Position numbers and translations under genes: made by a program | Part shown: piece by piece, positions 1-64,000 of the stretch | Layout of the letters: every line of letters begins with the position of its first letter | How positions within the stretch are numbered: position 1 is the first letter of the stretch | The notes under the pieces: generated by a model | What the model was told of the DNA's origin: nothing | Database searches by the model: none | What the model saw: the letters and a program-made list of their open reading frames with translations, nothing else | Source of the DNA: Candidatus Desulfolinea nitratireducens | GTDB taxonomy: Bacteria > Chloroflexota > Anaerolineae > Anaerolineales > Villigracilaceae | Assembly (NCBI GenBank): GCA_014382535.1 | Contig: JACNJN010000086.1 | Span: 1-64,000, forward strand | DNA: 64,000 nt | Direction: 5' to 3'

Positions 1-56
1 TGTCAGGTGGCTAGTCTTTTTCCATGTAAAATACCCATACAAAGGAGGATCAAAAT

Positions 57-542
57 ATGAGCAATAATTCGTCCAATGGCCCGCAAGGGCTCCTCGGAAG
101 CATGGCCTTTGGTGGGATATTCTTTCTGGTGGGCAGCTTGGTTGTTCTCGTCGCTGCCGATATTATCCATGCAGATCCAAGCTCCATCCACGCTCCGCGC
201 TGGGTTTTGGCGGCTGTAGGCGGCGTGTTTATGATCGCAGGTATTATGGCAGCTCTCCAGGGCGGTTTCGGCCTTGAGGGCATGCAAACCAGGCTTTATC
301 TTTGGCTCCAGTTTCTTTTTGGGATGACGTTAATGGTGCTCTTCTCCTCCGTTTTTCTGTGGGTGGGTTTTGGCCCTGGTGTGCGTGAATTCACCTCCAG
401 TACGACAATTGGCCCGATCACCACCAGTGGCTCGGGTAACGTGAGCATGGGGCGGATCATGTTTGGCGGCGGCGGTCTATTGATGGCCTTTTTCACGATT
501 GCTATGGCCGTCTCACAATTAAAGGCCATATTCAAAAAATAG
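57..542 (+). CDS. hypothetical multi-pass membrane protein
   Basis: ORF 161 aa with several hydrophobic segments; strong SD (aggagg) just upstream of the ATG. Confidence 0.75.
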   Translation: MSNNSSNGPQGLLGSMAFGGIFFLVGSLVVLVAADIIHADPSSIHAPRWVLAAVGGVFMIAGIMAALQGGFGLEGMQTRLYLWLQFLFGMTLMVLFSSVFLWVGFGPGVREFTSSTTIGPITTSGSGNVSMGRIMFGGGGLLMAFFTIAMAVSQLKAIFKK

Positions 543-570
543 ATATGGGAATGCTGAACGAAAATAACTC

Positions 571-1029
571 ATGGCTGATCAAGAGAAAATCATAATTCGT
601 CCACTTCGAAAAGAGGATACAGATATGTGGCTGCAGATGCGTCTCTCATTGTGGCCGGATCATTCTGAAACCAGGATGCGCGCTGAGATGGACGCGTGGC
701 TCTCTGAATCGTCAAACGCGACCTTTGTTGCTGAAGATACCAGGAATATTCTTTATGGCTTTATAGAGGTTGGTCAGCGCAACTATGCCGAGGGATGCAA
801 GAGCAGTCCGGTTGGCTATATCGAAGGCTGGTATGTGGATAAACGTATCCGTGGGCAGGGTGTGGGGAAAATGCTCGTGATGGCCGCAGAAGACTGGGTA
901 CGGGAGCAGGGTTGGGCTGAGATCGCATCCGATACCTGGCTGGATAACGAGACCAGCATCCAGGCGCATCTCGCGCTGGGGTATAGAGAAACAGTGCGGC
1001 TAGTTCATTTTTCCAAAAAGCTTTCTTAA
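571..1029 (+). CDS. GNAT acetyltransferase, aminoglycoside 6'-N-acetyltransferase (AAC(6')-I)-like
   Basis: Motifs MWLQMRLSLWPDHSE, FVAED, GFIEVGQRNYAEGC..PVGYIEGWYVD..RGQGVGKML, EIASDTWLDN...AHLALGY are characteristic of the AAC(6')-I branch of GNAT. Confidence 0.8.
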   Translation: MADQEKIIIRPLRKEDTDMWLQMRLSLWPDHSETRMRAEMDAWLSESSNATFVAEDTRNILYGFIEVGQRNYAEGCKSSPVGYIEGWYVDKRIRGQGVGKMLVMAAEDWVREQGWAEIASDTWLDNETSIQAHLALGYRETVRLVHFSKKLS

Positions 1030-1065
1030 TCAAGCTATAATGGGCGGAGAATTCAGGAGAAAAAG

Positions 1066-2419
1066 ATGCTCATCATTATCAGTGATCTTCATTTGGGTGA
1101 CGGCACATGCGGGAAATCAATTTCATCCGATGCCTTTAATGTTTTTGAAGAAAGGCTTGACAAAATGGCGATGCGAGCCTCGTGGCGGGAGGATGGCGTC
1201 TATCGCCCCATTGAGCAGATCCATATTTTGCTGCTTGGCGATATTCTCGATCCGCTTCACTCCACCCTTTGGCTGGACACTGAAGTTGATACGCCTGAAT
1301 ACACCCGCCCCTGGACTGATCGAAATAAGCCCGCTTATGCAGAAAAACTAAAAGAAATTACGCGAGCGATCCTGAAAGAAAATGCGAAGTCCGTAAAAGT
1401 TTTGCGTCAACTGGATGTAATCATTCCCCAGGCTCTTCAAAGGCAACGCGGCTGGGAGGAAAGCATAGATTGGGTCTCCGTTGATGTTCACTTGCATTAT
1501 ATGATCGGAAACCATGATTGGTATTATGGCATTCCCGGCACGGCCTTTGACGAGATACGGGCTGAGGTCGTGGACGCGTTGAGTTTATCTCAGAATTCTT
1601 CCCCCTTCCCTTTTCGTCTTGAAGATGATCCTGATCTGGCGGAAAAACTGGCGGAGTATAAAGTCTATGCCCGGCATGGAGATTGCTACGATAGCTTTAA
1701 TTATGATGCTGAGGAAGGAAGGATCAACTCGGCATTGGGAGATGTTTTCACCGTTGAAATGCTGAACCGTTTTCCCCTCGAGGTTGAGAAACACCTCGAT
1801 GATATTCCACCCGAGATGATCGAGAATTTGAGGGAACTGAGCCGAGTGCGCCCGGCCTTGGCCACCGGACTTTGGGTGAGCAGCCAGGTCAGGCATAACC
1901 ATTTACCGGATCGTATGCAAAAGGCGATCAAGGATCTGTGGGAGCAACTGGGTGATGAGTTCCTTCGGCTGAAAGTAGTCCGCGATGCCGACAGGAAATT
2001 CAAATTTGATACGGTAGATAAACTCCAGATCGCCCTACAAATTTCCAAACGAACCCCATTTTAAAACGCTGAACGATTGGGCCTTATGGATTCAGGAAGA
2101 AATCTGGGGAGGCAAGATTTCTTATGCAAAGAAGGCCCTCGAAGAACCGGCGTTTCTTGATAAGAGGGTTAACTATATTGTCTATGGGCATACGCATTAT
2201 CACGAGATAGTTCCTTTGGATACAGAAGAAAAACGCACTGTAGATGACGATCAGATCTACTTCAACTCCGGGACCTGGCATACCTATTTCGATCTGGCGA
2301 TCCATAAACCGCATGAACAAAAGTTTGTTCCTTATCAGATCACCAGCTATCTGGCCTTTTATAAGGATGACCAACGCAGGGGGCACCGTTTTGAAACCTT
2401 GTCTGGGACGTTTTCATAA
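1066..2419 (+). pseudogene. metallophosphoesterase split by an apparent frameshift near 2038-2064
   Basis: Frame 1 ORF 1066-2064 carries SDLHLGD, GDILD, GNHDWYY. Frame 2 continues from about 2042 as FPNEPHFKTLNDWALWIQEEIWGG...NYIVYGHTHYHEI...YFNSGTWHTYF to 2419, which holds the missing GHTH motif. Confidence 0.75.
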
Positions 2420-2483
2420 CGCGGTCAGGGCTTTAAGCGATAAGACAGCGTCTTTTGTCCATAAAAAATCTTTTGCAAAATAA

Positions 2484-2515
2484 AAGTTCCTCCCCCGTGA
2501 GCGGGGGAGGAACTT
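2484..2515. terminator. GC-rich hairpin / dispersed ccTCCCCCgtgaGCGGGGGAgg element
   Basis: Perfect inverted repeat aagttcctccccc/gggggaggaactt between convergent genes. Confidence 0.6.
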
Positions 2516-2574
2516 GTGTAAGATCAGTAATAAAAACTCTCGAAGTACTGAAAACTTCGGAAGTTTTGCTTTTC

Positions 2575-2910
2575 TCAACCTCGGCATTCATCGCATGGGC
2601 ATAAGGCCCGCAAAAAATGCCAGTTATAGATGCCATAATCGTGCCCATCCTCCCAGAGGATGGAAATGCCGTAGGAACCGGTCGCAACGACATCCTTCAG
2701 TTGGGTTTCTTTTGTATCTGTGATCGGGGTGTCGAATAGTTCAGGTTCAGGCTCTTTGCCCATATTATCGTGCCCGCCACGGCATTCTGCGCAGGGGCAG
2801 GCTGCACGCAGCAAGGAGAAAGAGTAAACACTGGTATGACCATCATCCCAGTTTAGGGTGAGTTCTTTTTTCTTTCGGCTTGCATCAATTGCAGTTGGTT
2901 TTGGGGTCAT
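2575..2910 (-). CDS. DUF971 domain-containing protein
   Basis: LTLNWDDGHTSVYSFSLLRAACPCAECRGG...SYGISILWEDGHDYGIYNWHFLRALCPCDEC is typical of DUF971 / GBBH-like N-terminal domain. Confidence 0.85.
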   Translation of the reverse strand: MTPKPTAIDASRKKKELTLNWDDGHTSVYSFSLLRAACPCAECRGGHDNMGKEPEPELFDTPITDTKETQLKDVVATGSYGISILWEDGHDYGIYNWHFLRALCPCDECRG

Positions 2911-2956
2911 ATTTTTCCTTTATTGTATGGGCGAGTCTGAGACACGCCCCTCTAAT

Positions 2957-3430
2957 TTACGGCGAAGGAATGGATTCCAAAAACGCCGAAGCTGCCCAGC
3001 CAGATCGGGTATTATCATAGGGGGCAACCAGAGACCACCAGGTATAGCCATCCACTTCCTGGGGTCCGTCAACGATCTGGAAAACTTCTGAGTCGAAACC
3101 GAGAAAGAGCGGCTCTCCGTTAAGCCCGGGATCTTTTCGCAGGCGGAGGCCTTCGCCATCGGTGCCGCTGATCTGGACATAGCCGTGTAATGCGATCACA
3201 CCGGGGAGCGGGGTGGCTGTTCCCAAAGCGGGATCATGTGTGGACGTCGCAACGATGCGGGGCGTTGACGTGGGGCCGGGGATCACTGTCAGATCGGCAA
3301 GCTGCAAACCCTCTCCCACTGCCGGGGTCGCCGCAAAGCCAAATCCGATCAGAAGACTGACGAATAAGAGGGCGGCGGCAATTCCCAGCGCGCCCAATAC
3401 AACCCAGCGATTGATCAAATTTAATTTCAT
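2957..3430 (-). CDS. membrane-anchored protein with SH3-like domain
   Basis: N-terminal TM segment, Thr/Pro-rich stretch, then GLRLRKDPGLNGEPLFLGFDSEVFQIVDGPQEVDGYTWWSLVA (SH3b-like). Confidence 0.65.
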   Translation of the reverse strand: MKLNLINRWVVLGALGIAAALLFVSLLIGFGFAATPAVGEGLQLADLTVIPGPTSTPRIVATSTHDPALGTATPLPGVIALHGYVQISGTDGEGLRLRKDPGLNGEPLFLGFDSEVFQIVDGPQEVDGYTWWSLVAPYDNTRSGWAASAFLESIPSP

Positions 3431-4386
3431 CAGAGGTAACCTTTTACAGGCTCTTGTGAAAGCGCATCCAGAGAATTAGGGGGCATCAATACCCTTAATG
3501 AGCGTGTTTGGACGCTGATCTCGGCAACTTTGGTATCAAAGCGAGGCTCGCCATCCGTTTGCACGGCGAAAGCCGTATCGGCTTCGATGCGCAATTTTTT
3601 AAAGGAAATCCGACGCGTGGTGGCGGAATTAATGTGCTTCCCACTCCACATCTCGAAAACAGGACGCAGGGCATCTCCCAGGTTTTTTCCTGAAAAAAGC
3701 CACAGATCAAATAGCCCGTCATCAAGCATCGCGTCAGGTGAAAGATTGGTCAACCCGCCCATATAATGACGGATATTGTTGATCACGGCGAGAACATAAT
3801 TTCCTTCGATCTTCTCGTCATCTGCCCAGAAACGCAGAGAAATACCGCGCCAATGAGTGGCAGTCAGGATGATGGAGGCAGCATATTCGGGCACTGTGAA
3901 GAATTTTTCAAAACGCAGGCGCGGCTCAATTTTTTGGACGGTGATCGCATCCAGCCCGAGGCCTGCCCACATTAAAAAGGGCTGTTGGTTGCAGATCCCC
4001 ACATCTACCGCGTAAATGGGGGCGTCTGCGAGAAGGGTGGCATTTTCTTCAAGGGCATTGCGTGCAATCCACGAGAAGGGTTGCATCCCTAACTCTTTGC
4101 CCCAGACATTTGCGGTGCCTGCAGGAAGGATGCCCAAGGCAGTTTTTGAGCCGAGTAATCCGCTGGCAACTTGCCCAATGGTGCCATCCCCACCTACAGC
4201 GAAAACAGCGTGGATGCCCCTCGCTGCGGCATCTGCTGCTAATTCAGTGGCATGTTCCCCTGAGCGCGTTTCGACGGAATCGACCGCCCACCCTGCGGCA
4301 CGCAAGGCACGCTCAGCAGAGGGGATTGCTGGTGCTACGGGAAATAGTCCCGACGTAGGATTATATAAAATCTGGGCTGAACGCAT
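3430..4386 (-). CDS. diacylglycerol kinase family lipid kinase (YegS/BmrU-like)
   Basis: AVFAVGGDGTIGQVASGLLGSKTALGILPAGTANVWGKELG is the DAGK catalytic motif. Confidence 0.85.
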   Translation of the reverse strand: MRSAQILYNPTSGLFPVAPAIPSAERALRAAGWAVDSVETRSGEHATELAADAAARGIHAVFAVGGDGTIGQVASGLLGSKTALGILPAGTANVWGKELGMQPFSWIARNALEENATLLADAPIYAVDVGICNQQPFLMWAGLGLDAITVQKIEPRLRFEKFFTVPEYAASIILTATHWRGISLRFWADDEKIEGNYVLAVINNIRHYMGGLTNLSPDAMLDDGLFDLWLFSGKNLGDALRPVFEMWSGKHINSATTRRISFKKLRIEADTAFAVQTDGEPRFDTKVAEISVQTRSLRVLMPPNSLDALSQEPVKGYL

Positions 4387-4419
4387 GGATGGATTATAAA
4401 GCAGATTTTAGCTGTCAGA

Positions 4420-6195
4420 TTATGGTGTTGGGGTTTGAGTGGGGCTGGGCGTCTTCGTTGGTGTTGGTCCTGTTGTACTGGTTGGGGTCGGGGTATATAG
4501 TGCCTTGAGATGTTCGCGTGCTTCTGAGCGCATCAGGCTGGCTTCAGCACTGAAAGGAAGATCAAGAATGGCTTCCCAGTCTTTGAGGGCGGCAGGAATA
4601 TCATCTCGTCCTTCATGGCAAATTGCACGCCAATAGTGAATGGATACTTCTTCGAACTCGTTCTCCGCCAAGGGGCGGGAGCGTTCCACCTGAATAAAGC
4701 AATCGCCGTAATGTTCTTCGAGGATATGCGCCTGCGCCAGGGAAATGCTGGCTTCAAAGGAATCGGGTAAGGCAATGCGTGCCTCATTGAGATCATAAAC
4801 CGCATTTTTTCCATCTTTGAGGGCAAGATAAGTCAGGCCTCGATAGAGGCGGGCTTTGCCATAAAACCGACTTATTTTTAGGGCATTGTCGAGGGTTTCA
4901 ATAGCCAAATCGTAATCGCCTGCCGAATAATATGCCCCGCCGAGGATGGTGAGCGCTTTGACATCCTCCTCTTCGTAGAGCACATAGATTTCCAGAATTT
5001 CTGCGGCTTTGGCAAGTTGATCGTTTGCTTCATAAAGTTGCCCAAGCAGGAGGAAAGCCTCCAGTCGGGTGCGGTCGAGTTCGAGGGCTGTTTCTGCTGC
5101 TTCAATAGCATCTTCAAATTCTTCCTGTGCTAAATAAACCCTGGCAAGATGGTGATAAACAATTGGCGAATTTGGGGCAAGCTGCCGTGCTTCTTCGAGA
5201 TCTTCGTGGGCTTTTTCATAATCTTTTTTCTCTAACCAATAATCTGCTCTCTCCCAATATGCTTCGGCAAAGAAGGGGTCTTTTGCGATTGCATCGTCAA
5301 GGATCGGGCGGATATTTGCGTTCCCATTGATATAGCGAAGCACACGGGCTTTCCCGACATAGCCGGGACCAAAATCTGGATCGATATCGATGGCTTTCTG
5401 ATAAGCGTTGAAGGCTTTGGCATTATTGCCCATAAAGCGATAGGCCTCACCGATATAGTATTGCGGGTCTGCTTTATAGGGTTCGAGTTCCGCAACTTCT
5501 TCCAGCGCAGAGATCATTGCCTCCCAATCTTCATCCCTATAGGCAGCATCGACTGCGTGACCATAATCACTTGCCTCAGGCGCGCGCGGTGTATCAACAT
5601 AAAGTGGTGTCGGCGTATAGGTCGCATCCAGTAAAGCCCACAGGGGTGTTGGCCCAATGAAGGCGGGGGTGTTTTTTGGTTTGGCGTTTAAGGCTGTAGG
5701 CGTGGGGGTGTAGGTTGGGGAGGGACCTGGTGTAATTGTATTGGGGCGGGCGGCGGGTTTACGTTGTGTAAGACCAAAGATGGCAAGCCCAATAATGCCG
5801 ACGACGACGACCAGAACGCCCGCTAAACGAACAAATGGATTTCTGACGAATCCTTTGAATCCCTTTGTTTTTTTCTCTTCCTCTTCCCGGGAAAGTTCCT
5901 CCTCCCACAGGCGGGGGCGATTGAGGGGAAAAGGCTCTATGCTCTCATCCGGGGGCATTGCACCGAGCAAAACCAGTCCGCGTTTGGCGGCTGCATTTTC
6001 CGGGTCGGAGCGCAGAGCGGTTTGCAGGGCGAAGAGGCGTTCTTTTTTTGTCTCGACTGCCGCGCTCATCCAGACCCAATAAGTGGCGTTATGCTGATCT
6101 GCCTTGAGCAGGCGCGTGAGTAAATCCTTCGCCAGCTTTTTATTTCCCCGGCGAATTGCATCAATTGCCTCATGGAGCATGGTGTCTTCAGCCAT
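4420..6195 (-). CDS. TPR-repeat membrane protein with Thr/Pro-rich linker and tail
   Basis: Multiple TPR units (e.g. AEAYWERADYWLEKKDYEKAHEDLEEARQLAPNSP); single TM; TPTPTSTTGPTPTKTPSPTQTPTP C-terminus. Confidence 0.8.
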   Translation of the reverse strand: MAEDTMLHEAIDAIRRGNKKLAKDLLTRLLKADQHNATYWVWMSAAVETKKERLFALQTALRSDPENAAAKRGLVLLGAMPPDESIEPFPLNRPRLWEEELSREEEEKKTKGFKGFVRNPFVRLAGVLVVVVGIIGLAIFGLTQRKPAARPNTITPGPSPTYTPTPTALNAKPKNTPAFIGPTPLWALLDATYTPTPLYVDTPRAPEASDYGHAVDAAYRDEDWEAMISALEEVAELEPYKADPQYYIGEAYRFMGNNAKAFNAYQKAIDIDPDFGPGYVGKARVLRYINGNANIRPILDDAIAKDPFFAEAYWERADYWLEKKDYEKAHEDLEEARQLAPNSPIVYHHLARVYLAQEEFEDAIEAAETALELDRTRLEAFLLLGQLYEANDQLAKAAEILEIYVLYEEEDVKALTILGGAYYSAGDYDLAIETLDNALKISRFYGKARLYRGLTYLALKDGKNAVYDLNEARIALPDSFEASISLAQAHILEEHYGDCFIQVERSRPLAENEFEEVSIHYWRAICHEGRDDIPAALKDWEAILDLPFSAEASLMRSEAREHLKALYTPTPTSTTGPTPTKTPSPTQTPTP

Positions 6196-6392
6196 GGACT
6201 GAGTTTAGCACAGGGTCATGGAAGGGGCAAGATAGTCTATGGTCTGATGGGGGATTTCAGTTTTAGGGCAGCCTATGCATGGTTTTGAAAAATGCGATGC
6301 CCCTTATCAGGATGCTTGATTTACATGATCACAATCAAATCTAAACAACTTCTGAACAACTTTTTTCTATACTGTGGTCATTCACGAGATAT

Positions 6393-6447
6393 GAAGTCTG
6401 AAATCTAAAGTCTAAAGTCTAAAGTCTAAAGTCTAAAGTCTGGAGTC
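6393..6447 (+). repeat. 7-bp tandem repeat (taaagtc/aaagtct)n
   Basis: gaagtctgaaatctaaagtctaaagtctaaagtctaaagtctaaagtctggagtct read directly, ending 4 nt before the ATG at 6452. Confidence 0.9.
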
Positions 6448-6451
6448 TCCC

Positions 6452-8734
6452 ATGTCCACAGGAACAACCATTCTCTCCCCAAAAACCTCCCGCCGCAATA
6501 AATTGCTGATTGCGATCGCACTGACCCTCATCATTTCGTTGGGTGCATTTTTGCGTCTCTATGAGTTAGGCGCATATAGCATTGGCAATACCTATTATGC
6601 CGCGACGGTCAAGTCGATGCTCTCCTCCTGGTCAAATTTCTTTTTCGGCGCCTTTGAACCGGGCGGTTCCGTCACTGTTGATAAACCTCCGCTGGGATTT
6701 TGGGTGCAGTCTTTTTCGGCGGCTTTGCTTGGCCTGAACGGTTTCTCCCTTGCCCTCCCCAACGCTTTGGCTGGAATCGGTTCAATTGGTCTCGTCTATT
6801 ATCTTGTCAAAGAGCAAGTCAACACCGCGGCAGGTCTCGTCGCTGCACTCACGCTGGCAGTTGTCCCTGTGACCATTTCTACCGAACGGAATAACACCAT
6901 CGACGGGCTGCTCGTTTTTGTGTTGCTACTCGCTGTTTGGGCGGTCTGGAAATCGGTTGAGAGTGGCAAGTTCCGTTATTTATTGTTGGGTGCCTTCATC
7001 GTTGGATTGGGCTTTAATATCAAAATGCTTCAGGCTTATATGATCGTCCCCGCCCTTTACGCGCTCTATTTCTTCGGGGCAAAACAGGGCTGGCTTACCC
7101 GCATCTGGCATCTTGGTGTGGCAACCATTCTGCTCGTTGCAGTTTCACTGTCCTGGGCCCTCGTTGTTGATCTTGTCCCTGAAGAAAACAGACCTTTTAT
7201 CGGTAGCAGTGATAACAACACTGTGATGGAATTGATCGTTGGTCATAATGGTCTCTCCCGCTTGGGATTAAACGATAATCAAGGCCTCGATGGTGGAAAC
7301 GATGGTACTCGTCCCCAGCCTCCTGTGGATGATGGACAGCGGATCGCACAAGCGGATGGAGATGGACAGCCCCGTCAGCTTTCGACTGATTCCGGACAAT
7401 CTCAGATACGCCCGCAGGGAAATTCGCCTCCGTCAGATCGGCAGCCTCCCCAGGAAGCCCTGGATGCCTGTCTTGGTCTTAGCGTGGGTGAGGCCTGTAC
7501 GATAAATCTTCCCAATCGTGATGTGGAAGGTACCTGCCGCACCACGCAGCAAAATGATCTGGTCTGCGCTCCCAATGATCGCCCCGCGCCCCAATCTGAT
7601 GGTCAGTTAGCAGCCAATTCCCCTCAGGGGAATGATGGCAATGCTCCTGATGGTGGCCGGAATGGCGGCGAGACCGGCCAGGCAGGACTCTTCCGACTTT
7701 TCAGCGAACCTTTGGTTACCGAAGCTTCCTGGGTTTTGCCCCTCGCCTTGATCAGTATTTTGTTGACAGCTATCACAGTATTTCTTCGTAGTGACGACTT
7801 TAGTCGTCCAACCGCTGAAGCGGTTACTACAAAGAAAAAGAAATATCTTGCCCTCGTACTTTGGGCAGGCTGGCTGCTCCCCGTGATAGCTTACTTCTCT
7901 TTCACTACCGGGCTTTTCCACCGCTACTACCTGATCATGATGGGGCCAGCCCTGGCTGCCCTGGTCGGGATGGCCTTCTGGTCGGTCGCACAGCTTTTCA
8001 AGCGCAATCGCTGGCTCGCACTGGGAACGCTGACCCTGCTGATCATGATCACACTTGGCTTCCAGGGATTCATGTTGAGCGGCTATGACACTGCAAATTG
8101 GTTGCTACCCCTCGCCATCGTCACCGCATTGGTCGGGACAGGAATACTGCTGATCAACAACTCCGCATGGGCGCGCGCTGCCGCCCTGACCCTCATCTTA
8201 CTGGCGATGCTGGCCGCCCCCCTCACCTGGTCTGTGATGGTGGCTACGGAGGAAAATCCCAACGTTGCCTTGCCGACAGCCACGCTCAATGATACCCAGC
8301 CGACAAGCTTCATGACCCCAAATAACACGGTCATGTCGGGCAATGAGGAAGCGATCATGGAATTTCTGCTGGCAAATACCGATCCCGAGAGTTATTTATT
8401 AGCTACGGTCAATGCCCGCAGTGCGGCCCCCTATATCCTCGAAACGGGACGCCCCGTACTGACCTTTGGCGGTTTCAGCGGCAGAGATCAGGTCATTGAT
8501 GCGGCGGGTGTCGCGGAGATGGTCGCAAATGGAGAATTGCGCTACATCTTATACAGCGAAAATATCGGCAACTCACATCGCGACATCGCTGCCTGGGTGA
8601 CGGAATCCTGCCTCCCGGTGAGCGTACCGGGGGTGGGATCCCAGCAGGAGCAACCCCAACGGGCGCAGAATCAACAAAACGTGGGGCTGCGTTCTCCATC
8701 CCAGAATGAAGTGCTTTATGACTGCGCTCAATAA
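6452..8734 (+). CDS. glycosyltransferase family 39 (ArnT/PMT-like) membrane protein
   Basis: LRLYELGAYSIGNTYYAATVKSMLSSWSNFFFGAFEPGGSVTVDKPPLGFWVQ, many TM segments, large hydrophilic periplasmic insert. Confidence 0.85.
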   Translation: MSTGTTILSPKTSRRNKLLIAIALTLIISLGAFLRLYELGAYSIGNTYYAATVKSMLSSWSNFFFGAFEPGGSVTVDKPPLGFWVQSFSAALLGLNGFSLALPNALAGIGSIGLVYYLVKEQVNTAAGLVAALTLAVVPVTISTERNNTIDGLLVFVLLLAVWAVWKSVESGKFRYLLLGAFIVGLGFNIKMLQAYMIVPALYALYFFGAKQGWLTRIWHLGVATILLVAVSLSWALVVDLVPEENRPFIGSSDNNTVMELIVGHNGLSRLGLNDNQGLDGGNDGTRPQPPVDDGQRIAQADGDGQPRQLSTDSGQSQIRPQGNSPPSDRQPPQEALDACLGLSVGEACTINLPNRDVEGTCRTTQQNDLVCAPNDRPAPQSDGQLAANSPQGNDGNAPDGGRNGGETGQAGLFRLFSEPLVTEASWVLPLALISILLTAITVFLRSDDFSRPTAEAVTTKKKKYLALVLWAGWLLPVIAYFSFTTGLFHRYYLIMMGPALAALVGMAFWSVAQLFKRNRWLALGTLTLLIMITLGFQGFMLSGYDTANWLLPLAIVTALVGTGILLINNSAWARAAALTLILLAMLAAPLTWSVMVATEENPNVALPTATLNDTQPTSFMTPNNTVMSGNEEAIMEFLLANTDPESYLLATVNARSAAPYILETGRPVLTFGGFSGRDQVIDAAGVAEMVANGELRYILYSENIGNSHRDIAAWVTESCLPVSVPGVGSQQEQPQRAQNQQNVGLRSPSQNEVLYDCAQ
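7781..7837. repeat. palindromic (cruciform-like) repeat element in frame within GT39
   Basis: tttcttcgtagt-gacgactttagtcgtc-c-aaccgctgaagcggtt-actacaaagaaa: outer arms plus two inner hairpins; same architecture as 57001-57046. Confidence 0.8.
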
Positions 8735-8744
8735 CACCATCGCG

Positions 8745-8823
8745 GTATCGTCCCGCAGGTTCCCATGCATCAGGTCTGCGCAAAAATAAACCTGCGGGAC
8801 GCTCATAAGTTGCGATGGGTTTG
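8745..8823. repeat. dispersed repeat with gtcccgcaggtt/aacctgcgggac arms, copy 1
   Basis: About 75-80 bp shared with 9936-10015; shorter version at 47882-47936. Confidence 0.85.
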
Positions 8824-8898
8824 GCAACAGCAGCATCTTTTATCTGGAATTTTGTGCTGAAAAAAAATTGGTGGTTTTTAAATAAAAGGAGCAAGAAT

Positions 8899-9885
8899 AT
8901 GAAATACACATCTCTATTTTTATCTCTCATGTTGTTTTTTTCCGTAGCCTGTTCATTTGGTGGTTTGCTTGCGGAAGATAGCAAGCTGCCCGAACCACAG
9001 GATCCAATGGAGCAGGGAGAATTACCTCCGCTCTATTTAGGTTTCTCCGTTCATTTGGAAGGTTGGAAACTTGGTAACGATAAGGTTGGTTTTGATCAGG
9101 CGGTCTATGAGAAATATAGCCAGATCATCCTTGGTTATTCAGACCTCGCAAACAGCTATGGGATGCCTTTCACCTGGGAGACAGCCAGCCTGATCGCTCC
9201 AAGCGCAGAATTTGATTCGAATATCTTGTGGCAACTGTATCAGCGCGGCGATGGGATCGGTGTCCACGCTGATCTGGGTGGCAATCCGAATGCCCCCGGT
9301 GGACAAGCTAAATTAACGCGGGATATGAAAAAAATGCGTCTGGAAATGGAATCGATGGGCATCCCCGTCACACATGTTTCGGGGATTTGTTCCACAATGG
9401 ATTGGGTCACAGCCGCGCTGGATGCCGGTTATGAAGCCGCTACCGGCACAGTGGAATATTGTCTGAAATCTCTCCCACTTGAGGAACAATCTGCCGAAAT
9501 ACGCGCCTGCGAATCACCTGCGAAATGTCACGATGCTTATCCCGGCGAGATACCTGATCTGCTCCGCCCCTGGCGAGCAGCAGATGGCAGAAACTGGACG
9601 ACTCCAGCCGACGAAGGGCTTCTGCTCCTCCATGCCGCAGGAAGTTTGCCCTGCACCATGGAAGGCGGCACAGCCCATTGTGATATGCAGATCATCGAAG
9701 ATGCCCTTGCAGCTCGTGAGCCAGATGAATTCCACTCCCTATTTTTCATCTGGAGCCTCGGTTCGCAATTGGATGAAGAAATCTTAAAAACTTTCTATGA
9801 GAGGGTCCAGCCTTATATCGAAAGCGGCGATATAATCTGGCAAACCATACCCCAGGTAGTTGATAAATATAAAGCAATAGAGTAA
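8899..9885 (+). CDS. lipoprotein, polysaccharide-deacetylase-like fold (putative)
   Basis: Start at 8899 preferred (SD aaagga; lipobox LFFSVACS). HADLGG, THVSGICSTMDWVTAALDAGYEAATG resemble glycoside hydrolase/deacetylase fold proteins. Confidence 0.6.
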   Translation: MKYTSLFLSLMLFFSVACSFGGLLAEDSKLPEPQDPMEQGELPPLYLGFSVHLEGWKLGNDKVGFDQAVYEKYSQIILGYSDLANSYGMPFTWETASLIAPSAEFDSNILWQLYQRGDGIGVHADLGGNPNAPGGQAKLTRDMKKMRLEMESMGIPVTHVSGICSTMDWVTAALDAGYEAATGTVEYCLKSLPLEEQSAEIRACESPAKCHDAYPGEIPDLLRPWRAADGRNWTTPADEGLLLLHAAGSLPCTMEGGTAHCDMQIIEDALAAREPDEFHSLFFIWSLGSQLDEEILKTFYERVQPYIESGDIIWQTIPQVVDKYKAIE

Positions 9886-9935
9886 AAGAACAAGCGCCTT
9901 ATTGATATTTACTAAACTCAGTTGTTTTTATCTGA

Positions 9936-10015
9936 GTATCGTCCCGCAAGTTCCAATGAAACAGGTCTGCGGAAAAGATAAACCTGCGGGACGCTCACAA
10001 GTTGCGTTGGGTTTG
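9936..10015. repeat. dispersed repeat with gtcccgcaagtt/aacctgcgggac arms, copy 2
   Basis: Same orientation and near-identical to 8745-8823. Confidence 0.85.
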
Positions 10016-10028
10016 ATTGGGCTTCGTT

Positions 10029-10334
10029 CTATCCTGCAAACGAATATTCTCGAACTTCTTTTTGTAGACGATCTCCCAATATATCTTGTGCAACATCCAA
10101 ATCATAATCGCTTTGTAGCCCCATCCAAAATTGTGGCGACATACCAAAAAATCTCGCCAACCGTAATGCTGTATCAGCTGTGATGCGTCGTTTTCCCAAT
10201 ACAACTTCATTGATACGTCTGGCATGTACACCAATTTCTATCGCCAAACGATTTTGACTCAGTTCCATTGGCTTTAGAAATTCTTCCAATAATACTTCAC
10301 CGGGGTGAACAGGGTTTAGTTTGTTTTCAGACAT
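10029..10334 (-). CDS. higA: HigA-family antitoxin (XRE HTH)
   Basis: NPVHPGEVLLEEFLKPMELSQNRLAIEIGVHARRINEVVLGKRRITADTALRLARFFGMSPQFWMGLQSDYDLD. Confidence 0.9.
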   Translation of the reverse strand: MSENKLNPVHPGEVLLEEFLKPMELSQNRLAIEIGVHARRINEVVLGKRRITADTALRLARFFGMSPQFWMGLQSDYDLDVAQDILGDRLQKEVREYSFAG

Positions 10335-10354
10335 TTTCTCATTTTCCTATACTG

Positions 10355-10564
10355 TTAATGATAATCAACGATTTCTACATTCAGCACATCGCCATCTGCC
10401 CAATCAAAACATATTCTCCATTGATCGTTGATCCGGATGCTGTATTGACCTTCTCGATCTCCCTTCAATTTTTCCAAACGATTTGCTGGCGGAACTCGCA
10501 AATCATTTATATCTATTAGGCGGCATGAGATTAAAAGCAGATGTGGAGAAGCGTAGCATAATTT
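10355..10564 (-). pseudogene. higB: HigB/RelE toxin remnant lacking its N-terminus
   Basis: Reverse-strand reading gives ...RLIDINDLRVPPANRLEKLKGDREGQYSIRINDQWRICFDWADGDVLNVEIVDYH*. In-frame upstream stop at 10565-10567; no ATG; about 30 N-terminal residues missing. Confidence 0.75.
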
Positions 10565-10581
10565 TTAGAAGGGCTTAAAGG

Positions 10582-10929
10582 TTAGCTTTCCACCCCAAGC
10601 GCGTAATTTACACTCGACTCGATCAACTCCCGAAGCGCTGCATTATCTGAAATTATCAAATCTGAAAGAGCCAGATATTCTTTTTTGATCGGCCCTTTGG
10701 GAAAGAACCTGAACTCCTTGCCTTTGCAGCCCTCAATAAGTTTCTTTCTTCTGTCCGGAGGAAGCTTGATCGCGAAGCCTGCCGGGCTTAACGATGCGAA
10801 GATTTTTCCATTGGCATACAGGGCCGCGCCACTGAAGAAGTGTTTGGTTTCGAGCATTACCCCGTCAATTTGGAGCGGTTTCAGCCTTTCAACAATTTCT
10901 TTCAGGAGGCTCAAGAATGGTTCGGCCAT
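10582..10929 (-). CDS. TfoX/Sxy N-terminal domain protein
   Basis: VMLETKHFFSGAALYANGKIFASLSPAGFAIKLPPDRRKKL typical TfoX_N. Confidence 0.8.
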   Translation of the reverse strand: MAEPFLSLLKEIVERLKPLQIDGVMLETKHFFSGAALYANGKIFASLSPAGFAIKLPPDRRKKLIEGCKGKEFRFFPKGPIKKEYLALSDLIISDNAALRELIESSVNYALGVES

Positions 10930-10950
10930 TTACTCTTTGCCAAAATCCGC

Positions 10951-11337
10951 TTACGCTAAGATTTCGTTGTCTGATTTCTTTGCCGTGAAGGTCCCGGTCA
11001 GATAGGTTGATGTGAATATCAATATAAAGGGAATCCAGGTTCCCAATACGCTTCTAAACATATCCAAGCTTCGATTGATGATCAATGCCACCAGAAAGAA
11101 ATCGACAAGAATTACAAAGGAAACAAAAATCAGCGCTGTTTGCAGAGGCGGAGTATAGTTAAATTTTTTGAAATAGTTCAACGAGATCAGTGTAAAAAAT
11201 ATTGGCGCTCCTATGGCATGTACTATTAATGTGATCTCCATTGAGACAGTCGCCATGCCAATTCCCATCGTTGCCCCGCAGAGTGCCCAACCGATAAAAG
11301 CATGAGCTAAAATGATCCAACCTTTTTTTCGATCCAT
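10951..11337 (-). CDS. hypothetical membrane protein
   Basis: 128 aa, four hydrophobic segments, SD (aaaggag). Confidence 0.65.
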   Translation of the reverse strand: MDRKKGWIILAHAFIGWALCGATMGIGMATVSMEITLIVHAIGAPIFFTLISLNYFKKFNYTPPLQTALIFVSFVILVDFFLVALIINRSLDMFRSVLGTWIPFILIFTSTYLTGTFTAKKSDNEILA

Positions 11338-11371
11338 TCCATTCTCCTTTTGTCTTGAAAATGTCCTTTTT

Positions 11372-12394
11372 CTACTTCTTGATGACCGAATTATCGCCGA
11401 TATTTAAGGTGGAAGGGGCTTCGCCCTCGCCACACCCCTCGACGTAGGCTTGCTTCCCGATCAAGGAATGAGTCAACACCGAGGAGTGGATATTCGTCTC
11501 CCGCTCGATGATACTGTCTGAAATCTCGCTCTGGCTGATAATGCAATCTGCCCCAATCGAGACATTGGGTCCGATCTTCGAATAGCTGACTTGCGCAGAA
11601 TGGTGGATGTAGACAGGCTCAACAATCTTTACCCCCTCACCTTCGAAGCTTCCAACACTTGCTCCTTCCAACATGGTCGCATTTGTTTCGAGGGTGGCGT
11701 CAATTGTGCCAGTATCCAGCCAAAGGTCAACAGTTTCAGCACGGGCATTTGCCCCCTTTTCGAGCATGATGTTTATCGCATCGGCGAGGAAAAATTCGTT
11801 TTTAAGCGTCACATTGAGTTCGATTTGCTTATCGATTGCAGTGACCAAATCGGCGCTTTCTCTAAAATAATAACAGCCGACCACCGCAAGATTATTCTCG
11901 ATTGTCTCAGGTTTCTCCACCAAATGTGTGACTTTGCCTTCCGCATCAGTAACGGCCACCCCAAAGCGACGGGGATCAGGCACAGCTTTCACCCAGGCAA
12001 CCACATCCATTTTTTCATCGGCAATGAAGCTGAAATCAGTCTCGATGAGCGTATCGGAAAAGATCATGATCATTGGCCCGCCAAGATGCTCTTTGGTCAG
12101 GTAGATCGCGTGAGACTGCCCCTTCATCTCGGTCTGCACCACATAATGCGCCTTGATTTCTGGATAATGCTCGGCGATATAAGGTGGAATTTGGGTCTCG
12201 CCCAAATAAGGTCCGACGATGAAAATATACTCCACATCGAAACCGGCAGGCAGCGTTTTGAAAATATCCATCAGATGGTCGAGGGAGGCTTTCCCCGCCA
12301 CGCTGACGAGGGGTTTCGGTTTTGACCAGGTATGAGGGCGCATCCGCGTCCCCCATCCAGCCATGGGGATGACGATTTTTAGGGTTTGAGTCAT
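11372..12394 (-). CDS. sugar-phosphate nucleotidyltransferase
   Basis: IVIPMAGWGTRMRPHTWSKPKPLVSVAGK N-terminal signature, left-handed beta-helix-like C-terminus. Confidence 0.88.
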   Translation of the reverse strand: MTQTLKIVIPMAGWGTRMRPHTWSKPKPLVSVAGKASLDHLMDIFKTLPAGFDVEYIFIVGPYLGETQIPPYIAEHYPEIKAHYVVQTEMKGQSHAIYLTKEHLGGPMIMIFSDTLIETDFSFIADEKMDVVAWVKAVPDPRRFGVAVTDAEGKVTHLVEKPETIENNLAVVGCYYFRESADLVTAIDKQIELNVTLKNEFFLADAINIMLEKGANARAETVDLWLDTGTIDATLETNATMLEGASVGSFEGEGVKIVEPVYIHHSAQVSYSKIGPNVSIGADCIISQSEISDSIIERETNIHSSVLTHSLIGKQAYVEGCGEGEAPSTLNIGDNSVIKK

Positions 12395-12497
12395 GATTAT
12401 TGCTCCAGTTATGAATTTGGTGAAATGAGAAGGCGTCGCACCTTGCTAAACTAGCGCCAGCTTTTATCTGAGGTGCGATGCACAGCACATTATTGTT

Positions 12498-13208
12498 TTA
12501 CAATGCCCTTTTGGCGGGGACACCCTCTCTGCGCGGATATTGAGATGGGGTCGTGCCAACTTTATCTGCCAGAACAAGATATCGTTCTTCAACCACACTT
12601 GGCAAGGTGACCGGGATCACCTGTCGCAAATGCCCGCCCAAAATGGTCAGCGCGTTTTCAGCGGCATGGGTTTCGGCGGGACCACTTTCCCCTTTTTGAG
12701 CGAGCATTGTCCCGCCAACTTTGACCAGAGGTAAAAGATATTCACTTAGCACTGACAATTTGGCAACAGCGCGGGCGAGGGCCCAATCGTAGCTTTCGCG
12801 GTGTTTGGGATGCTGCCCAAGCGTTTCGGCGCGGCTTTGGATGACGTTGACATCTTCGAGATGCAGGGTTTCAACGATATGGCGGCAGAAATTTGCTTTC
12901 TTTGCCACCGATTCGACCAGGGTCAGTTTTAAACGGGGATAAAGTATCTTCAGGGGAATGCCCGGGAAACCGGCACCAGTCCCAATATCCACGAGCGTTT
13001 TCGGTGGGTCAGCTCCCCACGCCAGCACGCAGGAGAAGGAATCCAGGAAATGTTTGCAGCGAATCCCCTCCTCATCCCGAATCGCGGTCAGACTGATTTT
13101 TTCGTTCCAGATAAGCAGCTCACGTTCATAGATGGATAATGCGATTACCTGCTTGTTGGTAAGTTGAATCCCGAAAAGCTCCTGCGCGTTTTGGACGAGT
13201 TTTTGCAT
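12498..13208 (-). CDS. rsmG: 16S rRNA (guanine(527)-N7)-methyltransferase RsmG
   Basis: LVDIGTGAGFPGIPLKILYPRLKLTLVESVAKKANFCRHIVETLHLEDV...DWALARAVAKL. Confidence 0.92.
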   Translation of the reverse strand: MQKLVQNAQELFGIQLTNKQVIALSIYERELLIWNEKISLTAIRDEEGIRCKHFLDSFSCVLAWGADPPKTLVDIGTGAGFPGIPLKILYPRLKLTLVESVAKKANFCRHIVETLHLEDVNVIQSRAETLGQHPKHRESYDWALARAVAKLSVLSEYLLPLVKVGGTMLAQKGESGPAETHAAENALTILGGHLRQVIPVTLPSVVEERYLVLADKVGTTPSQYPRREGVPAKRAL

Positions 13209-13225
13209 AAGGGCGATTATATAAC

Positions 13226-13261
13226 AAAAGGACAGATAGCGTGATGGCTATCTGTCCTTTT
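13226..13261. terminator. hairpin terminator
   Basis: aaaaggacagatagc...gctatctgtcctttt perfect 15-bp stem. Confidence 0.7.
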
Positions 13262-13315
13262 CCACTTTTCCCTCCCCCGCTTGCGGGGGAGGGTCAGGGT
13301 GGGGGATTTAGCTAG

Positions 13316-14245
13316 TTACTTCTCGTTTTTCGTTTCTTTTGCTGCTTTTTTCTTTCTATTGCGACGCACGATTGCCCGGAGGCCAAGGAAGACCAGATAG
13401 AGAGGCAGGAAGAATGTGAGCAATACGGGCAGGATCAGGATGATGAAGCGAATAATAAACTGGACGAAGCCCTGCATATAGTCGATCAAATCTTGAACCG
13501 CTGCGTTGGCCGTTTCGCCAAGTTTCCAGCCGCCAATTTCAATCGGCTGGGATTTTTCGTCTGCGATCACGCTCACGCTAATTGAAGAAAGTGCAGCGGA
13601 ACGTTCGTAATAATTGATCTGGCCGGTCAGGACTTCGATATCGCTCTGGATCACCTGTAGTTGGGCGTAGACTGAGAGGACATCCTCTGTGCTGTAGGCT
13701 TGATCCATGATCTCAAGCAATTTCTCTTCTGCGGCTTCTTTTGCCTTCAGCCGTGATTGAAGATCAACATACTGATCAGTAACATCTTCGCCTGAAACAT
13801 TCTCTGAATTTACTTCAACAACATCAGCCTTGATGCGTTCCAGCGCATCATCCAGACTCTCTGAGGGAACTCGGATGGTGATCTCCCCTTCGGGAACTCT
13901 GACACCATTATTGGCATAGGTTTGATAAGTATTGGAGGAAACGACATGCCCGCCCAGGGAGCTTGCCAGCCTGGTGATGGCCTTGATTGTTTTTTCAGGA
14001 TCATCAACAGTGATGCTCAGATTGGCATTTTTGATCACGAGGCGTTCCTGTTGGGCGGCCTCCACAGACGATGAGACACTCCGCCCGTCAGAATCAGACA
14101 TCGCCTCAGCGGCGGCGGGCATCTCCATTACGGGAGCAAAACTTTCCTCCATGCCCATATCGTAGGAGGGGGCAGAGGCTGCCCTGGCTCCACATCCTGT
14201 TAGTAAAACGAGAGCGGCAAGTATGGCAATCCAATAGTGTTTCAT
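13316..14245 (-). CDS. DUF4349 domain-containing lipoprotein
   Basis: Lipobox VLLTGCGA; RLVIKNANLSITVDDPEKTIKAITRLASSLGGHVVSS...VTDQYVDLQSRLKAKEAAEEKLLEIMDQA. Confidence 0.88.
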   Translation of the reverse strand: MKHYWIAILAALVLLTGCGARAASAPSYDMGMEESFAPVMEMPAAAEAMSDSDGRSVSSSVEAAQQERLVIKNANLSITVDDPEKTIKAITRLASSLGGHVVSSNTYQTYANNGVRVPEGEITIRVPSESLDDALERIKADVVEVNSENVSGEDVTDQYVDLQSRLKAKEAAEEKLLEIMDQAYSTEDVLSVYAQLQVIQSDIEVLTGQINYYERSAALSSISVSVIADEKSQPIEIGGWKLGETANAAVQDLIDYMQGFVQFIIRFIILILPVLLTFFLPLYLVFLGLRAIVRRNRKKKAAKETKNEK

Positions 14246-14355
14246 GATTTTCTCCTCTTTTGAAAGATCAATATTCTTCCCTAAAGACGCCTGTCCTTTG
14301 AAAAAGTTCCCCTCCCCAACATTTTCCCTGCTGGCAGTGCGACTGAGATTGGCAG

Positions 14356-15090
14356 TTACCAGCCCTCTGCCAGTCTGAGGGCATGTTTTTCAGGCAAACG
14401 CGCTTCACGAATGCGGGCCTGCACGGATTTGATATTATACTCAACGCGCTGCGGTTCCCAGGTTAGCGCTTCTGTATCGAAGATCACATAAGCGGCACGC
14501 GGATCACGGTCACGGGGTTGCCCGACCGAGCCGGGGTTGAGAATAGCACGGCCGGTTAAGGGAACAGGCATCCCCACGTGTGGCATATCCAATGATATAC
14601 GATTTAAATTTGGATCCAATTGGAAAATACTCTGGACATGCGTATGCCCCACAAAACAAAAATCTGTATTAAATTCTTCAAAATTCAACCGTGCTGAAAG
14701 CGTATTCAAAATATATTCCCAGACGGGGTCGCGCGGACTGCCGTGGACAAGGGTCACGTGCTCACTGATTTCAACCTTCCTGGAAGGAAGGGAACGCAGG
14801 AATTTAATACTGTCAGCCGAAAGAACCCGCTCATGCCAAATCAGCGAGCGGCGCGCATCACCATTAAAAGAATCGAGGGGCATATCGCCCAGCGCGGCAA
14901 CATCGTGGTTCCCGAGCACGCAAACTACATTTGGCTGCTCGCTTAATAATTCTACACAGGCGTTCGGATCCGGCCCATAGCCAACCACATCACCCAAACA
15001 CCAGACAGCGTCAACCCCTTCGGCATCATTGAGCACTGCTGTAAGGGCAGTGTAATTTGCATGAATGTCAGAAAGTACCAATACGCGCAT
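14356..15090 (-). CDS. metallophosphoesterase (YfcE/MJ0936-like phosphodiesterase)
   Basis: MRVLVLSDIHANYTALTAV...CLGDVVGYGPDP...VLGNHD...FVGHTHVQ. Confidence 0.88.
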   Translation of the reverse strand: MRVLVLSDIHANYTALTAVLNDAEGVDAVWCLGDVVGYGPDPNACVELLSEQPNVVCVLGNHDVAALGDMPLDSFNGDARRSLIWHERVLSADSIKFLRSLPSRKVEISEHVTLVHGSPRDPVWEYILNTLSARLNFEEFNTDFCFVGHTHVQSIFQLDPNLNRISLDMPHVGMPVPLTGRAILNPGSVGQPRDRDPRAAYVIFDTEALTWEPQRVEYNIKSVQARIREARLPEKHALRLAEGW

Positions 15091-16308
15091 CTATGTATTC
15101 TCCAGTAATATTTCAATTTGAGAGAGGATAATTTCTGCCACTTCAAATTTACTACGCAGCGAGAGTTTTTCCTGTTTGCCATCCGCAAAAAGCAGTATTA
15201 CCCGATTATCATCCAGATCAAAACCGGCATCCTCTGCAGAGATATCGTTGGCGACGATCAGATCCAGTTTTTTTGAGGATAGTTTTTCAGAGGCATTCTT
15301 AAGTAAATCGCGACTCTCTGCGGCGAATCCTACCACAACACGAGGACGTTCCGCATCTGCTTTCAGGCTTGCCACCTTTTTCAAAACATCGGGTGCAGCC
15401 TCGAGCGTGATCTGCGGAATCCCATCCCTTTTTTTGAGTTTTTTCCCCGCAACTTTTGTCGGTCTGAAATCAGCGACCGCCGCCGCCATAATGAGCGCAT
15501 CAGCGCCAGTGGATGCGGCTAAAACTGCCTCCAGTACATCTTGCGCTGTGCGCGCCAAAACGAGACGTGCCCCAATGGGGGGAAGCAACGCAGTGGGCGT
15601 AGAGATGAGCGTCACCTCGGCGCCTGCATCAACCGCAGCCTGGGCGAGGGCATAGCCTTGTTTACCTGAAGATCGATTTGTGATAAAGCGGACGGGGTCG
15701 ATTGGCTCCTGTGTTCCCCCGGCAGTGATAACGATCTTTTTCCCTGCGAGTTTGCCGCCTATCCCCAGGACGCAGCGAATATGTCCGATTAATTCAGCAG
15801 GCTCAACCATGCGCCCCTTCCCTACCAGCCCGGATGCCATTCTCCCCTCGCCGGGGCCGGCAAAGTAAACGTCGCGTTCCTGAAGGATGCGCACATTTTC
15901 CTGTGTGGCAGGATGTTCGTACATGCCTACATCCATTGCGGGGGCGACCATGGTTGGGCATTGCGCTGCCAAGGCCGTGATGGAGAGCAGATCATTCGCC
16001 TGCCCCTGCGCAAGTTTGGCGAGGGTATTGGCTGTACATGGGGCGATCAGGAGCAGATCAGCGGTATGTCCCAACCCAACATGGAGCACATGTGCCTCGC
16101 CGCCCCAAAGTTCTTTGTCAGTAAAGGCTTTTTTACCGGTTAACGATTGAAAGCTAAGTGGGGAGATAAAACCCTCGGCAGCGCGGGTCAGGATCACATC
16201 CACGTGTGCCCCTCCCTGGGTTAGTCTGGATGCCAGATCCGCCGCTTTATAGGCTGCGATGGAACCGGTCACCCCGAGCAAAATTCGCTTATCTTTCAGG
16301 TTAGTCAT
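15091..16308 (-). CDS. coaBC: bifunctional phosphopantothenoylcysteine decarboxylase / phosphopantothenate-cysteine ligase
   Basis: KRILLGVTGSIAAYKAADLASRLTQGGAHVDVILT...APAMDVGMYEHPATQENV...ITAGGTQEPIDPVRFITNRSSGKQGYALA. Start at 16308 (MTNLKDKR) preferred because TATAAT lies 6 nt upstream; the ORF is open to 16338. Confidence 0.93.
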   Translation of the reverse strand: MTNLKDKRILLGVTGSIAAYKAADLASRLTQGGAHVDVILTRAAEGFISPLSFQSLTGKKAFTDKELWGGEAHVLHVGLGHTADLLLIAPCTANTLAKLAQGQANDLLSITALAAQCPTMVAPAMDVGMYEHPATQENVRILQERDVYFAGPGEGRMASGLVGKGRMVEPAELIGHIRCVLGIGGKLAGKKIVITAGGTQEPIDPVRFITNRSSGKQGYALAQAAVDAGAEVTLISTPTALLPPIGARLVLARTAQDVLEAVLAASTGADALIMAAAVADFRPTKVAGKKLKKRDGIPQITLEAAPDVLKKVASLKADAERPRVVVGFAAESRDLLKNASEKLSSKKLDLIVANDISAEDAGFDLDDNRVILLFADGKQEKLSLRSKFEVAEIILSQIEILLENT

Positions 16309-16391
16309 AGGGGAATTATAAACGAAGAAAGCTTTCATTCACTTTGCAACCCGCTGCCAAATTGAACTGCACCTGTTATAATTTTCAGACG

Positions 16392-17516
16392 ATGGCTGAA
16401 GGAAAATTACTTAACGATCGATATCAACTTCTTGACCGCCAGGGAGATGGTGGCATGGCGACAGTTTATCGTGCCCGCGATAAAGAGCTGGAGCGTGATG
16501 TCGCCATAAAGTTGTTGAGAGACGATTATTCGGATGATGAAAAATTTCGTGCCCGCTTCCGTCAGGAGGCGCGGGCTGCGGCGAATCTTTCGCATCCCAA
16601 TATTGTTACCGTACATGATTTTGGGTACGATGTGGGTAAACTCTTCATCGTGATGGAATATGTCCCCGGCTTCGATATGAAAAAGATCATCCGCAAACGA
16701 GGTCGTGTTTCTGTTAAAAACGCGATCCCCCTGATGACACAGGCTTGTGCGGGGATCGGGTATGCCCATCGGGCCGGGCTGGTACATTGCGATGTCAAAC
16801 CGCATAATATGCTCGTCACCTCAGATGGCCGTCTGAAAGTGACTGATTTTGGGATTGCCCGGGCTCTTGCCTCCATTCGCCACGATGAATATACTGACGT
16901 GGTTTGGGGATCACCGCAATATTTTTCACCGGAGCAAGCCACAGGCAGCGCACCTTCACCTGCTTCAGATGTATATTCCTTGGGCGTTATTCTTTACGAA
17001 TTACTGACTGGCACGTTGCCCTTTATGGCTTCTGATGCAGAAGCGCTGGCCCGCCTGCATATGACCCAGATTCCCGTGCCGCTGAGCGAATATATTCCTG
17101 ATATCCCTCCTGCGCTGGAGCAGATCGTTGCCAAAGTCCTCGCCAAGGAACCCTCCCGCCGGTACCGGACAGCTGATCAGCTTGGGCGTGTGCTGGAAAC
17201 CTTTGGGACGGGTGAAGCCAATTCCGTCTCGACACCGATTTCTGTACCGGTCTCTGCCCCAATCTCGCAGCCGCCTTTCAACATTCCCGGGTACACTCCC
17301 GAACCTGAGCCTGTATCATCCCCGCAGGCCCCCCCCAATTATCAACATTTGACTGATATCGAAGATGCCCCTGATTTTGCCTATGAGCCAGACACTGCAT
17401 TTAGCGAAATCGATTGGGCTTCCGTTGGCCTGGGCTTGCTGGCATTGATCCTTGCCGGAGGGCTGATCCCCTTTTGGATGTGGGTTTATTTCACTTATAA
17501 CCCGCCGATAGGGTAG
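16392..17516 (+). CDS. serine/threonine protein kinase with C-terminal TM segment
   Basis: LNDRYQLLDRQGDGGMATVYRARDKELERDVAIKLL...HCDVKPHNMLVTSDGRLKVTDFGIARA; start at 16392 preferred. Confidence 0.92.
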   Translation: MAEGKLLNDRYQLLDRQGDGGMATVYRARDKELERDVAIKLLRDDYSDDEKFRARFRQEARAAANLSHPNIVTVHDFGYDVGKLFIVMEYVPGFDMKKIIRKRGRVSVKNAIPLMTQACAGIGYAHRAGLVHCDVKPHNMLVTSDGRLKVTDFGIARALASIRHDEYTDVVWGSPQYFSPEQATGSAPSPASDVYSLGVILYELLTGTLPFMASDAEALARLHMTQIPVPLSEYIPDIPPALEQIVAKVLAKEPSRRYRTADQLGRVLETFGTGEANSVSTPISVPVSAPISQPPFNIPGYTPEPEPVSSPQAPPNYQHLTDIEDAPDFAYEPDTAFSEIDWASVGLGLLALILAGGLIPFWMWVYFTYNPPIG

Positions 17517-17526
17517 GGAAAACTCT

Positions 17527-17793
17527 GTGATTAAATACATCGAGAACAAAGAAGATAAACTTGTTGTTACCCTGCAAGATGGGCGTACAGTTACCGCTCC
17601 TCTGGCATGGTATCCTCGCCTGCTTCATGGCACAAGTGAAGAGAGAAATAAATGGCGCTTGATCGGTGGAGGAGAGGAAATTCATTGGGAGATTTTGGAT
17701 GAAGATATCAGTGTTGAACACCTTCTTGCCGGGATACCTTCCAATGAGAGTCAGAAATCCCTGCAGCAATGGTTAAAATCGCGAAATAATTAG
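17527..17793 (+). CDS. DUF2442 domain-containing protein
   Basis: LVVTLQDGRTVTAPLAWYPRLLHGTSEERNKWRLIGGGEEIHWEILDEDISVEHLLAG. Confidence 0.85.
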   Translation: MIKYIENKEDKLVVTLQDGRTVTAPLAWYPRLLHGTSEERNKWRLIGGGEEIHWEILDEDISVEHLLAGIPSNESQKSLQQWLKSRNN

Positions 17794-17811
17794 CTCTTGG
17801 AATTTATATAA

Positions 17812-18477
17812 ATGCCTAATCCTCCTGTAATCGCCCCCTCGATCCTCGCCGCCGACTTTAGACAACTCGGCGCGGATATCGCTGCCTGCGAGGCCGCAGG
17901 TGCTGAATGGATCCATATTGACGTGATGGATGGTCATTTCGTCCCCAATCTGACGATGGGCCCCGTTGTTGTGGAAGCCTGCCGCAAAGCGACCAACCTG
18001 CTCCTCGATGTGCATCTGATGATCGAGAAACCCGAAAATCTGCTCGAAGCCTTTGCCAAAGCTGGGGCTGATCGGCTAACCGTGCATGTTGAAACTTGCC
18101 CGCATCTGCATCGCACGATCCAGCAGATCAAAGGATTGGGTGTAAAGCCTGGGGTTACGTTAAATCCAGGCACACCTGCTTCTGCAATTGCCCCCGTTTT
18201 AGATATGGTTGATCTGGTGCTGGTGATGACGGTTAATCCCGGTTTTGGTGGGCAGGCCTTTATCGAGTCGCAGCTTGCCAAGATCAAGGAAATCCGCTCG
18301 GTGCTGGACGCGATTAACCCTGATGCCTGGCTGGAGGTGGACGGCGGTATCTCGGAGCGAACCCTGCCCAGGGTCCAGAGTGCAGGCGCAGATGCCTTTG
18401 TCGCGGGGAGTGCGGTCTTTAATCATCCTGATGGGATCGAGACCGGGGTACGGATTTTAAAATCCGCTTTGGGTTAA
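17812..18477 (+). CDS. rpe: ribulose-phosphate 3-epimerase
   Basis: VIAPSILAADFRQLGADI...WIHIDVMDGHFVPNLTMGP...VMTVNPGFGGQAFI...EVDGGIS. Confidence 0.95.
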   Translation: MPNPPVIAPSILAADFRQLGADIAACEAAGAEWIHIDVMDGHFVPNLTMGPVVVEACRKATNLLLDVHLMIEKPENLLEAFAKAGADRLTVHVETCPHLHRTIQQIKGLGVKPGVTLNPGTPASAIAPVLDMVDLVLVMTVNPGFGGQAFIESQLAKIKEIRSVLDAINPDAWLEVDGGISERTLPRVQSAGADAFVAGSAVFNHPDGIETGVRILKSALG

Positions 18478-18480
18478 ACA

Positions 18481-18509
18481 AAAAATCACGGTTTGGACCG
18501 TGACTTTTG
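18481..18509 (+). terminator. terminator after rpe
   Basis: aaaatcacggt-ttgg-accgtgactttt hairpin. Confidence 0.6.
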
Positions 18510-18529
18510 AGAAAACAAATTGATCAGCT

Positions 18530-18715
18530 TTACGCAGCAGTTTTTGCCAAAGTTTTGATACACTTGGTGCAGAGTACTTTTTTGACCTTGAGGCCATTTT
18601 CGTAAAGTGTCACCTTTTGCAGGTTTGGTTTGAATTTTCGCTTGGTCGCCTTCATGGAAAATGAGCGGCTATTACCAAAAGTTGTTTTCTTTGCACAGTG
18701 AGCGCAGACGGCCAT
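18530..18715 (-). CDS. rpmB: 50S ribosomal protein L28 (CxxC/CxxC type)
   Basis: CAHCAKKTTFGNSRSFSMKATKRKFKPNLQKVTLYENGLKVKKVLCTKCIKTL. Confidence 0.93.
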   Translation of the reverse strand: MAVCAHCAKKTTFGNSRSFSMKATKRKFKPNLQKVTLYENGLKVKKVLCTKCIKTLAKTAA

Positions 18716-18837
18716 TTTGAGATCCTTTCAAGAAAAATAATACCGATTTCGGGTCTCTCACCCGAAGCGAGAAATTCTACCATATATCGTATCCTTCTAC
18801 AAGAGAACTTGTTAATACATGAAGTAAAGGAATAACC

Positions 18838-19194
18838 ATGAGCGAAGAAAAAACTATTTTAGGCAGCATTCATGTTTCACCAAACGCTATTGCCACGATT
18901 GCATACCACGCCACTTTAAGTTCTTATGGTGTTGTCGGGTTTGCATCAAAAAATCTGGCAGCAGGCCTGGCGCAGACAATCACCAGGGATCCCAACCGTG
19001 GTGTTTCTGTTCACTATGATGGAAACAAGATTGATATAGATCTGTATGTGGTCATTCAATATGGGACCCGGATCACCTCGGTGGCGACCAGCGTTGCAAA
19101 TACCGTCCGCTTCAATGTCGAGAAAGCTTTGGGGCTGAAGGTAAACAGTATTGATGTGCATGTCGCCGGGCTCCGCACCAGTGATGATGATTAA
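18838..19194 (+). CDS. Asp23/Gls24 (YloU-like) family protein
   Basis: GSIHVSPNAIATIAYHATLSSYGVVGFA...DLYVVIQYGTRITSVATSVANTVRFNVEKALGLKVNSIDVHVAGLR. Confidence 0.88.
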   Translation: MSEEKTILGSIHVSPNAIATIAYHATLSSYGVVGFASKNLAAGLAQTITRDPNRGVSVHYDGNKIDIDLYVVIQYGTRITSVATSVANTVRFNVEKALGLKVNSIDVHVAGLRTSDDD

Positions 19195-19204
19195 CCTGAT
19201 AGGA

Positions 19205-19233
19205 AGATGCTTGTACTATAAAAAGCATCTTTT
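19205..19233 (+). terminator. hairpin terminator/attenuator
   Basis: agatgcttgtactataaaaagcatctttt. Confidence 0.5.
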
Positions 19234-19260
19234 AATTTAATTATATTTTTAGGAGTTTTT

Positions 19261-20949
19261 ATGAGTGATGACCCTGCATTGGCAGCCAGAGAAAAAAGAA
19301 TAAAAGTAATGCAGGCTTTACCCTTTGATGGTCAAGCTTATAAGAGACTGGTTGAAGCCGGGCTAACCTGGCTGCGCACCAATCAGCAAATGGTTAACGC
19401 ACTAAACGTCTTCCCCGTTCCAGATGGGGATACCGGCACAAATATGGTGTTGACGATGCAATCTGCCTATAATGAGATCGCCGACCTCGGCCATCACAAG
19501 GTGGGGGATATGGCTGCCGCTGTTTCGCAGGGTGCTTTGATGGGGGCTCGTGGCAACTCGGGCGTCATCCTCTCCCAGATTTGGCGCGGGATCGCTCGTG
19601 GACTTGCAGGTGAGGAGGTCTTAACCGGCGCGAATATGGCGAAAGCTTTTGCCGATGCCCGTGACACCGCCTATAAGGGTGTTGTCCGTCCTGTTGAGGG
19701 AACGATCTTAACCGTCACCAAAGATATTGCCACTGCTGCTGAGGCTGCTCTTAAAGAAACTGACGAACCGATTGCGATACTTGCTAAATTGGTTGCCGAG
19801 GCAGATGCATCTGTTGAGCGCACCCCGAACCTTTTGCCAGTACTCAAACAGGCTGGCGTGGTTGACTCTGGTGGTGTGGGCCTTTTTCTGATCCTTGAAG
19901 GAATGCTGCGCTATATCTACGGCGAGCCACTTGATATCCCAACGATGTCCGTCCAACCGATGGCAGCAATGAATATGGAAGAAGCCATGCACGCCGTTGA
20001 AGAAGGACAGGATTTCGAAGTGGTCGTTGATTTTTACCCCAAAGAAGAATTGGATTTAAAACCATTTTATGATGCCCTTGAAGAAATGGGCACATCCATC
20101 CAGGTTGGTGAAGGCGACGGGATGTACCGTATGCATATCCACACCCCGCTTGAGAATCGCTACCTGCCAATTGATTACATCATGGAATTGGGCACGGTCA
20201 CCAACGTGGCGATGGAAAATCTCGCCGCTCAAATGGATGAATTGAATAAAGGTTCGGATTACGATCGTTTAGAGCTAACCAATATTGAGCCTGGCGAGAT
20301 TGCCATTGTCACTGTTTCCCCAGGGCCGGGAATATCACGTATTTTTGCCAGTTTGGGCGTAGCTGCCATTGTTGAAGGCGGGCAGACGATGAATCCCAGT
20401 ACGCAGGAATTGCTGGCCGCTTTTGAAAATCTCCCCACCGATAAAGTGATCATCCTGCCAAATAATAAGAATATCATCCTCGCCGCGCAAGCCGCCCGGG
20501 ATGTGACCGTTAAAGACGTCCACGTTATTCCAAGTCGAAATGTTCCCCAGGGTCTCGCTGCAATGCTGATGCATAATCCCGAAGGCGATTTGGAAACCAT
20601 TGCAGAAAAGATGATTAAGAGCCTCGATACCGTTCATACTGGCGAGGTGACCACAGCCACTCGCACCGTTGAAATTGATGATGTGAAGGTGGAGACAGGT
20701 CAGGTCATCGCTTTGCTGGATGGGAAATTGGTCCTGGCAGCCTCTTCAGTTGAGGAAGCCTGTCTGAGTTTGCTTGAAAAAGCAGATGTGGAAGAATATG
20801 AGCTGCTTACATTCTATGTTGGTGCTGATTATCCTCGTGCAGAAGCCAACCGGGTCGGGGATCTTATTCAGGAGAAATATCCTGATCAAGAGGTCGAAAT
20901 GCAGGACGGCGGGCAGCCTCATTATCAATTGATCATTTCCATTGAATGA
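19261..20949 (+). CDS. DAK2 domain fatty acid kinase FakA-like (YloV)
   Basis: NALNVFPVPDGDTGTNMVLTMQSAYNEI...GALMGARGNSGVILSQIWRGIARGL. Confidence 0.92.
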   Translation: MSDDPALAAREKRIKVMQALPFDGQAYKRLVEAGLTWLRTNQQMVNALNVFPVPDGDTGTNMVLTMQSAYNEIADLGHHKVGDMAAAVSQGALMGARGNSGVILSQIWRGIARGLAGEEVLTGANMAKAFADARDTAYKGVVRPVEGTILTVTKDIATAAEAALKETDEPIAILAKLVAEADASVERTPNLLPVLKQAGVVDSGGVGLFLILEGMLRYIYGEPLDIPTMSVQPMAAMNMEEAMHAVEEGQDFEVVVDFYPKEELDLKPFYDALEEMGTSIQVGEGDGMYRMHIHTPLENRYLPIDYIMELGTVTNVAMENLAAQMDELNKGSDYDRLELTNIEPGEIAIVTVSPGPGISRIFASLGVAAIVEGGQTMNPSTQELLAAFENLPTDKVIILPNNKNIILAAQAARDVTVKDVHVIPSRNVPQGLAAMLMHNPEGDLETIAEKMIKSLDTVHTGEVTTATRTVEIDDVKVETGQVIALLDGKLVLAASSVEEACLSLLEKADVEEYELLTFYVGADYPRAEANRVGDLIQEKYPDQEVEMQDGGQPHYQLIISIE

Positions 20950-20971
20950 AAAACATTTTTTAGATAAAGAT

Positions 20972-21005
20972 TTCCCGCACTGTCACCTGATAGCGCGGGA
21001 TTTTT
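20972..21005 (+). terminator. rho-independent terminator
   Basis: tcccgc...gcggga followed by ttttt. Confidence 0.6.
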
Positions 21006-21084
21006 GTATCACAAAAACTACGAATAGACGAATGGCACAAATCAAAATTCGGGGAGTGCCGAAATTAGCGGTGCAAACATTATT

Positions 21085-21175
21085 CGTCATTGCGAGGCGG
21101 TTTCACTGCCGAAGCAATCCCCTTCTGCGTAGAGGGAGATTGCTTCAGCGATAGTGCTGCTTCGCAATAACGTCA
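21085..21175. repeat. dispersed 'cgtcattgcgag...gaagcaatc' repeat
   Basis: cgtcattgcgaggcggtttcactgccgaagcaatcc...ggagattgcttcagcgatagtgctgcttcgcaataacg; related sequence at 49880-50028. Confidence 0.75.
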
Positions 21176-21282
21176 CCCCGCATTTAGCCACTTCCTAAAT
21201 TCGTGATATTCGCATATTCAAGTAATTCGTGTTAAAGTTATTACGCCCATAATAAAGATCGTCCGATAAGAAAGCATCTTTT

Positions 21283-22113
21283 ATGAAAATAGGCATAGTC
21301 ACCGATAGCACAGCCGATATTCCCGCTGCCCTGGTCATAAAATATAAAATCGAAGTTGTTCCCGCGCTCCTTGTCATAGATGGTAAGAGTTTAATTGATG
21401 GCGAAGGGATCACCCGCGAGGAATTCTACACACGGATGCCCTCTTTTAAAGTACCCGCAACGACAGCGGCTCCTTCAGCGGGTAGTTTTATGGAGCGTTA
21501 TGAAAAACTCTCTAACGCAGGTGCAGAAAAAATTCTCTCCATCCATGCCTCCTCAAAATTGAGTGGTATCTTCAATGCAGCCCGCCTGGCAGCAGAATCT
21601 TTTGGTGAACGGGTTCAGGTCGTTGATAGCGAACAGCTCAGCCTTGGGTGTGGATTCCAGGTCCTGGCCGCAGCTGAAGCTATTTCTCGCGGCGCAGTAA
21701 TCGAAGAAATTACGCGTCTTATCAAGGGTATTCAGGGGCGGATCAGACTGATCGCTGTTTTGGATACCCTTGAATATCTACGCCGTAGTGGACGGGTCTC
21801 CTGGGCCAAGGCACGCATTGGGGGAGCTCTCAACCTGAAGCCCTTAATTGAATTAACCCATGGGCGCGTTGAAAATTTAGGCGCAGTGCGCACCACCAGA
21901 TTGGCAAATATCCGTTTGCTGGAGATGGCGCATGAGATGGGGACCATCGAGCGGCTTGCTGTGCTGCATACCAATGCTGAAACCCGGGCACGCAAATTTC
22001 TCAAAGAGTTCAATCCCATTCTGCCAGAAAAACCATTATTGCTTAATGTCACCACCGCCATCGGCGCACATCTTGGGCCAAACGGGGTGGGGTTTGCGGT
22101 GGTGCGAAAATAA
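21283..22113 (+). CDS. DegV family protein (FakB-like fatty acid binding)
   Basis: MKIGIVTDSTADIPAALV...VVPALLVIDGKS...SGSF/SIHASSKLSGIFNAA...VVDSEQLSLGCG. Confidence 0.92.
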   Translation: MKIGIVTDSTADIPAALVIKYKIEVVPALLVIDGKSLIDGEGITREEFYTRMPSFKVPATTAAPSAGSFMERYEKLSNAGAEKILSIHASSKLSGIFNAARLAAESFGERVQVVDSEQLSLGCGFQVLAAAEAISRGAVIEEITRLIKGIQGRIRLIAVLDTLEYLRRSGRVSWAKARIGGALNLKPLIELTHGRVENLGAVRTTRLANIRLLEMAHEMGTIERLAVLHTNAETRARKFLKEFNPILPEKPLLLNVTTAIGAHLGPNGVGFAVVRK

Positions 22114-22169
22114 TCGCAGGGGTGGGTCTTAGGCCCAACGCTATACCAACCCCGTGATAAAATACACCC

Positions 22170-24692
22170 ATGCAGTCATCATTGGAAAAACTACGAAAAT
22201 TTTTTCGTCTGGAAGCTGAAAACGGTTATAACGATAGCGCCATCATCGGCGGTCTAGCAAAAATGCTGGACTACTGGGAATCTGACGCCCGCAACGATGG
22301 TCTCAAAGAGGAGACCATCCAGGCAGTTGCCGGGCGATTGCGCGACTATAGCCGTCTGAGCCCGGAATCGAGAAAAGTAACCCTCCTGGGGATTTGGAAT
22401 CGTGTCAAGAAAGAACATCCTGAAGTTGGGGATAAGGAAACGAACCAGACGAAGCCTCAGCCTGCTTCAACCCCACCGGAGCCTCCCACACAAGAAGTGG
22501 GATCTGCGCCTCAGCCGGAATCCCCTCCTCAACAAAAAGATGCCCCAAAACCGAAGCCTGCCCATCGTCCCGCGCCGGCCCGCTCTGAATCTACACCCGG
22601 AGCACAAAGCAGCCAGATACCGGTCGCATTAAATGCATCTCTCACTGTTTTACAGGGAGTTGGACCCCGAAACGCTAAAACGCTCGAACAACTGGGGTTG
22701 TATACGCTGGAAGATATGCTCTATAACTTCCCGCGCCGTTACGATGACTATAGCCAACTAAAACCGATCAAATCGCTCTGGTATGGCGAGGTGGTCACGG
22801 TGATCGGCACGGTCCAAAGCGTGACCGGGCGACCGATCCGTGGCGGAAAATCACATATTACCGAGGTCGTTATCGGTGATGGAACCGGGGCCTTGCGCCT
22901 GAGTTGGTTCAATCAACCCTGGTTGACCAATCGTTTTAAACAGGGCCTGGCGATATCTGTTTCAGGAAAAATTGACCAGTATCTGGGGCGGCTGGTGATG
23001 AATAGCCCGGATTGGGAGTTGGTCGAAACTGAAAATTTGCATACAAATCGGATCGTGCCGATTTATCCGCTCACTGCAAAGATCACCCAGAAATGGCTGC
23101 GCACTCTGATGAATCAGGTGATTAACTATTGGGCGCCAAAACTGACGGATCACCTGCCTGAGAGTGTTCGCTATGCCGCCAAAGTACCCAGTCTGAACAC
23201 TGCCATATTGAATATCCACTTTCCAGAAACACAGGATCATTTACGTCTGGCGCGTGAGCGTCTGGCCTTTGATGAGATCTTCTTCCTGCAAATGGGCGTT
23301 TTACGCCAAAAACGGGATTGGCAATCCGTTACTGCGCGCATCTTTGATGTGCCAGATGAATGGTTAAAATCCCGCACAGATGCATTGCCCTTTACCCTGA
23401 CGAGTGTTCAGCAAAAGGCTGTTTCTGATATTGTGATGGATTTTGGCTCTGGACGCCCGATGAATCGTCTTTTACAGGGGGATGTGGGTTCAGGGAAAAC
23501 AGTTGTCGCTGCTATGGCTGTTGAGGTCATTGCGCATGCCAATGCCCAGTCAGCAGTCATGGCCCCAACCAGCATCCTGGCCGAACAGCATTATCGCAGC
23601 CTGAGCCAAATGTTGACCAATGGTGAAGGCGGCCTGTCTGCGGAGAAGATCCGCTTGCTGATCGGTGATACCCCCGAAGCTGAAAAAGAGGAGATCCGCA
23701 CCGGGCTGGCAGATGGCAGCATCAAGGTTGTCGTCGGGACTCATGCCCTGATCGAAGGTCCTGTTCAATTCACGGATCTGCAATTGGCAATTGTCGACGA
23801 ACAACATCGCTTTGGCGTGGAGCAGCGTTCTGCCCTGCGCGAAAAGGGAGAAAATCTGCACTTGCTGGTGATGACCGCCACCCCTATTCCGCGCTCGCTG
23901 GCCCTCACCGTTCATGGAGATCTGGATATCTCTGTGATGGACGAGATGCCGGAAGGACGTCAGCCGATCGAGACCCATGTTCTCAAACCGCGCGAACGCG
24001 AACGCGCTTATACGATGATCCGCGCCCAGGTGCTGGATGGACGCCAGGCTTTTATCATTTATCCTCTGGTCGAAGAGAGCGAAAAGATCGAAGCCCGCGC
24101 CGCCGTGAAAGAACATGAATCCTTGCAGGCCGAAGTGTTCCGAAAATTGAATGTTGGTCTTTTGCACGGGCGGATGAAGCCCGCCGAAAAGGACGAGGCG
24201 ATGGAGAAATTCCGCGCGAAGGAATACGATATCCTTGTCGCGACAACAGTGGTCGAAGTCGGCGTGGACGTACCGAACGCGACCGTGATGTTGATCGAGG
24301 GGGCCGACCGTTTCGGGCTGGCCCAGCTTCATCAGCTACGTGGACGGGTTGGGCGTGGGCTCGAACAATCCCACTGTCTGCTCATCCCAACCAATGATGA
24401 CGATACCGAAAACGAACGGTTGCTGGCGATGGCTGAGAGTAATGATGGTTTTGTTCTCGCCGAGCGGGATTTGCAGCAACGTGGCCCCGGTGAATTTTTG
24501 GGAACTCGTCAATCAGGTTATGGATCTGGCTTGCGGATGGCGAGTATCACCGATCTCCCATTGATCGAAAAAGCCCGCGAACGTGCCCAGGCCCTTTTTG
24601 GCGAAGACGCGAACCTGGAAAAGGAAGAACATAAATTGCTCGGCGAGGCGTTGGATCGCTTCTGGGGTGGCAGCAAAGGAGATGTAAGCTAA
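22170..24692 (+). CDS. recG: ATP-dependent DNA helicase RecG
   Basis: LQGVGPRNAKTLEQLGLYTLEDMLYNFPRRYDDYS wedge domain; LLQGDVGSGKTVVA; MTATPIPRSLALTVHGDLDISVMDEMPEGRQPIET; QLRGRVGRG. Confidence 0.96.
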   Translation: MQSSLEKLRKFFRLEAENGYNDSAIIGGLAKMLDYWESDARNDGLKEETIQAVAGRLRDYSRLSPESRKVTLLGIWNRVKKEHPEVGDKETNQTKPQPASTPPEPPTQEVGSAPQPESPPQQKDAPKPKPAHRPAPARSESTPGAQSSQIPVALNASLTVLQGVGPRNAKTLEQLGLYTLEDMLYNFPRRYDDYSQLKPIKSLWYGEVVTVIGTVQSVTGRPIRGGKSHITEVVIGDGTGALRLSWFNQPWLTNRFKQGLAISVSGKIDQYLGRLVMNSPDWELVETENLHTNRIVPIYPLTAKITQKWLRTLMNQVINYWAPKLTDHLPESVRYAAKVPSLNTAILNIHFPETQDHLRLARERLAFDEIFFLQMGVLRQKRDWQSVTARIFDVPDEWLKSRTDALPFTLTSVQQKAVSDIVMDFGSGRPMNRLLQGDVGSGKTVVAAMAVEVIAHANAQSAVMAPTSILAEQHYRSLSQMLTNGEGGLSAEKIRLLIGDTPEAEKEEIRTGLADGSIKVVVGTHALIEGPVQFTDLQLAIVDEQHRFGVEQRSALREKGENLHLLVMTATPIPRSLALTVHGDLDISVMDEMPEGRQPIETHVLKPRERERAYTMIRAQVLDGRQAFIIYPLVEESEKIEARAAVKEHESLQAEVFRKLNVGLLHGRMKPAEKDEAMEKFRAKEYDILVATTVVEVGVDVPNATVMLIEGADRFGLAQLHQLRGRVGRGLEQSHCLLIPTNDDDTENERLLAMAESNDGFVLAERDLQQRGPGEFLGTRQSGYGSGLRMASITDLPLIEKARERAQALFGEDANLEKEEHKLLGEALDRFWGGSKGDVS

Positions 24693-25208
24693 ATGGTACG
24701 CGCATTTTTTCCAGGTACTTTTGACCCGATCCATTATGGACATATAGATATTGCTATGCGCGCAGTGAACGTCTTTGACGAGTTAATTATCGCAGTCTAC
24801 GATCGTCCGCTGAAAACCCTGCTCTTCTCTCCTGACGAGCGCATCTCGCTTGCTAAAGAGGCCTTTGCCGATATAAAAAATATTCAAGTAACTGGTTATT
24901 CTAAGCTTACAGTGGATGCCTGCCGCGAGGCAGACGCTCAGGTAATCGTGCGTGGTTTACGTGTCTTCTCTGATTTTGAATTTGAATTTCGGATGGCTTT
25001 GGCAAATCGCCGTCTGGCAGAGGATATTGAAAGTGTCGCCTTCATCACACACGAAGAGCATACTTTTCTTTCGTCAACTACTGTGCGAGAGATCGCCATG
25101 CTTAACGGGGATGTTTCAAGTATGGTTCCGCCTCATGTAGGTCTTGCTCTGAAGAATAAGATCAGTTCGGTGGGGAATCACGATGTCCCAAATGCGGTCC
25201 GCGATTAG
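24693..25208 (+). CDS. coaD: phosphopantetheine adenylyltransferase
   Basis: MVRAFFPGTFDPIHYGHIDIAMRA...VIVRGLRVFSDFEFEFRMALANRRLAEDIESVAF; TAAATG junction with recG. Confidence 0.94.
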   Translation: MVRAFFPGTFDPIHYGHIDIAMRAVNVFDELIIAVYDRPLKTLLFSPDERISLAKEAFADIKNIQVTGYSKLTVDACREADAQVIVRGLRVFSDFEFEFRMALANRRLAEDIESVAFITHEEHTFLSSTTVREIAMLNGDVSSMVPPHVGLALKNKISSVGNHDVPNAVRD

Positions 25209-25275
25209 ATTTGCCCCACAAGAGAGAAAAATAAGATAGAATTATGGTGTTCCTCTGTTCAGTGGAGAAAGATAT

Positions 25276-25725
25276 ATGGACATTCTGCATTTAATTGACC
25301 GTCTCGAAGAACTCTTCAACGAAAGTCGCGCCTTACCCTTCACTCATAATGTTGTCGTGGATGAAGATCGTATGCTGGATATTATCGACCAGATGCGGAT
25401 CGCCATTCCAGAAGAGGTGAAGAAGGCCCAGCAGCTACTCAACCAGAGTGAGCGCATTCTTGCGCAAGCGGAAGAAAAAGCGACTCGCACCACTTTGCTG
25501 GCTGAAGAAAAAGCTGGTGAGTTGACTGCCAAAGATATGGTTACTCAGGAAGCTACCCGCCGCTCCGAGCAGATCTTGAATCAGGCTCGGGCAGATGCAG
25601 AAGCAACCCGGGATGATGCAGATGCATATGTGGTTGAAACTTTATCTCGTGTGGAAGATGAGTTGAGCCGCCTGCTCAACCAGGTGCATAATGGAATTCG
25701 GGCTTTGCAGGATCAGAAGAAGTGA
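25276..25725 (+). CDS. coiled-coil protein (ATP synthase b / DivIVA-like)
   Basis: Long charged helix EEVKKAQQLLNQSERILAQAEEKATRTTLLAEEKAGE...; SD. Confidence 0.7.
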   Translation: MDILHLIDRLEELFNESRALPFTHNVVVDEDRMLDIIDQMRIAIPEEVKKAQQLLNQSERILAQAEEKATRTTLLAEEKAGELTAKDMVTQEATRRSEQILNQARADAEATRDDADAYVVETLSRVEDELSRLLNQVHNGIRALQDQKK

Positions 25726-25744
25726 TCGTTTTGGATGCTGAATC

Positions 25745-25779
25745 AAATAGCCATCGCATTTGCGATGGCTATTTTTATT
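25745..25779. terminator. bidirectional terminator
   Basis: aaatagccatcgca/tgcgatggctattttta between convergent genes. Confidence 0.75.
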
Positions 25780-26827
25780 TTTCTGCCAGTTTTGCTTTGC
25801 TCAACCCAAACCAGGCGCCAACGCGTGGATTTGGTCTGATAAAGAATTCGTGAATAAAGATCGGCCCCAGAACTCCGGCGAGGAAGGCGAGCAGAACAGT
25901 CAGATCATTTTGGCCGATATAGGGTGTGAGTTTATTATTGACCATCTCCTGGATCGGGACGTGAAAAACAAGAATACTTAATGTCAGACTTCCGATATAT
26001 TTGAAGAGTCGGGATAGTTTTTCTGAGTACAACTCAATCTGACGGGAAAGGGAGAGGATAAAGATGATCCCGGCGATGGCTTCGAGCGTGTTGAGGGGCA
26101 GAGATGTGTAGAGCCGGATATTAAAATCCACAGGGATATCGAGGAAGGTGACCATCCCAAAAAGGAGAATCGCCGAGGCAAAGAAGGTGATTTTCGAAGA
26201 GAAAAAATCTTCGGGGATATTCTGGTAAATCTCCCGGCCGAGAATAAAGAAAAATCCTGCGAGCAAGACCAGGTCCACGTTGGCGGGCGCACCTTGTAAG
26301 GTCAGGGACTTGCCGAATAACTCTATTTCGAGGGGCCAGGTATGGGGCAGGATCAGAGTCCCGATCCACAAAGTGATCAGCAGGATTGTCCAACGAATCC
26401 ATTTTTTTGAGATCGGGTTGGTGACTTTATAGAAGAAATATGCGTAGAGATTGCTCAGAAAGAGGATCGGTAAAAACCAGAGTTGAACCCAGTTGAGATA
26501 AGGGCCGGTCATATAGAAGGATTTGAGCAGGCGACCGCCAGCTGTGGCGAAGCTCATTTTTCCGAAGAAGACCGAGATGCCGTAGATCAGCAGAATGACG
26601 AAAATCAGTGGCTTGATCAGGCCATCAAAACGGCGTTTGAATAGCTCCTTGAATTTGCGCTCTGGCTTGAAAAATATCCCCGATAAAAAGAAAAACAGGG
26701 GCATATGAAAAGCATAAATGAAGCGATGCAGATAAGGGTGATAGCCGCTCAGATCGTTATGCGCGAGCACAACGAGCAGGATGCCGATCCCTTTGGCGAT
26801 GTCGATATATAGAACTCTTTTTTGCAT
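25775..26827 (-). CDS. acyltransferase family 3 membrane protein
   Basis: RVLYIDIAKGIGILLVVLAHND...HRFIYAFHMPLFFFLSGIFF. Confidence 0.85.
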   Translation of the reverse strand: MQKRVLYIDIAKGIGILLVVLAHNDLSGYHPYLHRFIYAFHMPLFFFLSGIFFKPERKFKELFKRRFDGLIKPLIFVILLIYGISVFFGKMSFATAGGRLLKSFYMTGPYLNWVQLWFLPILFLSNLYAYFFYKVTNPISKKWIRWTILLITLWIGTLILPHTWPLEIELFGKSLTLQGAPANVDLVLLAGFFFILGREIYQNIPEDFFSSKITFFASAILLFGMVTFLDIPVDFNIRLYTSLPLNTLEAIAGIIFILSLSRQIELYSEKLSRLFKYIGSLTLSILVFHVPIQEMVNNKLTPYIGQNDLTVLLAFLAGVLGPIFIHEFFIRPNPRVGAWFGLSKAKLAEK

Positions 26828-26901
26828 GGTTAATCACGATTACCCTTTCGGGCACACGTTAGGCGAACAGGACGAATTATACAAAGATTATAAGTCAAAA
26901 T

Positions 26902-26938
26902 ACAGGAACCCGTTCCCTTCAAGGGAACGGGTTCCTGT
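26902..26938. repeat. perfect 18-bp hairpin A
   Basis: acaggaacccgttccctt-c-aagggaacgggttcctgt. Confidence 0.9.
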
Positions 26939-26945
26939 GTTAGAT

Positions 26946-26984
26946 ATTAGATGCAACGCACTTCCAAAGTGCGTTGCATCTAAT
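26946..26984. repeat. perfect 18-bp hairpin B
   Basis: attagatgcaacgcactt-cca-aagtgcgttgcatctaat. Confidence 0.9.
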
Positions 26985-26987
26985 AAG

Positions 26988-28787
26988 TTATATAGCCAGG
27001 GACGTTTCGCCGGGTGGGGTATAAAACTGACGGCTATAGAGATCAGCGTAGAGACCATTTTGTGCGATCAGCTCCGCATGCTTGCCGCGCTCAACGATCT
27101 GGCCCTCATCGAGAACGAGTACCTGATCGGCGTTTCGAACAGTGGATAAACGGTGCGCAATTACGAAGGAAGTGCGGCCTTTCAGTAATTTGTCGAGAGC
27201 CCCCTGAATGAGCTTCTCGGTGCGGGTATCGATGCTGGCGGTTGCCTCATCCAGGATCAGGATGCGGGGATCGGCGAGAACGGCTCGGGCGATGGCGATC
27301 AGTTGACGTTGTCCCTGCGAGAGCAGGCTGCCACGCTCGCCGACTTCGGTTTGGTAGCCTTCAGACATCTTTTGGATGAAGCTATCGGCATTTGCCGCTT
27401 CAGCCGCAGCGACGACATCCTCGTCGGAGGCATCCAACCTCCCATAGCGGATATTGTCCATCACAGAACCAGAGAAGAGGAAGGGATCCTGGGTGACCGT
27501 CCCCATTTGGGAGCGCAGACTAAATTGACTTACATCGCGCAGATCATGATCGTCGATCAGGATACGACCTTTTTCAGCATCGTAGAAGCGCGCCAGCAAA
27601 CCGACGATGGTGGTCTTCCCCGCGCCGGTTGGGCCGACGATGGCAACTGTCTCGCCGGGGGAGGCTTCCATTGAAACGGAGGCAAGCACGGGCACGTCTG
27701 AATCGTAGGCGAAGCTGACATCCTCGAAGCTGACTTTTCCTTCAATCCGGGGCATGGTCTCTTTGCCATCCGCCAGCTCAATTTCCTTATCCAAAAGAGA
27801 AAAGATTCGTTCAGCCGCTGCAAAAGCGGATTGGGCAACTGTCCACATTTGGGCAACGGTCTGGATCGGTCGGAAGAAGTTCTGCACATATTGGATAAAG
27901 GCAATCACAGTACCGATCGTGATCGCACCGATGATCGAGAGATACCCACCATAGGCCGCGACGAGGGCGAGATCGAGGGTGGAGAGAACATCCATTGCGG
28001 GAGCAAAGGCAGATGTGATTGCGTTGGCGTTGACATTGGCATCACGATTGGCCGCATTCCGTTTGGCAAATTCGCCGACATTTCGCTCGGTGCGATTGAA
28101 GGCCTGGGCCACTTTTACGCCGGAAACCTGCTCTTCCATTTCAGCTGAGACATCACCAATCGTGGCACGGGTTTTCCGAAAGGCACGCCGTGACCAGCTT
28201 GAGAAGAATTTGGTTACATAGAGTGCGATTGGAATGACCACCAGCGCAACCAGGGCCAGCCGCCATTCAAGGAAAAGCATGGCCACCATGATCCCGATCA
28301 GCGCAAAGAGCGAGCCGACCATTTGGGCCAGTGATTGGCTGAAGAAATTATTCAACGCGTCGATATCATTGCTCAGGCGGCTCATCAGGTCCCCGGCCTG
28401 GCTGCCTTCCAGAAATTGCAGATGCAGGGTCTGCAGCTTTTTAAAGACCTCGTCACGTAAATCTGCGAGGACCTTTTGTCCGGCAGTAGACATGGTATAG
28501 ATCTGGAATCGCATTGCAAACATCCCGATGGTATAGACACCGAGCAGGGTGAGAACGGTCTTGAGCAAGCCGGCTTTATCGCCCTGGCTGATCGCTCCGT
28601 CAATGGCGCGGCCGATCAGCATCGGTCCAAGTCCCTGGGAGGCGGCATTCACCAATACCAAAATAAAGGCCGCTGCCACATATTTTTTATAGGGCGACAG
28701 GTATTTCACCAGACGCCAGACTACCTGCCCGGTATTTTGGGCGTGTTCTTCTTCTGTTTGTGCAACACGTTGCATTCCGTGCATCAT
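26988..28787 (-). CDS. ABC exporter, fused permease/ATPase
   Basis: Six-TM domain, Walker A VGPTGAGKTTIVG, LLSQGQRQLIAIARAVLADPRILILDEATASID. Confidence 0.92.
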   Translation of the reverse strand: MMHGMQRVAQTEEEHAQNTGQVVWRLVKYLSPYKKYVAAAFILVLVNAASQGLGPMLIGRAIDGAISQGDKAGLLKTVLTLLGVYTIGMFAMRFQIYTMSTAGQKVLADLRDEVFKKLQTLHLQFLEGSQAGDLMSRLSNDIDALNNFFSQSLAQMVGSLFALIGIMVAMLFLEWRLALVALVVIPIALYVTKFFSSWSRRAFRKTRATIGDVSAEMEEQVSGVKVAQAFNRTERNVGEFAKRNAANRDANVNANAITSAFAPAMDVLSTLDLALVAAYGGYLSIIGAITIGTVIAFIQYVQNFFRPIQTVAQMWTVAQSAFAAAERIFSLLDKEIELADGKETMPRIEGKVSFEDVSFAYDSDVPVLASVSMEASPGETVAIVGPTGAGKTTIVGLLARFYDAEKGRILIDDHDLRDVSQFSLRSQMGTVTQDPFLFSGSVMDNIRYGRLDASDEDVVAAAEAANADSFIQKMSEGYQTEVGERGSLLSQGQRQLIAIARAVLADPRILILDEATASIDTRTEKLIQGALDKLLKGRTSFVIAHRLSTVRNADQVLVLDEGQIVERGKHAELIAQNGLYADLYSRQFYTPPGETSLAI

Positions 28788-28813
28788 AATGATTGCTCCT
28801 GATTTTTCAGTCT

Positions 28814-28905
28814 CTGAGCGGAGCGTAGTGCAGTCGAAGAGCGTTATTATAAAGCCGTCCTTCGACTACAGGCTCAAAAGCAGTCGCCTTCCGCTCAGGA
28901 ACTGG
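28814..28905. repeat. dispersed 'ctgagcggagcg..cagtcgaag' inverted repeat
   Basis: ctgagcggagcgtagtgcagtcgaagagcg...ccgtccttcgactacaggct...ccttccgctcag. Confidence 0.6.
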
Positions 28906-30639
28906 TTAGTCTTCTTGCCCGGCAAACTGCGTTTCAAGAATTTCCATATACAGTTCGCTGGTTTCCTGTAATTCTTTATGTGTGCCTTCAGCGGCCAAAG
29001 CGCCTTTATCGAGCAGCAAAATCTTGTCTGCGCTGCGAACGGTGCTGATCCTTTGGGCGATGATGAAGGTCGTGCGTCCCTTTTGCAGCTCCTCGAGGGC
29101 CTGCTGAATTTTATATTCTGTTTCTGCGTCCACCGATGAAGTGGAATCGTCCATTATGAGAATACGCGGATCCAGCAGCAGTGCGCGGGCGATGGCAATC
29201 CTCTGTTTTTGGCCACCGGAAAGCCCAACGCCACGCTCGCCAACGGGAGTATCATATCCTTCTGCTTGTTCCAAAATAAACTCATGTGCCTGGGCAGCCT
29301 GCGCCACGGCAGTCACTTCCTCAAGCGTTGCTTCGGGGCGCCCGTAGGCGATATTCTCTCGGATCGTGCCGGTGAAAAGGGTGGTTTCCTGAAGTACGAT
29401 ACCGATCTGCGAGCGGAGCGAATCGAGGGTTACTTCGCGGATATCCTTCCCGTCGATCAGGACAGCCCCGTCGGAGACATCATAGAAGCGAGGGATCAGG
29501 GTGATGATGGATGACTTCCCGGCGCCGGTTTGGCCGAGAATGGCAATGGTTTCTCCTGGCTCAGCGACGAAGCTCAGATCTTTGACGACGTCTGATTCGG
29601 CACCGATATAACGGAAGCGCACATCCCGGAGTTCGACCCGCCCCTCGACTTTGGGCAGGCTGATTGCATCAGGAGCATCTTCCACTTCCGATTTGGCATC
29701 CAGCACATCAAAGAGACGCTGTGCGGATGCCTCTGCGCGCGAAAGCATCGCCCCGATCATTCCCATCATAAACATTGGCATCAGGAGGTAAATCAGATAG
29801 CCAGTAAAGGCAACCAATTCGCCAAGGGTGAGGGTACCGTTGATGACTAAGAGTCCGCCCATGCCGATGACGATGACCATGCCGATATTTCCCATAAAAA
29901 AGACCAGCGGGAAAAAGGCGGTGAAAAGTTTGATCATCGAGATATTCGCATCCAGCAGGTCAATATTGGCTGTGCCGTAACGCTCGATCTCATACCCTTC
30001 GCGTGCGAAAGCCTTGACGATCCGCATCCCGGCCAGATTCTCCTGCAAAATAGTATTCAGTGTTCCCAACTTTTGTTGCACAATGCGCGACATGGGCATG
30101 ATCTTTTTTACGAAAATCATAAAAATCAACCCTACGCCGGGGAGAATGAGCATAACCAATAAGGTCAATTTCCAATTCAAGGTAAAGAGCATCACTATTG
30201 TACCGATCAGCAAAAAGATGGCTGAAACAAGGTGCAATAATCCGCTCCCAAGGAACATGCGCACCAACTCGACGTCGGAGGTCATCCGGGTCATTAATTT
30301 GCCGGTATGTGAACGATCATGATAAGAGAAGCTTAGATTCTGCAATTTCTCAAAGATGCTGTTCCGTAATTCATAGGCCACACCCTGTGATGTGACCTCG
30401 CCAAGATAGCCCTGCAAGAAATTGAAAATGCCGCGTACCGCAGCAACGCCAATGAGAGCAATGACCACCCCCCAAACCACGTCCATATTGAGATCAGAAA
30501 TACCATCATCGATAAGGCGTTGTAAAAGTTTGGGGGAAACAAGGTTGGCGGCATTGACCAGCAGGAGGCTGAGCAATGCGCCTGCGGTTGGTAGCAGATA
30601 TTTCTGCAGATACGTGAATGTTCGTTTAATTCCAGTCAT
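28906..30639 (-). CDS. ABC exporter, fused permease/ATPase
   Basis: LGQTGAGKSSIITLIPRFYD, GVGLSGGQKQRIAIARALLLDPRILIMDDSTSSVD. Confidence 0.92.
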   Translation of the reverse strand: MTGIKRTFTYLQKYLLPTAGALLSLLLVNAANLVSPKLLQRLIDDGISDLNMDVVWGVVIALIGVAAVRGIFNFLQGYLGEVTSQGVAYELRNSIFEKLQNLSFSYHDRSHTGKLMTRMTSDVELVRMFLGSGLLHLVSAIFLLIGTIVMLFTLNWKLTLLVMLILPGVGLIFMIFVKKIMPMSRIVQQKLGTLNTILQENLAGMRIVKAFAREGYEIERYGTANIDLLDANISMIKLFTAFFPLVFFMGNIGMVIVIGMGGLLVINGTLTLGELVAFTGYLIYLLMPMFMMGMIGAMLSRAEASAQRLFDVLDAKSEVEDAPDAISLPKVEGRVELRDVRFRYIGAESDVVKDLSFVAEPGETIAILGQTGAGKSSIITLIPRFYDVSDGAVLIDGKDIREVTLDSLRSQIGIVLQETTLFTGTIRENIAYGRPEATLEEVTAVAQAAQAHEFILEQAEGYDTPVGERGVGLSGGQKQRIAIARALLLDPRILIMDDSTSSVDAETEYKIQQALEELQKGRTTFIIAQRISTVRSADKILLLDKGALAAEGTHKELQETSELYMEILETQFAGQED

Positions 30640-30758
30640 TATTTTCCTTTATTAATTAAGAATTGTACGCGGATCTTCGCTGATTGAGCAGATTTTCATA
30701 GGTAAAGCATTTTAAAAAATCTGCGTAAATCAGTCTGATCTGTACAATTCGCGTCCTA

Positions 30759-31352
30759 TTATTTTTTAATTCCGTCCCAAAACAAATCGACAGCCATTTG
30801 GGCGTCATTTTGCGAGATATTTTTGCCCTCTCCACCAGCGGCATGATGCTGTAGTCCATGCAGCATGCCAAGAAGTAGCGCAGCAGCTTCTTCTGGATTC
30901 GGTTTCTTTTTGATCTGACCAGATTGCTGAGCGAGTTTTATCGCTTCGATCAGCGGCTGGCTGATGGATTTCATCAACAGCCCTCGATGCGATCCAGGAG
31001 CCTTGAGGTGTTTCATGTTTCTGCGCAGCATGAAGATTGGCGCATGCTGGCCTGCGATGGTATCCACATAGGTGGTCAGAATAGCGACAATCCGTTCTCG
31101 CGGGGAATCGATATTTGCCCCGGCAAGAGTCATTTGATCATGCAAACGTTCGGCGTGACGCTGCATCACCTCCATAAATAAGCTTTCTTTATTGGGAAAG
31201 TGATAATAAATGGCAGCGTTTGTAACACCACAATCATGGGCGATCTCGCGGATCGAGGCCGATTTATAACCGTGCTCTGTAAAAAGAGTTTCGGCAATGT
31301 CAAGTATGTGATCGCGCCCGACACGTGGGTGAGGGGTCATAAACTTCTCCAA
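30759..31352 (-). CDS. TetR/AcrR family transcriptional regulator
   Basis: ILDIAETLFTEHGYKSASIREIAHDCGVTNAAIYYHFPNKESLFMEVM; M at 31340 possible start. Confidence 0.9.
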   Translation of the reverse strand: MEKFMTPHPRVGRDHILDIAETLFTEHGYKSASIREIAHDCGVTNAAIYYHFPNKESLFMEVMQRHAERLHDQMTLAGANIDSPRERIVAILTTYVDTIAGQHAPIFMLRRNMKHLKAPGSHRGLLMKSISQPLIEAIKLAQQSGQIKKKPNPEEAAALLLGMLHGLQHHAAGGEGKNISQNDAQMAVDLFWDGIKK

Positions 31353-31559
31353 AACTAAACTTACTGAACGTATGGTAAGTTATAGCCCTTTCCCTATTGA
31401 AGGTCAAGAGAGTTGACATAAGAAAGACATAAGAATTATTGTAATGAATCTTTAAGGGTTTTGCCTCTTGACTTTTTAGAACAACTGTTCTATATTGTAG
31501 CTATCCCAGCTTCAATCCTTTTTACACATGGCGTTTTACCCAAAATAAAGGAGGCAGCC

Positions 31560-32264
31560 ATGAACAAAACTTCTATCAGACCATTCTCATCTCTCCCAAA
31601 AGGCAACCTTCAACGAGGTCAACTATTTGGTTTTATCCTGCTTGGTGCGTTGCTCTCATTTGAGATCTTTAACTTTGGATCAACCGACTTCGCTCTGCGA
31701 GATTTATTGGGCGATTTGCGTTTTCTTGGCGTACGCTGGGCTACCATCCTTGCGCTGGCCTTTTGCGGCATAGACTTTGCAGGTGTTGCCCGGCTCTTCA
31801 CGCCCGAACAAGGCAGCGATGAACCTGCCGAAGTCTGGTATCTTTTCGGGGCCTGGCTTCTCGCCGCCGCGATGAATGCGATGCTCACCTGGTGGGGAGT
31901 CTCTGTTGCGATGCTCAAAAATCCGGCCTTGGGTAGCGCTGTAGTAACCCAGGCAACACTGACCAAAGCCGTCCCTATATTTGTCGCGCTCGTTGTTTGG
32001 CTGACGCGTGTCCTGATCATTGGAGCCTTCTCCATTGCCGGAGAGCGAATTTTTAGTATGGCAGATCAGCCCTCCCAGAAGAGAAGCTTCACTCGTAACA
32101 ATAAATCAGTGCCCCAGAGTCCAGCTCGACAAACTTTTCGGCCTGCCCCGAAGCAGGCCACCTATTCAGCGAACTCGCGTAACGAATCCCAATCTGAACC
32201 GAGTTATCATCCTGTCGGATTGAGCGCCAGTTCCAGAGACGATAATCAACCCCCGTGGAGGTGA
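31560..32264 (+). CDS. hypothetical membrane protein
   Basis: ORF open from 31461; start at 31560 preceded by SD aaaggagg; four hydrophobic segments. Confidence 0.7.
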   Translation: MNKTSIRPFSSLPKGNLQRGQLFGFILLGALLSFEIFNFGSTDFALRDLLGDLRFLGVRWATILALAFCGIDFAGVARLFTPEQGSDEPAEVWYLFGAWLLAAAMNAMLTWWGVSVAMLKNPALGSAVVTQATLTKAVPIFVALVVWLTRVLIIGAFSIAGERIFSMADQPSQKRSFTRNNKSVPQSPARQTFRPAPKQATYSANSRNESQSEPSYHPVGLSASSRDDNQPPWR

Positions 32265-32316
32265 ACATAATAAGAAACGGAATAATTGCTTTACTCAATC
32301 CAACCTTTCTAAACAG

Positions 32317-32357
32317 ACAAGAAGACACCCTGAAAATTCTCAGGGTGTCTTCTTGTT
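32317..32357. terminator. strong hairpin terminator
   Basis: acaagaagacaccctga...cagggtgtcttcttgt. Confidence 0.75.
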
Positions 32358-32457
32358 AATCTTCCTTTCCAGATTAAATTCTGGAATTTAAATAAATCAG
32401 TCAATCTTTTTTTAGGTCGACATTGGAAAGCCTGAGTTGCGGATAAGGGATCGGTGC

Positions 32458-32567
32458 GGGATACCCTTTCGGGCAAAAGCCCTTTAGGTTACACGTTAAT
32501 CCCTGCCTTATGACATGAAAGTCGGATAAACCCGTTTTTTTTCCTAGCCCGAAGGGCTTCCATCCTG
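32458..32567. repeat. composite palindromic repeat region
   Basis: taccctttcgggca...acacgtta (cf. 26840-26862) followed by gaaagtcggataaacccg...agcccgaagggcttccat (cf. 62953-62998). Confidence 0.6.
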
Positions 32568-32664
32568 GTGGAGACTGAGTAGTTACCGAGTTTATCACAA
32601 AAAGCCTTGCCGCCTTTTCTCTCTTGTGCTATATTCAGTGCAGTTAAGTAAAAACTTAAATGCC

Positions 32665-33639
32665 ATGAAAAAAGCTACCTCTATCACCTCCTTTGAACAG
32701 ACCAGGCTCCTTGCTGACGCTCGCCGGATGAAGATTTTGCAGTGGCTGATGGATGCACCAGCTACGCTTACACAGCTTGGGCAGAGACTCGGTCAATCGC
32801 CAGCGCGGGTGCGGCATCACATCCAAAAACTGGTGGATGCTGATTTGGTGGAGCAAAGCGAAATCCGCGTGCGTGGCACGGTCACTGAAAAATTTTATCG
32901 TGCCAAAGCGGGTGCCTTCCTCATTCAAAAATTGATCCTGCCTGAGGGGGATCGCCCCGCACTTCTTTTCGCAGGCAGTCATGATCTGGTCATTGAAAAA
33001 ATTGCCGAAAAATTATCCCCTACCCTTGACATTATTTTATATCCTGTTGGTTCACTGGATGGGCTGATCAATCTCCGGCAGGGGCTTTGTCATCTGAGTG
33101 GCGCGCATCTGCTGGATAAGAGCGGCGACTATAACACACCTTACCTCAGCCGAATTTTTCCTCAGCGGAGTTTGCAGGTGGTGACGCTGGCCCATCGTGT
33201 GCAGGGGCTGATCCTAGCGCCATCCAACCCGATGGGAATTCGTAATTTGAGTGACCTTGCGCGGGAAGATATTCGTTTTGCAAATCGCAATGCTGGTTCA
33301 GGGACGCGTATTTGGCTGGATGAAAAATTACGTGAAGAGAATATTCCTGTTGCAGAAATTAATGGGTATGATAATGTCTCTACCACGCATACTGCAGCCG
33401 CACAAAAAGTGCAGCAAGGTCATGCAGATGCCGCTATTGGTTTACAAGCCGCCGCGCTGCAATCCGAACTTGATTTCCTCCCCCTTTTTGAAGAACGCTT
33501 CGATTTAGTTGTTCCCGAAGTCCACGCTAAAACCGCAGCTCCGCTCTTCGAAGTAATTCAAACAAAGGCCTTCCGAGTCACCGCGCAATCTCTCACTGGT
33601 TACAACGTCGCACATAGCGGCGAGCAAATCATCTATTAA
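32665..33639 (+). CDS. HTH (ArsR-like) regulator fused to molybdate/tungstate-type substrate-binding domain
   Basis: ADARRMKILQWLMDAPATLTQLGQRLGQSPARVRHHIQKLVDADLVEQ plus PBP-like domain LAREDIRFANRNAGSGTRIWLDEKL...HTAAAQKVQQGHADAAIGLQAAA. Confidence 0.85.
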   Translation: MKKATSITSFEQTRLLADARRMKILQWLMDAPATLTQLGQRLGQSPARVRHHIQKLVDADLVEQSEIRVRGTVTEKFYRAKAGAFLIQKLILPEGDRPALLFAGSHDLVIEKIAEKLSPTLDIILYPVGSLDGLINLRQGLCHLSGAHLLDKSGDYNTPYLSRIFPQRSLQVVTLAHRVQGLILAPSNPMGIRNLSDLAREDIRFANRNAGSGTRIWLDEKLREENIPVAEINGYDNVSTTHTAAAQKVQQGHADAAIGLQAAALQSELDFLPLFEERFDLVVPEVHAKTAAPLFEVIQTKAFRVTAQSLTGYNVAHSGEQIIY

Positions 33640-33648
33640 AGGAATTAA

Positions 33649-34674
33649 ATGAAGAAAAATTGGAAGTGGCATAAACTACATGATGTGAATTTACCCTTAA
33701 GGGCACTCGTGCGAGCGGAGATTGCGAAGCGAAGCAATCTCGTCCAATTTAGAGAAATCTATATATTGCGAGACTGCTTCGTCGGGCTGTCGCCCTCCTC
33801 GCAGAATCGTCTTTTCATTTATTTTGAGCCACTACCGAAAAATTTTGTCATCACTGCCTTATTGCTCATCTTGTCACTGACCGCCTGTGGATCTACTGTG
33901 CAAGCGAATACCAATCTGATCCTTGCCACGACCACCAGCACGCAGGATTCTGGCCTCCTTGACGAGCTTGTGCCTCTCTTTGAAGAGCTGAGTGGCTACA
34001 CCGTTCAGACCATAGCGGTTGGCACCGGTGCCGCCCTAAAGATGGCAGAAGAAGGTAATGCAGATGTTCTTCTCGTCCACGCACCCTCTGCAGAACTGGT
34101 TTTGATGGATGCGGGCTTTGGCAAAGATCGGATGCTCATCATGCATAATGATTTTGTGATTGTAGGTCCTGCCGATGATCCCGCAGAGATTCGCTCCTTG
34201 ACTTCGGCTGGCGAGGCGTTTAGCAATATATTCAACACTGAAGCCGGATTCGTCTCCCGCGGCGACGACTCGGGGACGCACAAGAAAGAGAGATCCCTGT
34301 GGGCAAGTGCGGATCTGACTCCTGCCTGGGATGGATATATCGAATCCGGACAGGGCATGGGTGCGACCCTCATCATCGCCTCTGAAAAGCAGGCCTACAC
34401 AATGACTGACCGCGCCACCTATCTTGCCATCCGGGATAATCTTGAACTCGAGATTTTGGTTGAAGGGGATGAGATCCTGCTGAATGTTTACCATGTCATG
34501 ACGGTCAATCCTGATCTATGGGAAAACACCAATTATGAAGCTGCACTTGCTTTTGCCGAATTTTTGACCAGCAACGAGACTCAAGCTATCATCAAAGAAT
34601 TTGGGATCGATAAATATGGGCAGCCCCTCTTCTTCCCAGATGCGGATAAAACCGATGCAGAATTAGGTTTATAA
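33649..34674 (+). CDS. tupA: tungstate ABC transporter substrate-binding protein (TupA-like) with repeat-derived N-terminal extension
   Basis: LILATTTSTQDSGLLDELVPLFEELSGYTVQTIAVGTGAALKMAEEGNADVLLVHAPSAE; lipobox LSLTACGS appears about 80 residues after the SD-linked ATG. Confidence 0.88.
   Translation: MKKNWKWHKLHDVNLPLRALVRAEIAKRSNLVQFREIYILRDCFVGLSPSSQNRLFIYFEPLPKNFVITALLLILSLTACGSTVQANTNLILATTTSTQDSGLLDELVPLFEELSGYTVQTIAVGTGAALKMAEEGNADVLLVHAPSAELVLMDAGFGKDRMLIMHNDFVIVGPADDPAEIRSLTSAGEAFSNIFNTEAGFVSRGDDSGTHKKERSLWASADLTPAWDGYIESGQGMGATLIIASEKQAYTMTDRATYLAIRDNLELEILVEGDEILLNVYHVMTVNPDLWENTNYEAALAFAEFLTSNETQAIIKEFGIDKYGQPLFFPDADKTDAELGL
33709..33809. repeat. dispersed about 100-bp repeat in the tupA 5' coding region
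   Basis: gtgcgagcggagattgcgaagcgaagcaatctcg...agactgcttcgtcgggctgtcgccctcctcgcagaatcg; reverse-complement copy at 53126-53212. Confidence 0.85.
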
Positions 34675-34684
34675 TCTTTCATAC

Positions 34685-34712
34685 GCAGGGGCGAAGGGCC
34701 GTCGCCCCTACA
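34685..34712. repeat. dispersed 'aggggcgaagggccgtcgcccct' hairpin
   Basis: caggggcgaagggccgtcgcccctac inverted repeat just before tupB. Confidence 0.7.
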
Positions 34713-34722
34713 GTAAACCAAT

Positions 34723-35373
34723 ATGATATTCGACGCCGAAGTCTTCCAAATCACAATTCTCTCTCTGCAAATCTCCGCCCTTGCGACGGGGATTAGCCTT
34801 TTAATTGGACTGCCACTAGGTACAATGCTCGCACTGGGCAAATTTTGGGGGCGTTCCTTTTTCCTGAGCATTGTCAACACCGGGATGGGATTGCCCCCGG
34901 TCGTCGTCGGTCTCTTTGTGGCGATGATGCTGTGGCGATCGGGCCCTTTTGGTGATTTGCACCTCATCTATACACCCATGGCGATCATTATTGCACAAAC
35001 GGTCATCTCCGCCCCGGTCGTGATAGGGTTGACAGCCGCCGCTCTGCAATCGCTTGATCCGCGTCTACAGCTTCAACTCTATGGCTTGGGAGCATCACGC
35101 TTGCAAATGATCTGGGCGTTGTGGCGGGAGGCGCGTCTGCCGCTTTTGGCCGCATTAATGGCAGGATTTGGCTCGGTCATCTCTGAAGTGGGGGCCTCAA
35201 TGATGGTGGGCGGCAATATTCGTCACCAGACCAGGGTTTTAACGACGGCAATAGTGTTGGAAACAGGCAAAGGCAATTTTGATATCGCCATCGCCCTTGG
35301 CGTGTTGCTGCTTACGATCACATTTTTGGTTAACTGGGCATTAACCTGGATCCAACAAAAAGGGGCAAGATGA
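34723..35373 (+). CDS. tupB: tungstate ABC transporter permease (TupB-like)
   Basis: ATGISLLIGLPLGTMLALGKFWGRSFFLSIVNTGMGLPPVVVGLFVAMMLWRSGPFG...VISEVGASMMVGGNIRHQTRVLTTAIVLET. Confidence 0.9.
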   Translation: MIFDAEVFQITILSLQISALATGISLLIGLPLGTMLALGKFWGRSFFLSIVNTGMGLPPVVVGLFVAMMLWRSGPFGDLHLIYTPMAIIIAQTVISAPVVIGLTAAALQSLDPRLQLQLYGLGASRLQMIWALWREARLPLLAALMAGFGSVISEVGASMMVGGNIRHQTRVLTTAIVLETGKGNFDIAIALGVLLLTITFLVNWALTWIQQKGAR

Positions 35374-36200
35374 CGGGTAAAAAAAGCCTCACCACCAGGA
35401 ACACAAAGAGCACGAAGAAAAGCAAAAAATCTGTGAAAACTGTGGAGAAAAATGCTCTTGTCAAAATACGTGATCTGGAGATTCAGCGCGGCAAAGATAC
35501 TGTCCTGCATGTTCCCGCGTTGGATATTCTCTATGGGGAGGTCTTGGCCGTCGTTGGTCCAAATGGAGCAGGAAAAAGCACCTTGCTTCTGGCGTTGGCC
35601 CGCCTGCTTAAGCCAGAGCGAGGAGAAATATTATTTAGCGACAAGCATTCTGCAGCGTATAAACAAGTCCAGATGGAGTCTGATACGATTTATCGTCGCC
35701 GTATCGCGCTGGTGATGCAGGATCCGCTTTTATTTGATCGATCAGTTTTCGAAAACGTGGCCTCCGGACTGCTTTTTAGGGGGGTGGAAAAAAATGAAAT
35801 CAAGATCAAAGTACCGCTTTGGCTGGACCGATTGGGAGTGGCGCATTTATCAGAGAGACGAGGGGGAAAGCTCTCCGGTGGCGAAGCACAGCGCGTCAGC
35901 CTCGCACGGGCGTTGATCCTGGAACCTGAATTACTCCTGCTCGATGAACCATTTTCTGCACTGGATCCTCCCACACGAGCGCAACTCTTGGATGATTTGG
36001 GGAAATTATTAAATGAAACTTCCACGACAACTGTGTTCGTGACACATGATCTTCCCGAAGCTGCACAACTGGCTACTCGGATGGCAGTGATCATGAAGAA
36101 TCAACTGCGCCAGGTGGGAGAACCGGATGCAATTTTTGCAAATCCGGCCTCTACTGATGTAGCCCGGTTTTTTGGAAATAATAAAAATATCCTCCCTTAA
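35370..36200 (+). CDS. tupC: tungstate ABC transporter ATP-binding protein (TupC-like)
   Basis: VVGPNGAGKSTLLLALARLLKPERGEI; LSGGEAQRVSLARALILEPELLLLDEPFSALD; ATGA overlap with tupB. Confidence 0.9.
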   Translation: MTGKKSLTTRNTKSTKKSKKSVKTVEKNALVKIRDLEIQRGKDTVLHVPALDILYGEVLAVVGPNGAGKSTLLLALARLLKPERGEILFSDKHSAAYKQVQMESDTIYRRRIALVMQDPLLFDRSVFENVASGLLFRGVEKNEIKIKVPLWLDRLGVAHLSERRGGKLSGGEAQRVSLARALILEPELLLLDEPFSALDPPTRAQLLDDLGKLLNETSTTTVFVTHDLPEAAQLATRMAVIMKNQLRQVGEPDAIFANPASTDVARFFGNNKNILP

Positions 36201-36202
36201 AC

Positions 36203-36233
36203 GAACAATCCCGCGCTTTTCGCGAGATTGTTC
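36203..36233 (+). terminator. terminator after tup operon
   Basis: gaacaatcccgcgcttttcgcgagattgttc. Confidence 0.7.
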
Positions 36234-36342
36234 AACCAACTCAAAAGGAGGAAAAGTTGTGGTGTTAACCACAACAAGTTTAGAAGATGTCAGACAAATT
36301 CACCAGTGACAGGAATCCTTTTGTGATATGACAAAAAGCTTC

Positions 36343-37626
36343 TCATTTTCTGACAAGGCGATAAAGCGATTCTGTTGAATAATCTGTCAGGTAGATATTT
36401 CCAGCCTGATCTTGTCCAAAGCTGGCAATTGAGAAATCGGCCTCCATTAATTTTTGTGTCTGCCAGATCCCATCTATTTGCAACAGGCCCCAAATCCTTC
36501 CTGAACAAAAATCTCCATATAGATAGAGACCCTGCCACTCAGGCAGCTCCGTACCACGATAAATCACACCACCTGTTACCGAGCAGCCCTGCCCATGGTC
36601 ATATTCTGCAACTGGAGCAATCAACTCCGTTCCTGCGGGTGGTTCACCCGAGAAAGGATGCTGCCCTTCCCTATAGTTCCAGCCAAAATTCGCGCCGCCT
36701 GGCGAACCTGCGGGCAAAAAGTCAATCTCTTCCCATTGATTCTGTCCGACATCGCCGATATAAAGATCACCCGTTAACGAGTCGAAACTAAAACGCCAGG
36801 GATTGCGTAATCCTAAGGCCCAAATCTCACTACGTTGAATATCATTGAACGGATTATCAGCAGGAACGCCATATGGGGGCTCAGTGCTGTCTACGCTGAT
36901 CCGCAATAGTTTGCCAAGATAAGTGTTCAAGTTTTGACCGTTGCCCCGCGGATCGTTCGCCGAGCCGCCATCACCGAGGCCGATGTAAAGGAATCCATCC
37001 GGGCCGAAGGCCATCCCACCGCCATTATGATTGCCAAAAGGCTGATCGACGTGGATAAAAGCAGTTTCGCTATCAGGGTTGGCCTGGTTCGGGTTTCCCG
37101 ATACCTGGTAGCGGGCGATGACCGTATCCCCGTTGCGGTCTGAATAGTTGATAAAGAAATATCCGTTTTCAGCGTAATCAGGGTGAAAGGCCAGCCCCAA
37201 CAGGCCTTGTTCTGAGTTTCTGGTGGCGATCTTATTCCCAATATTGAGAAAAGGCTCTTCCAGGACAAAGCCATTTTCGAGTACAAGAATTTTTCCGCCG
37301 CGTTCAACGATAAAGATACGCCCCGAATTATCACCGGCGTGTTGAATATCGAGGGGTTGGTCGAGGCCATTTGCCACCACCTCCCATTGAACTTCTGCTG
37401 CATCGGGGAATGTGCTTACAGAAGGGGGTGCTTCAGGTGCAGGCTCGGCAGTGGGTTCGGGAGCCGCACTCTCCGCTTTCAGCTCGGGGGAAAGGGCCTC
37501 CGTTGGGGATGGGGGAAGCGTAGCTATGTCGGGGGCCAGTTGAGGTGTAGGAGCGGGACGGCTTGAGCAGGCAGTAAGAAGAATGACTGCGATCAATCCG
37601 AAAATCAGCTTTTTCATCACACTCAC
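36343..37626 (-). CDS. PQQ-dependent sugar dehydrogenase (glucose/sorbosone dehydrogenase) lipoprotein
   Basis: LQ/LDQPLDIQHAGDNSGRIFIVERGGKI...EQGLLGLAFHPDY...HNGGGMAFGPDGFLYIGLGDGGSANDP...ALGLRNPWRFSFD; lipobox LLTACSS. M at 37617 also possible. Confidence 0.9.
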   Translation of the reverse strand: MSVMKKLIFGLIAVILLTACSSRPAPTPQLAPDIATLPPSPTEALSPELKAESAAPEPTAEPAPEAPPSVSTFPDAAEVQWEVVANGLDQPLDIQHAGDNSGRIFIVERGGKILVLENGFVLEEPFLNIGNKIATRNSEQGLLGLAFHPDYAENGYFFINYSDRNGDTVIARYQVSGNPNQANPDSETAFIHVDQPFGNHNGGGMAFGPDGFLYIGLGDGGSANDPRGNGQNLNTYLGKLLRISVDSTEPPYGVPADNPFNDIQRSEIWALGLRNPWRFSFDSLTGDLYIGDVGQNQWEEIDFLPAGSPGGANFGWNYREGQHPFSGEPPAGTELIAPVAEYDHGQGCSVTGGVIYRGTELPEWQGLYLYGDFCSGRIWGLLQIDGIWQTQKLMEADFSIASFGQDQAGNIYLTDYSTESLYRLVRK

Positions 37627-37628
37627 CT

Positions 37629-37994
37629 TTATTCCTCCAATTCGACCACTTCTCCATCGACAATGTCGCCTTCATCGGTTGGAGTGACGCGCCCTGTCAG
37701 CAGGGAGATGTGTTCATCGACAACATCGGCAGGGCAAAGCTCAAGGAAGAGGGTGAACCCAAACCACATCACAGCAACATCGTCAGCTGCCCCGATTAGA
37801 TTTATCAGGCCTCCAGGGATGAAATCGAAAGGGAAGATAAGGTAAGCCAGCGATCCCAGGGGGAGCAGTTTGATCAGCCCGTTGACCCGGCTGTCGTTCA
37901 TTAAACGTAAAATCAGCTTGCCCCGGAGAATCATATTCTTAAAAATATTGCCATCCTCCGAAGAGATTTTCCTACTATTAAATTGATCTGTCAT
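37629..37994 (-). CDS. YkvA/DUF1232 family protein
   Basis: VNGLIKLLPLGSLAYLIFPFDFIPGGLINLIGAADDVAVMWFGFTLFLEL. Confidence 0.8.
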   Translation of the reverse strand: MTDQFNSRKISSEDGNIFKNMILRGKLILRLMNDSRVNGLIKLLPLGSLAYLIFPFDFIPGGLINLIGAADDVAVMWFGFTLFLELCPADVVDEHISLLTGRVTPTDEGDIVDGEVVELEE

Positions 37995-38135
37995 TATTTT
38001 CTCCTATTTCTTTGATTGATATGATTATACTGCCCTTCTATGTTTACGAAACATCCTGGCCAGGTTTTGTAACTTTTTTGAATTTATATCATCTAAATAT
38101 TGTTGAACAAACTAATTAACCAGGAGTATTAACCA

Positions 38136-38540
38136 ATGGAAATGATCATTGACCTTCCCGGCGGCGCACGGGTAGATGCGCATTTTGCGAATTTTACTGT
38201 CAAAACCGACCAGCCGACGGTGGGTGGTGGCGAAGACTCGGCCCCGACACCCTTCGCGCTCTTTCTTTCATCACTTGGAACCTGTGCCGGGATCTACGTC
38301 CTTGGCTTCTGTCGCCAGCGTGGGCTTTCAACCGATGGAATTCGGATCGCCCAGCGCATGCATAGCAACCCGATAACTGGGTTGGTCGGGAAAATTGAGT
38401 TGGAGATACAGGTTCCACCTGAGTTCCCTGAAAAATATCGTCCCGCGCTGATCCGTTCAGCGGAACAATGTGCGGTGAAGAAGCATTTTGAAAATCCGCC
38501 TTCCTTTGAGATCACGACAAAAGAAGTGGCGCTGGCGTAG
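38136..38540 (+). CDS. OsmC family protein
   Basis: TPFALFLSSLGTCAGIYVLGFCRQRGLSTDGIRI...SAEQCAVKKHFENPPSFEI. Confidence 0.88.
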   Translation: MEMIIDLPGGARVDAHFANFTVKTDQPTVGGGEDSAPTPFALFLSSLGTCAGIYVLGFCRQRGLSTDGIRIAQRMHSNPITGLVGKIELEIQVPPEFPEKYRPALIRSAEQCAVKKHFENPPSFEITTKEVALA

Positions 38541-38599
38541 TCTTAACAAGGGCGACCGACCGGTCGCCCACCCTTTTTATAAAGGTGTACAATAGACAG

Positions 38600-39082
38600 A
38601 TGCCCTATATCATTGACGGACATAACCTGATTCCCCGCGTGGGATTACACCTCGATGCACTCGACGATGAAATGGCATTGGTGGAAATCTTGCGTGAATT
38701 TTGTCGCGTCAAGAAAAAACGGGTCGAGGTCTATTTTGATGGCGCTCCACCCGGGCAAAATGGCAAACGAAAATTTGGTTACGTGACGGCGCATTTCGTT
38801 CGCAAGGGGCGTTCAGCCGATGATGCCATCCGCGCCCGGTTGCAGAAAATGGGAAACGCCGCCCGCAATTGGACAGTGGTTTCCTCCGATCGGGAGGTGA
38901 TTACCAGCGCAAAGTCGGTTCGTGCCAGCCATATATCAGCAGATGAGTTCGCACAGCAGATCGAAGAGACAAAACTGATTACGCAGAGCGATCCCGTTGA
39001 AGATAAATCTCTCTCAGGGCAAGAAGTAGAACAATGGCTCGACCTGTTTTCATCAAAAAAACCCCCAACAGAAAAACTCTAA
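38600..39082 (+). CDS. NYN domain (YacP-like) protein
   Basis: MPYIIDGHNLIPRVGL...VYFDGAPPGQ...FVRKGRSADDAIRARLQKM...WTVVSSDREV; start refined to 38600 (TACAAT 6 nt upstream). Confidence 0.85.
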   Translation: MPYIIDGHNLIPRVGLHLDALDDEMALVEILREFCRVKKKRVEVYFDGAPPGQNGKRKFGYVTAHFVRKGRSADDAIRARLQKMGNAARNWTVVSSDREVITSAKSVRASHISADEFAQQIEETKLITQSDPVEDKSLSGQEVEQWLDLFSSKKPPTEKL

Positions 39083-39226
39083 TTTTGTTTTAATATAATT
39101 ACGGTAAATATGATGTATATTATCTGTAATGGCACTTACGTTCCCTTTTACTGGTATCAAGTAAGTGTTAACCACCAATAGCATGCCCCCCCCATGCTAA
39201 ACAATTTGGTGGTGTCCCTCCCCCTT

Positions 39227-39254
39227 GATCGCCAAGTTTTTATGCTTGGCGATC
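39227..39254. terminator. hairpin terminator
   Basis: gatcgccaag...cttggcgatc with preceding/following T runs. Confidence 0.6.
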
Positions 39255-39282
39255 TTTATTTAAATCCCTGTATAATAAAGCC

Positions 39283-40284
39283 ATGCAAACCGTATATAGT
39301 CTTCTCCGCTCTCCACACCACCACCAAAGCGGACATCCGGAATCGCCGGAACGATTTAGGTTATTGGATGAAATTTTTGCTGCGCATTCAGGGATAAAAG
39401 AACTTGACACCGTACCAGCCACGCTGGATGAAATTAGTCGCGTCCACAAGCCAGGTATGATCCAGGCTCTTGAAATCGCATCCCCGGGATTGATCGACCA
39501 CGCTCCGACCTATGTGACTTCAAGCTCCTTTGATGACGCATTGTTGGCTGCGGGCGCGACCCTGGCCTGCACTCGCGCTGTTTGGGATGGTGCTGCGAGA
39601 AATGCATTTGCTCTTGTCCGCCCACCGGGACATCATGCTGAGCCGACCCACGCAATGGGATTTTGCATCTTCAATAATATAGCCATTGCTGCGAAAGATG
39701 CGTTGAAACGAGGTGCAGAACGAGCCATGGTGGTTGATTTCGATGCTCATCATGGCAACGGGACACAGGCAGCTTTTCTCGACGACGAAAGTTTGGGATT
39801 TCTCTCCATCCATCAGGGAGGTATATACCCTGGCACAGGCCATCTGGAAGATGCTCCCCATGCACGCGGACGTATTATCAACCTACCCTTGCCCGCCTTC
39901 ACCGGGGATATCCGTTTTCGTCAAATAGCCGAGGAGGTCATCACTCCCTTTGTACGCAAATTTCGACCGGAAATGATCTTTGTTTCGGCAGGTTTTGATT
40001 CGCATTGGAGCGATCCGCTGACACAGCTGGGGCTATCCACACAAGGATTCTTTGAAATATCACGACATTTGGTTGAATTGGCAGATCAAGTTTGTGGCGG
40101 TAAAATTGTTTTTGCGTTGGAGGGTGGTTACGACGCGCGAAATGTAGCGAAGGGTGTGGATGCTGTTTTTTTAGCGGAAGCAGGCCGAGAATTCACGAAC
40201 GGAAGGGGTGACTTGTCGCCTTATCCCGAACCAAATATTGAAAATCTCATCCAGGCTGTGCGTGAGTTACATCAGTTAGATTAA
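39283..40284 (+). CDS. histone deacetylase family protein
   Basis: SPHHHQSGHPESPERFRLL...VRPPGHHAEPTHAMGFCIFNNIAIAAK...VVDFDAHHGNGTQAAF...FVSAGFDSHWSDPL. Confidence 0.94.
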   Translation: MQTVYSLLRSPHHHQSGHPESPERFRLLDEIFAAHSGIKELDTVPATLDEISRVHKPGMIQALEIASPGLIDHAPTYVTSSSFDDALLAAGATLACTRAVWDGAARNAFALVRPPGHHAEPTHAMGFCIFNNIAIAAKDALKRGAERAMVVDFDAHHGNGTQAAFLDDESLGFLSIHQGGIYPGTGHLEDAPHARGRIINLPLPAFTGDIRFRQIAEEVITPFVRKFRPEMIFVSAGFDSHWSDPLTQLGLSTQGFFEISRHLVELADQVCGGKIVFALEGGYDARNVAKGVDAVFLAEAGREFTNGRGDLSPYPEPNIENLIQAVRELHQLD

Positions 40285-40293
40285 GGAGTGATT

Positions 40294-41349
40294 ATGAGCA
40301 AAGGATCAGGCAAGTTTATCCAACTTGAATGGGAATGCCCACAATGCGATGGGCGTAATCCGGGGCCGGAGCAGAGCTGCCTGAGTTGCGGTGCGCCCCA
40401 ACCTGACGATGTCGAATTTGTTGCACCCGCTGAACGGAAATATGTGAGTGATGAAAAATCGCTAAAAGCCGCCAGATCAGGTGCGGATATTCATTGCGGA
40501 TTTTGCGATACGCGCAACCCTGGTAATGCAGAAATATGTTCCCAGTGTGGAGGAGATCTGGCCGAGGGTGAACGCCGTAAGGCTGGTGGTGAGGTCCACC
40601 AACGAGCGGCAGAGCAAAAGATACGCTGCTCAAATTGTGATGCGGAAAATACTTCCTCGAATCATACCTGCGCAGAGTGTGGTGCCCCGCTGGCACAGCA
40701 AAAGCTTGCCTCAGCTCAGTCGGATGCAAAAGGGATAAAAGCATCTGGAGGCGCGAAAGAAAAAGCATCACCAAAGAAGCGAGGATGTATTATCGGTGCA
40801 GTTTTGGCTGTGATTGCCTTATGCGTAGCTGGTGCTGTTTTTCTCTTTGCCCCCAGTGAGAGTGTGGCAGGCACAGTTAGCGATGTGCATTGGCAGACGA
40901 GTATTGCAGTGCAAGAGCAGCAGGAAGTGCGCCATGATAATGAGACAGGTAGCGTGCCCTCGGATGCGTATGATGTCTCTTGTCATACAGAGAGTGAACA
41001 GGTCTGCACCACAGAATTAGTCGATCAAGGGAATGGCTTCGCCGAGGAAGTGGAATCTTGCGACACTCAGAACGAAGAATATTGCTCCTACACGGCATTG
41101 GAATGGCAAACCATTGAGACATTTACGATGGATGGTAACGATTACAATCCCAGCTATGCCAGCCCCTCCTTGAGCAATGAACAACGTTTGGGAAATGAGG
41201 ATATAGATTATTCGGTCAACTTTAGCACCGAGAAGGGAAATATCGACTACGCCCCGGACGATCTGGATGAGTATCGGCAGTTCCAGCTTGGCAGCTCGTG
41301 GAATTTGAATTTGAATCGGCTTGGCACTGTAGTAAGCGTGGAGCGATAA
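40294..41349 (+). CDS. zinc-ribbon (RanBP2-type-like) membrane protein
   Basis: Three C-x2-C...C-x2-C units (WECPQCDGRNPGPEQSCLSCG; HCGFCDTRNPGNAEICSQCG; RCSNCDAENTSSNHTCAECG), TM segment, then extracytoplasmic domain; SD aagga favours 40294. Confidence 0.75.
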   Translation: MSKGSGKFIQLEWECPQCDGRNPGPEQSCLSCGAPQPDDVEFVAPAERKYVSDEKSLKAARSGADIHCGFCDTRNPGNAEICSQCGGDLAEGERRKAGGEVHQRAAEQKIRCSNCDAENTSSNHTCAECGAPLAQQKLASAQSDAKGIKASGGAKEKASPKKRGCIIGAVLAVIALCVAGAVFLFAPSESVAGTVSDVHWQTSIAVQEQQEVRHDNETGSVPSDAYDVSCHTESEQVCTTELVDQGNGFAEEVESCDTQNEEYCSYTALEWQTIETFTMDGNDYNPSYASPSLSNEQRLGNEDIDYSVNFSTEKGNIDYAPDDLDEYRQFQLGSSWNLNLNRLGTVVSVER

Positions 41350-41365
41350 AAGGAGTAGTATTTAT

Positions 41366-41980
41366 ATGGAACCAGCATTTCTGTTCAAAGGGATTCTGAT
41401 TGGATTCTCCATCGCCGCCCCAGTAGGACCGATTGGTGTACTATGTATTAATCGCACCCTCGCTAAGGGGCGCCTCGCAGGGTTTATTTCAGGATTGGGG
41501 GCGGCAACAGCCGATGGCATCTATGGATGCATCGCGGGCTTTGGGCTGACCTTCATCTCTCAATTCCTGGTCGATCAAGAAAACTGGCTTCGGCTCATTG
41601 GTGGAGTTTTTCTCCTTTTTTTGGGAATTAAAACCTTCCTGGCAAAAACAACAGGTGTAGCTAACCCAGGTACAGAAAATGGATTGTTTAGGGCTTATCT
41701 GTCCACTTTTTTTCTGACCCTTACCAATCCGCTTACGATCCTTTCTTTTGTAGCGATTTTTGCAGGGATGGGAATTGTTAATTCAGATGGGAATTATATC
41801 TCTGCAATCATGTTGGTCCTGGGAGTCTTCATAGGTTCCATGCTTTGGTGGACGCTTTTGAGCAGCGGCGCAAGCTTTTTTCAGAAAAAGATCAATGCAG
41901 ATGGCATGGCATGGATCAATAAAATTTCTGGTCTGATCATCACTGGTTTTGGTGTGGTGGCTCTTTCAGGCATATTATGA
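41366..41980 (+). CDS. LysE family translocator
   Basis: FKGILIGFSIAAPVGPIGVLCINRTLAKGRLAGFISGLGAATADGIYG. Confidence 0.88.
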   Translation: MEPAFLFKGILIGFSIAAPVGPIGVLCINRTLAKGRLAGFISGLGAATADGIYGCIAGFGLTFISQFLVDQENWLRLIGGVFLLFLGIKTFLAKTTGVANPGTENGLFRAYLSTFFLTLTNPLTILSFVAIFAGMGIVNSDGNYISAIMLVLGVFIGSMLWWTLLSSGASFFQKKINADGMAWINKISGLIITGFGVVALSGIL

Positions 41981-42098
41981 TCATCAGGTCGTTCAAAATC
42001 TGCCCTCATTGGTGATATCGGTTTGTAAGTTGTTTTTGTAAAAAAAAATTTCTATCTGCTATAATGAAATCAAGATTTCCTCCATATGGATAGAAGTT

Positions 42099-43724
42099 AT
42101 GGTAGTTCAGAAGCGAAGGGTGAATAGCGGGGTGGTTTTTGTCTTCCTTTTGAGTTGGTTTGCCGCCATGCTCAGCACAGGAAGCGCTTCTGCCGCGTCT
42201 GATATCCCTCCCGGTCCTGATCGTTTTACCTACATCTCTGAGAACTACACCAACTATCAATGGTGGCTCTTGCGTTGGGAGGACAGTGAGATCGTTTGTG
42301 AAATCAATATTGAACACGAAGATTTGCCAACCCTGGACGAAGTCTATGTAGATTGCGGGGAAGATCTCTACACTGCCTGGGTTAATCAAAATGCCTGTCC
42401 CGTCGAAATTCTCCAACACAGCCCCGAAGAATGTCCTGGCTACTATATGCATCTTGCTTCCAGCGCGCCTGCCCAGCGGGAAATCTCCATTGCGTTGCCC
42501 CCTTCCGTTGTATGGCTGGATCTCGAGGGTTGTATTATCGAATCGACGACAAACCGTTGCGAATCCCCCCCGGCGCTTGCTCTGCGCGGCGATGAACCTC
42601 TTTCTGGTGAAGAAATAATCCGCATTACTGGTGAACTCGATGGGGAACCTTTCTCCTGCAACGGTACGTACTGCGAGCTGCCTCTCTCTGAAACAGATGA
42701 CGAAGGTGTAAGCCTCACGTTTTGGGCCACCTCCAGTTATGGCGATAGCAGCCACGTCTTCGATGCACGTTTGCGAGTGAGCCTTGCTGAAGATGATGAG
42801 AGTGACCAATTCTGGTATGTGGATATTCTCAGCTCGCAGTGGCGCGGTGAAGCAAATGCGAGTTGTGCTGAGAGCTGGGACGCCTTCCCTCCCGTTGGGG
42901 GCGCACCAGAATGGCTTTCCACCCCTGAAAAAATTTCTGATCTCGAGTCTGATTATTCCTATGCCTATCTTGCTGGAAATTTGATCTCAAGAAATATTGT
43001 AGATGCCAGCCAATGCCCTGATTTTGGACTTGACTTCAACGGACAGGCAACTGCTTGTGGTCTCGATATTGCCCAGTCCGCAATGAGTGAATGGCAAAAC
43101 CGTTTTGACACCTTGATTATGAAATCGGCAGAGGAGACCAGCATCCCGGCAAATTTGCTGAAACGGCTCTTTGCTCGGGAAAGTCAGTTTTGGCCGGGTA
43201 TATTCAACGCAGGAAACGATGTGGGCTTGGGACAATTGACTGAAAACGGGGCTGATATTGCCTTTTTATGGAACCCGGTCTTCTTTGAAAAATTCTGTCC
43301 CCTTGTTTTGAGTGATGAAAAGTGCGAAGCAGGCTATTTGTTTCTGGATGAAGATGAGCAAGAAAGAATACGCGGAGCACTGGTTTACAGCGTCAATGCA
43401 ACCTGTGTTGATTGTCCTCTTGGACTTGATATTACTCAGGCCGAATTCAGTGTAGAGGTTTTTGCGCATACCTTGTTGGGAAGCTGCGAACAAACCGGGC
43501 GTGTCGTTCATAATAATACAGATGAAAAACCTGGTGAAACAACCAGCTATGAAGATATGTGGAAATTTACGCTTGTAGATTACAACGCCGGAGCTGGATG
43601 TCTCTCTCTTGCGATTGGCAAAACACTAGATGAAAATGATGTCCTGGATTGGGGGAATCTCTCCAATAATTTAACGCCGGTTTGTATGGAGGCAAAAGAT
43701 TATGTGGAAGATATTAGCCAATAA
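42099..43724 (+). CDS. secreted Cys-rich protein with C-terminal lytic-transglycosylase-like domain
   Basis: Signal peptide; IPANLLKRLFARESQFWPGIFNAGNDVGLGQLTENGAD and LVDYNAGAGCL resemble SLT domain motifs. Confidence 0.7.
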   Translation: MVVQKRRVNSGVVFVFLLSWFAAMLSTGSASAASDIPPGPDRFTYISENYTNYQWWLLRWEDSEIVCEINIEHEDLPTLDEVYVDCGEDLYTAWVNQNACPVEILQHSPEECPGYYMHLASSAPAQREISIALPPSVVWLDLEGCIIESTTNRCESPPALALRGDEPLSGEEIIRITGELDGEPFSCNGTYCELPLSETDDEGVSLTFWATSSYGDSSHVFDARLRVSLAEDDESDQFWYVDILSSQWRGEANASCAESWDAFPPVGGAPEWLSTPEKISDLESDYSYAYLAGNLISRNIVDASQCPDFGLDFNGQATACGLDIAQSAMSEWQNRFDTLIMKSAEETSIPANLLKRLFARESQFWPGIFNAGNDVGLGQLTENGADIAFLWNPVFFEKFCPLVLSDEKCEAGYLFLDEDEQERIRGALVYSVNATCVDCPLGLDITQAEFSVEVFAHTLLGSCEQTGRVVHNNTDEKPGETTSYEDMWKFTLVDYNAGAGCLSLAIGKTLDENDVLDWGNLSNNLTPVCMEAKDYVEDISQ

Positions 43725-43757
43725 ACCTCTTGTAGTTGTGCTCTAACCGCCGTCCTT

Positions 43758-43779
43758 CGCGTAGCATACTCGCAGAGTG
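43758..43779 (-). repeat. 22-bp element cactctgcgagtatgcttcgcg, copy 2 (reverse complement)
   Basis: cgcgtagcatactcgcagagtg; 21/22 identical to reverse complement of 51615-51636. Confidence 0.8.
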
Positions 43780-43864
43780 CGGCGGCCTTTATCAAGAGAG
43801 CCTGCGCCGAGGACGGCGCAGGAAGCGCAGTGAAAAAATTTTTCACAAGAAGTCTTATAGCAAT

Positions 43865-43905
43865 TAAAAGAGCCAGACAAATTTTATCGTCTGACTCTTT
43901 TTAAT
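43865..43905. terminator. hairpin terminator
   Basis: aaaagagccagac...gtctgactcttttt. Confidence 0.65.
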
Positions 43906-43949
43906 TTAAACCACTAATTAATCTAGAAACTTAATGGAATTTAGTTTTG

Positions 43950-45842
43950 CTACTTTTTCGCACCATCTAATTGTTTTTCGAGAACTTCAGCAATATCAAG
44001 AACCTGAATATTTTCGCTCATGCCCTTGGAATTGAGAGCATCTTCGAACATGGTCAGGCAATAGGGGCAGGCTGTTGCCACTACATCTGCTTCCACATCG
44101 AGGGCATCTTGTAAACGTCGTTGGTTGATGCGTTTATCAGTATCTGTTTCAACCCACATGCCACCGCCACCCGCGCCACAACAGAAGCTATTTTCACCGC
44201 AACGAGCCATTTCAACCCGATCTGTTTTTGCTTTGTCTAGCAAATCACGGGGTGCCTCATACTCTCCGTTGTAGCGTCCCAGATAGCAGGAGTCGTGATA
44301 GGTCAGGCGACCCTGAACGCCATTGCCCTCAGCCTGATCCAAAGACAGATCATCTGCAATTTCGGTCAATAATTGGCTGGAGTGGATCACTTCAAAATTT
44401 CCACCCATTTGCGGATACTCATTTTTCAAGGTATTGAGACAATGGGGACATTGAGAGACAATCCGTTTAAATTTAATCTCGTTGAATATCTCAATGTTCT
44501 GTTCAGCCATCACCTGGAAAATATATTCATGTCCCATGCGGCGGGCAGTTTCACCACAGCAAGCTTCATCCATGCCGAGGACACCAAAATCGACGTTGGC
44601 TTTTTGGAGCAATTTGACAAAGGATTGGGTTACCTTCTTGTTTCGCTCATCAAATGCGGCGGCACAGCCAGCAAAGAAAAGGATATCTGTTTCATCGCCG
44701 GGGGAGAGTTCGCGTACATTTAACCCCTCAGCCCATTTCATGCGATCCTGTGGAGGCATTCCCCACGGATTTCCCTGGCGTTCCATATTCCGCAATGTGT
44801 CGCCCACAGATTTGGGCATCTCGCCGGTTGAAAGGGTTTGATAGCGGCGCAGGTCAACAACACGTTCGGGCGGGCGGATGAAGATCGGGCAGCGCGTCAG
44901 ACAAGCGCCACAGGTTGTGCAAGCCCATAATGTACCCTCAGCAAACATTTCAGCGGGCAATTCCGGCGAGCCACCCCCATTCTTCTTGATCAGAGAGCTG
45001 AATGCGTTCTGCCGTAATCCCTGCAATAATGTGCGTGGTGAATAATTCATGCCACTGGCTGTTGCCGGGCAAACATCTTCACAACGCCCACAATCCAGGC
45101 AGGCATCAAAAGAAAGCAATTCCCGCGAAGAGAATTCGTTGATATTGCCAACCCCTAAAACCTCGATATTCTCAATATCTTCAATTTTCTCCAAAGCACC
45201 CATTGCCCGACGAGGGCGCAGCAGGATATTGAGCGGTGCCATGAGCATGTGGCGCATTTTTGTGAAAGGCAGGGCCGCACCAAATGTTAAACCGAGAAAG
45301 GTATGTACCAGCAGGAAAAATGGTTGCAAGCGAAAAGCGATTTCAGGGGTGAGTCCCCAGGATTGATACCAACCTGCGACAATAACGCCCATAAAGGAGT
45401 ATCCACTCCAGGTTGGCGCAGCACTGGTCAATCGCATCGCTTCGGTGGTGAATCCGGCCAAGGCCATCAAGGTGAGCAGGATAACCGCGAAATAATCATC
45501 CCATTTATAACCCAGATATTTGGGCTTCATCACCAAACGTCGAATTACAGCCATAAACACGCCAACCAGAATGAAAATCCCAGCCAGGTCCATGATCCAT
45601 TCGTAGAAGAAATAGGCACCCTCGCGTGGAATTGTCAACTCAAAGGGTGTGAAGAGTTTCATCTGCATCAGGTTGATGGCTGTGCCAATGATCTGAATGC
45701 TGACACCCCAGAAGAGCAGGAAGTGCATGATGCCGGGATAGATCTTCTTCCATACGCGTGCCTGCAAGATACTGAATACGAAGAAATCGAGTACTTGAGG
45801 CCAAAATTGTTTTTTTTCGGTTACGGGAGTTTCGACGGTCAT
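43950..45842 (-). CDS. membrane Fe-S oxidoreductase: NarI-like TM domain + 4Fe-4S + HdrD/CCG domains (EMO-like)
   Basis: N-terminal TM cytochrome-like region; CLDCGRCEDVCPA, CTTCGACLTRCPI; two CCG motifs ...GMDEACCGE..., ...GENSFCCGAGGGG. Confidence 0.9.
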   Translation of the reverse strand: MTVETPVTEKKQFWPQVLDFFVFSILQARVWKKIYPGIMHFLLFWGVSIQIIGTAINLMQMKLFTPFELTIPREGAYFFYEWIMDLAGIFILVGVFMAVIRRLVMKPKYLGYKWDDYFAVILLTLMALAGFTTEAMRLTSAAPTWSGYSFMGVIVAGWYQSWGLTPEIAFRLQPFFLLVHTFLGLTFGAALPFTKMRHMLMAPLNILLRPRRAMGALEKIEDIENIEVLGVGNINEFSSRELLSFDACLDCGRCEDVCPATASGMNYSPRTLLQGLRQNAFSSLIKKNGGGSPELPAEMFAEGTLWACTTCGACLTRCPIFIRPPERVVDLRRYQTLSTGEMPKSVGDTLRNMERQGNPWGMPPQDRMKWAEGLNVRELSPGDETDILFFAGCAAAFDERNKKVTQSFVKLLQKANVDFGVLGMDEACCGETARRMGHEYIFQVMAEQNIEIFNEIKFKRIVSQCPHCLNTLKNEYPQMGGNFEVIHSSQLLTEIADDLSLDQAEGNGVQGRLTYHDSCYLGRYNGEYEAPRDLLDKAKTDRVEMARCGENSFCCGAGGGGMWVETDTDKRINQRRLQDALDVEADVVATACPYCLTMFEDALNSKGMSENIQVLDIAEVLEKQLDGAKK

Positions 45843-46279
45843 GATTCATCTCCAGCGCTGACGTAAATATTCCCATCAAGCACCTCTATATGCAGGGCTG
45901 TCAGGGGTGTTGGGGGCGGTCCAGAAATGACTGCGCCATCCAGAGGATTAAAGAAACCCTCATGACATGGGCAGGCAATTTGTTCAATTTCAGCATTCCA
46001 TGTGCAAAGACAAGCAAAATGTGTGCATACCGCTGAATAGGCCTTCAGCCCTTCTTTTGTATTAATCACCAGCGCAGGGTAACGTCCAAAGGCAACAGTT
46101 TTCCCCTCACCGACAGGCAGATCATTTTCGGGGGCAACCAGGACCGGGTCAGAGGGCGTTTCTTCCAAATTCGGGGGGAAGAAAAAGGCGAGTACAGGAA
46201 CAGCCAGAGCGGTCAGGCCTATCGCGCCTAATACCTTATTCGTCATTTTTAAGAAATCACGTCTTGTAATTTTGCTCAT
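45839..46279 (-). CDS. Rieske [2Fe-2S] protein
   Basis: Tat-like RRDFLK N-terminus; CTHFACLCTWNAEIEQIACPCHEGFFNPLDGAVISGPPPTPL. Confidence 0.93.
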   Translation of the reverse strand: MSKITRRDFLKMTNKVLGAIGLTALAVPVLAFFFPPNLEETPSDPVLVAPENDLPVGEGKTVAFGRYPALVINTKEGLKAYSAVCTHFACLCTWNAEIEQIACPCHEGFFNPLDGAVISGPPPTPLTALHIEVLDGNIYVSAGDES

Positions 46280-46281
46280 GA

Positions 46282-46683
46282 TTAACTTACCTCTCCCCAG
46301 ACTGACAATGCACCAATAAGCAACAGTAAAACGACGGCGATGATCAGGCGGTTACGTTCGCTTTTATGAGTTGTATCAGGCTTTCGATCAATAAATGGCC
46401 ACAGCATTAGCAGGAAAACTGCGACCACAGGGGCTGTAGCGCCAAATGTCTTGGGGACGAATTTCAGCATCTGATACAGAAATAGAAAGTACCACTCCGG
46501 TTTGGCGTGCTCTGGCGTCACCATTGGATCGGCAGGTTCGCCTAATCCCACGGGATACCAAAGGGCAACAGCTCCGATGATGAAGAGCAGGATTCCAAAG
46601 CCTAAGGCAACTTTTGCCTCGAGAGTAATATGATCCGGGAAAAAGGGGACGGTTGAATCGTCTTTAGGTTTTCTTTCAGTCAT
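46282..46683 (-). CDS. cytochrome b C-terminal part (subunit IV-like)
   Basis: PADPMVTPEHAKPEWYFLFLYQMLKFVP (PEWY Qo motif) plus TM segments. Confidence 0.88.
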   Translation of the reverse strand: MTERKPKDDSTVPFFPDHITLEAKVALGFGILLFIIGAVALWYPVGLGEPADPMVTPEHAKPEWYFLFLYQMLKFVPKTFGATAPVVAVFLLMLWPFIDRKPDTTHKSERNRLIIAVVLLLLIGALSVWGEVS

Positions 46684-46700
46684 GTGATTTCTCCAGCTGC

Positions 46701-47711
46701 CTATAAAGGTTTATGGATGCCTTGTTTGCGCACCATGATGAAGTGCAAGAGCATCATGCCGACAATTAGCGCAGGCAAAATCAGAATATGAAGCGCATAG
46801 AATCGGCTCAGTGTCAGGGAGGTGATATTCCATCCCACACGCATATAGACGAGCGCCAATTCACCGATAGCGGGGATGCCTCCGGCGATCTCTGTGGCTA
46901 CCGTGGTTGCCCAGTAAGCTCGTTGATCCCAAGGGAGTAAATAACCCGTGAGGCCAAATCCCATTGTAGTAATAAAGAGAATAACGCCACTGACCCAGTT
47001 AAGCTCTCGAGGTTTTCGAAAAGCGCCATTTACATAAACGCGGGCCATATGCGCGACAACCATCAAGACCATGCCATTTGCAGACCAGTGATGGATCGCC
47101 CTTATTGCAGCGCCAAAGCGTACTTGTGTTTCAATAAACTGGATACTGGCGTATGCTCCTTCCGGCGTGGGCTGATAATAGAAGGCCAGCATCGTGCCGG
47201 TAACGCCCTGGACGACAAAAAGAAAGGCTGTCAGCCCGCCCAGACAATACCACCATCGTCGTTGCCATTGCGGAACAGGTTTGTTGAGAAACTTGGAGAG
47301 CGGGTCTTTCAGGTCATAGCGTTCATCAATCCATTCCCAAACGCGAGTGGCTATGGGTTTCCACTGCTCTCGGCTTTTCCAAACACTAAGGCTTCGGACA
47401 GTACCGAAAAGGAAGATCAATCCCATTGAACCAAAGGTCACCCAACGGATCAGAGGTGTCCAAATCCCTTTTTCTTCCCCGAGAATATGGCAATGGAGGC
47501 AGGGGTCCTGGTTGGGTGGAGGAGGTAAGGCCGCGATATTTTCTCCCTGATGGTAGGTAGCTTCTGCAGCACCAGCCTCTGTAAGGGTTGTCCAATCCGG
47601 GGATTCACCAAGCTCGGATGAATAGGCTCTTTCGGTGGTAATAGAAAATGATATTGCTGCTACTACGATAATGATGCCGATTATCATCATTCGGCGAGAT
47701 AGTTTTTTCAT
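46701..47711 (-). CDS. cytochrome b N-terminal part (b6-like) with N-terminal CxxCH heme-c motif
   Basis: DPCLHCHIL upstream of b6 core IRAIHHWSANGMVLMVVAHMARVYVNGAFRKPRELNW..GYLLPWDQ; start 47711 has SD ggagg (ORF open to 47783). Confidence 0.88.
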   Translation of the reverse strand: MKKLSRRMMIIGIIIVVAAISFSITTERAYSSELGESPDWTTLTEAGAAEATYHQGENIAALPPPPNQDPCLHCHILGEEKGIWTPLIRWVTFGSMGLIFLFGTVRSLSVWKSREQWKPIATRVWEWIDERYDLKDPLSKFLNKPVPQWQRRWWYCLGGLTAFLFVVQGVTGTMLAFYYQPTPEGAYASIQFIETQVRFGAAIRAIHHWSANGMVLMVVAHMARVYVNGAFRKPRELNWVSGVILFITTMGFGLTGYLLPWDQRAYWATTVATEIAGGIPAIGELALVYMRVGWNITSLTLSRFYALHILILPALIVGMMLLHFIMVRKQGIHKPL

Positions 47712-47881
47712 AGACTGCCTCCGGCGTAATAATAGATTATGAATTGAATACTTAAACCGACTCGTTAAATTCACATCCAACATATTTTACGATAATAGTC
47801 CGTATTACCTGCATGACCTTCCGCTTAATCATTGCATGTACTTCCACGTGATTTATTGATATTCAGATAACCAGGTTATGA

Positions 47882-47936
47882 GCGTCCCGCAGGTTTGTGT
47901 TGCTTTAAAATCTGAATTACGGGAACCTGCGGGACG
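47882..47936. repeat. gtcccgcaggtt/aacctgcgggac dispersed repeat, copy 3
   Basis: gcgtcccgcaggtttgtg...gggaacctgcgggacg; cf. 8745 and 9936. Confidence 0.8.
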
Positions 47937-48147
47937 TTTTAGGTAGAGAAAATTACCAAACTTAAGTGAACATCTATAAAAATAACCGATGAATGTTATG
48001 CTTAAAATAGTAGGAATGGACCTTGTGCCTTTCCCTGAATACTTGTTATAGTTGGCTTTGCATGGTTAATGCTTGGACTTGTCCAGTGACTTTTAACCAG
48101 GCTGATTTCTTTTAACAACAAACTCTTGTTTCCAGGGAGATTATTAA

Positions 48148-48297
48148 ATGCCCGTAAAAAGATGGAGCGAAGATTTTAAGATGCTTTGCCAAGGCAATCG
48201 CTCCTGTTTATCAAGTAGGGAAGATGCTGCCAAAGTGGATGGCAGCGAACTAAAAGTACTGGATATAGCCGGGATAATTATTTTGCGGCTTGAATAG
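48148..48297 (+). CDS. small ORF, 49 aa, unknown
   Basis: MPVKRWSEDFKMLCQGNRSCLSSREDAAKVDGSELKVLDIAGIIILRLE*; SD-like caggga upstream and terminator immediately downstream. Confidence 0.45.
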   Translation: MPVKRWSEDFKMLCQGNRSCLSSREDAAKVDGSELKVLDIAGIIILRLE

Positions 48298-48310
48298 TCA
48301 CATATACAGA

Positions 48311-48343
48311 TAGGGCAGGAATACATCCTGCCCTATTTTTTTC
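48311..48343 (+). terminator. rho-independent terminator
   Basis: tagggcagga-ataca-tcctgcccta-ttttttt. Confidence 0.85.
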
Positions 48344-48350
48344 TATTATT

Positions 48351-48444
48351 CCCCTCTACCTCCCCCCGTAAACAGGGGAGAACCCGCGTTCCTCCCCCGA
48401 GAGCGGGGAAGGCTAGGTGGGAGCTACAAAAGGAGTTTCAAAAT
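48351..48444 (+). repeat. leader repeat copy 1 (cccctct..ctcccccc...cctcccccg...aggtgg..aaaaggagtttcaa)
   Basis: Aligns with 51555-51670 up to the start codon. Confidence 0.85.
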
Positions 48445-48681
48445 ATGGCTCTAAAAGGCACAATTGTCGTAGATCCAATGCACTGTAAAGGATGCAGCCT
48501 TTGTGTGGATGCTTGTCCCCAAAATGTGATTGCATTGGATATGGAACACCTGACACCAAAAGGTTACCATCCCGCCCACTTAATTGCGGAAGGGTGCACA
48601 GGTTGTGTGATTTGCGCAATAGTTTGCCCGGATGCAGCCATCACGGTTTATCGCGAAGCCCCACAGCGCAGGAAAAAGTAG
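48445..48681 (+). CDS. 4Fe-4S ferredoxin subunit of 2-oxoacid:ferredoxin oxidoreductase
   Basis: DPMHCKGCSLCVDACPQNVI...EGCTGCVICAIVCPDAAI. Confidence 0.9.
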   Translation: MALKGTIVVDPMHCKGCSLCVDACPQNVIALDMEHLTPKGYHPAHLIAEGCTGCVICAIVCPDAAITVYREAPQRRKK

Positions 48682-48702
48682 AGTTTTAAGGAGTATGGCA
48701 AG

Positions 48703-49830
48703 ATGGCAAAACAATTACTAAAGGGCAATGAAGCATTTGCCGAGGCGGCAGTCCGCGTTGGAGTTGAAGGGTTTTTTGGTTATCCGATTACACCCTCAAC
48801 AGAATTTCTGGAATATATGGCAAAACGAATGCCTGCCTTGGGACGTGGCTTTGTCCAGGCTGAAAGTGAAGTCGCCGCGATCAATATGGTCTATGGTGCG
48901 GCTTGTGCTGGTAAACGCACGATGACAGCAACATCTGGCCCTGGCCTTAGTTTAATGAGTGAGGGTATCTCCTATATCGCCGGGACAGAAGTACCAGCAG
49001 TGATCGTAGATGTGATGCGCGGTGGTCCGGGTTTGGGTAATATTGCGCCTTCGCAGAGTGATTATAACCAGATGGTCAAAGGCGGCGGGCATGGTGATTA
49101 TTTTCCCATTGTCCTGGCACCGGCCACAGTACAGGAAGCAATAGACTATATCGCACTTGCCTTTGATCTGGCAGAAAAATATCGCTCTGTCGTATTTGTT
49201 GCCGTGGATGGTAATCTCGGGCAAATGATGGAACCGGCTGAGCTGCCCCCCATGCGAAAGCTTCCTGAAAAACCGCCTGAGTGGGCGGTGTATGGCGCCA
49301 AAGATCGTAAACCGAATATTCTTACCTCTATCTACATCGATCCACCCGATGAAGAAGTGGTCAATATCCGCCTGTTAAAGCGTTGGATGGAAATTCAGAA
49401 GAATGAAGTGCGTTTTCAGGAGCATTCATTGGAAGACGCCGAAATTGGAATCATCAGTTTTGGTGTTGCGGGACGGGTTGCTTTGTCAGCCGTGCATACT
49501 GCCAGGGAGGAGGGGATCAAAGTGGGGCTGTTCCGTCCGATCACATTGGCACCCTTCCCGAAGAAAGCGATCGAAGAACTGAGTAAACGTGTCAGGCGTA
49601 TTTTAGTGGTAGAAATGAACACCGGGATGATGCTGGAAGACGTAAAGCAGGCCGTTGGCGGGCGCGTCCCGATTGAGTTTTATGGTCGCATTGGCGGGAT
49701 AACACCTTTCCCCGATGAAATTTTGGACGAGATTCGCCGTGTCAATCAGAATAATGAAAATATCCCGGACGGGATGGAGCGGGTCGAATGGCTGGAACGC
49801 CTTGAAGAAAGAATTGCGAGAGGCGAATAA
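48703..49830 (+). CDS. 2-oxoacid:ferredoxin oxidoreductase subunit alpha (KorA/VorB-like)
   Basis: AVRVGVEGFFGYPITPSTEFLEYMAKRMP...QAESEVAAINMVYGAACAGKRTMTATSGPGLSLMSEGISY. Confidence 0.92.
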   Translation: MAKQLLKGNEAFAEAAVRVGVEGFFGYPITPSTEFLEYMAKRMPALGRGFVQAESEVAAINMVYGAACAGKRTMTATSGPGLSLMSEGISYIAGTEVPAVIVDVMRGGPGLGNIAPSQSDYNQMVKGGGHGDYFPIVLAPATVQEAIDYIALAFDLAEKYRSVVFVAVDGNLGQMMEPAELPPMRKLPEKPPEWAVYGAKDRKPNILTSIYIDPPDEEVVNIRLLKRWMEIQKNEVRFQEHSLEDAEIGIISFGVAGRVALSAVHTAREEGIKVGLFRPITLAPFPKKAIEELSKRVRRILVVEMNTGMMLEDVKQAVGGRVPIEFYGRIGGITPFPDEILDEIRRVNQNNENIPDGMERVEWLERLEERIARGE

Positions 49831-49879
49831 TGGATAAGATACTTCAGGTTTATCCATTTCAAAAAAAACAAAAAGACTT

Positions 49880-50028
49880 GTCTTTGCGAGGCCGCTTTAC
49901 CGCCGAAGCAATCTCTTTGACAGTGAGAGAGACTGCTCACCTGCACTCCCGAAGGATACCGGGACGGTGTGCAAAGTACGTAGTGCGGCGCATGTGTCGC
50001 AAAAAGATGCTCGCAGAATCAGGGTAGT
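49880..50028. repeat. dispersed 'ttgcgagg...ccgaagcaatctc' repeat in the alpha-beta spacer
   Basis: tgtctttgcgaggccgctttaccgccgaagcaatctctttgacag...ctcgcagaatcagggtag; related to 21085. Confidence 0.7.
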
Positions 50029-50038
50029 GAGGTGAATA

Positions 50039-50812
50039 ATGGGTTTTGAAAAAATGGAAATTGTTTACAAGCGACCAGAATCGCTAACGGATACTACAAC
50101 GCATTATTGCCCAGGTTGTACGCATGGCACAGTACATCATTTGGTGGCAGAAGTTTTGGATGAAATGGGAATCCGCGAGAAGACGATCGGTGTTGCGCCA
50201 GTAGGCTGCTCGGTCTTTGCATACGATTACTTTAACCACGATTTTGTAGAAGCGGCCCACGGACGAGCCCCGGCGATGGCAACCGGTATCAAGCGTGTCT
50301 CGCCAAATAACACTGTTTACACTTATCAGGGTGATGGTGATCTGGCCTCAATTGGTATGGGCGAGATTGTCCACGCAGCGATACGCGGCGAAAATATCAC
50401 CGTGGTATTCATCAACAATGCCATCTATGGGATGACAGGCGGTCAGATGGCTCCCACAACCTTGCCCGGAATGAAGACTACCTCTTCTCCTTTGGGGCGT
50501 GACGTGGAGCTAGCGGGTTACCCTATTCGCATGGCAGAAATGCTTTCTACTATTGATGGGGCTAGTTATGTGGTCCGCCGAAGCATGCATAATCCCGCCA
50601 ATATTCGGAAGGTAAAAAAAGCCATTCGAAAGGCATTTGAAGTTCAGGAGCAAGGCCTGGGCTTTTCCATCGTGGAAGTGCTCTCATCCTGCCCGACGAA
50701 CTGGAAAATGTCCCCGGTGGAATCTCTTGATTTTATTCGCGATCATATGGTCCCCTATTACCCGTTGGACGATTTCAAAGTCCTTCCCGAAGTGAGGGCA
50801 ATTCGAGTTTAA
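50039..50812 (+). CDS. 2-oxoacid:ferredoxin oxidoreductase subunit beta (TPP-binding)
   Basis: [23 protein letters not shown]...[49 protein letters not shown]. Confidence 0.93.
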
Positions 50813-50824
50813 AAGCATAAAAAA

Positions 50825-50906
50825 TAACCACGAAGAGCACGAAGTCCCACGAAGAAAAAACTTTTTATTTTTCACTTTGTGACCCTTTGTGTCCTTTGTG
50901 GTGAAG
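50825..50906. repeat. 'accacgaagagcacgaag' dispersed repeat
   Basis: accacgaagagcacgaagtcccacgaagaaaaa...cactttgtgaccctttgtgtcctttgtggtg. Confidence 0.75.
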
Positions 50907-50910
50907 AAAG

Positions 50911-51477
50911 ATGGAGATAATTATGGAAACCAGTATTATTGTTTCTGGATTTGGCGGACAAGGGACCTTATTTGCCGGGCAGGTTTTGGCTTATGCTGCT
51001 TTGGATGCAGGCAAGCAGGTCACCTGGATCCCCTCTTATGGCCCTGAGATGCGCGGCGGTACTGCGCGCTGCACCGTGATCATCTCGGATGAAGAAATTG
51101 GTTCGCCCCTGACGCGTAATCCCTCCTCCGTAATTGCGCTGAATCTCCCCTCGCTGGATATGTATGAACCCCTGATTGAGAGTGGTGGCCTGTTGATCGT
51201 CAATTCCTCCCTCATTCCCCGCAAAGTAGAGCGCGAAGGTGTACGGGATATTTATATTCCCGCCTCAGAGATGGCCGAGGAGATCGGCAACGTGCGTTTG
51301 GCGAATATGCTCATGATCGGGGCGTTGCTTGAGGCCGAGGAAATTCTTCCCCTGGAGATTGTTAAAAAATCTCTTAAAGAGCATATCCCTGAGCGGCATA
51401 AAAATACCCTGCCAAACAATTTCAAGGCGATGGATGAGGGCGCGAAATTTATTAAGGAATTGGCTTTGGCTGTATAG
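50911..51477 (+). CDS. 2-oxoacid:ferredoxin oxidoreductase subunit gamma
   Basis: [52 protein letters not shown]. Confidence 0.92.
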
Positions 51478-51554
51478 CTCGATTCATATGCAGAAAATAT
51501 AGCAAATGCGACCCGTCTGCGCTACAATTGCTCAGATAGGTTGTTTTAATATAT

Positions 51555-51670
51555 GCCCCCTCTAGCTCCCCCCGTTTCACAGGGGGAGAACAGTCCCTCC
51601 CCCGCGAGCGGGGGCACTCTGCGAGTATGCTTCGCGAAGGCCAGGTGGGGGCTTAAAAAGGAGTTTCAAT
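51555..51670 (+). repeat. leader repeat copy 2 with nested 22-bp insertion
   Basis: Same as 48351-48444 except for cactctgcgagtatgcttcgcg at 51615-51636. Confidence 0.85.
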
Positions 51671-53092
51671 ATGGAAAATAATTACGATGTTGTCGTCATC
51701 GGCGCAGGGCCGGGCGGCTATGTGGCTGCCATCCGTGCCGCGCAACTGGGGAAGAAAACTGCAATTATTGACAAGCAATGGTTGGGCGGGGTTTGCCTGA
51801 ATGTCGGTTGTATCCCATCAAAGTCGCTGCTGAAAAACGCTGATGTGGCGCATACCTTGCGTGAACGCGGCAAGGAACTGGGTTTCTCTTTTGAGAATTT
51901 AACGCTCGATTTTGGTGTGGCGGTTAAACGCTCACGCCAGGTTTCGAACCGCCTGGTCAAGGGGATCGACTTCCTGATGAAGAAGAATAAGATCGATGTC
52001 CATATGGGCACGGCGAAATTAACTGCAAAAGATACCGTTAAAGTCGTCGCCGCCCTAAAGGATGCTGACGCGAAGGACGGCGCCGAGAGCATTTTAGTTG
52101 CAAAAAATATCATCGTTGCGACGGGGGCAAGCGCGATGGTTCCGCCCGCCTGGAAGGTGGATGGGGAGAAGATCGTCACTTATCTGGAAGCGATCACGCA
52201 GGAGAAATTACCGAAATCGGTCGTCATCATTGGCTCTGGCGCGATCGGCGTGGAATTCGCCACAGTCTGGAATTCCTACGGCGTGGATGTGACCATCGTC
52301 GAAATGCTGCCGCGGATCGTCCCGATGGAAGATGAGGAAGTATCAGCCGAATTGACAAAGGCCTTAAAGAAGCGCAAGATCGAAATGTTGACGGGACATA
52401 AAGTCGAGGCGGTGGAAGCTACCAAGGCAGGAGTCAAGGTCACCGTATCTGCCGGGGATGAGGAAAAGATCATCGAAGCCGAGCAAGCCCTGGTCGCGAT
52501 CGGATTCCGCCCCAACTCCGCAAACATCGGTTTGAAGGAGGTCGGCGTCCAGATCAACGAACACGGGTTCATCGAGATTGACGAACGGATGGCCACCAAT
52601 ATCCCCGGGATTTGGGCGATCGGTGACGTGACCGGCAAGTTGATGCTGGCACATGTCGGCTCAGCAATGGGAATTGTTGCAGCAGAGCATATTGCCGGGC
52701 ATGAAACCGTCGAGTTGAATTATGAGATGATGCCCCGTGCAACCTATTGCCAACCGCAGGTGGCCTCCTTTGGAATTACCGAAGCGCAGGCGATCGAGCG
52801 TGGACACCAGATCAAGGTTTCAAAATTCAACTTTCAGGCAAATGGCAAGGCTCTGGGTTTGGGCGAATATGCTGGTTGGGTAAAATTGATCGTGGACGAA
52901 AAATATGGCGAGATTTTGGGCGCCCATATGATCGGCCCCGAAGTGACCGAGCTATTGCCCGAACTGACCCTGGCACAGATGATGGAGTTGACGCCTGCCG
53001 AGATCGCCCGCAATGTCCACGCGCATCCGACCCTTTCGGAAGTAATAATGGAAGCAGCCCACGTTGCAGAGGGTATGCCCATTCATATGTAA
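51671..53092 (+). CDS. lpdA: dihydrolipoyl dehydrogenase
   Basis: YDVVVIGAGPGGYVAAIRAAQLGKKTAIIDKQWLGGVCLNVGCIPSKSLL; HAHPTLSE C-terminus. Confidence 0.95.
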   Translation: MENNYDVVVIGAGPGGYVAAIRAAQLGKKTAIIDKQWLGGVCLNVGCIPSKSLLKNADVAHTLRERGKELGFSFENLTLDFGVAVKRSRQVSNRLVKGIDFLMKKNKIDVHMGTAKLTAKDTVKVVAALKDADAKDGAESILVAKNIIVATGASAMVPPAWKVDGEKIVTYLEAITQEKLPKSVVIIGSGAIGVEFATVWNSYGVDVTIVEMLPRIVPMEDEEVSAELTKALKKRKIEMLTGHKVEAVEATKAGVKVTVSAGDEEKIIEAEQALVAIGFRPNSANIGLKEVGVQINEHGFIEIDERMATNIPGIWAIGDVTGKLMLAHVGSAMGIVAAEHIAGHETVELNYEMMPRATYCQPQVASFGITEAQAIERGHQIKVSKFNFQANGKALGLGEYAGWVKLIVDEKYGEILGAHMIGPEVTELLPELTLAQMMELTPAEIARNVHAHPTLSEVIMEAAHVAEGMPIHM

Positions 53093-53125
53093 AAAAACGG
53101 GTAGTGGGCGAATCGAAGTGATGAG

Positions 53126-53212
53126 CGATTCTGCGAGGAAGGCTTTTAGCCTGACGAAGCAGTCTAATTCTATCAAAAATGAGATTGCTTCGCTCCGCAA
53201 GCTCCGCTCGCA
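53126..53212 (-). repeat. dispersed repeat, reverse-complement copy of the tupA-embedded element
   Basis: Reverse complement tgcgagcggagcttgcggagcgaagcaatctc...agactgcttcgtcaggctaaaagccttcctcgcagaatcg. Confidence 0.85.
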
Positions 53213-53275
53213 AATTCATTATCACTTATTGTTTTACCACTATCAAAAAACGAAATTGGTCGTAAGAATAATAAG

Positions 53276-53302
53276 AAGGAGCGGAGATTTCTCCGCTCTT
53301 TT
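53276..53302 (+). terminator. terminator
   Basis: aaggagcggagatttctccgctctttt. Confidence 0.6.
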
Positions 53303-53549
53303 ACTTTTAAAGGGAACCTTACTCCAATTCAGGATTTTCGCCTGGGTAGGCGTGCATCGCACCAACCTTGACAGGAAGACGCTACTTGACAAGCGTAATC
53401 TTTCTCAGAGGGCAGATTCTCATCGTTTTGGTGCGCCAGACACTCATTTTTCGCTCAAATACGAATACCCTACGATTGTAATCGTTTGCCATATGCCCTG
53501 CCAAAACAGTGATAGAATACGTGCCGAAAGCGTTCATGGGTGAATAATT

Positions 53550-54275
53550 ATGACTAACGAAGAAAGAAATAACTCACAAACAACTTCATTTCATCAGCCT
53601 GAACCATCAACACCTCTTGTCAACAGGAATAACAAAACAGAGGATGGCGTGTTGCGCGTGATGATGCTTTTGATCAGTTTGATCAGTTTGGGCATCGCCA
53701 TGATCAGCGTTGCTTATGTGGCAGTTGATATTCTGGTCATGAAGGATCCGCATACGCGTGAGAATATCTGGTCGGTCGTTGTCGCAATTGGGCTGGCTTA
53801 TTCGGTCGGTTGGTGGGTTGCCTTATATGGGATCAGGCTTTACCATAATCTGGTTCTGCCCATTTTTATCAATATCTATACCTGGGTAACTTTGGCAGGG
53901 ATTTGCGCCTTATATATCGCAATTCTGTATCGACTATATCAGCAACTTTATAATACGCCCAGTTTTGCCAAATATATGATCTTGATGGGGTTTACTCTGG
54001 CAGGCTTCATAGGTTTGCATTTATTGATCGAAAACCACAGTCTAAAACTCTACTCTGTGCCTCTGTTGTTAATTTCCCTCGTCCATTTATATCTAATTGT
54101 TTACCATTATGTTTTTGTATCAACTGTCAATTATGAATATCTTATCGGGGATGTCATCTTTTTTCTCAGTATGGCAACAACCAGTGTGCTGATGTTGATT
54201 CATGTAGGGATCCTTGACGGGCTAAGAAATACAATGGATCGTATGTTCGAGCCAAATAACAGTGGAAATGGGTAG
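53550..54275 (+). CDS. hypothetical multi-pass membrane protein
   Basis: 241 aa with about six hydrophobic segments; coding-like composition. Confidence 0.7.
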   Translation: MTNEERNNSQTTSFHQPEPSTPLVNRNNKTEDGVLRVMMLLISLISLGIAMISVAYVAVDILVMKDPHTRENIWSVVVAIGLAYSVGWWVALYGIRLYHNLVLPIFINIYTWVTLAGICALYIAILYRLYQQLYNTPSFAKYMILMGFTLAGFIGLHLLIENHSLKLYSVPLLLISLVHLYLIVYHYVFVSTVNYEYLIGDVIFFLSMATTSVLMLIHVGILDGLRNTMDRMFEPNNSGNG

Positions 54276-54297
54276 TACCCTTTGCAAATAACCAAAT

Positions 54298-54330
54298 AAA
54301 AACTCCCGAAGCTTTCTTTCGGGAGTTTTT
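54298..54330 (+). terminator. terminator
   Basis: aaaactcccgaagctttctttcgggagttttt. Confidence 0.75.
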
Positions 54331-54397
54331 GATTCGGCCCCCACCGCCTTGCGACACCTCCCCCAAATCCCTGGATTTGGGGGAGGTTAGGAGGGGG

Positions 54398-54721
54398 TTA
54401 TGCCCTGATCATGGTTAATAGCATCTTGAATTGTGCTGTTGCAATAACCGCGTGCGGTTTATCTGCCGGGAGGATGATCGATTCTCCGGCACCCATATGG
54501 TAGGAATTGCCAGAGATGACGATCTCTGCCTTTCCATCCAAAACCTGAACGAGGGCGTCAAATGGCGTTGAATGTTCACTCAGCTCCTGGCCTTTATCGA
54601 AGGCGAAGAGGGTCACATTGCCTGTTTCCGCACGCAATATCTGGCTGCTGACGACTGCGTTTTCCTGATAGGTAGCCAGGTCAGCGATATTTAGAATTTC
54701 TGCTTTTTTTGTCTCAGTCAT
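54398..54721 (-). CDS. cupin domain protein
   Basis: VTLFAFDKGQELSEHSTPFDALVQVLDGKAEIVISGNSYHMGAGESIILPADKPHAVIA. Confidence 0.9.
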   Translation of the reverse strand: MTETKKAEILNIADLATYQENAVVSSQILRAETGNVTLFAFDKGQELSEHSTPFDALVQVLDGKAEIVISGNSYHMGAGESIILPADKPHAVIATAQFKMLLTMIRA

Positions 54722-54782
54722 TTTTTTCTCCTATTGTCTTGCCATTGCCAGGTCGGCCTTGGGTTTCCACGCGACGACCATG

Positions 54783-56795
54783 TTACTTAATTTCAACTGA
54801 ATAATTTGCCAGTTCACGTGTGAAGCGGGTTGTACCGGTTACGACCAAAATGGCTTCGTCGTAGTCACCGCCCAGGGTGAGCGGAATATCTACAGTCTGT
54901 TCATTTGGAACTTTGATTATCTTAACGGTCGTGTTGCTGCCCTTCAGAATAAGAGCGAGGCGGAATGTTTGTGGAAGGATATTTTGAACGCGGACAAATC
55001 CAGCAGCATCCCAGCCACCATCATCGGACTCGAAATCGGAGGAGTAGCCGACTGCATCAATACGGATATCGTCGATCAACATCCCCTCGCCGTTGACAGC
55101 TGCGTCGGTAACGTACTCAAACCGAACTTGCACCCGTTTCCCGGCATATACCGAAAGATCAACGGATTCCTGCATCCAGCCGCCTGTAACCCCGTTATAG
55201 CCCCAGCCATGTGAATTGCCCGAGGGATCTTTGTCAGTTCCTGAGGGAGTGGTGATGATCTGCCATTTTTCGCCATCTTCGGAAACTTCGAGATAAATAT
55301 AGTCATAGTCTTCTTCGATATCGTACCAGGTTTGGAATGATAAAGTGATCGGACCCCCGACATTGCTGAAGTCGAATTCTCGCGTCAGGGTCATGTCTGA
55401 TTCGTCGCCCTTATTCGACCAGAAAGCGTACTTGCCAGAAAAAGGATCAGCGGGCAGCAATCCTGTTTGGGTCGCCCCTTCAAAATGGAGAGTGTAATCG
55501 CCCTGGCAGTTGATCTGGATATAATCCCCGCCATATTGGTGGACATTATAACTCTCTGAAAATGGGCAGGCATCAACCTCCACTGTCGCATTGACTTGTG
55601 GAGCACTTTTGTAATTGTGATAGGTATAACGTCCATCATCAACATCGGGGTCGTTGAGATAATTGGCTGTCAGCCAATCGATGACGACATCATCCGCGTC
55701 AATGGAATCTCCCGTGAGCGCATCGGTGGCGTTGATACTCTGGAGTGTTTCATCCACACTATCCATTCCATTTTGGGGATTTGCCGCCAGGGCTTTGGTA
55801 GCGTCTTCGTCAAAGCGATCCAGGAAATAGGTCACAAACATAAAGGCTGCCCCATAATGCGGCGTGGTGGCGTTTTGGTCGTTGGGCCAATCGTTGAGTT
55901 GGAGGTCAGGGTTGCTGGTGTAGATCCTGTCAAAACCGCCGGGATCGTAGCCGTTGAGGAAAGATGCCAACTCAGCAAAGCCCTCATTCAGCCAGGATGA
56001 TTCGTTGCGATCAAGATACCAGTGGATCATATGTTGAAATTCATGCGCCAAAACACCATACGTAAACTCATCGCTCAGATTTGTATTATCCGCATTGAAG
56101 AGAAACATCTCATGAGCGTTGGAGTACTCGTGCGCCAGTGGATGATATTCATCTGCTGATGAGTAATAGCCTGCAATGCTGGAACCGATTCCGCTTGCAT
56201 ACAGAATATAAATGTGTTCATCCTGATCTACACCAGGTGACCACTCTGTCCCGAAGAAAGCGCGATTGGTGGGGTAGATTTTAGCCTCGAATTCGTCCAT
56301 CAGGTCTTTCATCTCGCGATCATCGTATGAAACGCCATCTTCTACCCAGAAATAGCTATGGTCGGTAATATATTGGAGGGTTGCATCGACTTCGAAGTTT
56401 TCATTTGTCCCCACATTGGTTGCCCAAAATGTGTCGGTGGCTCCGATCTGAAGCGGCACGGAGGGGCCTTCTACCGTAAGAGGAATATCGCAGATACCAC
56501 TTAACCGACAGGCTAACTCTGGCAAATTGTTGGGAGGCACGATGGTATTTTCCAGTGTGGAGAGCGTATCGATTGGAATTTCGTCCACGGGTGGGCGCTC
56601 AACAACGATTGGTGCGCCAGGTGTGGGAGTCGAATAATCAGGGATATCAGGGATGGCATCAATAAATGAATCACCATTCTGGTATAACCAAACACCAGCC
56701 CCTGCCAAAATGAGCAGGCAGCAGCAAAGCAGGGCAACAACGATTCCAACGATGATCCAGACCACGTTTGTTTTGGACGATGTGGTTTCTTCCAT
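54783..56795 (-). CDS. membrane-anchored gluzincin metallopeptidase (immune inhibitor A/M6-like) with C-terminal MAM-like domain
   Basis: N-terminal TM; VLAHEFQHMIHW...WLNEGFAELASF; FSNVGGPITLSFQTWYDIEEDYDYIYLEVSEDGEKW. Confidence 0.82.
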   Translation of the reverse strand: MEETTSSKTNVVWIIVGIVVALLCCCLLILAGAGVWLYQNGDSFIDAIPDIPDYSTPTPGAPIVVERPPVDEIPIDTLSTLENTIVPPNNLPELACRLSGICDIPLTVEGPSVPLQIGATDTFWATNVGTNENFEVDATLQYITDHSYFWVEDGVSYDDREMKDLMDEFEAKIYPTNRAFFGTEWSPGVDQDEHIYILYASGIGSSIAGYYSSADEYHPLAHEYSNAHEMFLFNADNTNLSDEFTYGVLAHEFQHMIHWYLDRNESSWLNEGFAELASFLNGYDPGGFDRIYTSNPDLQLNDWPNDQNATTPHYGAAFMFVTYFLDRFDEDATKALAANPQNGMDSVDETLQSINATDALTGDSIDADDVVIDWLTANYLNDPDVDDGRYTYHNYKSAPQVNATVEVDACPFSESYNVHQYGGDYIQINCQGDYTLHFEGATQTGLLPADPFSGKYAFWSNKGDESDMTLTREFDFSNVGGPITLSFQTWYDIEEDYDYIYLEVSEDGEKWQIITTPSGTDKDPSGNSHGWGYNGVTGGWMQESVDLSVYAGKRVQVRFEYVTDAAVNGEGMLIDDIRIDAVGYSSDFESDDGGWDAAGFVRVQNILPQTFRLALILKGSNTTVKIIKVPNEQTVDIPLTLGGDYDEAILVVTGTTRFTRELANYSVEIK

Positions 56796-56950
56796 ATTTT
56801 TTCTCCTGAAATTTATTGGTATAGGGTGATAAAAAATTTAGTATTCAGATTCAAACCTATTCTGATATTGCCGTAGTAGTAATGTTGGCGTAAATAATGC
56901 TTAAGTTATCCCATTCGCCAGCCAGAAAATGAATTTCCGGCTGAGACAGG

Positions 56951-57046
56951 AAGTCCGTTTAAACGGACTTATTGTATAAGCAGAGATTTCAATCTCTCAA
57001 GTAATAGCGACTTTAGTCGCTTTTTAAGTGCTAAAGCCCTTATTAC
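56951..57046. repeat. cluster of palindromes incl. cruciform-type element
   Basis: aagtccgtttaaacggactt (perfect 20-bp palindrome); agagatttcaatctct; gtaata-gcgactttagtcgc-...-tattac. Confidence 0.8.
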
Positions 57047-57137
57047 GAAAGTATTTTTCGGATAGATGCTAAATTCAGCTTAAAGACATAGTCAGGCAAA
57101 ATGAATTCGAATTTGCCTGACTAACCTTTTAAATTCT

Positions 57138-59633
57138 TCAAGCAGCGTCAGCGGTTGTTTCTTTTTTAACCTTTGGGGCGGGTTCACCTTCAATAAAAAC
57201 GATCTCGTTTTTCTCGGCGTCCACATCCACCAAAATGGAACCGCCACCGCTAAAATCACCTTTCAGCAATTTCACCGAAAGGGGGCTTTCAACAAATTTC
57301 TGCAAAGCTCGTTTCAATGGACGCGCGCCAAAGGCCGCGTCGTAGCCTTCCTCTGCCAACCAGGTACGGGCGGCGGGGGTCAGAGCTGCTGAAATCTCAT
57401 ATTCGTTCAAACGGTCCTGTACTTCCTGCATTTGCAGATCAACGATCTCTTCCATTTCCTTTTTGCTCAGGGGAGAGAACATGATCGTCTCGTCCACGCG
57501 GTTCAAAAACTCAGGGCGAAAAGCATCTTTCAGCGCCTTTTCAATTTTCTTATGCGCTTCTTTTTCTTCGATCTTTTCCTTATCATCACCCTGCGACTGT
57601 GTTACAAAACCCAGGGTGCCGCCTTTGCTGACATATTCCGTGCCAAGGTTGCTGGTCATGATCAAAATTGTATTGCGGAAGTCGACCACTTTTCCCTGGC
57701 CGTCTGTCATGCGGCCATCATCGAGGATTTGGAGCAGCGCGTTCCAGACATCGGGATGTGCTTTCTCGATCTCATCAAACAGGATCACACGATATGGGCG
57801 CCGCCGGACAGCCTCAGTTAATTGACCGCCCTCCTCGTAGCCGACATATCCAGGAGGGGCACCGAACAAACGCGAGGCCGTGTGTTGCTCCCGGTATTCT
57901 GACATATCGATCCGAACCAAGGCATCGGGATCATCGAACATAAACCAGGCTAAGGCCTTGGCGAGTTCCGTTTTCCCAACACCAGAAGGTCCGATAAAGA
58001 TGAATGATCCTATTGGGCGGCGGGGATCTTTCAGCCCGGAACGCGCCCGGCGGATGGCGTCCGAAATGGCAGAGATCGCTTCATTCTGGCCGATGATCCG
58101 CTCGTGGAGACGCTCCTCCATATTGAGCAATTTCTGAGCCTCGGTCTCCATCATTTGCGAGACCGGTATCCCCGTCCACTGGTGAATGACTTCGGCGATA
58201 TCATTGACATCAACCACCTCGTCGAGTTTGTGTTCTTCTTCCCATAGATCACGCTCGGCTTTAAAATCTTCTTCAATACGAAGACGCTCCGCTTTCATCT
58301 CTGCAGCGCGTTCATAATCCCGTTCTGTATGAGCCAGTTCCTCTTCAGCGGTGAGACGCTCAATCTCACCTTTCATATCTTTGAGATTTTGCGGGAGCGA
58401 ATAGAGCGCCACGCGTAATTTTGCGGCAGCTTCGTCCATCAGGTCGATGGCTTTGTCTGGAAGGTGTCGGTCAGTTACATAGCGGTCGGCTAAATGTGCT
58501 GCGGCGACAAGGGCCTCATCAGCAAAATGGACTTTATGATGCGCCTCATAGCGGTCGCGTAAGCCCATTAACATTTGAATCGTATCCTCTACACTGGGTT
58601 CTTCAACATAGATTGGGGCAAAACGACGTTCGAGCGCGGAATCTTTTTCAATATGTTTGTGGAATTCATCAAGGGTTGTTGCACCGATGCAACGCAATTC
58701 GCCCCGTGCCAGGGCTGGCTTAAGCATATTGGATGCATCCAGCGCGCCCTGTGCCGCACCTGCGCCGACAACGGTGTGTAGCTCGTCGATCATCAGGATG
58801 ATTTCTCCATCCGATTTTTGAACTTCGTCTATGGCAGATTTCAGGCGTTCTTCAAATTCGCCCCGAAAACGGGAACCGGCAATCATGCTCCCCAGATCAA
58901 GCGAGACAACTTTTTTCCCGCTCAAAATCTCGGGCACATCGTTATCCACGATCTTTTGCGCCAATCCTTCAACGATAGCTGTTTTGCCGACGCCCGCTTC
59001 GCCAATTAGTACGGGGTTATTTTTGGTGCGACGGGAGAGTATCTGCACCAAACGTAAAATTTCGGTATCCCTCCCGATAACGGGATCAAGTTTGCCCTCA
59101 CGGGCGAGTTTCGTCAAATCCCGTGAATATTTTTCTAAAACTTTATAACGCGATTCAGCTTGTTTGTCGGTCACTCGTTGTCCGCCACGTAGCTCCTGGA
59201 CGGCAGTTAGCACGCGGTCACGCGTCAATCCTGCGCTTTCCAACATGCGGGCGGCTGGCGTATTTCTCTCACTCAGAATGGCGAGAAAGAGATGTTCAGT
59301 GGAAATATATTCGTCTTTCAGGCGGTTGGCTTCCTCGTTGGCCAGATCAATAATCCGTTTTACACGCGGGGTAATGAATATTTGTCCCGCACCGCCGCCG
59401 AAGATATTGGCTTTAGGACTTGATTTCAATGTGGAGTCGATCCGTTCAACGAGAGCTTCCTGACTGATATTCAGGTTTTCGAGAATTTGTGGAATCGCTC
59501 CATTGGGCTGTTCGATCAGCGCAAGGAGGATATGTTCAGTATCAATTTGGTTATGTCCATAGCGCTGGATTATTTCTGCTGCACGCTGGGCAGCCTCTTG
59601 TGCTCGTTCGGTAAAGCGATCAAATCGCATCAT
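57138..59633 (-). CDS. ATP-dependent Clp protease ATP-binding subunit (ClpB/ClpC type)
   Basis: Clp_N repeats; [39 protein letters not shown]; middle coiled coil. Confidence 0.94.
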
Positions 59634-59830
59634 GATCTTTTTCCTTTTTTATCAACATTTGGAAAGGAGAATGTGCCAGGTCATTTTTTGGCATGCTTCC
59701 ATTAAATACACATCTCCTGAAAATTCTATTTGCAGTATAACAAAAAAGAGTTAGTGAAATACCGGTACCGTATTAGAGACGTATAAGAGTTTTTTTGCAA
59801 GCTCGGAGCCCAAAATCCTCGGTTCTGAAT

Positions 59831-61291
59831 TTAATTTTCGGCAGCAAGGGTCGCAGAGATGGTCGGGGTTTTAGTGGGAGTAAGAGTGATGGTTTGCATA
59901 CAAACTTGGGGTAGCCAGCCAAGACGCCCATCCTGATCTTTGACCTCTACCCAGACAAGGCCTTCGACTATTCTTTGTCCATAATCCACGGTCACGAAAC
60001 TTCCATTACCGACACGTCCAATGATGGGATGATCGAACCCTGCATCCTGGTGCATTTCGAGGCATTGATTGTGGTTATTAAAAAGGTTTTGTATGCGAGC
60101 AGTGGAGGGTGTTGGTGTGGAAGTGGATGTTGGCCTGGGCGTTGGGGTTGATGTGGGTTGCCTGGTAGGGGTCGTTGTTGAGGTCATTGAGGCTGTTGGG
60201 GTCAGGGTAGCAGGCGTGGGCGTCGGTGTAAGCGTTGGCGGGATGAGAGGATCCAGTTGGGCTACGACGATTTGGTTGACAACGATTGCAACTGTTTCCT
60301 GAAGTTGCAATGCAATAGATTCCTGCAGACTATCTACATCGCTATGATAGAGTTGACGAGGCGTACGCAGCGTAATTCCCAGGTGTATAATCCCGTTATC
60401 GTCAATTTCAATACGGGGATCATCCGCCAGCTCAGCATCGAGTTTGCTTACTTCTTCTGTGATAACGGTATTGATCTCCCGCATTTTTGTGGCTTCCTGA
60501 AAAAAGGAGATGCTCAGGAAGGTAAGCGGCAGGAGCATTGTAAAAGTCACAAGGGCAGAGATGGTCAGACTGCGTGGCACACGCTTGCCATCTTTTCTGC
60601 CGAGCGAAAATCCGAGTGCAAAAAAAACCAGCATGGAGGCAAAGGCAATCGTGACGGCGTTGGTGATGAAAAGCAAAAAGGCTCCGCCTGCGACATCCCA
60701 ACGTCCCGTGGCAATACCGATCCCGACTGTGCCAAGCGGAGGCATCAAAGCAGTGGCGATGGCAACGCCGGGTAGTGCGGCAGAGAGGGAGGGCTGCGAT
60801 AGCGCGAAGGCCGCCGCCAAACCACCGGCGAGGGCGATCAATAAATCTATGGGCGAGGGGCGTGTGCGGGATATCACCTCTGCAGGGAGTTCTTGCAAAG
60901 TGACAAAGGGGAGTGCATTATTAAACCAGGTCAGAATTACAGAGATTGCAATCGCGACAATCGCACCGCGAATGATCGCGCTGGCTGCGTAACGAAGTAA
61001 TTTCTCATCTCCAACCAATGACCCTAGTCCCAGTCCAATAATTGGCGACATCAGGGGCGCAACCAACATTGCTCCGATGATGACCGCTCCTGAATTGGTC
61101 AGCAATCCCAGGGTTGCGATCATGCTCGAAAGCACAACCAGCACAAAATAATCAAAATCGGGCTGTGCTTCCTCCCTTAATTGGCCGCGCACCTCAGCGC
61201 GTCGCTCCAGATCAGCTGGCGGTAGGAATTTTCGAATCCAGTAACGGATTTGTATGCGAAAAGAGGGAGGAGTGGGATCTGGGAAGGGCAT
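59831..61291 (-). CDS. DUF389 membrane protein with T/P-rich linker and C-terminal SH3-like domain
   Basis: DYFVLVVLSSMIATLGLLTNSGAVIIGAMLVAPLMSPIIGLGLG (DUF389) then TPTPTPATLTPTASMTSTTTPTRQPTSTPTPRPTSTSTPTPS then IIGRVGNGSFVTVDYGQRIVEGLVWVEVKDQDGRLGWLPQVCMQ. Confidence 0.9.
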   Translation of the reverse strand: MPFPDPTPPSFRIQIRYWIRKFLPPADLERRAEVRGQLREEAQPDFDYFVLVVLSSMIATLGLLTNSGAVIIGAMLVAPLMSPIIGLGLGSLVGDEKLLRYAASAIIRGAIVAIAISVILTWFNNALPFVTLQELPAEVISRTRPSPIDLLIALAGGLAAAFALSQPSLSAALPGVAIATALMPPLGTVGIGIATGRWDVAGGAFLLFITNAVTIAFASMLVFFALGFSLGRKDGKRVPRSLTISALVTFTMLLPLTFLSISFFQEATKMREINTVITEEVSKLDAELADDPRIEIDDNGIIHLGITLRTPRQLYHSDVDSLQESIALQLQETVAIVVNQIVVAQLDPLIPPTLTPTPTPATLTPTASMTSTTTPTRQPTSTPTPRPTSTSTPTPSTARIQNLFNNHNQCLEMHQDAGFDHPIIGRVGNGSFVTVDYGQRIVEGLVWVEVKDQDGRLGWLPQVCMQTITLTPTKTPTISATLAAEN

Positions 61292-61355
61292 ATTTTATTT
61301 CCTGGTTCAATTTTACCTTGTTACACTTGAAATGCAAACACGATATAATGTTGGA

Positions 61356-62318
61356 ATGTCTACACTCGGCACCTCTTTAAACCAGGCAACGACCGGAAAA
61401 ATACGTCCGCTTAATGCCATCCGCGATCTTCTCAAGGTTGCCGATTTGGTTGAGCTTTGCTTCCATCACAATATGGACAGAGAGGGGCAACGCTATGTTC
61501 AACAGATGCGGACTGCCAGCAAAGACCGTCATTTCTTGAGCTGGGCTTCCAATTCCTTGCCCCTGAGAGGCTATGTTTGGGAAGATCAGAAAGAGATTGT
61601 TGGCAATATCAGTATCATTCCATTTCGCAAGGCAAAAAAAAATATTTTCCTGCTTGCCAATATCGCTGTTCACCCCGATTATAGACGCAAAGGCATTGCC
61701 CGCCTCCTGACCCAAAAGGGTATGGATCACGTACGTAAGCGCGGCTCTGAAGCGATGTGGGTACAAGTTGAAGAAGATAACCTGGGTGCGATCAAGCTCT
61801 ACGAAGAGCTTGGTTTTCAGGCGCGTGCCCTCCGCACCACCTGGGATGCCGCTTCGCAACTCCAACCAAAAGAAGCGCTTGTCAAAAGCAATATCACTAC
61901 CAGGGTGGCGCATTTTTGGCCGCAGCAATATCAGTTGCTTAAAAAGGCCTATGCTGAGGAGCTTTCATGGTATCGAATGCCCGATTGGGAGAATTTTCGC
62001 CCCGGCATAAAGTATTGGCTTTACCGCATTTTTGTGGAAAACGATGTTCGTCAGTGGGCAGCCCAAAAGGATGGAAGCTTTCAGGCTGGATTGATCTGGA
62101 TCCAGACGCGCACGCGTCGCGCTCCCCTTTGGCTTGCTGCCGCACCCGATGTGGATACCGAAACCCTGGCAGCCCTCCTGCTGCACGCCCGCTTTCATCT
62201 TGCCTCCCAAAACCGAGAGCTCTATATCGACTATCCCGCAGGCGAGCTGAACGCTGCTTTTGAAGAAGCTGGATTTATACTCCGCCGCACCCTCCTTTGG
62301 ATGTGCGCGGACGAGTAG
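61356..62318 (+). CDS. GNAT family N-acetyltransferase
   Basis: KNIFLLANIAVHPDYRRKGIARLLTQKGMDHVRKRGSEAMWVQVEEDNLGAIKLYEELGFQ; start at 61356 (TATAAT 6 nt upstream). Confidence 0.88.
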   Translation: MSTLGTSLNQATTGKIRPLNAIRDLLKVADLVELCFHHNMDREGQRYVQQMRTASKDRHFLSWASNSLPLRGYVWEDQKEIVGNISIIPFRKAKKNIFLLANIAVHPDYRRKGIARLLTQKGMDHVRKRGSEAMWVQVEEDNLGAIKLYEELGFQARALRTTWDAASQLQPKEALVKSNITTRVAHFWPQQYQLLKKAYAEELSWYRMPDWENFRPGIKYWLYRIFVENDVRQWAAQKDGSFQAGLIWIQTRTRRAPLWLAAAPDVDTETLAALLLHARFHLASQNRELYIDYPAGELNAAFEEAGFILRRTLLWMCADE

Positions 62319-62380
62319 CATACTCTTTTGCAACCCAAAATTAGTTTTGTCGTATATTTGATATAAAAAAGGAGAAGAAA

Positions 62381-62761
62381 ATGACTCGATTTATATTACG
62401 CTGGGCAATTAATGCTGTCGCTATAGCCCTTGCTGTTTACTTTGTACCGGGGATTGATCTGGGAGGAAACCTGGTTTCCCTGGTTTGGCTGGCCCTCATC
62501 TTTGGGTTGGTCAATGCAATTTTGCGCCCACTTATTAAACTGTTTACCTTTCCGATTATCATCCTCACGCTGGGGCTATTCTCGCTGGTCATCAACTCAT
62601 TCCTCTTTTGGCTGACCAGTGTTATTGGACAGAGCTTTGGAATGGGACTAAGCATTGCCGATCCCATCTTCTGGAATTCCCTGCTGGGTGGCCTGGTGGT
62701 CAGCATTGTCAGTACTATCTTGAGCATGATTTTCAAGGACACCCGCAAGAAACGACGCTAA
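62381..62761 (+). CDS. phage holin family (4_TMS) membrane protein
   Basis: RFILRWAINAVAIALAVYFVPGIDLGGNLVSLVWLALIFGLVNAILRPLIKLFTFPIIILTLGLFSLVINSFLFWL. Confidence 0.9.
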   Translation: MTRFILRWAINAVAIALAVYFVPGIDLGGNLVSLVWLALIFGLVNAILRPLIKLFTFPIIILTLGLFSLVINSFLFWLTSVIGQSFGMGLSIADPIFWNSLLGGLVVSIVSTILSMIFKDTRKKRR

Positions 62762-62934
62762 AAATGGTTTTGAAGTAACAATAGCTTCGCCATTTTTAGA
62801 TGGCCTTTTTCTAGAGCTACTGGGAGCGTTTTTCTCTAGTAAGATCGTCTTTCAAATAAAAAAGGGTACGCTTTTTGCAGAGATAGTTTTATATCTTGTG
62901 AAGAAATCACCGTATAAGCTCCGGTGCGGACTAA

Positions 62935-63027
62935 AGTCCTGCCTCAGTTCGTGAAAGCCGGATAAATCCGGCTCGGCTCCAGCCCGCAGGGCTTCCATGT
63001 ACTGAGCAGGCGGCTTTAGCCCCGCTC
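62935..63027. repeat. large cruciform-type repeat
   Basis: gcggactaaagtcctgcctcagt ... actgagcaggcggctttagccccgc arms enclosing gccggataaatccggc and agcccgcagggct hairpins. Confidence 0.8.
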
Positions 63028-63118
63028 ATTTGGCGAAGGTATTGAAGTAAAAGAATAATTTTGCCGAGTAATTCTCGTTTGGAATATAAGTTATTGAAAA
63101 GTCTGTCTCTGTTCTAAA

Positions 63119-63157
63119 GAAAAACTCCCAAAAGGAAATTTCTTCTTGGGAGTTTTT
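63119..63157. terminator. terminator
   Basis: aaaactcccaaaaggaaatttcttcttgggagtttttt. Confidence 0.75.
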
Positions 63158-63182
63158 TATTTTTTTGCTGTTAAGATTTTCT

Positions 63183-63998
63183 TTACTCTTCGCCTACAAT
63201 GAATGCCTCGGTCATCTCTTTGCAGACACTGTCTCGAAATTGCTTGGGTGGAGTCTTAAAGAAATAAGATGAGGGGCCAACAATCGGGCCGGACAAGCCT
63301 CGGTCAAGGGCGATTTTCGCGCAGCGAACTGCGTCAATCATTACGCCGGCAGAGTTGGGGCTATCCCAGACTTCGAGTTTGGCTTCCACGTTGAGCGGCA
63401 CTTCGCCGAAAGTTGTCCCTTCCATACGAATATAGCACCATTTTCTGTCACTCAGCCACGGTACATGGTCGCTGGGTCCAACGTGAACGTTATCTGCGCC
63501 AATATCATAGGGAAGCATGGATGTGACTGCACCTGTCTTTGAAATTTTCTTGGATTCAAGTCGCTCGCGTTCAAGCATATTGAGGAAGTCAGTGTTGCCG
63601 CCAAAATTGAGTTGGTAGGTATGGTCGAGACGTACGCCGCGATCCACAAAGAGGGTGGTCAGAACACGGTGCAGGATGGTCGCGCCGACCTGCGATTTAA
63701 TATCGTCACCGAGAATAGGGAGGCCTTTTTCAATGAAGCGGTCAGCCCAGTATTTTTGGGAAGCGATGAAAACGGGGATGCCATTTACGAAGGCACAACC
63801 CGCCTCGAGCGCTTGTTCGACGTACCACTTGGTCGCCATTTCAGAACCAACCGGCAGGAAGTTGAGCACCACATCAGTTTTGGTTTCTTTGAGCAATTTG
63901 GCGATATTGGCTGTGGGCCCTGGAGCCGTTGTGATCACTTCTTTAAGATATTTTCCTAAACCATCATGTGTCATCCCGCGTACAACGGGGATATCCAT
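63183..63998 (-). CDS. inositol-3-phosphate synthase (partial, runs off window end)
   Basis: [40 protein letters not shown]...[19 protein letters not shown]...[27 protein letters not shown]. Confidence 0.9.
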
Positions 63999-64000
63999 AT

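Follow-up and report, generated by a model that had tools for sequence, protein, structure and literature searches.

An in-frame IS1-type MITE between the start codon and the signal peptide of a tupA gene in Candidatus Desulfolinea nitratireducens

Introduction

In the 64,000-nucleotide stretch of the Candidatus Desulfolinea nitratireducens genome that we analysed (the window), a gene for a TupA-like lipoprotein carries a block of repeated sequence between its start codon and its signal peptide. The locus raises the question of how such a block came to lie there, and of what it would mean for the translation and export of the protein. A preliminary description, made from the sequence, proposed that a dispersed repeat of about 100 bp had landed in the gene in frame, and that either translation restarts internally at a non-ATG codon or the lipoprotein carries an N-terminal extension.

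The tupA gene and its neighbourhood

The tupA ORF occupies positions 33649 to 34674 of the forward strand and, with the 61-codon insertion included, encodes 341 amino acids. The product matches PBP_like_2 (PF12849) over residues 85-310 in a Pfam profile search (8e-47), and its best NCBIfam model is TupA, at 223 bits (3.8e-66) where the equivalog cut-off of the model is 400 and is not reached. It resembles TupA-type tungstate-binding proteins, and the closest TupA records found in named genomes come from Anaerolineae, Chloroflexota. Within the same operon-like cluster and on the same strand, an upstream gene (32626 to 33639) whose ArsR-type HTH and PBP_like domains make it a probable regulator stops 9 bp 5′ of tupA, and intact tupB (34723-35373) and tupC (35370-36200) genes follow downstream. 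A hairpin-like stretch, caggggcgaagggccgtcgcccctacag, is present at 34684-34713 between tupA and tupB.

A Shine-Dalgarno-like AAAGGAA on the forward strand (33639 to 33645), which overlaps the very end of the regulator ORF, has a calculated anti-SD duplex energy of -5.6 kcal/mol and belongs to the ATG at 33649 (context AAAGGAATTAAATG). As first described, the frame that begins at this ATG crosses the repeat without a stop and reaches the lipoprotein signal, whose hydrophobic core and lipobox (FVITALLLILSLTAC) span 33844 to 33888 on the forward strand. The lipobox, LTAC, is intact, and its Cys codon is at 33886-33888.

A 175-bp element with IS1-type ends

Copies of the repeat were located by searching the window's own assembly (G000; 3.65 Mb in 223 contigs, 97.9% complete), where the tupA insert has a full-length match well above chance (E=7e-76). 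The copy at C20:2438-2612 is 95% identical over 175 bp, and the copy at C71:4549-4757 (L024) holds 34 additional internal bp and is otherwise 96% identical over its first 142 bases and 100% identical in the remainder. The additional bases are in the right half of the C71 copy and include ACTCTAAAGGGCG, a variant form of the CCCTAAAGGG hairpin that is found in the element itself. From the limits common to the tupA, C20 and C71 copies, the repeated unit extends from 33662 to 33836 on the forward strand, so that the block first taken to be about 100 bp long is a part of a 175-bp element.

The element begins and ends with terminal inverted repeats (GGAAGTGGC.../...GCCACTACC), of which the left one, GGAAGTGGCATAAACTACATGATG (33662 to 33685, forward strand), has 17/24 matches to the right one, GGTAGTGGCTCAAAATAAATGAAA (33813 to 33836, reverse strand). 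The outermost bases of both are GGWAGTGGC. A search with the end pattern found both ends in all three copies, and a reversed control pattern gave 0 hits. Exact 8-bp direct repeats, GAAAAATT, flank the tupA element at 33654 to 33661 and 33837 to 33844 (both on the forward strand), and the C20 and C71 copies are each flanked by a perfect 8-bp direct repeat of their own (AAAACTTG and AAAAATAA, respectively). These exact direct repeats are the footprints of transposition. The inside of the element is a palindrome of a type that is widespread in these genomes, and the whole folds strongly on itself from end to end (z=-3.0). There is no room for a transposase ORF within the 175 bp, which hold no recognisable remnant of IS1 coding sequence. 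The element is thus short, lacks a transposase, has terminal inverted repeats and an 8-bp target duplication, and is present in multiple copies, as is characteristic of MITEs. Because of its ends and target duplication we group it with the IS1-type elements, and the data support well the conclusion that an IS1-type MITE inserted into tupA in frame and fairly recently.

Related elements in the genome and in relatives

The preliminary description had matched the repeat nearly base for base to the reverse complement of an intergenic segment at 53126-53212. The inverted repeat is real (E=1.8e-10), but the identity is 74% with gaps. The segment is part of a divergent 145-bp cousin element on the reverse strand (53100 to 53244), which lies directly after an ORF ending at about position 53092 and has an exact target duplication of its own (AAAAAACG on the forward strand). 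The two copies differ by gaps, and an ungapped-seed repeat search within the window missed the pair. Exact 8-bp duplications thus flank all four copies in this genome with resolved ends (tupA, C20, C71 and the 53-kb cousin). Among MITEs with such ends in relatives, six of the seven examined have an exact 8-bp duplication, and the seventh matches at 7/8 positions.

Very small elements whose ends are of this kind occur in other genera, one of 80 bp (L143, G014:C7) and one of 130 bp (L139, G065:C17), with target duplications of 7/8 and 8/8, respectively, and the GGTAATGG-type end is present at least seven times in G014. A further species of the genus has a GGTAGTGGTCAAAATTGACTGA-ended repeat (L128, G006:C17:3140) about 1.6 kb upstream of its own tupA gene. 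We rejected the idea that the short core GCGAAGCGAAGCAATCTC is by itself the mobile unit, as many copies share only this core and have other or unrecognised ends. Many short repeats in the genus contain the core, or its counterpart GAGACTGCTTCGTC, without having GGTAGTGG ends (L010, L012, L053, L056, L060 and others; G000, G004, G007), and the core seems to be common to different small elements.

A search for the end pattern in 100 relatives revealed larger elements, 770-780 bp in length, that have ends of this type. These encode a DDE ORF matching DDE_Tnp_IS1 (PF03400; 2.8e-23 and 4.5e-23) and a zinc-ribbon/HTH ORF (PF03811; 2.3e-12 in G009), and the InsA and InsB ORFs occupy two frames whose junction is a run of A, as is typical of IS1. 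Of the full elements, G009 C56 has CGAGTTTT as an exact 8-bp duplication at its flanks, and two others are without one. Compared with both ends of an IS1 from a genome of the same family (G009 C72), the ends of the tupA element agree at 16-18 of 23 positions (17-18/23 for the right end), against a background mean of about 7/23 for window 23-mers that start with GG. The agreement with the IS1 of G072 is 15-16/23 at the left end and only 8-12/23 at the right end.

No intact IS1 with these ends was found in the window's own assembly, and a PF03400 search of it gave no match, although absence from a draft that is 97.9% complete is weak evidence. The assembly does hold a decayed IS1-like element with GGGAGTGGCTAA ends (L176, G000:C28:33155-33953), whose transposase is split in two frames and whose C-terminal transposase part has no Pfam match. 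We do not favour this resident as the mobiliser, given that its ends match those of the tupA element at only 10-13/23 positions. Because of this poor match and the lack of a PF03400 hit, an active IS1 partner may have been lost from the genome or may lie in unassembled sequence.

The ancestral start of tupA

Orthologues of TupA offer the comparison with an empty site that had been suggested as a check. When the element and one copy of the target duplication are removed in silico, the sequence becomes ATGAAGAAAAATTTTGTCATC... and the protein begins MKKNFVITALLLILSLTACGS. Five genomes of the same genus carry TupA orthologues that are 77-80% identical and have the signal peptide right at the ATG (MKKTLITLLLLSLAISAC, MKKTLILTLLLSLALSAC, MNKKLIFAFLILNFAFSAC, MKKTALLPLLILALLTAC, MKKITLLPLLILALITAC). 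These proteins start like the restored one, and therefore the ancestral signal peptide began at the ATG at 33649 and the element entered after the fourth codon (MKKN|FVITALLLILSLTACGS). Together with the target duplication and the terminal inverted repeats, the orthologues bear out the proposed insertion of a repeat between the start codon and the signal peptide.

An error of assembly, or a chimaeric join, is a very improbable source of this arrangement, for although the draft consists of 223 contigs and assemblies tend to break down at repeats, the edges of the insert are the exact ends of the element, the target duplication is perfect, the copy has private substitutions and the locus lies inside a 69-kb contig.

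Reading frame and the missing stop

The element and one copy of the target duplication add 183 bp (175+8), or 61 codons, and the frame of tupA is kept because this is a multiple of three. The tupA copy differs from both sister copies at four positions (33664, 33684, 33698 and 33721), which in the tupA frame correspond to a change of Gln to Lys, a synonymous change in an Asp codon, stop to Leu, and Leu to Ile. The third of these falls in codon 17 (33697 to 33699, forward strand). Placed at the tupA site, the sister sequences would read CCC TAA AGG, with the only stop that the element contains in this frame, whereas CCC TTA AGG in the tupA copy leaves the frame open from end to end. Other related copies with this hairpin (two C220 copies and G004 copies) likewise have TAA or TGA in this register, with one divergent G007 copy as the exception.

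The chance that four random substitutions would open the frame is 0.03-0.05, a figure from a comparison that involves four substitutions and two close sister copies and was made after the difference had been noticed. We consider it suggestive of a present or past advantage in translating through the element. A variant copy that carried TTA from the outset, and was tolerated for that reason, would give the same picture.

The site of translation initiation

Four in-frame start codons precede the hydrophobic region, and among them the ATG at 33649 has the strongest Shine-Dalgarno pairing (-5.6 kcal/mol, compared with -1.5 for GTG 33685, -4.9 for GTG 33709 and -2.9 for TTG 33766). Downstream of the element, no in-frame ATG, GTG or TTG occurs before the hydrophobic region, and the next candidate, TTG 33862, is already within the core itself, with the lipobox Cys following 8 residues later. 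Therefore, a TupA protein with a normal hydrophobic signal must carry residues encoded by the element. This disfavours the outcome in which the repeat is 5′ UTR only, since any restart upstream of the hydrophobic region falls inside the element. The insertion has not strengthened the predicted structure around the ATG at 33649 relative to the empty site, and we favour this codon because it is the ancestral start, has its Shine-Dalgarno sequence in place and is burdened by no added structure.

Of the two alternatives first put forward, the extension is favoured by the absence, from the tupA copy alone, of the element's only in-frame stop. Internal restart fares less well, and we regard it as unlikely, but it deserves consideration. 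The insertion would have taken place as described, and translation would resume inside the element at the best alternative start, the GTG at 33709 to 33711 (forward strand), giving a product about 41 residues longer than the ancestral one. The AAGGG that precedes this codon (AAGGG-CACTC-GTG) yields a duplex energy close to that of the original start, ribosomes arriving from the ATG at 33649 may feed it, and the ancestral TAA at 33697-33699 would have allowed them to stop and to restart 9 nt further on. However, the original ATG retains its own Shine-Dalgarno sequence and has gained no structure around it, and the loss of the TAA brings no advantage if restart sufficed.

Under the favoured reading from the ATG at 33649, the 61-residue extension would have 12 K/R and 5 D/E residues. 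The element would contribute peptides such as SNLVQFR, EIYILR and DCFVGLSPSSQNR, with LHDVNLPLR within residues 1-20. In a signal peptide, such a net-positive segment fits the cytoplasmic side of the membrane. The resulting n-region of 65 residues is unusual in its length and may lower export.

This same unusual n-region could be a sign that the insertion impairs export or translation and that tupA is becoming a pseudogene, with the TTA codon arising by chance. We judge such decay to be somewhat less likely even than internal restart. The insertion is present in only one genome, and the probability that random substitutions would open the frame is not negligible. However, the rest of the ORF is without stop or frameshift, TupB and TupC are intact, and the four changes specific to the tupA copy comprise a synonymous one, a Leu to Ile, a Gln to Lys and the stop to Leu.

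Discussion

Taken together, we think it probable that an IS1-type MITE entered tupA with the frame kept, that translation reads through it from the original ATG and that the extension is cleaved at the lipobox. The 175-bp element would have been mobilised in trans by an IS1-family transposase, present now or formerly, and would have duplicated 8 bp on insertion after codon 4. The in-frame TAA at codon 17 would have become TTA by mutation after insertion, or a variant copy would have been tolerated. Ribosomes starting at the original ATG would then produce a TupA precursor with a net-positive extension before an intact lipoprotein signal. Most likely, this extended n-region of the pre-lipoprotein would stay on the cytoplasmic side and be cleaved off at the lipobox Cys as part of the signal peptide. 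Because the LTAC lipobox is intact, the mature tungstate-binding lipoprotein should be the same as the ancestral one.

A further step would be that the element now serves as a selected, translated extension of the signal peptide, that selection removed the stop, and that the n-region modulates the synthesis or targeting of TupA. We consider this doubtful. If true, it would provide an example of an extended signal peptide made by a transposon, and the interest of the locus lies mainly in such biological consequences, namely the putative extended signal peptide and a possible loss of the stop by selection. The insertion constitutes a clean natural experiment, in that the target duplication is exact, orthologues show the empty site, sister copies still bear the stop and the length preserves the frame. 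It suggests that in-frame transposon insertions in bacteria might find a tolerable niche immediately ahead of a cleavable signal peptide, where the added residues could be removed. It also connects short palindromic repeats that form a family in Anaerolineae with IS1-type transposition. A literature search of partial coverage found no paper describing these repeats, and an exact-letter search with part of the core returned only matches that appear unrelated from their titles.

The tupA element belongs to a known kind, that of IS1-type MITEs, and in-frame insertions are already known from the Rickettsia palindromic elements. It resembles IS1-family elements and the MITEs derived from them in its ends, which begin with GGTAGTGG, in its 8-bp target duplication and in having full-length relatives with InsA (Zn ribbon) and InsB (PF03400), but it differs in carrying an internal palindrome instead of a transposase.

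Rickettsia palindromic elements are short (about 150 bp), palindromic mobile repeats that are located in frame within protein genes and give rise to translated insertions (reviewed in PMC10969869). The likeness to the tupA element is in the way of working only, and we claim no membership. Rickettsia palindromic elements sit in many genes and have been described with a conserved peptide (PMC10969869), whereas the tupA insertion is the one in-frame case among the copies examined, and its open frame needed the absence of the stop. Moreover, the tupA insert precedes a signal peptide and so may be absent from the mature protein. In Coxiella, QMITEs extend or enter ORFs, as in the 33-aa C-terminal extension of EnhC (PMC5896051). 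These are likewise bacterial MITEs that add residues to proteins, although they represent another element family, and the tupA extension is N-terminal, before a signal peptide, whereas that of the QMITE is C-terminal.
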